Assembly (NCBI GenBank): GCA_021831595.1
Contig: JAKBMK010000017.1
Span: 1 to 41,731 of the forward strand
Length of the DNA stretch: 41,731 nt
Origin: a bacterium
Lineage (GTDB): Bacteria > Patescibacteriota > Minisyncoccia > Phycocordibacterales > UBA9973
Direction of reading: 5' to 3'
How positions within the stretch are numbered: position 1 is the first letter of the stretch; each line of letters begins with the position of its first letter. Position numbers and translations under genes: made by a program. Below the pieces are notes generated by a model that was not told the DNA's origin, searched no databases, and was given only the letters and a program-made list of their open reading frames with translations. Below, piece after piece: positions 1 to 41,731 of the stretch.

Positions 1-1
1 T

Positions 2-1003
2 TTTAATCGCGAATCTCTCTATAAAACACTGCCAAAGAGAAGACTTGAGAAGTCTGCAAACTTTATTGGAGAAATGGGAACAAATCCTTGTGGAGAAATA
101 ATTTTGCGCTCAAGACAATTTTGTAATCTATCCGAAGTTGTTGCTCGTGCCGAAGATACTGAAGCAGATCTAATGAGAAAGATTCGCATTGCTACAATAT
201 TAGGAACATACCAATCAACACTTACTAAGTTCGGTTATCTATCCAAAGAATGGAAGGAGAATTGTGACGCAGAGAGACTTCTCGGTGTGTCAGTCACAGG
301 CCAATGGGATTCAAAACTTTCACGTGATCCGGAGATGCTCAAAAAATTAAAACTTGAGGCTATCCGTGTGAACAAGATATACGCTAAAAGATTTGGAATA
401 AGTGAATCTACTTGTATTACCGCGGTAAAGCCATCAGGAACTGTTTCTCAGACGGTTGATTGTTCGTCTGGTATGCATCCTCGTCATGCCCCTTACTACA
501 TTCGTCGTGTTCGTATTTCTGCAACTGATTCACTCTTTAAAATGATGAAGGATCAAGGAGTTCCTTATCATCCAGAAGTTGGTCAAACTCATGACGATGC
601 GAATACTTTTGTTCTTGAATTCCCAATGAAGGCACCACAAGATGCGATTTGTAAAGATGATGTTTCTGCTATTGAACAGCTCGAACATTGGAAGATTGTT
701 AAAGTAAATTATACAGAACACAATCCATCAGTCACTATTTCAGTGGGAGAGAATGAATGGATACAAGTAGCTCACTGGCTTTATCAGAACTGGGATATAG
801 TAGGAGGACTTTCATTCCTTCCACGCAGCAATCATGTCTATCAACTTGCTCCTTATGAAGCAATAGACGAAAAGACCTATAAAGAACTTATAAAAAAGAT
901 GCCCGACTTTGATTTCTCAAAGATAGTAACTTACGAAATGAGAGATGAGACAGAAGTGAAGAGAGAGCTTGCTTGCGTTTCTGGTGTTTGTGATATAGTC
1001 TAG
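2..1003 (+). CDS. Adenosylcobalamin-dependent (class II) ribonucleoside-triphosphate reductase, C-terminal part, truncated by left edge
   Basis: Frame is open from base 2 through the listed ATG at 74; NPCGEI motif, 'CITAVKPSGTVSQTVDCSSGMHPRHAPYYIRRVRI' and 'EHNPSVTISVGENEW' are class II RNR-like blocks. Confidence 0.88.
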   Translation, partial: FNRESLYKTLPKRRLEKSANFIGEMGTNPCGEIILRSRQFCNLSEVVARAEDTEADLMRKIRIATILGTYQSTLTKFGYLSKEWKENCDAERLLGVSVTGQWDSKLSRDPEMLKKLKLEAIRVNKIYAKRFGISESTCITAVKPSGTVSQTVDCSSGMHPRHAPYYIRRVRISATDSLFKMMKDQGVPYHPEVGQTHDDANTFVLEFPMKAPQDAICKDDVSAIEQLEHWKIVKVNYTEHNPSVTISVGENEWIQVAHWLYQNWDIVGGLSFLPRSNHVYQLAPYEAIDEKTYKELIKKMPDFDFSKIVTYEMRDETEVKRELACVSGVCDIV

Positions 1004-1009
1004 ATTAAT

Positions 1010-1531
1010 ATGAAAAATTGGATTAAATATACAATTGCATTTATTTCTGTAATGGTCTTTAGGTTGATACCTTTTAGAGCTCCAAACGTAGAGCCTGTAA
1101 TGGCAACCTTGATGCCTCTTAGTAAAACCTACGGTAAGGTCATGGTATTTATCTTTGGCTTTTTAAGTATTGTTTTATTTGATTCTATAACATCAGGATT
1201 TGGTATTTGGACTCTTATCACCGCCCTTGCTTATGGTTTTGTAGGATTAGGAGCACAATCTTACTTTAAGAATCATTCAGGTTGGAAAAACTATGCTTCT
1301 TATGCTGTCGTTGCAACTATTATTTATGATGCCGTTACCGGGCTCACTATCGGGCCACTATTCTTTCATCAATCATTTATGGTGTCTTTAGTTGGGCAGA
1401 TTCCCTTCACAATTCTTCATTTGCTAGGGAATGTATCTTTTGCTATAGTGTTATCACCAGTAATTGAAAAGTGGCTTGTTGCACCAGAAGTAAAAATTAC
1501 CAGCAATGAGAAAATAGTTTTAGTTAGTTAG
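1010..1531 (+). CDS. ECF-type transporter S component-like membrane protein (possible cobalamin/corrinoid specificity)
   Basis: 173 aa, about 5 hydrophobic segments, 'FRAPNVEPVMATLMPLSKTYG' resembles ECF S-component proteins; 6 bp after the RNR gene. Confidence 0.65.
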   Translation: MKNWIKYTIAFISVMVFRLIPFRAPNVEPVMATLMPLSKTYGKVMVFIFGFLSIVLFDSITSGFGIWTLITALAYGFVGLGAQSYFKNHSGWKNYASYAVVATIIYDAVTGLTIGPLFFHQSFMVSLVGQIPFTILHLLGNVSFAIVLSPVIEKWLVAPEVKITSNEKIVLVS

Positions 1532-1550
1532 TTGTATTTTAAAAATCTAA

Positions 1551-1660
1551 TTAATATGTTTGGAAGTGAGGTTTAATCCCTCCACTGTGCCGCAACGGTA
1601 AAGTCCAATGCTAAAGCGTTAGGAACAAGTCCGGTCTTCACATATTGATAATCCCGAGCA
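1551..1660 (+). promoter_or_regulatory. Cobalamin riboswitch
   Basis: GGAAGTGAGGTTTAATCCCTCCACTGTGCCGCAACGGTAAAGTCC...AAGTCCGGTCTTC matches the B12-box architecture; P1 arms AATATGT / ACATATT. Confidence 0.88.
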
Positions 1661-1685
1661 GGAGAATATATTTATTTATATTTTT

Positions 1686-1720
1686 ATTAAAACTCTTGCT
1701 TGCGCAAGGGTTTTAATTTT
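1686..1720 (+). terminator. Intrinsic terminator-like hairpin downstream of the riboswitch (probable expression platform)
   Basis: ATTAAAACTCTTGC-TTGC-GCAAGGGTTTTAAT, 14-bp stem with one G-T wobble, then TTTG; lies between riboswitch and the next ATG. Confidence 0.7.
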
Positions 1721-1726
1721 GTATTT

Positions 1727-2260
1727 ATGGATAAAAAAAATAAAATTATTTTAATAGTTGGCTTAATTATATCTTTAATTATAATTTTTTTTAGTATTTA
1801 CCCCTCCGCCCTCTGGGCACCTCCTTACAGGAGCAGTACACCTTTCGCATTTCGAGTGCAAGATTCTCAAGGTCTTGCGTCTGGGTCCCTTATCCCAGAC
1901 TCACCCCTTCGCAGGGGAGGATGGAATACGAGTCAGACAGTGCCTAAGGCACTGTCTGAGGAGGGGATAAAAGTTTTCCTGACAGTGCAAGATAAAAAAT
2001 ACGAAACAAAAATCAACAATGACTCATCGGTATTTGAAGTAATGGATAAAATACAGAGAGATAGTTCACCCCCCGACATTTTTGATTTTAAATATGAGAA
2101 ATATACAGGGTTGGGAATTTTTATTACAGAGATAAATGAGATAAAAGGAGGAAGGGGAGGGTACTGGATTTATTATGTGAATGGGGTAAGGGCCAATGTT
2201 GGTGTTTCAAATTATAAGATTAAGAATGGAGATATAATCTCTTGGAAATATGAAAAATAA
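1727..2260 (+). CDS. Membrane-anchored DUF4430 (transcobalamin C-terminal-like) protein with an in-frame palindromic-repeat insertion
   Basis: N-terminal TM (IILIVGLIISLIIIFFSIY); C-terminal 'GGYWIYYVNGVRANVGVSNYKIKNGDIISWKYEK' is a DUF4430 signature. ATG at 1727 preferred over TTG at 1700. Confidence 0.8.
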   Translation: MDKKNKIILIVGLIISLIIIFFSIYPSALWAPPYRSSTPFAFRVQDSQGLASGSLIPDSPLRRGGWNTSQTVPKALSEEGIKVFLTVQDKKYETKINNDSSVFEVMDKIQRDSSPPDIFDFKYEKYTGLGIFITEINEIKGGRGGYWIYYVNGVRANVGVSNYKIKNGDIISWKYEK

Positions 2261-4016
2261 AATAATTAAAAAGTTTGTTGTTTTACTAAGTTTAAGTTTT
2301 GTCTTATTTGGTTTTAATTTTGCGAAAGCTGTTGATGCTCCACTGCCTGTGAATATAAACTTAAAGGTTTACTCAGGAGATACGGTGTTATTTAATAAAG
2401 CTATTACTGTCACATCTTGTCCTGAATCACCGGCAGTAGATGCTCCTATCACTGTGAGTGGCAAGTGTGCAGTAGAACAGTCTGGATTATCAAATACTTG
2501 GACGTGGAAGTCCGCTCCAAGTGGCTGGCTGGATCAACTGGGAGGCTATACTACCACTTCTGATTTTTCAAAATCTTGGGGATGGTTTAACAACCTAGTG
2601 TATGGTAATGTGGCTCTCAATCAACACATTCTTTCAAATGGCGAAGAGCTTCTTCTCACTTATAATTCTTATCCACTTCGTATTTCTGCTCCGAAAACTT
2701 CTGGAATGGTAGGAGAAGCGATAACATTCACTGCCGAAGAAGAAAGCACTTTCGATGCTAACTATAATATGGTTTGGACAAAATCTGCAGGTACTAAAAT
2801 TACATTAGGGACTCAATCATGCACTACAACCGCAGATGGGACTTGCTCTATTATACTTGAAACTTCGGGCGGATTTAGCGTTATCGGTAGCAAAGCCCTA
2901 CGTGTTTCTTCCAATAATTTAAGTATAGAAATTTCAGCTCCTCCTCATCACTCTTCTGGGGGTTATATCAATCCTCAGCCAATATTTTTACCTAAAACTT
3001 TTTCTTTAGATAAAGCCTTCAGCTTTTTGGTTGCCAATCAGAAGCCTGATGGTTCATATGGATCTCCTTTGTATACTGACTGGGTATCGATGGCTTTATC
3101 ATTATCTTCAGATCAAAAAGCTAAAGACAAAATGATCAGCTACCTGAAAGAGAATGATATAGATACTTCCCTCGTGACTGACGACGAGAGGCGAGCGATG
3201 GCGCTTATGTCTTTAGGAGTCAATCCTTCTACTGACGTAAAGATTAATCATATAAAAAAGATTCTTGCTAGTTTTGATGGGACACAATTTGGCGATAAAG
3301 ATTTATACAACGATGATATTTTTGCTCTAATTGTTCTTAAAAATGCCGGCTACACAATAAACGATGAAATGATAAGTAAAGATATAAAATATTTAATTTC
3401 TCAACAAAAGCCAGATGGCTCGTGGGGAAGTATAGATATGACCGCTGCCTATATTGAGGCTGTGAAAGGTTTTGAGAATGTGGCGGGAGTCAGTGATTCA
3501 ATAGCAAAAAGTGAAAGTTATATAATTTCAAATCAAAAAACTGATGGAGGTTTTGAGAATCCTTCTTCTACGGCTTGGGTTTTACAATCTTTGTATTCTA
3601 ATGAACAAATTTTAAAGGCGGAGAAATATTTAGCTCTCAAGCAAGGACTAGACGGAGGAGTGGGTGATCCAGATGCGAATATTGATTCTCGTATTTGGGA
3701 GACAGCATACGCTGTCCCAGCTATTTTGCATAAAAATTGGGGTGAAATGTTAGCTAAATTCCCCAAGCCAGAAGTTGTCCTTTCTACCCCAGTAGTATCT
3801 ACTGTAACTAATAATAAGAAAGAAATAATTTCAAGTTATAAAAACAAAAAGATAGAAAATAAAAAAGAAAGACTTAATTTAATCCAAAGTAGTATTGTGT
3901 CGACGACACAAGGAGAGACCCAAAAGGAGAATAATGGCTTTTTTCATAAAGTTGGTTCATTTATAAGGAATACCAGACACTCATTCTCTTGGCTTTTAGA
4001 TAAGCTGTCACTCTAA
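2250..4016 (+). CDS. Secreted protein with DUF4430-like N-terminal domain and prenyltransferase/squalene-cyclase-type alpha/alpha toroid (intrinsic factor/transcobalamin-like)
   Basis: Signal peptide; 'WGWFNNLVYGNVALNQHILSNGEELLLTY'; repeats 'FLVANQKPDGSYG', 'YLISQQKPDGSWG', 'YIISNQKTDGGFE', 'YLALKQGLDGGVG'. Confidence 0.78.
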   Translation: MKNKIIKKFVVLLSLSFVLFGFNFAKAVDAPLPVNINLKVYSGDTVLFNKAITVTSCPESPAVDAPITVSGKCAVEQSGLSNTWTWKSAPSGWLDQLGGYTTTSDFSKSWGWFNNLVYGNVALNQHILSNGEELLLTYNSYPLRISAPKTSGMVGEAITFTAEEESTFDANYNMVWTKSAGTKITLGTQSCTTTADGTCSIILETSGGFSVIGSKALRVSSNNLSIEISAPPHHSSGGYINPQPIFLPKTFSLDKAFSFLVANQKPDGSYGSPLYTDWVSMALSLSSDQKAKDKMISYLKENDIDTSLVTDDERRAMALMSLGVNPSTDVKINHIKKILASFDGTQFGDKDLYNDDIFALIVLKNAGYTINDEMISKDIKYLISQQKPDGSWGSIDMTAAYIEAVKGFENVAGVSDSIAKSESYIISNQKTDGGFENPSSTAWVLQSLYSNEQILKAEKYLALKQGLDGGVGDPDANIDSRIWETAYAVPAILHKNWGEMLAKFPKPEVVLSTPVVSTVTNNKKEIISSYKNKKIENKKERLNLIQSSIVSTTQGETQKENNGFFHKVGSFIRNTRHSFSWLLDKLSL

Positions 4017-4071
4017 ATATGCTCCACAGTAAAATTTTACTAAAATTGCACGACAGAGTATACTATTAAGT

Positions 4072-4449
4072 ATGAAAACTAAATTTTTTGTAATATTTAT
4101 TGTTATTGTTGTTTTGTTGGTAGGAGGGCTGGGAGTCTTTTTAAATAAGGATAGCCTTAAGCCATCTAATCTTGATGGGTTCACTCAGTGCTTAAAATCT
4201 TCCGGCGCCACATTTTACGGAGCTTTTTGGTGTCCTCATTGCCAAGAACAAAAGAAGGAGTTTGGATCTGCTGCCAAGTTTCTCCCTTATGTGGAGTGCT
4301 CGACTCCAGATAATAAGCAAACGCAGATTTGTATTGATCAAAAGATTGAAGAGTATCCGACTTGGATATTTAAAGATGGATCGAAGCAGACAGGTAAAAT
4401 GGAGCTTGCCGATCTAGCTGCCAAGACAAAATGTTCTCTTCCCCAATAA
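4072..4449 (+). CDS. Thioredoxin-like protein (VKOR-associated type) with N-terminal membrane anchor
   Basis: 'GATFYGAFWCPHCQEQKKEF' CxxC motif, 'EEYPTWIFKDG'. Confidence 0.85.
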   Translation: MKTKFFVIFIVIVVLLVGGLGVFLNKDSLKPSNLDGFTQCLKSSGATFYGAFWCPHCQEQKKEFGSAAKFLPYVECSTPDNKQTQICIDQKIEEYPTWIFKDGSKQTGKMELADLAAKTKCSLPQ

Positions 4450-4450
4450 T

Positions 4451-5005
4451 ATGCCAGCATATGTAGAAATAATAAATAAGATTTTATCTGTAGGAACAAT
4501 TTTTCTACAAATTGCTATTGTTCTTTTGTTTATAAATTTATTATTTTTTAGAAGTAATAGAAATAATTTTTTGCTTTTTTTCAAGAAATACACTTTTATT
4601 TTAGGCTTTTTAGCTGCCTTGGGGGCATTTTTGCTTTCTCTCTTTTATTCAAATGTAGTAGGATTTCCTCCTTGTGAGCTTTGTTGGATTCAGAGGATTT
4701 TTCTATATCCTCAGTTAATTCTCTTTAGTATGGAATTATACAAAAGAGACAGATCAATTATTGACTTTAGCATTGTCTTTGCCATCTTTGGTTCACTTGT
4801 ATCTTTGTATCATATATATATAGAGAATGGGGGGAGTTCAAGCTTGGGCTGTGCCATTTCGTCTTCATCTGCCACGCAAGTCTCTTGCGCTACTCGTTAT
4901 ATATATGAATTTGGTTATATAACAATGCCAACAATGGCATTAACTCTCTCCTTATTCATTATCATAATCTTGATGAATTATAAATATATTTCTAGGATGC
5001 AATAG
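4451..5005 (+). CDS. Disulfide bond formation protein DsbB/BdbC family
   Basis: Multi-TM, 'GFPPCELCWIQRIFLYPQ' CxxC plus second Cys pair 'LGCAISSSSATQVSCATRY'; 1-bp gap to the thioredoxin gene. Confidence 0.88.
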   Translation: MPAYVEIINKILSVGTIFLQIAIVLLFINLLFFRSNRNNFLLFFKKYTFILGFLAALGAFLLSLFYSNVVGFPPCELCWIQRIFLYPQLILFSMELYKRDRSIIDFSIVFAIFGSLVSLYHIYIENGGSSSLGCAISSSSATQVSCATRYIYEFGYITMPTMALTLSLFIIIILMNYKYISRMQ

Positions 5006-5023
5006 ATATGGTACAATAGACTT

Positions 5024-6787
5024 ATGCGTATAGATGAAAGTGCTATTGTAAAACTTTTAAATGCTTCAGGGCTTATAAGTAAAACGGATGTAGCAATGGC
5101 TTTGAAGAAATCTAAAGAGACGAAGGAATCTCTTGGTTCTATTTTAGTCAGTGAGGGTAAGTTAACAGAAAAAGACTGGAATAGCATGCAGGCCGTATCT
5201 CTCGGCATTCCTTTTGTCAGTCTGAAAGGTGAGCATATACCTTCAGATGTATTGAATCTTATTCCAGAACCCATCGCTCGCAATAGTAATATAATTGCTT
5301 ACAAGAAGTCAGAAGCTGGTCTCGAAGTGGCGATGCTGGATGTAGATAATCTACCAGTTATTGATTTTATAAAAAAGAAAGTTGGTCTCAGAATTCTTCC
5401 CCGTATGACTTCTTCTGATTCTATTAAAGAGGCCTTGGCTTTGTATAAGAAAAGTTTGCAAGCTGACTTTGAAGATATAATTAAAAAAGAGAGCAATACC
5501 CTAAAAACAATTGCGGATAATTCTTTCTTGGGTGATAAAAATGATAATGAAGGAAAAACAGAGAAAGAGTTGGCTGAAGATTTGCCCATTGTTAAGATCG
5601 TCGATACTCTTATCTCTCATGCTATATCTCAAGGAGCTTCTGATGTACACATTGAGCCCTGTGAAGATTCTCTTGTTGTCAGATATCGTATTGATGGAAT
5701 ACTTCATGACGCGATGGTTCTACCCAAGGATACTGCTCCCGGAATTGTTGCCCGTATAAAAGTGCTTTCAAATTTAAAACTTGATGAAAAACGTCTACCT
5801 CAAGATGGTCGTTTTAAAATCGTGAACGATCAGGGGGGCGTTTCTTTCCGTGTCTCAACTCTTCCTACTTATTTTGGAGAGAAAACTGTTATAAGAATTT
5901 TGAGAGAAAACTCTAAAGGATTTTCACTTGAAGGACTTGGTTTCCACGGAGAAGCTCTTGAGAGAATTCATCGAGGAATGAAGAAGAGAACCGGGATGCT
6001 TTTGACTGCTGGCCCTACTGGTTCTGGTAAAACAACAACTTTGTATACAATGCTAGATATTTTAAATACACCAGACGTGAATATTTCTACTGTGGAAGAT
6101 CCTATCGAATATCAAATGGCTAGGATAAATCAGACACAAACAAAAGCAGAGATAGGTCTTACTTTTGCCAATGGATTGAGGACTCTTCTCCGTCAGGACC
6201 CTGACATAATAATGGTGGGGGAGATTCGTGATGGGGAGACAGCAAGTCTAGCGGTGAATGCATCTTTGACTGGGCACTTGGTGCTATCGACTATTCACAC
6301 GAATTCGGCTGCTGGAGCTATTCCTCGTATGATAGATATGGGAGTTGAGCCATTCCTAATTGTTTCCACTGTTAAAACAGTTATTGCCCAAAGATTAGTT
6401 CGTAAACTTTCCGAAGAAAAAGAAAAATATCTTCTAAGTTCAGCCGAGCTTTCTGCTTTGAGGAAGGCGGTGAATCTAGATGTCGTTCTTGATGCTCTCA
6501 AAAAAGAAAAAATTGTTCCTGAAAATGCAACTTGGGAAGAGATACCTTTCTATAAACCTAAACCAAGTAAAGATTTTCCTGATGGTTATAAAGGACGTGT
6601 CGGTATTCATGAAGTTTTAGAAGTTTCTACAACTATTAAAGAAATGATTTTGAAAAATGCTTCCACTGATGAGATAGAACAGACAGCTAAAAAAGAGGGA
6701 ATGATGACAATGCTTGAAGACGGTATTTTCTTGGTTGCTTCTGGTGTCACTTCCACCGAAGAAGTCCTTCGTGTTGTTTCAGAGTAA
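5024..6787 (+). CDS. pilB: Type IV pilus assembly ATPase PilB (GspE/PulE family)
   Basis: Walker A 'GPTGSGKTTTLYTMLD', 'EDPIEYQM', 'RQDPDIIMVGEIRDGETASLAVNASLTGHLVLSTIHTN'. Confidence 0.95.
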   Translation: MRIDESAIVKLLNASGLISKTDVAMALKKSKETKESLGSILVSEGKLTEKDWNSMQAVSLGIPFVSLKGEHIPSDVLNLIPEPIARNSNIIAYKKSEAGLEVAMLDVDNLPVIDFIKKKVGLRILPRMTSSDSIKEALALYKKSLQADFEDIIKKESNTLKTIADNSFLGDKNDNEGKTEKELAEDLPIVKIVDTLISHAISQGASDVHIEPCEDSLVVRYRIDGILHDAMVLPKDTAPGIVARIKVLSNLKLDEKRLPQDGRFKIVNDQGGVSFRVSTLPTYFGEKTVIRILRENSKGFSLEGLGFHGEALERIHRGMKKRTGMLLTAGPTGSGKTTTLYTMLDILNTPDVNISTVEDPIEYQMARINQTQTKAEIGLTFANGLRTLLRQDPDIIMVGEIRDGETASLAVNASLTGHLVLSTIHTNSAAGAIPRMIDMGVEPFLIVSTVKTVIAQRLVRKLSEEKEKYLLSSAELSALRKAVNLDVVLDALKKEKIVPENATWEEIPFYKPKPSKDFPDGYKGRVGIHEVLEVSTTIKEMILKNASTDEIEQTAKKEGMMTMLEDGIFLVASGVTSTEEVLRVVSE

Positions 6788-6799
6788 AAATAAAACTAA

Positions 6800-8014
6800 A
6801 TGAAATTTAAATACAAAGAACAAAATAAGGAAGGTAAGACTGTTGAGGGGGTGGGAGAAGCTACTGACACTTTTGCTTTGGCTAAAGAGATAAGAGAAAG
6901 GGGTGGTATTCCACTCTCAATTAAAGAATTTTCAGAAAAGGAAAACAAAAATTTTTTAAGTTTTGATTTTTTGGGCGGAGTTTCTCTTTCAGAAAAAATA
7001 ATGTTTACAAATAATCTAAGTGGTATGCTATCTGCAGGACTTTCTTTAACCCGTGCTATGTCCGTGCTAGAAAAACAGACAAGCAATATAACCTTCAACA
7101 ACATTCTAAAAAGTTTGATAGATGATGTGAACAAGGGTGGAACATTATCATCAGGGATGAGTAAGTTCCCAAAAGTTTTCTCTGGGGTTTTTGTCTCGAT
7201 GGTTAAGTCTGGAGAAGAGTCTGGTAACTTACCAAATACCTTAAAGGAAATAGGTGTCACACTTAAAAAGACATATGATTTAAACAGAAAAATTAAAGGA
7301 GCAATGATATATCCAAGCATTATCGTGGGGGCGATATTTATAATTGGAGTTTTGATGATGATATTTGTAGTTCCAACCCTTACTGCCACATTTGCCGATA
7401 TTGGTGTCGCTCTACCACTTCCAACACAGATTATTATATTTATTTCTAACTTTTTAACACAACACTATTTATTATTTACCCTAGTTGTTGGAATGATAAT
7501 AGGTGGGGGTTTTATGTTCGCTAGATTGAAATTCACTCAAAGGTATTTCGACTCATTCATATTGAAGATTCCAATGGTTGGCACCTTAATACAAGAGATG
7601 AATACTGCTAGAACTGCTCGAACCCTATCTTCACTACTTTCTTCTGGTGTGGATGTTTCTAAGGCTCTTGCTATCACTGAGGAAGTTTTACAAAATGTTC
7701 ACTATAAAGAATTGATTCATAAAGCTATCGGTTCTATTGAGAAAGGTATTGCTCTCTCAATTTCATTTAAAGAGAATGTGCACCTCTATCCTGTGATGGT
7801 AGGGGAAATGGTGGAAGTTGGAGAAGAAACAGGTAAGCTCTCTTCAATGCTTACAGATATTGCTAATTTTTATGAAAACGAGGTGGACAATAAGACCCAA
7901 AACCTCTCAACAATTATCGAACCAATCCTTATGATTTTTATAGGAGTATTCGTTGGGTTCTTTGCTATTGCAATGCTGAAGCCAATGTACTCGGTTATGG
8001 ATAATATAAAATAA
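6800..8014 (+). CDS. pilC: Type IV pilus inner membrane protein PilC (GspF family)
   Basis: Two GspF-like repeats, 'MVKSGEESGNLPNTLKEIG' and 'MVEVGEETGKLSSMLTDIANFYENEV'. Confidence 0.93.
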   Translation: MKFKYKEQNKEGKTVEGVGEATDTFALAKEIRERGGIPLSIKEFSEKENKNFLSFDFLGGVSLSEKIMFTNNLSGMLSAGLSLTRAMSVLEKQTSNITFNNILKSLIDDVNKGGTLSSGMSKFPKVFSGVFVSMVKSGEESGNLPNTLKEIGVTLKKTYDLNRKIKGAMIYPSIIVGAIFIIGVLMMIFVVPTLTATFADIGVALPLPTQIIIFISNFLTQHYLLFTLVVGMIIGGGFMFARLKFTQRYFDSFILKIPMVGTLIQEMNTARTARTLSSLLSSGVDVSKALAITEEVLQNVHYKELIHKAIGSIEKGIALSISFKENVHLYPVMVGEMVEVGEETGKLSSMLTDIANFYENEVDNKTQNLSTIIEPILMIFIGVFVGFFAIAMLKPMYSVMDNIK

Positions 8015-8017
8015 TTT

Positions 8018-8482
8018 ATGTCTAAAAATACTGGTTTAACTTTAATAGAGATTTTAATGGCGATAAGTATCATTATTGTTATTTCAAGTCTTGCTCTTAT
8101 GAGTCTATCTTCTTTTAGAAGTCAGCAAGTTTTGAAAAGTACAACAGTTGATATTATGTCTATCTTGAACAAAGCCAAACAGAACACTCTTTCTTCTCTA
8201 AATTCCACAAATTATGGAGTACATTTTGAATCCGGCAGAGTAACTCTTTTTGTTGGGCCTACTTACTCACAAGGCATTGGGACAAATGAAGTAACTGTTT
8301 TTGATCAAGCTGTTGAAATACCAACAGTCGGAGGAATTAATGTAGGAGGGGGAAGTGATGTTGTTTTTGAACGTTTAACGGGAGAGACTCTTGGTGGTAC
8401 AATTGTAGTACAATTAAAATCAAATACATCTAAACAAAAAACTATAACAATAAATAAGACTGGAATAATTAGCTCAAATTAA
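8018..8482 (+). CDS. Type IV prepilin/pseudopilin
   Basis: N-terminal prepilin motif 'NTGLTLIEILMAISIIIVISSLAL'. Confidence 0.85.
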   Translation: MSKNTGLTLIEILMAISIIIVISSLALMSLSSFRSQQVLKSTTVDIMSILNKAKQNTLSSLNSTNYGVHFESGRVTLFVGPTYSQGIGTNEVTVFDQAVEIPTVGGINVGGGSDVVFERLTGETLGGTIVVQLKSNTSKQKTITINKTGIISSN

Positions 8483-8483
8483 A

Positions 8484-8999
8484 ATGAAGAAAAATAAAAA
8501 TAAAAATTCAGGTTTCACTCTCATTGAAGTTCTGATTGCTTGCGCGATTATAACTGTCTCTATGTTTGCTCTTATGTCTACTGCGCAGAAGGGTTTGAGT
8601 TTATCTCGTGAAGCTCTTTTAATGTCTCAAGCTAATACTTTAATGGAGGAAGGAGCTGAAGCAGTTAAGTCCATTCGCGACAATAACTGGACCGATGTGT
8701 CGAATCTAAATTTAAACACAAATTACTATTTATATTTTAATACAAACACAAAGAACTGGAAGTTAGATACTAACAGCACAAGTCTTTTAGGGTATGAACC
8801 TACATATCCTGTCGATGGGGTTTTTAGTAGAAGTATTGTTGTTTCGTCAGTTGAGAGAGATGCAAATGATGACATCGTGGCTTCTGGTGGAACAGTAGAC
8901 ACAGGAACAAAAAAGATAACAGTTACAGTTTCTTGGACTTCAACCTCTGGTTTTAAATCTAAAAATTTATCTTTTTATATAAGTAATATTTTTAATTAA
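8484..8999 (+). CDS. Type IV prepilin/pseudopilin
   Basis: 'NSGFTLIEVLIACAIITVSMFALMS' prepilin peptidase site. Confidence 0.88.
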   Translation: MKKNKNKNSGFTLIEVLIACAIITVSMFALMSTAQKGLSLSREALLMSQANTLMEEGAEAVKSIRDNNWTDVSNLNLNTNYYLYFNTNTKNWKLDTNSTSLLGYEPTYPVDGVFSRSIVVSSVERDANDDIVASGGTVDTGTKKITVTVSWTSTSGFKSKNLSFYISNIFN

Positions 9000-9508
9000 T
9001 GAAAAACAAGAACAGAAAAACAAATAAAGGATTCTCCGTCATAGAAATAATAATATATCTAGCTATTTTTACTACAATCTCTGTTTTAGTTATTAATTCC
9101 TTTATAATTATCTTATCTTCTTTTTCTGTAATACGATCGAATCATAGTTTGTTTGATTCGGGAAGTATAGCAATGGAAAAGATTTCTAGAGAAATAAGGC
9201 AAGCAGATAGTATTGATATTGTTAATACAACAAATGAGATTTTGCAAATGAATAGCAAGGATAGTTCTTCAAATCCTGTTTCTGTTAAATTTGCCAAAGA
9301 AGACAATGCTTTAAACCTATATAGGAACGGGGCCTTAGTTGGGAACTTATTGGCTCCCAATATAAAATTAAATTCGATTGTATTCACAACATTTTTTACA
9401 ACAAAGAGCGAGGGGGTAAAAATAAAAATGAATATAAATGATACTAGGAATAAAACAGAAAAAACAGAGAATTTTTATAACACTATTATTTTAAGAGGTG
9501 GGTATTAA
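8999..9508 (+). CDS. Type IV prepilin (PilW/PulJ-like)
   Basis: 'NKGFSVIEIIIYLAIFTTISVLVINSF'; start codon overlaps the end of the previous gene. Confidence 0.8.
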   Translation: MKNKNRKTNKGFSVIEIIIYLAIFTTISVLVINSFIIILSSFSVIRSNHSLFDSGSIAMEKISREIRQADSIDIVNTTNEILQMNSKDSSSNPVSVKFAKEDNALNLYRNGALVGNLLAPNIKLNSIVFTTFFTTKSEGVKIKMNINDTRNKTEKTENFYNTIILRGGY

Positions 9509-9542
9509 AACTATATTCAGATTTTAACTTTTAAAAGTACAA

Positions 9543-11276
9543 ATGAAATATTATAAAAATAAAATTAAAACAAATGGTGGGGCTGCGATGATGATACTTA
9601 TAGTATTCTTTGTTCTTATTAGCCTTGCTATTTTATCTGGAATAGTGACACCAACAGTGAGAGAATTTAAAATTGTAGCGGATAACTTCAAGTCAAAACA
9701 AACCTACTTCTTGGCTGAGTCAGGGGTAGAAGATGTTTTGTATAGAATGAGAAATGGTAAACAGACAAGCACAGAAGAAACTTTAGTTCTTGGTGGCTCA
9801 GAAACAACAACAACTGTTGAAACGCTTCCTGGGAACAAGAGACAACTATCTTCCTTGGCTAATACTGGGGGTATTCAAAGAAAGGTAAATGTAGTATTAG
9901 GAACTGGAGTTGGCGCTGCTTTCAGTTATGGTGTTCAGGTTGGTTCTGGAGGTTTCATTATGGATAATGGTTCAGAAATTGTTGGCAGTGTTTACTCCAA
10001 TGGAACAATCTCTGGCTCAGGAATAATAACAGGTAGTGCAACTTCGGCAAATTCACCAGCTCTCACATCAAATCAAACCAATGGTATAGGAGACCCAGAG
10101 TATGACATAATTTTTGGTGATGATAATTCTAGACAAGATTATTCGCAAAGTTTTCAAGTTAGTGAAACTGGTGTTTTGAATAAAATTCAGTTAAAAATTA
10201 AAAAAATTGGTTCGCCTACAAGTTTAATCTTAAAAATAATGACCGATTCTAGTGGCAAACCAAGTACAACCGTCTTAACGTCTGCGACGATAGACAACAG
10301 TCTGATTTCAACAAACTATGGGTGGGTAGATGTACCTCTTACCAGCCACATACAACTTTCTTCTGGGACCACATATTGGTTTGTTTTGGATTCAGGGACT
10401 TCAAATACTAAATATTATAAGGTTGGAGCAAATAATAATGGTTATGCGAATGGAGTCAGCAAGATAGGTACATCGGTTGGTGTTTGGAATAACACAAGTC
10501 CTGCAAATCTTGACTCTTTTTTCAGTGTTTATCTTGGTGGGGTGACTGGTTCTATCACTGGTGTGACGGTTGGAACAGGATCTATAGGAAATACTTATGC
10601 TCACACCGTTACAAATGCAACAATAAGAGGGACAAATTATTGCCAAACAGGTAGTAATAATAACAAAACTTGCGACACAAGTAGAGTAGATCCCGTCCAG
10701 CTTCCTATGCCAATCTCAGAGCAGAATATTTTAGACTGGAAAGATGCAGCAGCGGCAGGAGGTACTATAACAGGGGATTATACTGTGCCTTCTAATATTA
10801 ATCTCGGTCCTAAAAAAATAACAGGGAATTTAACCTTAAATAATAATAGGACCCTGACTATGGATGGCACAATCTGGGTTCAAGGGAATCTCCTTATTGA
10901 TAATGGTAGTACGTTAAAACTTAATTCAAATTATGGAACTTCAGAGGGAGTTATCATTGTAGATGGTACAATTAGTATAAATAATAATAGTACTTTTCAA
11001 GGTTCAGGAGCCACTGGTAGCTATATGATGGCTCTGACTACATCTTCGTCAACTTCAGCTATTAATTTAAGTAATAATGCTGGAGCTGTCGCCCTATATG
11101 CCGCAAACGGGACTATTAATGTAAATAATAATGGTACAGCTATATCTCTAACAGGGTATTATATTCACCTTAATAATAATGCAGTAATTACTTATGAAGA
11201 AGGACTTGCAAATGCTAACTTTGTAAGTGGCCCGTCGGGTACTTGGAATGTGAATAGCTGGAATGAAACCGAATAG
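9543..11276 (+). CDS. PilX-like pilus-associated protein with large extracellular region
   Basis: N-terminal TM 'GGAAMMILIVFFVLISLAILSGIVTPTVREF'; 'YFLAESGVEDVLYRM' PilX-like; Asn-rich beta-helix-like C-terminus. Confidence 0.65.
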   Translation: MKYYKNKIKTNGGAAMMILIVFFVLISLAILSGIVTPTVREFKIVADNFKSKQTYFLAESGVEDVLYRMRNGKQTSTEETLVLGGSETTTTVETLPGNKRQLSSLANTGGIQRKVNVVLGTGVGAAFSYGVQVGSGGFIMDNGSEIVGSVYSNGTISGSGIITGSATSANSPALTSNQTNGIGDPEYDIIFGDDNSRQDYSQSFQVSETGVLNKIQLKIKKIGSPTSLILKIMTDSSGKPSTTVLTSATIDNSLISTNYGWVDVPLTSHIQLSSGTTYWFVLDSGTSNTKYYKVGANNNGYANGVSKIGTSVGVWNNTSPANLDSFFSVYLGGVTGSITGVTVGTGSIGNTYAHTVTNATIRGTNYCQTGSNNNKTCDTSRVDPVQLPMPISEQNILDWKDAAAAGGTITGDYTVPSNINLGPKKITGNLTLNNNRTLTMDGTIWVQGNLLIDNGSTLKLNSNYGTSEGVIIVDGTISINNNSTFQGSGATGSYMMALTTSSSTSAINLSNNAGAVALYAANGTINVNNNGTAISLTGYYIHLNNNAVITYEEGLANANFVSGPSGTWNVNSWNETE

Positions 11277-11315
11277 AATGCCACAAATAGACTATTTTTA
11301 TGATATAATGAAGGA

Positions 11316-12083
11316 ATGAAGGACTTAAATAAGCTTATAATTGCTAATTGGAAGATGAATCCGCAAACCAAAAAGGATGCGGAAATTGTTTTTAGTAAAA
11401 TTGCTAGTTTTTTAAAAAATAAGAAAAGGGTAGATGTCGTCATTTGTCCTCCTTTCCCATTCCTTTTTATAAAAGACAAAATTAAGAATAAAATTCTTCA
11501 TCTAGGATCTCAAGATGTATTTTTTGAGAAAGAAGGTTCTTATACAGGAGAAGTCTCAGCTTCAATGCTTAAGAATTTTGGAACGGAGTTTGTTATTGTT
11601 GGACATTCTGAGAGGAGGGATCTTGGTGAGACAAACCAAAATATAAATAAAAAGATCTTATCTTCTCTTCAAGCCAAAATCAATCCCATTTTTTGTGTTG
11701 GTGAGAAGAAGAGAGATGTAAATGGCTTCTATCTATCTTTTATAAAAGAGCAATTGCATTTTGGTTTAGAGGGAGTAGCAAAAGCTCAGATGAAGAATGT
11801 CGTGATAGCTTATGAACCGGTATGGGCGATAGGTAGTAATGCTCTGAGAGAGGCAACCCCGGTTGAATTTATGGAAATGAAAATTTTTATAAAGAAAGTT
11901 GTTGCTGATCTCTATGATATGAAGACTGCCAATGATATAAGAATAATTTATGGAGGGTCTGTTAATCCACTCAATGCCCTATCTTTCTTGAAAGAAGGTG
12001 AAGCTGATGGATTACTTGTAGGTAGAGATAGTCTCAATGTGAAGAAGTTTAGTCAGATTATTAATTTATCTGTCGCGCTTTAG
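11316..12083 (+). CDS. tpiA: Triosephosphate isomerase
   Basis: 'IANWKMNP', 'VIVGHSERR', 'IAYEPVWAIG', 'IIYGGSVNPLNA', 'ADGLLVGRDSL'. Confidence 0.96.
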   Translation: MKDLNKLIIANWKMNPQTKKDAEIVFSKIASFLKNKKRVDVVICPPFPFLFIKDKIKNKILHLGSQDVFFEKEGSYTGEVSASMLKNFGTEFVIVGHSERRDLGETNQNINKKILSSLQAKINPIFCVGEKKRDVNGFYLSFIKEQLHFGLEGVAKAQMKNVVIAYEPVWAIGSNALREATPVEFMEMKIFIKKVVADLYDMKTANDIRIIYGGSVNPLNALSFLKEGEADGLLVGRDSLNVKKFSQIINLSVAL

Positions 12084-12110
12084 TTGTCGGTTGCGCGACA
12101 TAATTTTCGA
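12071..12110 (+). terminator. Hairpin overlapping the tpiA stop codon
   Basis: TGTCGCGC ... GCGCGACA followed by TAATTTT. Confidence 0.45.
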
Positions 12111-12129
12111 AAAAATTAAGAATTAAAAT

Positions 12130-13251
12130 ATGAAATCGATCAAAGATATAGAGAACTTGAAAGGGAAACGTGTATTAGTCAGAGTGGATTTTAATGTTCC
12201 TATTGTGGACGATAAGATTGTTGATGACTTTCGTATTAAAGCAGCCATTCCGACTATAGAATATTTGAAAAAGAAGGGAGCGATAGTTATACTCCTTGCT
12301 CATATAGGAGACGATGGATCCAAAAGTTTGAAGACAGTATCAGTGCGACTCAAGAAATTTGTACCCAATCTTCATTTTGTAGAAAGCGCTTTATTCTCTG
12401 ATGAGACAAAAAAGATTTTGAATAATTTAAAGGGTGGGGATGTTGTGCTTCTCGAGAACATTCGTCGCGAGCCGGGAGAGAAGACCAATTCACCTTCATT
12501 TGCAAGGGGATTATCTCGCTTCGGCGATATATATGTAAACGATGCTTTCTCTGTCTCACACAGGGTCCACGCTACTGTTGTAGGAATTACAAAACATCTG
12601 CCTAGCTATGCGGGGCTTCAAATGTTTGATGAAGTCAGCCACTTATCAAAAGCTTTTGACCCCAAGCATCCGTTTTTATTTATTTTGGGTGGAGCAAAAT
12701 TTGAGACAAAGATACCTTTAGTTAAAAAGTTTCTTCGTGATGCAGATCATGTTTTTATTGGTGGAGCGATTGCCAATGATTTCTTCAGAGGTAAAGGTTA
12801 TGAAGTTGGTACTTCTTTGGTGGGAGAGAACAGTACAGGAATTAAACCATTTTTGAAAAGCAAGAATTTGGTTCTACCAATTGATGTAGTAGCAGTGAAG
12901 GGTAATACTCGTAGAAACATAAAACCAAACGAAGTAATGGTAGATGAAAATATTTTAGATATTGGGAAGGACTCAGTCGCTCTTCTTGGTGGCTTAATAG
13001 AAAAAGCAGGTTTTATTCTCTGGAATGGCCCACTTGGGAAATACGAGACTGGCTTTGGAGGATCAACAGAAAGTATTCTTAAACTTATTTCCAAAAGCAA
13101 AGCTATGAGTATTGTGGGTGGAGGGGATACCGTCTCGCTTATTACAAAATTGAAATTAGGAGATAAGATTGGTTTTGTCTCTACTGGCGGAGGTGCAACA
13201 CTTGATTTTCTTGCGAAAGGTACTCTACCTGGAATCAAGGCTTTGAAATAA
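12130..13251 (+). CDS. pgk: Phosphoglycerate kinase
   Basis: 'RVLVRVDFNVPI', 'VNDAFSVSHRVHAT', 'FILGGAKFETKI', 'FILWNGPLGKYE', 'FVSTGGGATLDFL'. Confidence 0.96.
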   Translation: MKSIKDIENLKGKRVLVRVDFNVPIVDDKIVDDFRIKAAIPTIEYLKKKGAIVILLAHIGDDGSKSLKTVSVRLKKFVPNLHFVESALFSDETKKILNNLKGGDVVLLENIRREPGEKTNSPSFARGLSRFGDIYVNDAFSVSHRVHATVVGITKHLPSYAGLQMFDEVSHLSKAFDPKHPFLFILGGAKFETKIPLVKKFLRDADHVFIGGAIANDFFRGKGYEVGTSLVGENSTGIKPFLKSKNLVLPIDVVAVKGNTRRNIKPNEVMVDENILDIGKDSVALLGGLIEKAGFILWNGPLGKYETGFGGSTESILKLISKSKAMSIVGGGDTVSLITKLKLGDKIGFVSTGGGATLDFLAKGTLPGIKALK

Positions 13252-13267
13252 AATTATTATAATTTGT

Positions 13268-15376
<2,109 letters not shown>

Positions 15377-15384
<8 letters not shown>

Positions 15385-15483
15385 CAGATATTGAAATTTT
15401 ACGAGTAGGTGTGGGCGCGCCGGAGCGGAACGAAGTGGAGCGGAGAGGGATAAGCGAGTAAAATTTTAATGTCTGCTAGCTTT
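15377..15483 (+). repeat. Large stem-loop element with 26-bp arms overlapping the rnhA stop codon
   Basis: AAAGCTAGCAGATATTGAAATTTTAC (15377-15402) pairs with GTAAAATTTTAATGTCTGCTAGCTTT (15458-15483), all 26 pairs closing if two G-U wobbles are allowed; 55-nt purine-rich loop. Confidence 0.85.
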
Positions 15484-15499
15484 AAATGAGATATATCTT

Positions 15500-16789
15500 A
15501 TGTCTAAAAAAGAAATTAGTTTAATAATCGCATTAATTATCATTGCATTAGTGCGATTTTTCTTTTTTATACCGAAAGCACCGGACTATAGTAATGCAGT
15601 AGGGAAGAGTGTAGAATTCACAGGTGTTGTGAATGAAGATCCAGACATAAGATTAAAGAATAAGCATTTGAATATAAAATTAGATAATCAAGAAACAAAT
15701 ATCTTAGTATTTGTGGGAAGGGGAGAAGAAGTAAATTATGGTGACAAAGTAAAAGTCAAAGGCATACTTGAAGTGCCAGAGAATTTTACAACTAATACAG
15801 GTAAAGAATTTAATTACAAAAGATACCTGAAAAATAAAGACATATACTACTTGATCAAAAGTGCTGACATTGAGATTGTTTTTAGTGGTAATGGTAGCAA
15901 AATAAAAAATTTACTTTATAAACTTCGCAATGCTTTTATCCAAAATATAAATAAAGTTATCCCTATGCCAGAGAGCGACTTGGCAAACGGTCTTATTCTA
16001 GGAGTTAGAGGAGGTTTTGATGAGGATACACAGCAGAATTTTATAGATACCGGAACTATCCACATCATTGCTTTATCTGGATACAACGTTTCTATCGTCG
16101 CCAATAATGTGATGAAAGTTTTTGGTTTAATATTTTCTACAACCATCTCTATAATACTAGGAGCGATAGTTATTCTAATGTTCATCATTATGACGGGAGC
16201 TTCGGCGACGGCGATCAGAGCGGGGATAATGGCCTCCATTATGCTTTTGGGTCGTATGACAGATAGAAAGTATGTAGCGGGAAGAGCTTTAGTTGTCGCA
16301 GGGCTTTTAATGATTGCTTATGATGGAAGAGTTCTCTCTGATATGTCTTTCCAATTATCATTTGTCGCTACTGGGGGAGTTTTATTTGTGACGCCGAAAG
16401 TTATAAATTGGTTTAGATTTCTACCTCTTCGCTATGGAATCAGAGAAATGGTGGCTTCAACTGTCGCTGCTACCATTTCAGTTTTACCTATATTGTTGTA
16501 TCTAACTGGCGTGTTGTCTCTCGTCTCATTGCCAGCAAATTTCTTGATACTACTTATCATCCCGATCGTTATGCTTCTTATATTTATAACAGGAATTTTT
16601 GGATTTATATGGTTACCACTTTCTATTCTCTCTGGATATGTCACATATCTTTTGCTTTTGTATATGCTCTCGGTTATTCATTTCTTTGGATCACTCTCAT
16701 TCGCTAGTGTTTCCATACAATCTTTTCCACTCGTTCTAACAATTTTAATTTACGGATTTTTATCATACTGGGTATTTAAAAAATCGTAA
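15500..16789 (+). CDS. ComEC/Rec2 family competence protein, N-terminal + channel domain, lacking the MBL domain
   Basis: 'VEFTGVVNEDPDIR' OB-like region, 'FIDTGTIHIIALSGYNVSIVANNV', 'GASATAIRAGIMASIMLLGRMTDRK' typical of the competence domain. Confidence 0.88.
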   Translation: MSKKEISLIIALIIIALVRFFFFIPKAPDYSNAVGKSVEFTGVVNEDPDIRLKNKHLNIKLDNQETNILVFVGRGEEVNYGDKVKVKGILEVPENFTTNTGKEFNYKRYLKNKDIYYLIKSADIEIVFSGNGSKIKNLLYKLRNAFIQNINKVIPMPESDLANGLILGVRGGFDEDTQQNFIDTGTIHIIALSGYNVSIVANNVMKVFGLIFSTTISIILGAIVILMFIIMTGASATAIRAGIMASIMLLGRMTDRKYVAGRALVVAGLLMIAYDGRVLSDMSFQLSFVATGGVLFVTPKVINWFRFLPLRYGIREMVASTVAATISVLPILLYLTGVLSLVSLPANFLILLIIPIVMLLIFITGIFGFIWLPLSILSGYVTYLLLLYMLSVIHFFGSLSFASVSIQSFPLVLTILIYGFLSYWVFKKS

Positions 16790-16790
16790 C

Positions 16791-16889
16791 AAAATAGTCT
16801 CTGAAAAAAGCCTCACGCAGGCCGACGGGCCGAGTGCGAGCAAAAAACTCAGCAGAGTTTTATTGTGTGGTTTTTGAAGAGAGCTATTT
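16791..16889 (+). repeat. 99-bp structured direct repeat, copy 1
   Basis: Same 99-bp element as 18522-18620, differing only at six positions forming three compensatory base pairs. Confidence 0.9.
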
Positions 16890-16900
16890 GTGAAGATTTT

Positions 16901-17494
16901 TTAAAATATTGAATTAAAATTTTCTTCTATTACCTCCCAATTTAGATTTGCAAAAAATGCTTCAATATATTTTTTCTTTTCTGCTGGAACATAGTCGAGA
17001 TAGTATGAGTGCTCCCACATATCGAGAGCAAGCACGATAGACGCTCCTGCTAGGTGTCCGATGTGTTGTTCATCTAGCCAAGAGATTATCAACTTATTAC
17101 TATGCTTGTCGAAATAAAGCATTGACCATCCGATACCACGAGTCATAGCGACGAATTTGAAATGCTCAAGGAACGTTTCAAACGAACCCCAATCTTCAAT
17201 TATCTTTTTATATAATTCCCCTTCTTTATTTATTTCTTTACTTCCTAGAGAAAGGGAAGAGAAGTAGTACTCATGATTGCGCATACCACCGAATTCAAAG
17301 CCAAGTCTTCTTTGTGTTTCAGCTAATATATATGCATTTTTCTCTGGATCACTTTTTAATTCTTGTAATTTATTAAAGATTACATTTGCATTGTTCACAT
17401 ATCCTTTATAAAGTTTCAAATGCTCTTCTATAGTTTTACTACTTATACCCTTAAGTTCACCTATATTAAATTCTTTTACTTTAAATGTTTCCAT
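16901..17494 (-). CDS. Superoxide dismutase (Fe/Mn family)
   Basis: 'GGMRNHEYYFSSL', 'GIGWSMLYFD', 'ALDMWEHSYYLDYVPAEKKKYIEAFFANLNWEVI'. Confidence 0.92.
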   Translation of the reverse strand: METFKVKEFNIGELKGISSKTIEEHLKLYKGYVNNANVIFNKLQELKSDPEKNAYILAETQRRLGFEFGGMRNHEYYFSSLSLGSKEINKEGELYKKIIEDWGSFETFLEHFKFVAMTRGIGWSMLYFDKHSNKLIISWLDEQHIGHLAGASIVLALDMWEHSYYLDYVPAEKKKYIEAFFANLNWEVIEENFNSIF

Positions 17495-17613
17495 CCCGTA
17501 TGAAATAGGACGCGAACTTATATATAAATATAATTAACAATCCTACTTTTAAATTAAACTAATAAATAATTTCCAAACCCATACTTATTCGCGTTCGCGA
17601 TTTCATACGGGAT
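17493..17613. repeat. Inverted repeat in the divergent sod/MBL intergenic region
   Basis: ATCCCGTATGAAAT(agga)CGCGAAC (17493-17517) versus GTTCGCGATTTCATACGGGAT (17593-17613). Confidence 0.85.
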
Positions 17614-17655
17614 AATGTTAATATATAAAGTATAGCATGTGCTTGCTATATAGCT

Positions 17656-18528
17656 ATGATAAATAGAATTAGAAAATACATACCATATTTACTCATTATT
17701 ATTCTTGCTATTTTCACTCTCAGTGTCTGGTTTTTAGTTTTAAATCATAAGGATAATAAATATTTAAAAGTTGCATTTCTAGATGTTGGGCAAGGGGATT
17801 CAATATATATAGAAGCTCCAAATGGTAGACAGATGCTCGTTGATGGTGGTCCTGATGCGACAGTTCTCTCGCGACTTTCAAAGGTCATGCCTTTCGCTGA
17901 CAGATCGATAGATATGATCGTAGCGACGCACCCTGATTTGGATCATATAGGTGGATTTCCTGTTCTTCTTGATAATTATAAAGTTGGGAATATTCTCGAG
18001 AATGGTTTTAAATCAGATTCAAAAATTTATTCTAGTCTAGAAGAAAAAGTTGCAAAGAAAAAAATAAATAAAATAATTGCGAGACGAGGCATGCATATTG
18101 TGCTAGATGATAAGCGAAATATTTATTTTGATATTTTGTTTCCAGATAGAGATGTGAATACTTTAGAAAGCAACGAGGGTTCGATAGTAGGGAAGCTTGT
18201 GTATGGAGGTGAATCTTTTATGCTGACAGGAGATGCAAGTTTGTATACAGAGAACCTGATAGAATGGAATGAAAATGACAATACTCTCCATTCAAATGTT
18301 TTAAAGCTTGGGCATCATGGGTCTCGAACTTCGTCGAGTATTCTGTGGCTTAAGAAAGTTCATCCTGAGGTTGCAATTATTTCCGTAGACAAAGGGAACA
18401 AATATGGACACCCACATAAAGAATTACTCGACAGACTTTCATCTCTCCATATTCCATTTTTAAGTACGGCAGACTTAGGGAATATAGTTTTTGAAAGTGA
18501 TGGGTATAAATTAATCGAAATAAAATAG
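17656..18528 (+). CDS. ComEC-type metallo-beta-lactamase domain protein with N-terminal TM
   Basis: 'VAFLDVGQGDSIYIEAPNGRQMLVDGGPDATVLSRL', 'ATHPDLDHIGGFPVLLDNY', 'LKLGHHGSRTSSS'. Confidence 0.92.
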   Translation: MINRIRKYIPYLLIIILAIFTLSVWFLVLNHKDNKYLKVAFLDVGQGDSIYIEAPNGRQMLVDGGPDATVLSRLSKVMPFADRSIDMIVATHPDLDHIGGFPVLLDNYKVGNILENGFKSDSKIYSSLEEKVAKKKINKIIARRGMHIVLDDKRNIYFDILFPDRDVNTLESNEGSIVGKLVYGGESFMLTGDASLYTENLIEWNENDNTLHSNVLKLGHHGSRTSSSILWLKKVHPEVAIISVDKGNKYGHPHKELLDRLSSLHIPFLSTADLGNIVFESDGYKLIEIK

Positions 18529-18620
18529 TCTCTGAAAAAAGCCTCACGCAGGCCGACGGGCCGAGTGCGAGCAAAATTTTCAGCAGAAAATTATTGTGTG
18601 GTTTTTGAAGAGAGCTATTT
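18522..18620 (+). repeat. 99-bp structured direct repeat, copy 2 (supplies the MBL gene stop codon)
   Basis: See copy 1; TAG at 18526-18528 lies inside the repeat. Confidence 0.9.
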
Positions 18621-18648
18621 TATGTAGATTAATTTGAGTAAACAAAAA

Positions 18649-18678
18649 TAAAAATCTCGACGATGTCGAGATTTTTAT
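18649..18678. terminator. Bidirectional intrinsic terminator between MBL gene and rpmB
   Basis: AAAATCTCGAC-gat-GTCGAGATTTTT. Confidence 0.8.
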
Positions 18679-18920
18679 TTGATGATTCCAGCTTTCTTTA
18701 ATACTGCGTAGGCTCCGTGCTTGTTAATAGTCTTGATAGCTTTAGTAGAAAGGGTGAGAGGGAAGTACTTTTTAAGCTCAGGAACGTATACACGCTTCTT
18801 TTGAAGGTTTGGGTACTTGCGGACCATACCGGTAGGGTTGAATTTGGTAGCACGAACAACGTTCGAGTATCCACCCCCCATAATTGAGCCCTTTTTTGTT
18901 ATATCGCATACTTTTGCCAT
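18675..18920 (-). CDS. rpmB: 50S ribosomal protein L28
   Basis: MAKVCDITKKGSIMGGGYSNVVRATKFNPTGMVRKYPNLQKKRVYVPE; start moved from the ORF-track ATG at 18968 to the MAKVC start. Confidence 0.9.
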   Translation of the reverse strand: MAKVCDITKKGSIMGGGYSNVVRATKFNPTGMVRKYPNLQKKRVYVPELKKYFPLTLSTKAIKTINKHGAYAVLKKAGIIK

Positions 18921-18995
18921 ATGTGAGTTCCATGCTATCATATAGCTTGTAGAAATGCAAATACTCATATATAAAAAGCATTTTTATTAAAATAA

Positions 18996-19628
18996 ATGGG
19001 ATCAGTCGATGGAATATTCTATATAGTAGTACTTATAATGTCTATAGTCATTCATGAGTTCGCTCATGGGTACACAGCATATCTTCTTGGCGATAATACT
19101 GCCAGATTGAGCGGACGACTTACATTAAATCCACTCAAGCACTTGGACTTATTTGGTTCTGTTCTTTTGCCATTGATGCTAGTTTTGATGAATGCTGGTT
19201 TTGTTATTGGTTGGGCCAAGCCTGTACCTTATAATCCTAATAACTTAAGAGATATAAAGAAGGGGACATTCTTGGTAGCTATCGCTGGGGTTCTAGCAAA
19301 TTTCATAATCGTAATTATTTTTGGTTTACTCATCAGATTTGCACCATTTCTCATAAGTCCATCTGTTGCTGCTCCTTTCTATCAGATCACTAGCATAATA
19401 GTAGTACTCAATCTAGTTCTTGTAATATTTAATTTAATTCCAATCCCACCACTTGATGGATCAAAAATATTATTCTCATACTTGCCTGCAAGATTTAGAT
19501 ATATAGAAAATTTCTTAGAAAGATGGGGTATGATTTTGCTCCTATTCTTCATTCTTTTCCTCTGGGCAAAAGTTTCTCCACTAATATATATAGTCTTTCA
19601 TTTTATAACAGGAATAAATTTAATGTAA
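18996..19628 (+). CDS. Site-2 protease family (M50) membrane metalloprotease
   Basis: 'IVIHEFAHGYTAYLLGDNTARLSGRLTLNPLKHLDLFGSVLLP', 'NLIPIPPLDGSKIL'. Confidence 0.92.
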   Translation: MGSVDGIFYIVVLIMSIVIHEFAHGYTAYLLGDNTARLSGRLTLNPLKHLDLFGSVLLPLMLVLMNAGFVIGWAKPVPYNPNNLRDIKKGTFLVAIAGVLANFIIVIIFGLLIRFAPFLISPSVAAPFYQITSIIVVLNLVLVIFNLIPIPPLDGSKILFSYLPARFRYIENFLERWGMILLLFFILFLWAKVSPLIYIVFHFITGINLM

Positions 19629-19666
19629 AAGAATAAAATATCTTTTAATTTGGTATTTATTATGAT

Positions 19667-19697
19667 AAAATAAGAGAGCAGTTGACTCTCTTATTTT
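19667..19697 (+). terminator. Intrinsic terminator after M50 protease gene
   Basis: AAAATAAGAGAG-CAGTTGA-CTCTCTTATTTT, 12-bp stem. Confidence 0.75.
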
Positions 19698-19729
19698 CAG
19701 TAAAGCTGGTGTATTGTTTTAAGCCAAAA

Positions 19730-20206
19730 ATGAAATTTATTAAATCACAATTTTGGAGGAATCATTGGCCGAAAATTCTCTCGCTATTCTTTTTCGTTGT
19801 TCTTTTCACAGCTTATGTGAGTACTTTTGCTGTTTTCACTCCCGGACAAACTCTTGATCCAAACTGTGCACCGGGCACAGCAGGGTGCACGGTTAGTTCT
19901 GGTTCTGCTATCCCAGACCAAACAGGGAATTCAGGAAAGTTTCTTACGACCGATGGTACAGGTAACTTGTCTTGGAATACCATCACAGGCTCCTCACCTT
20001 GGCTTACTTCAGGATCTGATACTTATTACAGTGCAGGAAATGTGGGGATTGGTACATCTACACCTATTTATAAATTAGATTTACACTCCTCCATAAATAA
20101 TAGTTTTATTGCAAATTTTGAACTTAATGATAATACTGGGTCCGAGAATATTAAATTATCAAATACTAATACAGGGATTGAATCTATTGCAGGTATATAT
20201 ATATGA
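19730..20206 (+). pseudogene. 5' part of a tail-fibre/Hep-Hag-type surface protein, separated from its 3' part by a (TA)n frameshift
   Basis: Signal-peptide-like start at MKFIKSQ; 'GNVGIGTSTPIYKLDLHSS'; stops at TGA just after TATATATATAT; continuation in another frame from 20203. Confidence 0.75.
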
Positions 20207-22869
20207 ACGCTGGTGGTCTCAATGGAATGGAAATAACAACTGTTGGTAATATTGCAAAAGATTTTCAAGGTTATGGTAATGTTGGTTACAATTCTATTAA
20301 TTCTTACATGCCTCTTGAAATAGCTGCTGTCGATGATATTCGTTTTGTCACCTCTGGCCAAAACAGAATAAATATAAACTCAAGTGGGAACTTAGGTATT
20401 GGAACAACATCGCCTACAGCATATTTAAATATAAAAGCTGGTTCTGCTACAGCCGGCACTGCGCCACTTAAATTTACTGCTGGTACAAACCTTGGGACAA
20501 CTGAAGCCGGTGCTGTAGAATTTGATGGTGCTCACTTATATTTTACTGCTACAAATGGAGGAACTAGATATCAGCTTGATCAACAGAGTGCGGGATCTCT
20601 TACTCTCACCACTACTGGCTCAAGTGGAGCGGCGACACTGGTCGGTTCTACTTTGAATATACCTCAGTATACAGCAGGTACGGGGCTTTCAAGTACTGCG
20701 GACTTTAATACTTTAGGTGGAACAAGCGCAGGACTTAATCTAGTCGCAGGCGCTAAATGGAATACATTCTTGGGTTATGAAGCAGGTAAAGGAGGAGTTG
20801 TCTCCAATACGGTGAACTACAATACAGCGGTTGGATTTGATTCTCTAGCTGCAATTACATCAGGTTCTCTAAACTCTTCGCTTGGTAGTAATTCTCTCCT
20901 CTCCAACACTTCTGGATCTTTAAATACGGCTGTTGGGTCTGATTCATTACGTTTAAACACGACAGGAACAGACAATACAGGAGTTGGATATCAATCTCTC
21001 AATAATAACACTACTGGTTCTGGGAATACCTCGATAGGTAGAAGCTCTTTAGGTTCTAATACAACAGGTGCTTCTAACTTCGCTGGAGGGTGGTCTTCAT
21101 TATCATTTAACACAATAGGATCTTATAATGTGTCTTTGGGTTATCAAGCTCTCGAATACAACAATGCTGGGTCGAGGATTACAGCAGTTGGCTATAATGC
21201 AATGTTTTATGCGAATAATTCAACCACAGCATTTGATAGTTATAATGTCGCTGTTGGATATGAAGCCCTTAAAGGATCTACCATTTCTACAAATAATACA
21301 GGTAATTATAACTCTGTTCTTGGTAGTCAGTCTTTGTTTAGTAATTCTTCTGGTTTTAATAGTACAGCTGTAGGGTGGCAAGCTCTTTATAGTAATACTA
21401 CAGGTGGAAACAACGTAGCTCTCGGTTCAAATTCTCTAAATTCTAACACTTCCGGGGGATATAATACTTCTCTAGGAGTTGAAGCTTTATTTGAAAATCT
21501 TACAACAAGTAATAATACAGCAGTTGGCTGGAGAGCTGGTCGCTATTATTCAAGCACTCCAGTTGCAAACCAGGCTTCAAGTAATTCAGTTTATTTAGGT
21601 TATGACACTAGAGCTTTATCTGCAAGTGATACTAATGAAATAGTTATAGGAGCAAGTACTGTTGGTAATGGTAGTAATACTACGACTATCGGTACTGGCA
21701 ATGTCTTGTATGTCGGAGGGGCAAGTGTTGTCGGCAAAGTGGCTCGTTTTACTAGTAGTACAGGATATTGTGATATCAGTCCTCTTACGACTTCACTTTC
21801 CTGTTCTTCGGATATAAATTTAAAGAAGAATATCACAACACTAGAAGATAACAAAGAATTTGCTCTACAGACAGTTCCCGATTTAACAGGGAAGTCCACT
21901 CTAGAAAAAATTAGTTACCTAACTCCTGTTCAATATAATTGGAGGAATAATGAAAATGATGGAGATCCTAAACATATTGGTTTTATAGCTCAAGAAATGG
22001 AGCAAATTTTTCCTGACTTGGTATCCACAGATCCTAAAACTGGTCTCAAATCCATAAGCTATGCCAGTATTACTCCTTACCTTGCGAAGGGAATACAAGA
22101 AATGAATTTACAGATAAAAGATTTACAATCTTTAGATACTACCAAGCCAATTACTCTAGGAAGTTTAATTAAAAATTTCTTAGCGGACATTGGAAATGGA
22201 TTGGAGAGAATATTTGTGAGAGAGGTTGATACTAAGAATCTCTGTGTATCAGATGACACTGGTTCTAAAACCTGTCTCTCGAAAGTACAACTCGATGAGC
22301 TTTTAGCAAAAGCAGGAGGGTCTCCAAATAATCAGAATAATTTAAACATACCACAAGTTAACTCTCCCGCATTAACTGCCGATCAACAGTTAGAAAAAGT
22401 AAAATCAGATATAGAAGCACTAAAAGAAGGGGATTATACCGTGGCTAGCTGGGGATTATTTGTAAAAGCTAAGGAGCTTGCTGTTGCCTTGGCTGAAACA
22501 AATGACACAGAGAAAATGCTCAAGATAACAGCATTAAATGATACGATAAAGGTGTTGGTTCCAAAAGAAAAAACAATAACTCCCATAACACCATCAACAC
22601 CATCAATACCAACAACACCACTGCCACCACTATCAACAACAACACCGGCTACTACCGTAGGTGCAGTACCAGTGGATTTGTCAGCATATAAAGAAGTATT
22701 AAATAAAGTAGTAGCTACAGCTTATACGAACGAAAGTTGGAAAGTCTATCAGACTGTTGTAGCATCCAATCTTATGACAGATAAAAATACACAAAGTGAA
22801 ATAGATAAAGCTGTTAGTGATATATTAGCAGCGCAAGGAAGTTTAGTAAAAAAAGAACTGACTCCGTAA
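20203..22869 (+). CDS. Main part of surface protein: 'GNLGIGTTSP' module, YadA-head/Hep-Hag-like repeats, C-terminal endosialidase-type chaperone (peptidase S74-like) domain
   Basis: Repeats 'NTAVGSDSLRLNTTGTDNTGVGYQSLNNNTTGSGNTSIG'; 'SDINLKKNITTLED...YNWRNNENDGDPKHIGFIAQEMEQIFPDLV'. Confidence 0.85.
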   Translation: MNAGGLNGMEITTVGNIAKDFQGYGNVGYNSINSYMPLEIAAVDDIRFVTSGQNRININSSGNLGIGTTSPTAYLNIKAGSATAGTAPLKFTAGTNLGTTEAGAVEFDGAHLYFTATNGGTRYQLDQQSAGSLTLTTTGSSGAATLVGSTLNIPQYTAGTGLSSTADFNTLGGTSAGLNLVAGAKWNTFLGYEAGKGGVVSNTVNYNTAVGFDSLAAITSGSLNSSLGSNSLLSNTSGSLNTAVGSDSLRLNTTGTDNTGVGYQSLNNNTTGSGNTSIGRSSLGSNTTGASNFAGGWSSLSFNTIGSYNVSLGYQALEYNNAGSRITAVGYNAMFYANNSTTAFDSYNVAVGYEALKGSTISTNNTGNYNSVLGSQSLFSNSSGFNSTAVGWQALYSNTTGGNNVALGSNSLNSNTSGGYNTSLGVEALFENLTTSNNTAVGWRAGRYYSSTPVANQASSNSVYLGYDTRALSASDTNEIVIGASTVGNGSNTTTIGTGNVLYVGGASVVGKVARFTSSTGYCDISPLTTSLSCSSDINLKKNITTLEDNKEFALQTVPDLTGKSTLEKISYLTPVQYNWRNNENDGDPKHIGFIAQEMEQIFPDLVSTDPKTGLKSISYASITPYLAKGIQEMNLQIKDLQSLDTTKPITLGSLIKNFLADIGNGLERIFVREVDTKNLCVSDDTGSKTCLSKVQLDELLAKAGGSPNNQNNLNIPQVNSPALTADQQLEKVKSDIEALKEGDYTVASWGLFVKAKELAVALAETNDTEKMLKITALNDTIKVLVPKEKTITPITPSTPSIPTTPLPPLSTTTPATTVGAVPVDLSAYKEVLNKVVATAYTNESWKVYQTVVASNLMTDKNTQSEIDKAVSDILAAQGSLVKKELTP

Positions 22870-22881
22870 TTTATAAATCAA

Positions 22882-24741
22882 ATGGTATTATTGAATAATT
22901 TTTTTAAATATATTCTCATTCTGACTTTAGTAGTTAGTAGCTTTATAGTTTCCGCCTCCGAGACTGACGGTACTATTAGTAATACATATTTTAACGCTCT
23001 TCTTTGTAGAAATGATAATTGTTCAATCACTACAAAGATAAATTTTAAGACAACACTTGGTAATGCTATCCATATCACAGATACTGCTATCACAGGAGAT
23101 GCTTGGTCGGAAACGATGGGCTGGATAAGGTTTAACCCTGGTGGTGGTTTTGGTGGTGTCATTAATAACAGTAGCGGTGTTGTTTCTGGATATGCTTGGG
23201 GAGATGTCGCTGGTTGGATTAATTTTAAACCTACCCAAGGGGGAGTCACTATCAATAGTACAGGACAATTTGCAGGGTGGGCATGGTCCGAGAATTATGG
23301 TTGGATTAGATTTGACTGTAATGTAGCGAACGCTTGTGTGCAGACTGACTGGCGTCCACTTAGTGCTCGTACTTCTTCTCCTTCTCCTACTCCTACTCCT
23401 ATACACACAGGGACTGGAACTGTTACAAAACCCCCAGCTCCTCCAGTGGCTCCTCCTGTCGTACCACCCGTTACCCCTCCTATAGTCTACCCAGAACCAC
23501 CAGTGGAACCAGTTCCTCCTCCTACTCCAGAACCGGTAATTCAACCGAAAGAGCCTACTACAGAGCCGACCCTACCTCCTCCTGCAGTAGAACCGACAAG
23601 CCCTCCTACTATAGCACCTAAAATTCCTATACCAACATATTCTGCTCCTGGTGCTTCAACTACTACTAGATTTGCCGTAACACAAGTCACAGCGGAGCAA
23701 ATATTTACAGATGTTAAAGAAAGTTTTAAAAATACCGTTGAAGTTGGTAAAAAAGCCGAAAAAGAAATTAAAAGGATTATCGAAACACCAGAAGGGAACG
23801 CAACTTCAAAAGTTATTACGACTACAGGAGCTATCTCTGGAGTAGCGGTAAGTGCAACAACTGTTCTCTTTGCTAACCCACTTTCTTTTGGAGAATTATT
23901 CTTAATACCATTTAGATTATGGAGTTTGCTTCTTGCGGCTCTCGGGATAAAGAAACGTAATCGTCCATGGGGGACAGTATATGATAGTATTACCAAGCAG
24001 CCTCTTGATCCAGCTTATGTCATATTGCAAGATTTAAATGGTAATGAAGTCGCTTCTTCTATTACAGACCTTGATGGAAGATATGGATTTCTAGTGCCTG
24101 CTGGTCAGTATAGAATGATAGCCAAGAAGACTAACTATAGTTTCCCCTCAACAGGATTAGCTGGTAAATCAAAAGATGAATTATATTCTGAATTATATTT
24201 TAATGAAGTTATCAATGTAGAAGAAGGCGGAGTTATCTCTCGGAATATACCTATGGACCCACTCAAGTTTGACTGGAATGAATTTGCAAAGAGAGATAAA
24301 AATATAATGAGGTTCTTCAACAAACGAGATCTTTGGATTGCTCGCGTATCAAATATTTTATTTATTTTAGGATTTATTATTACCGTTATCGCGGTTATTG
24401 CTTCACCTGTATTTTATAATATTCTAATTCTAGTAGTTTATTTGATTTTACTTGTGTTGAAGAGAACAGTTTTAAAGCCTAGAGCCTATGGTTATATAAA
24501 TAGTAAAGAAACTAATAATCCATTATCTTTTGCTATTATGCGTGTATTTTATGCAGGAAGTGATAATGAAGTGATCCATAAGGTTACCGACAAAACGGGA
24601 AAGTACTACTGTCTGGTTCCTAATGGTAAATATTACACTAAAATAGAGAGTAAAAATAATGATCAAAGTTATACGTTAGTTCATACTTCAGAACCAATAG
24701 AAGTCAAGAATGGATATATTGGTGAGAAGTTTGAGATTTAA
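22882..24741 (+). CDS. Surface protein with GxAWSxxxGWIRF repeats, Pro-rich linker, TM segments and carboxypeptidase-regulatory-like domains
   Basis: Signal peptide; 'GDAWSETMGWIRFNPGGG','GYAWGDVAGWINFKP','GWAWSENYGWIRFDC'; 'AYVILQDLNGNEVASSITDLDGRYGFLVPAGQYRM'. Confidence 0.8.
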   Translation: MVLLNNFFKYILILTLVVSSFIVSASETDGTISNTYFNALLCRNDNCSITTKINFKTTLGNAIHITDTAITGDAWSETMGWIRFNPGGGFGGVINNSSGVVSGYAWGDVAGWINFKPTQGGVTINSTGQFAGWAWSENYGWIRFDCNVANACVQTDWRPLSARTSSPSPTPTPIHTGTGTVTKPPAPPVAPPVVPPVTPPIVYPEPPVEPVPPPTPEPVIQPKEPTTEPTLPPPAVEPTSPPTIAPKIPIPTYSAPGASTTTRFAVTQVTAEQIFTDVKESFKNTVEVGKKAEKEIKRIIETPEGNATSKVITTTGAISGVAVSATTVLFANPLSFGELFLIPFRLWSLLLAALGIKKRNRPWGTVYDSITKQPLDPAYVILQDLNGNEVASSITDLDGRYGFLVPAGQYRMIAKKTNYSFPSTGLAGKSKDELYSELYFNEVINVEEGGVISRNIPMDPLKFDWNEFAKRDKNIMRFFNKRDLWIARVSNILFILGFIITVIAVIASPVFYNILILVVYLILLVLKRTVLKPRAYGYINSKETNNPLSFAIMRVFYAGSDNEVIHKVTDKTGKYYCLVPNGKYYTKIESKNNDQSYTLVHTSEPIEVKNGYIGEKFEI

Positions 24742-24774
24742 GAAAGGGGCCGGGGCGAAAGCCCCGGCCCCTTC
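24742..24774 (+). terminator. Very GC-rich intrinsic terminator
   Basis: GGGGCCGGGGC-GAAA-GCCCCGGCCCC, 11-bp stem. Confidence 0.85.
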
Positions 24775-24848
24775 TCCACCCCTTGCTTTTTTAATGGCTT
24801 TATAGTAAAGTGTTTGAACTAGTCTGCTTCAGACTATTTTTCAATAAT

Positions 24849-25274
24849 ATGCCTACAATCAACCAATTAGTTCGCAAGAACCGTAAGTCAATAAAGAGAA
24901 AGTCTAAAGCTGTAGCACTCGCACGCGGTTTTAACTCAATTAAGAACAAGCCTGTTTATTACCCAGCACCATTTAAACGTGGAGTCTGTACAAAAGTTTC
25001 AACAACTACACCAAAGAAGCCGAACTCAGCTCTCAGAAAGATTGCTCGCGTCCGTCTTACAAACGGTATGGAAGTGACCGCTTATATTCCAGGAGAAGGG
25101 CACAATTTACAAGAACACTCTGTAGTTATGATTCGTGGAGGACGTGTGAAGGACTTGATCGGAGTACGTTACCACATTGTCCGTGGACGTCTCGATACTA
25201 CCGGAGTAGAGAAGCGTCGCCAATCCAGAAGTCTCTATGGTACAAAGACACCTAAGACAGCAGTTAAAAAGTAA
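24849..25274 (+). CDS. rpsL: 30S ribosomal protein S12
   Basis: [14 protein letters not shown]...[62 protein letters not shown]. Confidence 0.98.
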
Positions 25275-25310
25275 TTACGAATTAATAATTACGAATTAAA
25301 AATTAAAAAA

Positions 25311-25781
25311 ATGCGTAGAAAAATAAAAAACAGAAATATAGTAGCTCCAGATATAATGTATAACTCTCAAAAGTTAGGCAAGTTTATCAACAACATAATG
25401 CTTAATGGCAAGAAGGAAACAGCTCGCAAGTCAGTCTACAAAGCTTTTGAAATAATAAAAGAGAAGACTGGTAACCCAAATCCACTTGAAGTTTTCGATA
25501 CAGCATTAAAGAATGCAGGTCCTACTGTGGAAGTTCGTTCACGTCGTATCGGTGGTGCCAACTACCAAGTCCCTCGTGAAGTTCGCCCTGAGAGACGTCT
25601 TGCCTTAGCAATGCGCTGGATTATCGATGCAGCCCGCAGTAAAAAAGGAGCTCCTATTCACGAAAAGCTTGCTGAAGAACTTATTCTTGCTTCAAAGAAC
25701 GAAGGCTCTGCTATCAAGAAGCGCGACGATACACACAAAATGGCAGAAAGTAACAAAGCATTTGCCCACTTCGCTTGGTAG
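25311..25781 (+). CDS. rpsG: 30S ribosomal protein S7
   Basis: 'NPLEVFDTALKNAGPTVEVRSRRIGGANYQVPREVRPERRLALAMRWI'. Confidence 0.98.
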   Translation: MRRKIKNRNIVAPDIMYNSQKLGKFINNIMLNGKKETARKSVYKAFEIIKEKTGNPNPLEVFDTALKNAGPTVEVRSRRIGGANYQVPREVRPERRLALAMRWIIDAARSKKGAPIHEKLAEELILASKNEGSAIKKRDDTHKMAESNKAFAHFAW

Positions 25782-25801
25782 TATAAAATATAAACAACCC
25801 T

Positions 25802-25830
25802 AAAACTCCCCGCAAGGGGAGTTTTCCTAT
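25802..25830 (+). terminator. Intrinsic terminator after rpsG
   Basis: AAAACTCCCC-GCAA-GGGGAGTTTT. Confidence 0.85.
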
Positions 25831-25850
25831 ATTTTATAAATATTTATTTT

Positions 25851-25885
25851 TTACTAGCTCAACGCTATCGCGCTGGAGAGGTAAA
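25851..25885. repeat. Short interspersed hairpin repeat, copy 1
   Basis: TTACTAGCTCAACGCTATCGCGCTGGAGAGGTAAA. Confidence 0.8.
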
Positions 25886-25902
25886 GGTGATATAATATGA
25901 TT

Positions 25903-26403
25903 ATGAGTGCCGAGAGGTTAATTTTAGAATATTTACTTGAGATTAAAAATAAGCCTGCTATTAGACATGCGGGAGTTCGTTTAGGATTTTTGAGGTTGCC
26001 AGATTTTAAATATTATAAATATCAGACACTTGCAAATAGATGCTCGATTCTAAAAAATAGTGGATACATAAAAGAAATTAATGGAACATATTTTATTACA
26101 TATAAAGGGGAGGAATATTTGTCTCGAAAAGAAAAAATGGTTTTCAAAAAGTTTGAAGCGAATAAAACAAACAAAGACCCTAAGGACTTACTTCTATTAT
26201 ATGATGTACCAGAAGACAAAAAGGCACATAGAGATTGGCTAAGAAGAGAACTGATAAATTTTAATTATATTATGATACAAAGAAGTGTCTGGGTAGGGCC
26301 TTCTCCATTGCCGAAAGAATTTACAGAGTATTTAAAAAGTATTGGTCTTAAGGATTCAATAAAAACTTTTAAACTTGAAAAAGGATTTACTACAACAAAA
26401 TAA
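25903..26403 (+). CDS. PaaX-like protein: winged helix plus Cas2-like ferredoxin-fold domain
   Basis: 'DLLLLYDVPEDKKAHRDWLRRELINFNYIMIQRSVWVGPSPLPKEFTEYL' resembles the PaaX central Cas2-like domain; preceded by HTH-like region. Confidence 0.68.
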   Translation: MSAERLILEYLLEIKNKPAIRHAGVRLGFLRLPDFKYYKYQTLANRCSILKNSGYIKEINGTYFITYKGEEYLSRKEKMVFKKFEANKTNKDPKDLLLLYDVPEDKKAHRDWLRRELINFNYIMIQRSVWVGPSPLPKEFTEYLKSIGLKDSIKTFKLEKGFTTTK

Positions 26404-26405
26404 AC

Positions 26406-26442
26406 TTTACCAACTCAACGCTATCGCGTCAGAGAGGTAAAA
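26406..26442. repeat. Short interspersed hairpin repeat, copy 2
   Basis: TTTACCAACTCAACGCTATCGCGTCAGAGAGGTAAAATGA. Confidence 0.8.
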
Positions 26443-26519
26443 TGATTTTTCTTGACAAAACCCAAATAAGAGTAATTTTAAGGTAAATAACTTGAAATAT
26501 TAATTTAATTTTAAATATT

Positions 26520-26825
26520 ATGGAAATAAATTCTTCGCATGGGGAAAGCACTTTAGTTGCGCATCTTTCAAAAAAAGACCTTGAGTTTTTTAGGAAAAAT
26601 CCTTTTGGAAATGTTGCCACAAAACCAAACAACAAGGGGGTTAGGATTATATTTTCTTTAGGGAAAGAAATTTCATCTTCTATTAAAGGAAGTATAGTAT
26701 CCTTGATTGCAACTAAAGAAAGTTTAAATTATTTGTCAAAAGGAGGAGATGATATCTTTTTTGCAATAATTTCCAAAAATACCTTCAACATACTTGCGAT
26801 TGAGGTTTATCTTGAGATGAGTTAA
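26520..26825 (+). CDS. Hypothetical protein, 101 aa
   Basis: Complete ORF preceded by a TTGACA -35-like box at 26452; no family recognised. Confidence 0.6.
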   Translation: MEINSSHGESTLVAHLSKKDLEFFRKNPFGNVATKPNNKGVRIIFSLGKEISSSIKGSIVSLIATKESLNYLSKGGDDIFFAIISKNTFNILAIEVYLEMS

Positions 26826-26859
26826 TTATAAAAAATTTTAATTAATAATTTTAAATTTT

Positions 26860-27069
26860 ATGGAAAAGAATGATTGTGGAGCTTGCGGGACACCGAAGAG
26901 AGTAAACCATTTTGGAAAACTTGATTGCCCTCACTGTTATCCAGAAAACTTTTTTTGTTTTACTACAGTAAAATCTGAAGTAAAAATAAAAAATTCTGGA
27001 GACATTATTGATAATCCAATTTTCCAAGGTCAGGGGATAGAAACTTTGGCAGAACCTGAAGAGGCTTAA
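26860..27069 (+). CDS. Small putative zinc-ribbon protein, 69 aa
   Basis: MEKNDCGACGTPKRVNHFGKLDCPHCYPE, two CxxC pairs. Confidence 0.65.
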   Translation: MEKNDCGACGTPKRVNHFGKLDCPHCYPENFFCFTTVKSEVKIKNSGDIIDNPIFQGQGIETLAEPEEA

Positions 27070-27086
27070 TGCCTGAAAATTTTTAT

Positions 27087-27118
27087 AAAAGGATGTTAAA
27101 AGCATCCTTTTATTTTTT
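27087..27118 (+). terminator. Intrinsic terminator
   Basis: AAAAGGATG-ttaaaag-CATCCTTTTATTTTTT. Confidence 0.85.
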
Positions 27119-27152
27119 ACCACCTCAACGCTATCGCGCTGGAGAGGTAAAG
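27115..27152. repeat. Short interspersed hairpin repeat, copy 3
   Basis: TTTTACCACCTCAACGCTATCGCGCTGGAGAGGTAAAGATGA. Confidence 0.8.
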
Positions 27153-27192
27153 ATGATTGGTATAATTTATACATATTGAAGGATAGTTTTAG

Positions 27193-27300
27193 TTGCAAAA
27201 AAGGGGGAAATATTGTATATTTGGGGGACAAAAGACTTCAGTGTCTACCCGCTTGAAAGCGAGGTGAACCTGTTTAAAAACAGGTAATTTTATTTTTAGC
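27193..27300 (+). promoter_or_regulatory. fusA promoter and structured 5' leader
   Basis: TTGCAA (27193-27198), 17-nt spacer, TATATT (27216-27221); leader with hairpins AGAC/GTCT, CGCTtgaaAGCG and ACCTGTTtaaaAACAGGT + AATTTTATTTTT. Confidence 0.6.
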
Positions 27301-27315
27301 AATTAATTTATATAT

Positions 27316-29469
27316 ATGGAAAGAGATTATCCACTAGAGAAAGTAAGAAATATTGGTATTATTGCTCACATCGACGCAGGTAAAACTACGACGACAGAGC
27401 GCGTGCTTTTTTATACAGGTGTGTCACATAAAATAGGGGAAGTTCACGACGGGGAGACGACCACTGACTGGATGGAGCAAGAAAGAGAGCGTGGAATCAC
27501 TATTACTTCTGCGGCTGTTACTTGTTTCTGGACACCTACTTATGCTGCTATCACTGATAAATCAAAGAAGCATCGTTTCAATATTATCGACACCCCAGGG
27601 CACATCGACTTCACAGTGGAAGTAAAACGTTCACTTCGCGTGCTTGACGGAGCAGTTGTTGTATTCGACGGAGTGGCAGGAGTGGAGCCTCAGTCTGAGA
27701 CAAACTGGCGTTATGCTGACGAAGCAAGTGTCCCTCGTATTTGTTTTATAAACAAGCTTGACCGTACAGGTGCATCTTTCGAACACTCATACTCCACAAT
27801 TCTTGATCGTCTTACAAAGAAAGCTGTACGTATGCAAATTCCTATTGGTCTTGAAGATCACCATGAAGGAGTTGTGGATCTTCTAAAGATGAAGGCCTAC
27901 TACTTTGAAGGAGAAATGGGTAACAAAGTTATCGAAAAGGACTTAAGTTCTTTGCCTGAAAACATGAAAGCTGATGCAGAAAAGTATCATGCAGAACTCA
28001 TAGAAAAAATAGTCGAGCAAGATGATGCCGTAATGAATGATTATCTAGAAGGAAAAGTTCCTGACATTGATACTTTGAAAAAGTTGATGAGAAAAGGAGT
28101 TATCGCCAATGAAATTTTCCCAGTCTTTGCCGGCTCAGCTCTCAAGAATAAAGGAGTCCAGCTTGTACTTGATGCTGTTGTGGACTATCTTCCTTCACCC
28201 ACAGATATTCCTGCTATTGAAGGAGTCAACCCTGATACAGAAGAAAAAGACGTTCGTCACGCAAGTGACAGTGAGCCATTTGCCGCTCTTGCTTTCAAAG
28301 TTGCGACCGACCCATTCGTCGGGCAAATTATTTTCTTCCGTGTTTACTCAGGAACTTTAGCGGCTGGAAGTTATGTTTACAATCCTCGCACTAGGAACAA
28401 AGAGCGAATCGGACGCATACTTCGTATGCACGCCAACGACCGTGAAGAAGTGAAGAAAGTTTATGCCGGAGAAATCGCCGCCGCTGTCGGCCTTAAAGAC
28501 ACTATCACATCAGATACACTTTGTGATGAAGAAAAGCCAATCGAGCTTTACCGTATTATCTTCCCAGAACCAGTTATTCAGCTACGTGTTGAACCAAAGA
28601 CAAAAGCAGACCAAGAGAAGATGGGTATGGCGCTTAATCGTCTTGCTCAAGAGGATCCTACATTTAAAGTTTCTACAGATCCAGAGACCAATGAGACGAT
28701 CATTGCTGGAATGGGGGAGCTTCACCTTGAGATTATCGTCGACCGTATGAAGCGCGAATTCTCCGTCGAAACCAACGTTGGTAAGCCTCAAGTAGCATAT
28801 CGCGAAACTATTACAAGTACCGCTGAGATGGAAGGTAAATACATCAAGCAGTCAGGAGGCCGTGGTAACTATGGTCACGTCCGTATTCGTATCAAGCCTA
28901 TGGATCAAAATGTTGATATAGATGACTTGCCAAAGAATGTGAAGAGAGAAAAAGGATTTGAATTCATCAACACTATTAAAGGAGGATCAATCCCACAAGA
29001 ATACATTCCTGCTTGTGAAAAAGGATTCAAAGAAGGGCTCGACCGTGGAGTCTTGGCTGGATTCAAACTTGAGAATGTTTCTGTTGAACTTTACGATGGA
29101 TCATTCCACGAAGTAGACTCGAACGAAATGGCCTTCAAGATTGCCGCAAGTATGGCGATTCAAGATGCATGTAAAATTGCCAAACCAGTTATCCTAGAGC
29201 CAATGATGAAAGTAGAAGTTGTAACTCCAGATAAATTCATGGGAGATGTCACAGGATCACTATCATCAAAACGTGGAATCATCGAAGGTATGGAAGCACG
29301 TGGTATGAATCAAGCCGTCAAAGCTGTCGTGCCTCTTTCTGAAATGTTCGGATACATGACGAGCCTTCGCTCTATGACAGAAGGACGTGCAGGGTTCACA
29401 ATGGAATTCCTCCGCTATGATATCGTGCCTAATAGTGTGGCAACCTCAATTATTGAATCACGAAAATAA
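27316..29469 (+). CDS. fusA: Translation elongation factor G
   Basis: '[24 protein letters not shown]', '[22 protein letters not shown]', '[38 protein letters not shown]'. Confidence 0.98.
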
Positions 29470-29481
29470 TTTACACACATC

Positions 29482-29502
29482 TTATCCACAGACTTCTCCA
29501 CA
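29482..29502 (+). promoter_or_regulatory. Tandem DnaA-box-like pair, 12-nt phasing
   Basis: TTATCCACA (29482-29490) gac TTCTCCACA (29494-29502). Confidence 0.5.
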
Positions 29503-29557
29503 CATAACTATTGCTTATAATTTTACTATCTGTGATAATAAAATTACAAATAAATTT

Positions 29558-30196
29558 ATGAATAAAAAAATTCTTAGAAAAGTTTTTGCAATAGTTTTGA
29601 TGCTTGTGATAATGTTTCAGATTTATCTATTTGCTGAGCCAGTAGTGGCAGTTAGTGCGACCAACAATGTCGTAGTCACTCTTACTGTAGACTCGGGTAT
29701 TACAATTTCAGCCGGGGCTAATGCCACCATGGCTCCCAATATTGGTGTTGCAGCGGATAGCTCGATCGGAAGTTCCTCTTGGGTAGTGAAGACAAATAAT
29801 ACTGCCGGGTACACTCTTGCCGTAAAAGCTTCAGCTTCACCCGCTCTTGTAAGTGGGACAAATTCTTTTGCAGATTATACAGAAGCAGTCACTGGAACTC
29901 CAGAAGTTTGGACTGTCGCGGCAGGAACAAAAAAGTTTGGATATTCAGCTTATGGAGCAGATACTCCGACTGCTACATGGGGAGCAGCAGCTTCTTGTGG
30001 GACAGCCGGTGTCCCTTCTGGAACTCAGAACTATGTTGGTTTTAAAACAACCGATAAGATTATTGCCCAGAAAGCGACAGTTACTCCTACGACTGGTGTT
30101 ACGACCAATATATGTTTTGCGGCGCAACAAAATGCTATCTATGCAGCATCTGGTGTGTATACTGCTACGATAACAGCTACAGCAACGACACTTTAA
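29558..30196 (+). CDS. Secreted surface protein, paralogous in C-terminal region to 31194-31976
   Basis: Signal peptide from MNKKILRKVFAIVLML; 'SSWVVKTNNTAGYTLAVKASASPAL...NSFADY'. Start moved from 29387 (inside fusA) to 29558. Confidence 0.75.
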   Translation: MNKKILRKVFAIVLMLVIMFQIYLFAEPVVAVSATNNVVVTLTVDSGITISAGANATMAPNIGVAADSSIGSSSWVVKTNNTAGYTLAVKASASPALVSGTNSFADYTEAVTGTPEVWTVAAGTKKFGYSAYGADTPTATWGAAASCGTAGVPSGTQNYVGFKTTDKIIAQKATVTPTTGVTTNICFAAQQNAIYAASGVYTATITATATTL

Positions 30197-30210
30197 TCCC
30201 TTAATCCTAA

Positions 30211-31191
30211 ATGAATAAAAATTTATATAAAATAATAGGATATATTTTTGTATTTTTCTTCGCCTTGATACCGGGAGGTGTTTTTGCTTTCGAGAAAACA
30301 CAATTGCAACTAAAGGACCAAGATAAGAATAACGATTTTGTTGTAGAGCCAGGCAAGACAGAAATATTTTTAAACAAAGGAGAAACTGTCACAAAGAATA
30401 TAATTGTGACTAATCGCGTGAACAAGCCGATCAGTTTTAAATTAAGCACTGAAGATCTCATAGGGACCAACGATATTTCTACCCCTATTGTACTTATGGG
30501 GGATGATACCAGCCCCTACTCTCTCAAGAATTTTATAAAGCCTGAGATAAGTGAGTTCACTCTCAATTTCGGTGAACGTATTACCATACCGGTCACTGTC
30601 AGTGTCCCTCTCGATGCAGAGCCTCGAGGGTATTATGGTGCACTTATTGTATCTAATGAGCCCGACAAACAGGTGGATGAAAATTCCAGTGAGACTCAAG
30701 GTAAGACGCGAATCATTTCCCGCATTGGTTCACTTTTTTTAGTGAAAATAAATGGAGAGGGAAAAGAGGAAGGCAGACTTGAAGGTTTTAAAATCGGAGG
30801 GCCTTCCAAATCTTTTTATGAAAAGAAGCCAGAGAGTTTTGAAATAGCGTATCAAAATACTGGTAATGTCCACTTGGTTCCTTATGGTAAGATCACAGTT
30901 AAAAATCTTTTAGGCATGGGTATTGCAGAAATTCCTGTGGACGCATACTTTGTGTTACCAAACTCTACTCGGTACAAAGAGGTTCTTTGGTCCAGTAATG
31001 CATTTCTGTTTGGCCACTATACTGCCCATCTTTCTTTCTATAAAGGTTATGGTAACGAATATCAAGATGCTCAAGTTTCTTTCTGGGTATTACCTTGGAA
31101 GATTGTCATACCAGTATTTATAGGGTTAATAATATTTGTGACTTTAGCCTATTATCTTCTTACTAGGTTTGAATTAAAGAAAAAGAAATAA
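30211..31191 (+). CDS. DUF916/WxL-interacting-protein-like surface protein with C-terminal TM
   Basis: 'FVVEPGKTEIFLNKGETVTKNIIVTNRVNKPISFKL', 'NFGERITIPVTVSVPLDAEPRGYYGALIVSN'; C-terminal TM + KKKK. Confidence 0.55.
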   Translation: MNKNLYKIIGYIFVFFFALIPGGVFAFEKTQLQLKDQDKNNDFVVEPGKTEIFLNKGETVTKNIIVTNRVNKPISFKLSTEDLIGTNDISTPIVLMGDDTSPYSLKNFIKPEISEFTLNFGERITIPVTVSVPLDAEPRGYYGALIVSNEPDKQVDENSSETQGKTRIISRIGSLFLVKINGEGKEEGRLEGFKIGGPSKSFYEKKPESFEIAYQNTGNVHLVPYGKITVKNLLGMGIAEIPVDAYFVLPNSTRYKEVLWSSNAFLFGHYTAHLSFYKGYGNEYQDAQVSFWVLPWKIVIPVFIGLIIFVTLAYYLLTRFELKKKK

Positions 31192-31193
31192 AA

Positions 31194-31976
31194 ATGAAAA
31201 ATATTAACTTTTTTTACAAAAGTAAATATACAGTTTTTTGTTCATTCGTACTTATTTTTTCTGTTTTATATCCAAGCGATCTATCTCTGGCGGCTGTTAT
31301 GGGTAGTACTACATACAAAATTCAATCCGATAGTATCAATACTGGAGGAGAAGAAACTTCTGGGAGTACTTCATACAAACTGCGAGATACAGTCGGGGAA
31401 ACGGGGACAGGAGAGTCTGCAAGTACTAATTACAAGATAAAGGCTGGTTATAGACAAATGCAAGAGGATGCCTACTTGTCCCTCTCTTCGCCGTCTAACT
31501 TGGCCTTAACTTCCATCGGCGGACTTTCAAACCAGGTAAGTGAAGGCACTATCTCTTGGACAGTTACGACGAACAATGTTGCTGGATATTCACTTTCTAT
31601 CGCTTCGACGACGACCCCAGCTCTAAAGTCGGCCTTTGATTCATTTGCCGACTATGTGCCAGCAGGGGCGAGCCCAGATTATAATTATACAAATCTCTCC
31701 ACTAACTCATCTTTTGGTTTTTCTCCGGAGGGGACCGAAGTCATCAGTCGCTTCAAAGATAATGGCAGTGTTTGCAATACTGGGACACTAGAGACAGTAG
31801 ATAAATGCTGGGATGGTCTATCCACGACCCCCAAGGCTATGGCGGGGAGTTCTTCGCCTAATGCTCCCTCGGGAGGTGTAGTGACTGCCCGTGTCCGAGC
31901 TGAGAATGGCGCCGATCATATACAATCTTCTGGTAATTATGCTGTCACCCTTGTGGTCACAGCCGTCACTTTATGA
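31194..31976 (+). CDS. Secreted surface protein with 'STSYKLRDTVGETGTGESASTNYKIKAGYR' motif
   Basis: Signal peptide; 'ISWTVTTNNVAGYSLSIASTTTPAL...DSFADY' shared with 29558-30196. Confidence 0.75.
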   Translation: MKNINFFYKSKYTVFCSFVLIFSVLYPSDLSLAAVMGSTTYKIQSDSINTGGEETSGSTSYKLRDTVGETGTGESASTNYKIKAGYRQMQEDAYLSLSSPSNLALTSIGGLSNQVSEGTISWTVTTNNVAGYSLSIASTTTPALKSAFDSFADYVPAGASPDYNYTNLSTNSSFGFSPEGTEVISRFKDNGSVCNTGTLETVDKCWDGLSTTPKAMAGSSSPNAPSGGVVTARVRAENGADHIQSSGNYAVTLVVTAVTL

Positions 31977-33400
31977 GAAATAAAAGATTTATATATTTAA
32001 TATTTTTTATTTTCTTTAATTTGCTTTTAGTGAATTTCTCTTACGCTTATACAGGCAACAATGGTATAAATGTAAACCTAAACGTTAATACTTGTAATCA
32101 CGATAACGTCTGCCAGATAGGGGAGGACTTTCTTTCTTGCCCTTCTGATTGTCCACCACCCCCACCACCAGCCCCGACTCCTACCGGAGGTACTAGATCG
32201 GGTGGATATCTGATGGGAGAAAAAGATTTTTTTAGAAATCTGACAATTACTCCAGGGCTTACGACAGCAACCATAAAGTGGAATAGTGCTTTCCCTACTA
32301 TCTATATTATAAAATGGGGAACTACTGAAGACTACAAAAAAGGAACTTTGAAGAATGTGCACTTTATGTATGACCATAGTGCGGAAATCACAGGATTAGA
32401 TCCTAGTACTTTATATTATTTTACTATTGAATCTGAAAGCTATACAGGAGTAAAAGCTGTAAGAGATAATCAAATATTCACGACCCTAGCCCCCGAAGAT
32501 AAAACTGCTCCAGCCAATGTCACCAACGCAAAAATTTCTACGACAGTTTCCGGCATTGTTCTCTCTTGGATAAATCCTACAGATAAAGACTTTAGCTATG
32601 TGCGCATCGTTCGTCTAGGGAATAAATACAGCAGTGACCCTTATATTGGTAAATTAGTCTATGAAGGTAGTGGCCAGTATATGCGCGACGCCAATGTGGT
32701 GGCTGGGGAAAAGTATTTCTACACAATTTTTGCTAGAGATAAAAGCAACAATTATTCATCGGGATATCCGATCAGTATTATCCACAATCCACCATCCGAT
32801 GGCATCGTGAAAATATATGAGGAAGTTCCACCGACAACTATTGCCACCCAAACACCAATGGAGGATTTAAAATATTTTATATCACAGAATGAAAACAAGA
32901 AGGATTTAAATTCTGCTGAGACGACGCAAATAGACGGGAGCCTGTTATCAAAAATATCAATAATATTTGGTAAGGAAAACAAGGAGGAGATGTGGGTAGA
33001 GGTAAGGGATAGCGATAGGGTTGTAGTCGGTAGATACTTTTTCGGTAAATTTAATACCGAGTTATCAAGCAGGGAAGTTACCTTGCCATCTTTCAGTAAA
33101 GGTGGATACTATGAGCTATATATCTTTAGATACCTTGGCTCTGTCGAGCAAAATATTTTCCATGCAGGATTAGATATTAAAATAACTGAAAGAAGTTTAA
33201 TCAATAAAATATCTTGGGCTCGTATCTTTTGGTGGATAATTTTGCTGATTATCTTAATGATAATTATATTTATATTTTCAAGGAGAAGAAAGAAGAAAAA
33301 AGAAGAGACCCCCTCGCCCTACGGGCACTCCCCCTTCGCAGGGGGAGAAAATCCTTCCCTGCGAAGGGAAGGTGCCGAAGGCGGAAGGGTGATACAATAA
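31973..33400 (+). CDS. Fibronectin type III-like surface protein with C-terminal TM and repeat-derived tail
   Basis: 'TPGLTTATIKWNSAFPTIYIIKWGTTEDYKK...ITGLDPSTLYYFTIES'; TM 'IFWWIILLIILMIIIFIFSRRRKKKK'; start overlaps previous stop (ATGA). Confidence 0.78.
   Translation: MRNKRFIYLIFFIFFNLLLVNFSYAYTGNNGINVNLNVNTCNHDNVCQIGEDFLSCPSDCPPPPPPAPTPTGGTRSGGYLMGEKDFFRNLTITPGLTTATIKWNSAFPTIYIIKWGTTEDYKKGTLKNVHFMYDHSAEITGLDPSTLYYFTIESESYTGVKAVRDNQIFTTLAPEDKTAPANVTNAKISTTVSGIVLSWINPTDKDFSYVRIVRLGNKYSSDPYIGKLVYEGSGQYMRDANVVAGEKYFYTIFARDKSNNYSSGYPISIIHNPPSDGIVKIYEEVPPTTIATQTPMEDLKYFISQNENKKDLNSAETTQIDGSLLSKISIIFGKENKEEMWVEVRDSDRVVVGRYFFGKFNTELSSREVTLPSFSKGGYYELYIFRYLGSVEQNIFHAGLDIKITERSLINKISWARIFWWIILLIILMIIIFIFSRRRKKKKEETPSPYGHSPFAGGENPSLRREGAEGGRVIQ
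33308..33394. repeat. Palindromic repeat element inside the 3' end of a coding sequence
   Basis: CCCCCTCGCCCTACGGGCACTCCCCCTTCGCAGGGGGAG...CCTTCCCTGCGAAGGGAAGG. Confidence 0.75.
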
Positions 33401-33449
33401 AAGTACAAAAACAGGTTTTAAAACAAAAGGAAAATAATTCAATAGGAAC

Positions 33450-33480
33450 ATAAACCCTTATTTTATAAGGGTTTATGTGT
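33450..33480 (+). terminator. Intrinsic terminator of the surface operon
   Basis: ATAAACCCTTAT-ttt-ATAAGGGTTTAT. Confidence 0.7.
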
Positions 33481-33503
33481 ATATGTCGGTGCATAAATAA
33501 AAC

Positions 33504-33524
33504 TGTGGATAACTATGTGGATTT
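33504..33524 (-). promoter_or_regulatory. Tandem DnaA-box-like pair, 12-nt phasing, just upstream of a promoter
   Basis: TGTGGATAA (33504-33512) and TGTGGATTT (33516-33524); followed by TTGAAT (33528-33533), 16 nt, TATAAT (33550-33555). Confidence 0.5.
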
Positions 33525-33665
33525 CTGTTGAATAACTCTATTATTTTGTTATAATATATAGAGTATTTTGGGATTATCGGTCAGACGATATTTATAAAAA
33601 ATAATTCTCGTCTATCCGAGATATCTTGGTAAATATAGCTATAATAAAAATCATTAAAAATTTGT

Positions 33666-34043
33666 ATGGATTCATTAAAAAATATAATTTCTTTAAATCA
33701 AGCAGCCAAAATGTCTGGGTATACTCAAGATTATTTGGGCTACTTAATTCGTACAGGAGAGATGAAGGGAATTAAAAAAGGCAGAACTTGGTTTACCACC
33801 GAAGAAGCAGTGAAGGATTACATTTTCAAGAAAAAAGTTCGCTCGGAAAAATTAGCTGTGAAAGAATTTTTATCTCCTACTCGCCGGAAGAATATTATTA
33901 TTGCTACGGTGATAGTTTTTGTCGTAGGATTCTTGCTATTGTCGACAATGAATAAAAACAAAGAGAGTAGAGTGAATGAGATTCGTTCAGGGGTAGCATC
34001 GGATGGGGAGGGGGTGAGGATTAATTCCCCCTCCCATTACTAA
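33666..34043 (+). CDS. Membrane-anchored helix-turn-helix (MerR/excisionase-like) protein
   Basis: 'ISLNQAAKMSGYTQDYLGYLIRTGEMKGIKKGRTWFTTEEAVKDYI' then TM 'NIIIATVIVFVVGFLLLSTM'. Confidence 0.75.
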   Translation: MDSLKNIISLNQAAKMSGYTQDYLGYLIRTGEMKGIKKGRTWFTTEEAVKDYIFKKKVRSEKLAVKEFLSPTRRKNIIIATVIVFVVGFLLLSTMNKNKESRVNEIRSGVASDGEGVRINSPSHY

Positions 34044-34165
34044 GGGGAGGGTCGGGGTGAGGTGAATTAAGAACCTCTCTCCAACTCTCTCCTTGCAAAG
34101 GAGAGAGGGAAATACAATTAAGAACCTCTCCTCGGTCCTCTCCTTGTAAAGGAGAGGAGGAATAC
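34008..34165. repeat. Tandem GC-rich hairpin repeats
   Basis: CCCCTCCCATTACTAAGGGGAGGGTCGGGGTGAGGTGAATT, then two related units ATTAAGAACCTCTC...CTCTCCTTG(C/T)AAAGGAGAG... Confidence 0.8.
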
Positions 34166-34188
34166 AAAATACAAAAGACAATTTAAAA

Positions 34189-37100
34189 ATGAAAATAATC
34201 TCTATCAAAAAAACAAGACAATCAAAGAAAATGCTAATCGCATTTTTTGTGACCCTTGTTTTTATTTTTGGAAATATTTTTTCAAGTTTTTATTTTGCCG
34301 AAGCTCTCTTCAACAAGCAGATCAACTATCAGGGTAAACTCACCGATGCTTCGAACGTTGCTGTCGCAAATGGAAATTACAACATGGAGTTCAAGCTCTA
34401 CACAGTAAGTAGTGCTGGAACTGCCATCTGGACAGAGACTAGAACAGGGGCTAGCCAAGTCTCAGTCTCAAGCGGACTTTTCTCTGTCCTTCTTGGTGAA
34501 GTCAGCTCTCTTGCTAGTGTGGACTTCAATCAGACGCTTTACTTGGGGGTGAATATCGGAGGCACAGGTGCGACTCCTACTTGGGATGGAGAAATGACTC
34601 CAAGAAAAAAGCTTGGTGCCGTTCCTGCTGCTGTCGTCGCCGAGACTGTGGCTGGATCATCACAGCCGAACATCACATCTCTTGGTACATTGACTGGGCT
34701 CACTGTCACTGGCGGATCGACTCTTCGTGGACTCACCGTCGACAATGCGACTGCGACGAATGACCGCATCGCTATCACCGCTGCCGCAGTCGGCACGGCT
34801 CGCTTCGACGGCACGATTACCAACGCCGACCTCACCGCCGCTCGCACTTGGACACTTCCTGACAATTCAGGAACTTTCGCTTTGACTTCCGATCTAACTT
34901 CCGGCTATGTTCCTTACACTGGTGCAACGACAAATGTAGATTTAGGAATTCATAATCTCACAGTAGATACAAATTCTCTTTTTGTTGATTCAGTGAATCA
35001 CAAAGTGGGAATCGGGACGACGAGTCCAGCACAGATATTCCAGGTCGGAAGTAGATTCCAAGTAGATGGGGGAAAAGGTATCTGGGTAAACAATGAAATA
35101 AATGGCGGCCTCGCTGCTTCACCAGGTGCCTTATATTTAAACTACACAGCCAATACAAGTGATGTAAATTTTCAAAGTGGAAAAGTTGTATTTCAAGGTA
35201 GCACTGGAAATGTCGGCATCGGAACGACGACGCCCGGACGCCTATTGTCGGTACAAGGCACAACCCCGATTATCTCTTCTTCCGATGGAACGACAGAAGC
35301 ATTATTCTATGCCAATGGTGGCTTGGCAAGATTTGGAAGTGGAAGCAATGTCCCAACTATTATCCAAATCAATGGAACGGAAAAAATTAGAATAGATACT
35401 TCTGGTAATCTTGGTGTCGGAACCGCAACTCCCACATCCAACCTCCAAGTCTCTCAGGTAACTACAGGTGTAGGTACCGTTTCAAACCTCGCTGGTGGGA
35501 CGACGGTGACGGGGTCAGGAACACAATTTACCAATACATTCAAAGTCGGAGACACTATTACAATAGGAGGACAAACAGTTGCCATCTCTGCTATCGCATC
35601 TGACACAAGTATGACGACTGCGACAATCACCGCGGCGAATACAAATGCTGCCTATACTCTAACTGGTGGAGACAGATTTGTAGTGAAGGGGAATGGTTCC
35701 GTCGGCATTGGGACCACAGCTCCCGGCACAAAGCTTGATGTAGTGGGTGGGGCAATCAGAACAGATAATCAATTCATTTCTACAATTGCCACAGGTACTG
35801 CACCACTCGCTGTGACTTCTACAACACTCAATACAAATTTGAATGCAGACTTGCTCGATGGATTGCATGCTTCTTCGTTTGCAAGTTCATCTAGTATTTC
35901 AGGCACATTAAATTATGTTTCGAAATTTACTGGCACGGGTTCTACGATAGGTAATTCACAAATTTTTGATAATGGGACGAATGTGGGGATCGGAACAACG
36001 AGTCCATCAGGACAACTTACAATACAAAGTCAGAGTGGTAGTTTAGCTTTGCAATATATTCGGAATGGTGACTTTGTTGCTAATACAACAGGTAGTGGTT
36101 TTTATATGGGCACAGGTGTAGCTACTGGTAATACATATTCTCAAATTCAAGCATTCACTACAGGAAATTCAGTGGTAGGAAATCTTGTTTTAAATCCAGT
36201 AGGAGGCAACGTTGGGATAGGGACGACGACACCAAGTGGTAAATTGTCTGTAATAGGAACAGGGAATAATATCTTTGGTGATAGTGATCCAGGATATGGA
36301 TATTCAAAATTATTATTATTTACAAATAATGGAACTCAAAACGCCTTAAAATTATGGCAGAGTGGCGTCGCTGGTGCCATGATTGGTAGTAAACCAAGCG
36401 ATACCAATTTATATATAAGTAATACTTACTCGGGAGATTCTGATTTTGGTTCCGCAAGTAAAAGTATAACAATAAATACAGTCGGTAATGTCGGCCTCGG
36501 CACAACTTCTCCAATTTCTAATCTTCAAGTATCTCAAGGCACCGCAGGTGCTGGTACAGTTTCAAACCTTGCCGGAGGTACAACAGTCACAGGGTCAGGA
36601 ACACAATTTACCAATACATTCAAAGTAGGGGATACTATTACGATAGGCGGGCAGACAGTAGCTATTTCAGCCATTGCAAGTGATACAAGTATGACCACGG
36701 CTGCGATCACGGCTGCGAATACTAACGTCGCATATACACTTGCAGGTGGGGATAGATTTGTAGTGAAAGGGAATGGGAATGTGGGGATAGGGACGACAAA
36801 TCCATTACAAAAATTCCACATCGCGGCAGATACAACTTATTCTCAATCACAATCAGGTCAACTATATATAGGTGGAGCAACTAATGCAAATAAAAGATTA
36901 ATGCTTGGATACGACACTACTAATAATTTTGGATTTATAGAAGGTGTAAATTTTGGAACGGCTTATTCTAATATTGCAATAAATCCAGTTGGTGGCAACC
37001 TCGGGGTGGGGACGACGGGACCATTGGTTACATTAGAGTCAAGAAATACGGCTGTCGGTGTTCCTGCTACTACAGGTACAGCACAACCGAATGCAGCCTT

Positions 37101-39855
37101 GCGTTTATCTTCCACTCTTTCATCTGGAATTTTAGATTTTGGATTAAATAGTTCCAATCAATGGATTCAAAGTACTGATAGAAATGATTTATCTCAAAAA
37201 TATACATTGTCTTTAAATCCAAATGGTGGTAACGTCGGAATAGGAACAACAAATCCAGGAAACTATAAACTTGTTGTTGCGGGAACAGGATTAGGGAGTG
37301 GAATTAGTTTTGGAATTAGTGGCTCTCTTGGTCAGTCTGGAGGGGACTATGATGGAGTTGGTTATAACTTTAGAAATACTGCAACTACTGGTTCTTATCT
37401 TTATAACAATGCAGATACTGCTTCACGTTTAGAATTTACTTCTGGAGGATTTAAGTTTAAGACAGCTCCATCTGGAGTAGCAGGGAGTGCTATTACTTTT
37501 ACTGACGCAATGACAGTTTTGCAAAGTGGTAACGTCGGAATAGGAACTACAGGTCCAAGCTTCCCATTATCTTTTGGAAATTCATTAGGTAACAAAATTG
37601 GGCTTTATGATGTTGGCTCCGGTGTTGGATATGGATTTGGTATTCAAGCTGGTCTCTTGCAAATGTTTAGTAATACTTCAAGTGATGATATTACTTTTGG
37701 TTATGGGAATAGTGCTTCTATGCAGAGGAATGTAACTTTCAAAGGCAACGGTAAAGTTTTGATTAATGCCACTTCGGATACTTCCGATTCAAAGTTGTAT
37801 ATCAATGGCTCGACGGCAAATACTGGGTCTTCAAGTGCTATTGCGGGAATACTTGGAGGGTACACATTTACAAATGGAGGAACGGCAGGCTATGTGCAGG
37901 TGGGGAATAGATTTGTAGTGACGAATTCTCCTACGACGAATGCCAATACTTCCGTCGGAGAGATGGTCAGAACGATAGACAATACTTCACTTGCAAACTT
38001 AGTTCGCGGGCTCGATATCACTTCAAATGCGGGGAGTAATACAGCGGGGACGAATACGGGGTTGCGCGCATCCGGCGCAACCTTTGGATTGCAAGGTATC
38101 ACTTCGGCACTGGCTGGTGGGCAAGCCATTCCTGCTGCTATTTATGGTGAGAGTACCGGGACAACGCAAGGTGACGTCTTGAGACTCTACTCTAGCACTG
38201 TCACTTCCGCTACTTCATTTGCCACTTTCTATCATGATACTTCTGCCTTTACAGGCACAGGACTCATAATGGACTTTGCCAAAGGCAGTGGTTCATTTAC
38301 TGGGAATTTCATAGACTTGAAGAATAATGCGGCATCTGTATTTAAAGTTTCCAGTGCTGGAGTTCCTAGTGTCGGGCTCTCTTCTACCGCTGCGACTTCG
38401 GCTGTCTGTTCTTCCCTTGCCAACGCTACGGCTCCTACGGCCAATGTAGCTTACGAACTTCGTGACTGTAGTGGAGCACCTGTCGCTGACTACGCCGAAA
38501 TGTATCCAGTCGATAGTGGAGTGCTATACGGTGATATAGTAGCGATGGGTACAGACATTGTCGAGACATACGATATAGGGAAAGATGGCGCGATCGATTG
38601 GACCAAAGTCAAAGGCAATATTGCCAAACTTGTAAAATCAAATACTGCATACCAGCAGAACGTTGTCGGTATCGTCTCTGAAAACACGAACGACTTCTCT
38701 TCTACAGGATACAATATCAAGGAGGCGGATCATCCTATGCCGGTTGCACTTAATGGTCGTGTTCCTGTAAAAATTTCTGCAAATTCATCTCCGATAAAAG
38801 TAGGGGACTACATCACAACTTCGACAGAAGAAGGCAAAGGTATGCGTGCGCTCAAGTCTGGATTCGTCATCGGTAAAGCTCTTGAATCTTGGACGCCCGA
38901 GTCAGGCAAGCTTGGCATAATGGTTTTCGTCGAGCAAGGTTTCTACGAAAGTGACTCTGCTCATGAGTTCGCAAGTCAGGTGACTTTCAACGGACTCACA
39001 TTCTTCAATGCGAGCTCTGAGTTTGCAAAGTCTGTGAAGTTTAACGACACTGTCGAGTTCACTGTGCCTCCACTCTTCAATTCTGATACTGCCGGATTTG
39101 CTGTCATCAAAGCAGGAAGCAACAGAGTCGACATAACTTTCGACAAGCCATACATCGCGACACCAGTAGTGAATACGACTATCACATTCGACAAACAGAA
39201 AAATGCTGATGGAAGCGTCACCACTTTTGATACGGCTTCATTCTTCAGTGATGACATCAAGTCAGTCGTTGTCGACAAAGATGAAAAAGGATTTAGTATC
39301 GCTATAAATAAAATTACTCCGACTGATTTGCGTTTCTCTTGGGTTGCTCTCGCTGTGAAAAATCCAAAAGTTTTTGAAAGCGTCATTAGTGGATTGGTGA
39401 TAGATAGTACGACAACACCTGTACCAACTAATACAGCAAGTACACTAGTAGGGAATGTAGCAGCTTCATCTCTTACAGCAAGTGCTGCTACAACCACGAC
39501 GACAGCACCTACTACTTCTACCACGACAACTACAACAGCGCCTACTACTGCAACCCCCTCCGCCCCCTTATCAGGGGGAACCCCAACCCCAACTCCAGCC
39601 TCTACTACTTTGACTGTGGATAACTCTGCCACGACACCACCAACAACATCTACTGGTACAGGGACTTCAACACCTACGAGAACCTCTACTTCGCCTGTTG
39701 GCTCAGGACCTTCGGCTCCAACGCCTACGGCCTCCGCCCCCTTATCAGGGGGGACGGCAACTCCAACTGCTCCAATTATCGTTTCCACACCGACCACTAT
39801 AGTATCCGCACCTGTTGCCACTCCGACACCAACTACCACTACAACAACAAACTAA
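34189..39855 (+). CDS. Giant (1888 aa) surface protein with 'NVGIGTT(S/T)P' repeats and Thr/Pro-rich C-terminal tail
   Basis: N-terminal TM/signal; 'LFNKQINYQGKLTDASNVAVANGNYNMEFKLY'; many GNVGIGTTxP modules; 'APVADYAEMYPVDSGVLYGDIVAMG' domain. Confidence 0.85.
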   Translation: MKIISIKKTRQSKKMLIAFFVTLVFIFGNIFSSFYFAEALFNKQINYQGKLTDASNVAVANGNYNMEFKLYTVSSAGTAIWTETRTGASQVSVSSGLFSVLLGEVSSLASVDFNQTLYLGVNIGGTGATPTWDGEMTPRKKLGAVPAAVVAETVAGSSQPNITSLGTLTGLTVTGGSTLRGLTVDNATATNDRIAITAAAVGTARFDGTITNADLTAARTWTLPDNSGTFALTSDLTSGYVPYTGATTNVDLGIHNLTVDTNSLFVDSVNHKVGIGTTSPAQIFQVGSRFQVDGGKGIWVNNEINGGLAASPGALYLNYTANTSDVNFQSGKVVFQGSTGNVGIGTTTPGRLLSVQGTTPIISSSDGTTEALFYANGGLARFGSGSNVPTIIQINGTEKIRIDTSGNLGVGTATPTSNLQVSQVTTGVGTVSNLAGGTTVTGSGTQFTNTFKVGDTITIGGQTVAISAIASDTSMTTATITAANTNAAYTLTGGDRFVVKGNGSVGIGTTAPGTKLDVVGGAIRTDNQFISTIATGTAPLAVTSTTLNTNLNADLLDGLHASSFASSSSISGTLNYVSKFTGTGSTIGNSQIFDNGTNVGIGTTSPSGQLTIQSQSGSLALQYIRNGDFVANTTGSGFYMGTGVATGNTYSQIQAFTTGNSVVGNLVLNPVGGNVGIGTTTPSGKLSVIGTGNNIFGDSDPGYGYSKLLLFTNNGTQNALKLWQSGVAGAMIGSKPSDTNLYISNTYSGDSDFGSASKSITINTVGNVGLGTTSPISNLQVSQGTAGAGTVSNLAGGTTVTGSGTQFTNTFKVGDTITIGGQTVAISAIASDTSMTTAAITAANTNVAYTLAGGDRFVVKGNGNVGIGTTNPLQKFHIAADTTYSQSQSGQLYIGGATNANKRLMLGYDTTNNFGFIEGVNFGTAYSNIAINPVGGNLGVGTTGPLVTLESRNTAVGVPATTGTAQPNAALRLSSTLSSGILDFGLNSSNQWIQSTDRNDLSQKYTLSLNPNGGNVGIGTTNPGNYKLVVAGTGLGSGISFGISGSLGQSGGDYDGVGYNFRNTATTGSYLYNNADTASRLEFTSGGFKFKTAPSGVAGSAITFTDAMTVLQSGNVGIGTTGPSFPLSFGNSLGNKIGLYDVGSGVGYGFGIQAGLLQMFSNTSSDDITFGYGNSASMQRNVTFKGNGKVLINATSDTSDSKLYINGSTANTGSSSAIAGILGGYTFTNGGTAGYVQVGNRFVVTNSPTTNANTSVGEMVRTIDNTSLANLVRGLDITSNAGSNTAGTNTGLRASGATFGLQGITSALAGGQAIPAAIYGESTGTTQGDVLRLYSSTVTSATSFATFYHDTSAFTGTGLIMDFAKGSGSFTGNFIDLKNNAASVFKVSSAGVPSVGLSSTAATSAVCSSLANATAPTANVAYELRDCSGAPVADYAEMYPVDSGVLYGDIVAMGTDIVETYDIGKDGAIDWTKVKGNIAKLVKSNTAYQQNVVGIVSENTNDFSSTGYNIKEADHPMPVALNGRVPVKISANSSPIKVGDYITTSTEEGKGMRALKSGFVIGKALESWTPESGKLGIMVFVEQGFYESDSAHEFASQVTFNGLTFFNASSEFAKSVKFNDTVEFTVPPLFNSDTAGFAVIKAGSNRVDITFDKPYIATPVVNTTITFDKQKNADGSVTTFDTASFFSDDIKSVVVDKDEKGFSIAINKITPTDLRFSWVALAVKNPKVFESVISGLVIDSTTTPVPTNTASTLVGNVAASSLTASAATTTTTAPTTSTTTTTTAPTTATPSAPLSGGTPTPTPASTTLTVDNSATTPPTTSTGTGTSTPTRTSTSPVGSGPSAPTPTASAPLSGGTATPTAPIIVSTPTTIVSAPVATPTPTTTTTTN

Positions 39856-39869
39856 TGTAGAGGGAAAAG

Positions 39870-39918
39870 GCATTAAAAGAGTTGGTTACAAAGTGTAACC
39901 AACTCCTTTATATTTTGG
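39870..39918 (+). terminator. Intrinsic terminator of the giant surface gene
   Basis: GAGTTGGTTAC-aaa-GTGTAACCAACTC followed by CTTTATATTTT. Confidence 0.8.
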
Positions 39919-39957
39919 AATTAAAAGATATTTTTGGGAACGCTCTCTTTTTTAAAT

Positions 39958-40006
39958 AATTCACCTCACCCCCCGACCCCTCTCCAGATTACTGGCGAGG
40001 GGAGGA
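39958..40006. repeat. GC-rich palindromic repeat, inverted relative to the copy at 34044-34068
   Basis: AATTCACCTCACCCCCCGACCCCTCTCC...GGCGAGGGGAGG; reverse complement of GGGGAGGGTCGGGGTGAGGTGAATT, near-exact. Confidence 0.8.
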
Positions 40007-40231
40007 ATTTGTACGTTTTCTCCTTTTTTATTAAGAAGTAATTGGAGAATTTCCCAAAGGACTTTCCTTGGGGAACGAAGTGGACGAAGGAGAGTTCTTT
40101 GGGAAATTGAGGAAGAGAATAAAAAAATAAAAACAATTTTTCAGCACAAATTTTATTTTTGTAAATTTTCATTTTAACCCTATTTTTCTATGTTATTTAG
40201 ATATTTACTGTGATATAATAATGGTAGAAGT

Positions 40232-41242
40232 ATGAGTAAGAAAATATTAAATGATAATAAGATTACATTTTATGAATCACCCGATGGGGCTGTTAACATT
40301 GAAGTTCTATATGCAGAAGAAAATGTTTGGTTAACACAGAAGAGAATGGCAGAACTTTTTGATTGCTCGGTGGATAATGTCTCACTTCATCTAAAGAATA
40401 TTTACAAGGAAAATGAAATAAACAAGAAAGCAACTAACGAGGAATTCTCGATAGTTCAAAAAGAAGGAGAAAGAGAAATTAAGAGAAAATTAGTTTTTTA
40501 TTCTCTTGAAGCAATAATTGCAGTTGGATATCGTGTAAGTGGAGAGAGGGGATCACAGTTTCGGCAATGGGCTACAGAAATTTTAAAAAGTTATATCCAT
40601 AAAGGTTATGCATTAGATAGTAAAAGAATGAAGTATGGATCTCGTTTTAGTTCTAGATATTTTGATGAACTTTATGAAGAGATAAAAGATATTCGTACGA
40701 GCGAAAGAATGATCCATCAAAAGATTACCGATATCTATGCGACGTCAATAGATTACTCTTCTGTATCAATGGAAACCAAGAACTTTTTTGCCACTGTTCA
40801 GAATAAATTACATTTTGCAATAACAGGTAAAACAGCAGCTGAAATTGTTGTCAATAGAGTAAATAGCAAAAAAGAAAAAATGGGGTTAACTTCTTGGAGG
40901 AAATCACCAAACGGCAAAATAATGCCAAGCGATACAATAATTGCAAAAAATTATTTAAGTAAAGATGAATTAGCTCATTTAAATAATATTGGCAATATGT
41001 ATCTTGATTATGCGGAAATGCAGGCTTCTCGTGGTAAGGCTATGACTATGAAAAATTGGATAGAGAAACTAAATGCCTTTTTGAAATTTAATGAGCAGGA
41101 TATTCTGACAAATTCTGGTAAGGTGTCTCATGAGATAGCAGAAGCTTTAGCTTTGAGTGAATATGAAAAATACAGAAAAATCCAAGACAAGAATTATATT
41201 TCCGATTTTGATAAAAAGATTAAAAAATTACGACTCAAATGA
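40232..41242 (+). CDS. RhuM family (virulence RhuM-like) protein
   Basis: 'NIEVLYAEENVWLTQKRMAELFDCSVDNVSLHLKNIYKENEI...YSLEAIIAVGYRVSGERGSQFRQWATEILKSYIHKGYALD'. Confidence 0.88.
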   Translation: MSKKILNDNKITFYESPDGAVNIEVLYAEENVWLTQKRMAELFDCSVDNVSLHLKNIYKENEINKKATNEEFSIVQKEGEREIKRKLVFYSLEAIIAVGYRVSGERGSQFRQWATEILKSYIHKGYALDSKRMKYGSRFSSRYFDELYEEIKDIRTSERMIHQKITDIYATSIDYSSVSMETKNFFATVQNKLHFAITGKTAAEIVVNRVNSKKEKMGLTSWRKSPNGKIMPSDTIIAKNYLSKDELAHLNNIGNMYLDYAEMQASRGKAMTMKNWIEKLNAFLKFNEQDILTNSGKVSHEIAEALALSEYEKYRKIQDKNYISDFDKKIKKLRLK

Positions 41243-41245
41243 AAA

Positions 41246-41282
41246 AGCCCCTATATATGCCGTAACATATCAGGGGTCTCTC
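41246..41282 (+). terminator. Hairpin downstream of the RhuM gene
   Basis: GCCCCTATATATG-ccgtaa-CATATCAGGGGTC. Confidence 0.55.
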
Positions 41283-41366
41283 TTGTTTATGCTTAAAGTA
41301 TAGCAAACAAGTAATGGGTGTCAAAAAAAGGGGGGGGGGAATAAGTAGAAAAATAAATACAAAAAA

Positions 41367-41731
41367 GTGAAAACAAATTTTTACAACAGAATTAGAAAAA
41401 TAATCTCAACCAAAAATATTTTTAATGGAATTATTTTTGCTGTCTCTGCATTTTTTATTTTTGGAAATCCGTCTACAATTTTTGCTTATACTCTTCGTGG
41501 TACTGGTCCTGGGGGAGGTATAGTTTTTTATGTTACCAATAATGGTATGTCTGGATATGAAGCCGCTCCTGTGTCTACAGAATGGACCAGTAAACAATGG
41601 GGATGTAATGGAACAGTGTTAACAGGAGCCACAGGTACAGCAGTTGGAACAGGAAAACAAAATACAACAGATATTGTGAATGGTTGTGCACAAGCAGATA
41701 TTGCCGCTAGAGATGCTCGTAATTTAGTCTA
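41367..41731 (+). CDS. Secreted protein (partial, truncated by right edge), GTG start
   Basis: Absent from ORF track; GTG AAA ACA AAT... gives signal peptide 'NIFNGIIFAVSAFFIFGNPSTIFAYTLRGTGPGGGIVFYVTNNGMSGYEAAPVSTEWTSKQWGC', open to the end of the window. Confidence 0.7.
   Translation, partial: MKTNFYNRIRKIISTKNIFNGIIFAVSAFFIFGNPSTIFAYTLRGTGPGGGIVFYVTNNGMSGYEAAPVSTEWTSKQWGCNGTVLTGATGTAVGTGKQNTTDIVNGCAQADIAARDARNLV

What the first reader, a model, noticed from the sequence alone, without database searches (positions are those of the whole stretch)
2..4016. Candidate intrinsic-factor/transcobalamin-like B12 acquisition locus in a CPR-type genome
Seen: class II RNR C-terminus, an S-component-like membrane protein 6 bp later, a cobalamin riboswitch, a membrane-anchored DUF4430 protein, and a secreted protein combining a DUF4430-like region with an alpha/alpha toroid ('NQKPDGSYG'-type repeats). 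Established: vertebrate intrinsic factor and transcobalamin pair an alpha6/alpha6 barrel with a beta domain related to DUF4430, and B12 riboswitches usually control uptake or synthesis. Inference: the two DUF4430 proteins capture corrinoid outside the cell, possibly splitting the role between an anchored beta-domain protein and a secreted barrel+beta protein, and hand it to the ECF S-component for the B12-dependent RNR. This would be a scavenging route without BtuB or BtuF.
Basis: partly seen in the sequence, partly recalled or inferred. Interest (0 to 1): 0.85.

Follow-up and report, generated by a model that had tools for sequence, protein, structure and literature searches.

The report
Riboswitch-controlled bacterial B12-scavenging locus
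A tiny-genome (CPR) bacterium that cannot make vitamin B12 but needs it to make DNA building blocks carries, under a B12-sensing RNA switch, two cell-surface proteins related to our own B12-carrier proteins (intrinsic factor, transcobalamin) beside a likely lone vitamin-uptake membrane protein, which suggests a B12-scavenging route that I could not find described.

Summary
In order: class II RNR C-terminus (2-1003), S-component (1010-1531), AdoCbl riboswitch (1535-1676) with a 14-bp terminator, membrane-anchored DUF4430 protein D1 (1727-2260), and surface protein BAR (2250-4016: beta domain, Ig-like domain, alpha/alpha toroid). The block is conserved. Of 63 BAR loci with upstream sequence, from several Patescibacteria lineages, 55 have the riboswitch directly upstream of D1-BAR, and 50 of those 55 carry a terminator. 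Related loci add the cobalamin adenosyltransferase; two other families put the riboswitch directly before the S-component. By sequence profile, 14/26 BAR homologs match Pfam Cobalamin_bind (intrinsic factor/transcobalamin) and 17/26 match DUF4430; the predicted BAR fold matches transcobalamin among others. This genome has no CobS, BtuC-type permease, class I RNR small subunit or other B12-binding-domain enzyme. One correction: no EcfT occurs in any of 149 genomes, so the S-component would act alone, as BtuM does, but without BtuM's cysteine. Domain order is also reversed relative to intrinsic factor (beta first, barrel second). Corrinoid binding, the binding interface and S-component specificity remain inferred. 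Verdict: a well-supported B12-acquisition locus, a new variant of known parts.

The parts
2..1003 (+). C-terminal 333 aa of AdoCbl-dependent class II ribonucleotide reductase (NPCGE, PSGT and C-terminal CVSGVC motifs), truncated by the contig edge
   Evidence: TIGR02505 E=9.9e-43; motifs; full-length ~780 aa relatives with ATP-cone and RNR-II insertion domain
1010..1531 (+). S-component-like membrane protein (6 helices), probably solitary; invariant His137, no conserved Cys
   Evidence: PF07155 27.6 bits, all 21 homologs hit PF07155; AF2 pLDDT 88, S-component folds top of PDB fold search; best solved S-component by sequence CbrT 6fnp E=0.15; no EcfT in 149 genomes; residues
1535..1676 (+). AdoCbl (cobalamin) riboswitch aptamer
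   Evidence: RF01482 51.3 bits; covariation; conserved upstream of D1-BAR in 55/63 loci
1686..1717 (+). intrinsic-terminator hairpin (14 bp) of the riboswitch expression platform
   Evidence: equivalent in 50/55 loci against 24/110 shuffles
1727..2260 (+). D1: DUF4430 beta-domain protein with N-terminal membrane anchor
   Evidence: PF14478 E=6.1e-16; profile hits gastric intrinsic factor and transcobalamin II first in PDB, weakly; N-terminal hydropathy 3.07
2250..4016 (+). BAR: surface protein, beta domain + Ig-like domain + alpha/alpha toroid + disordered linker + C-terminal helix
   Evidence: AF2 pLDDT 83
2349..2690 (+). BAR DUF4430-like beta domain (aa 34-147) with a Cys57/Cys73 pair; nearly all homologs have a similar N-terminal Cys pair
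2700..2936 (+). BAR Ig-like beta domain (aa 151-229)
   Evidence: strand pattern in model
3006..3749 (+). BAR alpha/alpha toroid (aa 253-500)
   Evidence: helix ladder in model; SHC profile hit 2.5e-16; Cobalamin_bind in 14/26 homologs
3939..4004 (+). BAR C-terminal helix (aa 564-585), probable membrane association
4072..4449 (+). membrane-anchored thioredoxin/DsbA-like protein (CPHC), neighbour, possibly oxidises BAR disulfides
   Evidence: PF00085 5.4e-05; follows BAR in the same-genus loci examined
4451..5005 (+). DsbB-like disulfide oxidoreductase, neighbour
   Evidence: PF02600 2.9e-15

Best explanation
This is a corrinoid-scavenging locus of a B12-auxotrophic Patescibacterium (close to Ca. 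Nomurabacteria). The RNR in the cell needs AdoCbl, and the cell apparently can neither make B12 nor import it by BtuCDF. When intracellular AdoCbl is low, the riboswitch aptamer is empty, the terminator at 1686-1717 is avoided, and D1 and BAR are made (inferred from anatomy; terminator conservation shown). Both are displayed on the cell surface: D1 is an anchored DUF4430 beta domain, and BAR is a beta domain plus alpha/alpha toroid, tethered or retained at the membrane. They bind extracellular cobamide in the way intrinsic factor/transcobalamin do, most likely in a cleft between beta domain and toroid (inferred). They pass it to the adjacent S-component, which carries it across the membrane without an EcfT/EcfA module, as solitary BtuM does (inferred). 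Inside, the PduO-type adenosyltransferase (contig 11 in this genome, in the operon in relatives) makes AdoCbl for the RNR, and AdoCbl closes the riboswitch. Shown: gene content, synteny, riboswitch, sequence-profile and fold relationships, absences. Inferred: ligand binding, hand-off, transport.
For: Riboswitch RF01482 with covariation and terminator, conserved 50/55 against 24/110 shuffled and 46/218 other positions. RS directly upstream of D1-BAR in 55/63 loci with upstream sequence, including contigs labelled Nomurabacteria, Taylorbacteria, Liptonbacteria and Magasanikbacteria. Operon forms RNR-S-RS-D1-BAR and S-RNR-ATR-RS-D1-BAR, with Cob_adeno_trans E=6e-44 in the operon. RS directly before S in two other families. 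Co-occurrence over 149 genomes: BAR-RS 36 of 43, BAR-S 39 of 43, BAR-RNR-II 42 of 43 (Fisher values there ignore relatedness). B12 need: RNR-II present; no PF02310 enzyme in this genome; no class I RNR small subunit in this genome or in 41 of 43 BAR genomes. No CobS in 149 genomes; no FecCD in this genome. Relationship to B12 carriers: Cobalamin_bind in 14/26 BARs (best 1.5e-7) and DUF4430 in 17/26; IF and TC the leading PDB profile hits for D1 and for the BAR beta region; TC among fold hits of BAR.
Against: No ligand or binding data. The window's own BAR does not individually reach PF01122 or DUF4430. The PDB hits of D1 to IF/TC are weak (0.016-0.18). Fold search ranks complement TED proteins and terpene cyclases ahead of TC, TM-scores are low because the chain is multidomain, and pTM is 0.51. 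S-component substrate cannot be read from the fold: folate and riboflavin S-components rank first, CbrT is far down, and the CbrT sequence hit is E=0.15. Ig-like domains in some BARs would also fit adhesins. 8 of 63 loci lack a detectable riboswitch.
Confidence: 0.72

Rival explanations
1. D1 and BAR do capture corrinoid, but the neighbouring S-component moves something else (riboflavin or another vitamin/nucleotide precursor), and B12 enters by an unidentified transporter.
For: PF07155 is named for riboflavin S-components; fold neighbours are FolT/RibU; no energising module found.
Against: S sits next to the B12-dependent RNR in the same-genus loci examined, co-occurs with RNR-II in 49/50 genomes, shares operons with the adenosyltransferase, and lies directly behind the riboswitch in two families.
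Confidence: 0.15
2. BAR is a host-attachment adhesin of an episymbiont, toroid plus Ig-like domains, whose expression is merely timed by B12 status.
For: Ig-like, HYR, PKD domains in some orthologs; TED_complement toroid hits; fold search led by complement C3/alpha-2-macroglobulin; variable N-terminal region.
Against: No thioester CxEQ motif in any of 26 BARs, and the window toroid has no Cys. Toroid core strongly conserved with many invariant polar residues. Constant pairing with DUF4430 and with RNR-II/S. Cobalamin_bind hits.
Confidence: 0.09
3. BAR is a terpene-cyclase/prenyltransferase-like enzyme using the same toroid.
For: Squalene-hopene cyclase is the best sequence hit (2.5e-16).
Against: Has a signal-like N-terminus and an extracellular-type beta domain. 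The DxDD acid motif is present in only 6/26 homologs by pattern and its first position varies. Linked to B12 regulation.
Confidence: 0.02
4. The riboswitch-D1-BAR linkage is only inherited gene order in one clade and says nothing about function.
For: Most loci are from one family and the Fisher values ignore relatedness.
Against: In 30 of the 63 loci RS-D1-BAR stands without RNR or S in the upstream DNA held, so the riboswitch stays with D1-BAR while other neighbours change; it reaches lineages labelled Taylorbacteria, Liptonbacteria and Magasanikbacteria; covariation and terminator conservation show selection on the RNA.
Confidence: 0.02

Closest known systems
Vertebrate intrinsic factor / transcobalamin / haptocorrin (Pfam PF01122 + DUF4430-type beta domain)
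   Same: Alpha/alpha toroid plus DUF4430-type beta domain in an extracellular protein; detectable profile similarity for both domains and fold match to transcobalamin.
   Different: Reversed domain order (beta first, toroid second), an extra Ig-like domain, a membrane-associated tail, a separate anchored beta-domain partner, riboswitch control, and bacterial surface. Cobalamin binding untested.
BtuM, solitary S-component-like B12 transporter (PMC6072759)
   Same: S-component fold in genomes without EcfT; proposed uptake without an ECF module.
   Different: BtuM uses an essential Cys80 as cobalt ligand and occurs mostly in proteobacteria; this family has no conserved Cys and an invariant His137 and matches PF07155.
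ECF-CbrT B12 transporter (6fnp)
   Same: The only solved S-component detected by the S profile (E=0.15).
   Different: CbrT works with an ECF module; no EcfT here. Low structural rank.
BtuG/BtuH/DUF4465 surface B12-binding lipoproteins of Bacteroides (PMC6143338, PMC8941943, PMC13398666)
   Same: Logic of surface capture before membrane transport (analogy from abstracts, and general knowledge).
   Different: Different protein families; those feed the outer-membrane transporter BtuB.
Bacterial DUF4430 proteins such as RUMGNA_00854 (3u7z)
   Same: Same beta-domain family by profile (E=0.12); DUF4430 also found in the Lactococcus lactis and Methanosarcina acetivorans control genomes.
   Different: RUMGNA_00854 is deposited only as a putative metal-binding protein; no toroid partner or riboswitch was examined here.

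Membership tests
AdoCbl riboswitch (RF01482) | Covariance-model match above gathering score | tested here: met
   51.3 against 50 bits; homologs up to 68.2 bits; covariation
Class II (AdoCbl-dependent) RNR | Match to AdoCbl-RNR models and RNR-II insertion domain | tested here: met
   TIGR02505 1e-42 for the fragment, below the full-length cut-off because truncated/divergent; full-length relative 289 bits (cut-off 340) with PF21995 RNR-II insertion domain
Intrinsic factor/transcobalamin (PF01122) | Toroid recognised as Cobalamin_bind | tested here: inconclusive
   14/26 homologs at E<=0.05, best 1.5e-7; window copy itself not
Intrinsic factor/transcobalamin | DUF4430-type beta domain in the same chain | tested here: met
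   17/26 homologs; profile hits TCN1/IF; window copy only through the profile
Intrinsic factor/transcobalamin | N-terminal toroid followed by C-terminal beta domain | tested here: not met
   Order is beta, Ig-like, toroid
Intrinsic factor/transcobalamin | High-affinity cobalamin binding between the two domains | not testable with these tools
   -
DUF4430 (PF14478) | Score above gathering cut-off (D1) | tested here: met
   59.1 against 23.8 bits
ECF transporter S-component | S-component fold/profile | tested here: met
   PF07155 above cut-off; S-components top fold search
ECF transporter (complete) | EcfT (CbiQ) in the genome | tested here: not met
   0 of 149 genomes over cut-off; 9 of 14 controls over cut-off
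BtuM | Conserved cobalt-ligating Cys | tested here: not met
   No Cys column above 7/21; invariant His137
BtuCDF | FecCD permease in the genome | tested here: not met
   none in G000
Terpene cyclase | Conserved DxDD acid motif | tested here: not met
   pattern in only 6/26 homologs, absent in the window copy
TED/complement thioester protein | CxEQ thioester motif | tested here: not met
   0/26

The most novel reading that the evidence does not exclude
Patescibacteria use a two-protein, intrinsic-factor-like extracellular cobalamin receptor (anchored beta-domain D1 plus beta-and-toroid BAR), under an AdoCbl riboswitch, to load a new clade of solitary, ECF-module-free S-component that imports B12 for a B12-dependent RNR, making it a self-contained B12-capture pathway distinct from BtuBFCD, ECF-CbrT and BtuM, and a prokaryotic counterpart or possible ancestor of the metazoan B12 carriers.
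Probability: 0.5. Interest if true: 0.85.

Novelty: new variant of a known kind. Interest (0 to 1): 0.72.

Why it matters
How ultra-small, host-associated CPR bacteria obtain B12 is not covered by any paper I could find, yet many depend on a B12-requiring enzyme for DNA precursors. This locus gives named, testable candidates for surface capture and membrane transport. It supplies a function hypothesis for prokaryotic DUF4430, and gives a prokaryotic comparison point for the origin of intrinsic factor and transcobalamin. A solitary S-component without the BtuM cysteine would be a further test of how S-components work without ATPases.

Tried and rejected
RF00174 in the own genome: no hit, the related RF01482 model is the right one. 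Complete ECF transporter: rejected, no EcfT. BtuCDF: rejected, no FecCD in this genome (a few partial hits elsewhere). B12 synthesis: CobS absent in 149 genomes. Other B12-binding-domain enzymes: none in the own genome. BtuM membership: rejected, no conserved Cys. Terpene cyclase and thioester (TED) readings of the toroid: rejected on motifs. Eight BAR loci without RS by my model were rechecked with Rfam: none at gathering threshold. Paper searches for DUF4430/B12 and CPR/B12 found no prior description; the library lacks most subscription journals and all preprints. Not tested: class III RNR, BacA/SbmA-type importers, other B12-synthesis genes, domain interface (no PAE or coordinates available), a phylogeny of toroids including metazoan sequences.
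Full report
WHAT IS THERE. The window is contig 8 of an 807-kb, 95%-complete genome; the nearest named relatives are Ca. Nomurabacteria and other Patescibacteria. The RNR is cut by the contig edge; full-length relatives are ~780-aa enzymes with an ATP cone and the RNR-II insertion domain. The AdoCbl riboswitch at 1535-1676 scores just over the Rfam cut-off (51.3 against 50 bits). Homologs score up to 68 bits. Over 30 of them the helices covary strongly: 92.9% of cells paired against 37.9-47.9% for slid structures, with 121 double-changed cells against 42 in shuffles. A 14-bp hairpin with a T run follows at once (1686-1717), then D1, whose stop overlaps the BAR start.

REGULATORY LOGIC. In 55 loci carrying both riboswitch and BAR, a terminator-like hairpin lies just behind the aptamer in 50. 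The same scan finds one in 24 of 110 shuffles and 46 of 218 other positions on the same strand; at a stricter energy the figures are 43/55, 11/110 and 32/218. This is the anatomy of a transcriptional OFF switch: genes on when AdoCbl is scarce. The sense of the switch is inferred, not measured.

CONSERVATION AND LINKAGE. In the same-genus loci examined the order RNR-S-RS-D1-BAR recurs. In other genera of the family S-RNR-adenosyltransferase-RS-D1-BAR is common, with Cob_adeno_trans at E=5.7e-44. A scan of 85,488 species genomes with the BAR profile gave 80 loci. Of the 63 with at least 400 nt upstream of D1-BAR, 55 have the riboswitch on the same strand directly before D1-BAR. In 30 of the 63 neither RNR nor S is in the DNA held, so the riboswitch stays with D1-BAR even when other neighbours change. 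Labels include Taylorbacteria, Liptonbacteria and Magasanikbacteria. Two further families (G111, G142) carry the riboswitch directly in front of the S-component itself, which ties S independently to B12 regulation. Over 149 related genomes BAR co-occurs with riboswitch (36/43), S (39/43) and RNR-II (42/43); p-values there ignore relatedness.

THE NEED FOR B12. The genome has RNR-II and an adenosyltransferase (C11:6218-6739), no class I RNR small subunit (absent also in 41 of 43 BAR genomes), no B12-binding-domain enzyme, no FecCD/BtuC permease and no CobS (none in 149 genomes). Class III RNR was not tested. The class II RNR is therefore the one B12 consumer detected.

THE PROTEINS. D1 is a classic DUF4430 (59 bits) behind one strongly hydrophobic segment; its family profile finds gastric intrinsic factor and transcobalamin II first among solved chains, weakly (E 0.016-0.18). 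BAR is predicted with good local confidence (pLDDT 83, pTM 0.51): beta domain 34-147, Ig-like domain 151-229, helical toroid 253-500, disordered linker, C-terminal helix. Among 26 BARs, Cobalamin_bind (the IF/TC toroid model) hits 14 with best E=1.5e-7, DUF4430 17, SQHop_cyclase_C 26. The BAR profile reaches transcobalamin-1 and intrinsic factor through its beta region (E 0.002-0.004) and the fold search lists transcobalamin among the significant matches, behind complement proteins and terpene cyclases that share the toroid. Catalytic and thioester motifs of those other toroids are not conserved. Nearly every BAR has a Cys pair in the N-terminal extracellular part, and in this genus a DsbA-like/DsbB pair follows, which fits disulfide-bonded surface domains (inference).

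THE S-COMPONENT. The fold is an S-component (FolT/RibU-like). By sequence the only solved S-component retrieved is CbrT, the B12-specific one, at a weak E=0.15. No EcfT exceeds cut-off in any of 149 genomes while 9 of 14 controls do. It must therefore be solitary or use an unrecognised partner. BtuM sets the precedent for a solitary B12 S-component in organisms lacking EcfT (PMC6072759), but its essential Cys80 has no counterpart here; the invariant residue that could ligate cobalt is His137 (inference).

JUDGEMENT. That this is a corrinoid-acquisition locus is well supported. That D1/BAR bind corrinoid in the IF/TC manner is the best reading of two independent domain relationships plus riboswitch linkage, but is not shown. 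Membership in IF/TC is not claimed: domain order is reversed, and the window copy itself falls below the Pfam models. Solitary S-component transport is the least certain step. I found no earlier description in the open literature held, which lacks many journals.

Noticed in passing
L045, L046, L049, L064 (G071, G087, G120, G081): An AdoCbl riboswitch stands before a different operon: an unknown ~640-710-aa protein, a ClpA/ClpB-like AAA ATPase (~555 aa), a ~105-aa protein and a TraG/HerA-like ATPase. No obvious B12 role.
   Followed up: partly
L062:7815-11004 (G092): AdoCbl riboswitch directly before class I RNR small and large subunit genes, as expected for a B12-repressed B12-independent RNR.
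   Followed up: partly
L121:5848-6091 and L063:7691-7934 (same genome): Two cobalamin-riboswitch hits in tandem, 3 nt apart, upstream of D1-BAR.
   Followed up: no
window 1860-1980: The D1 linker of this genome holds a palindrome-rich stretch (13-nt arms 1933-1945/1947-1959) mostly missing from orthologs, perhaps a small repeat element inserted in frame.
   Followed up: partly
L092 (JACAAW010000164.1, titled Bacteroidetes bacterium Cfx2-01): Carries RNR-S-RS-D1-BAR of the CPR type; probably a mis-binned Patescibacteria contig.
   Followed up: no
window 4072-5005: DsbA-like (CPHC) and DsbB genes follow BAR in this genus and lie nearby in some other genera; may oxidise the Cys pairs of BAR.
   Followed up: partly
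L043:6821-7429: An extra DUF4430-type protein with a twin-arginine-like N-terminus lies just before the riboswitch in G086.
   Followed up: no
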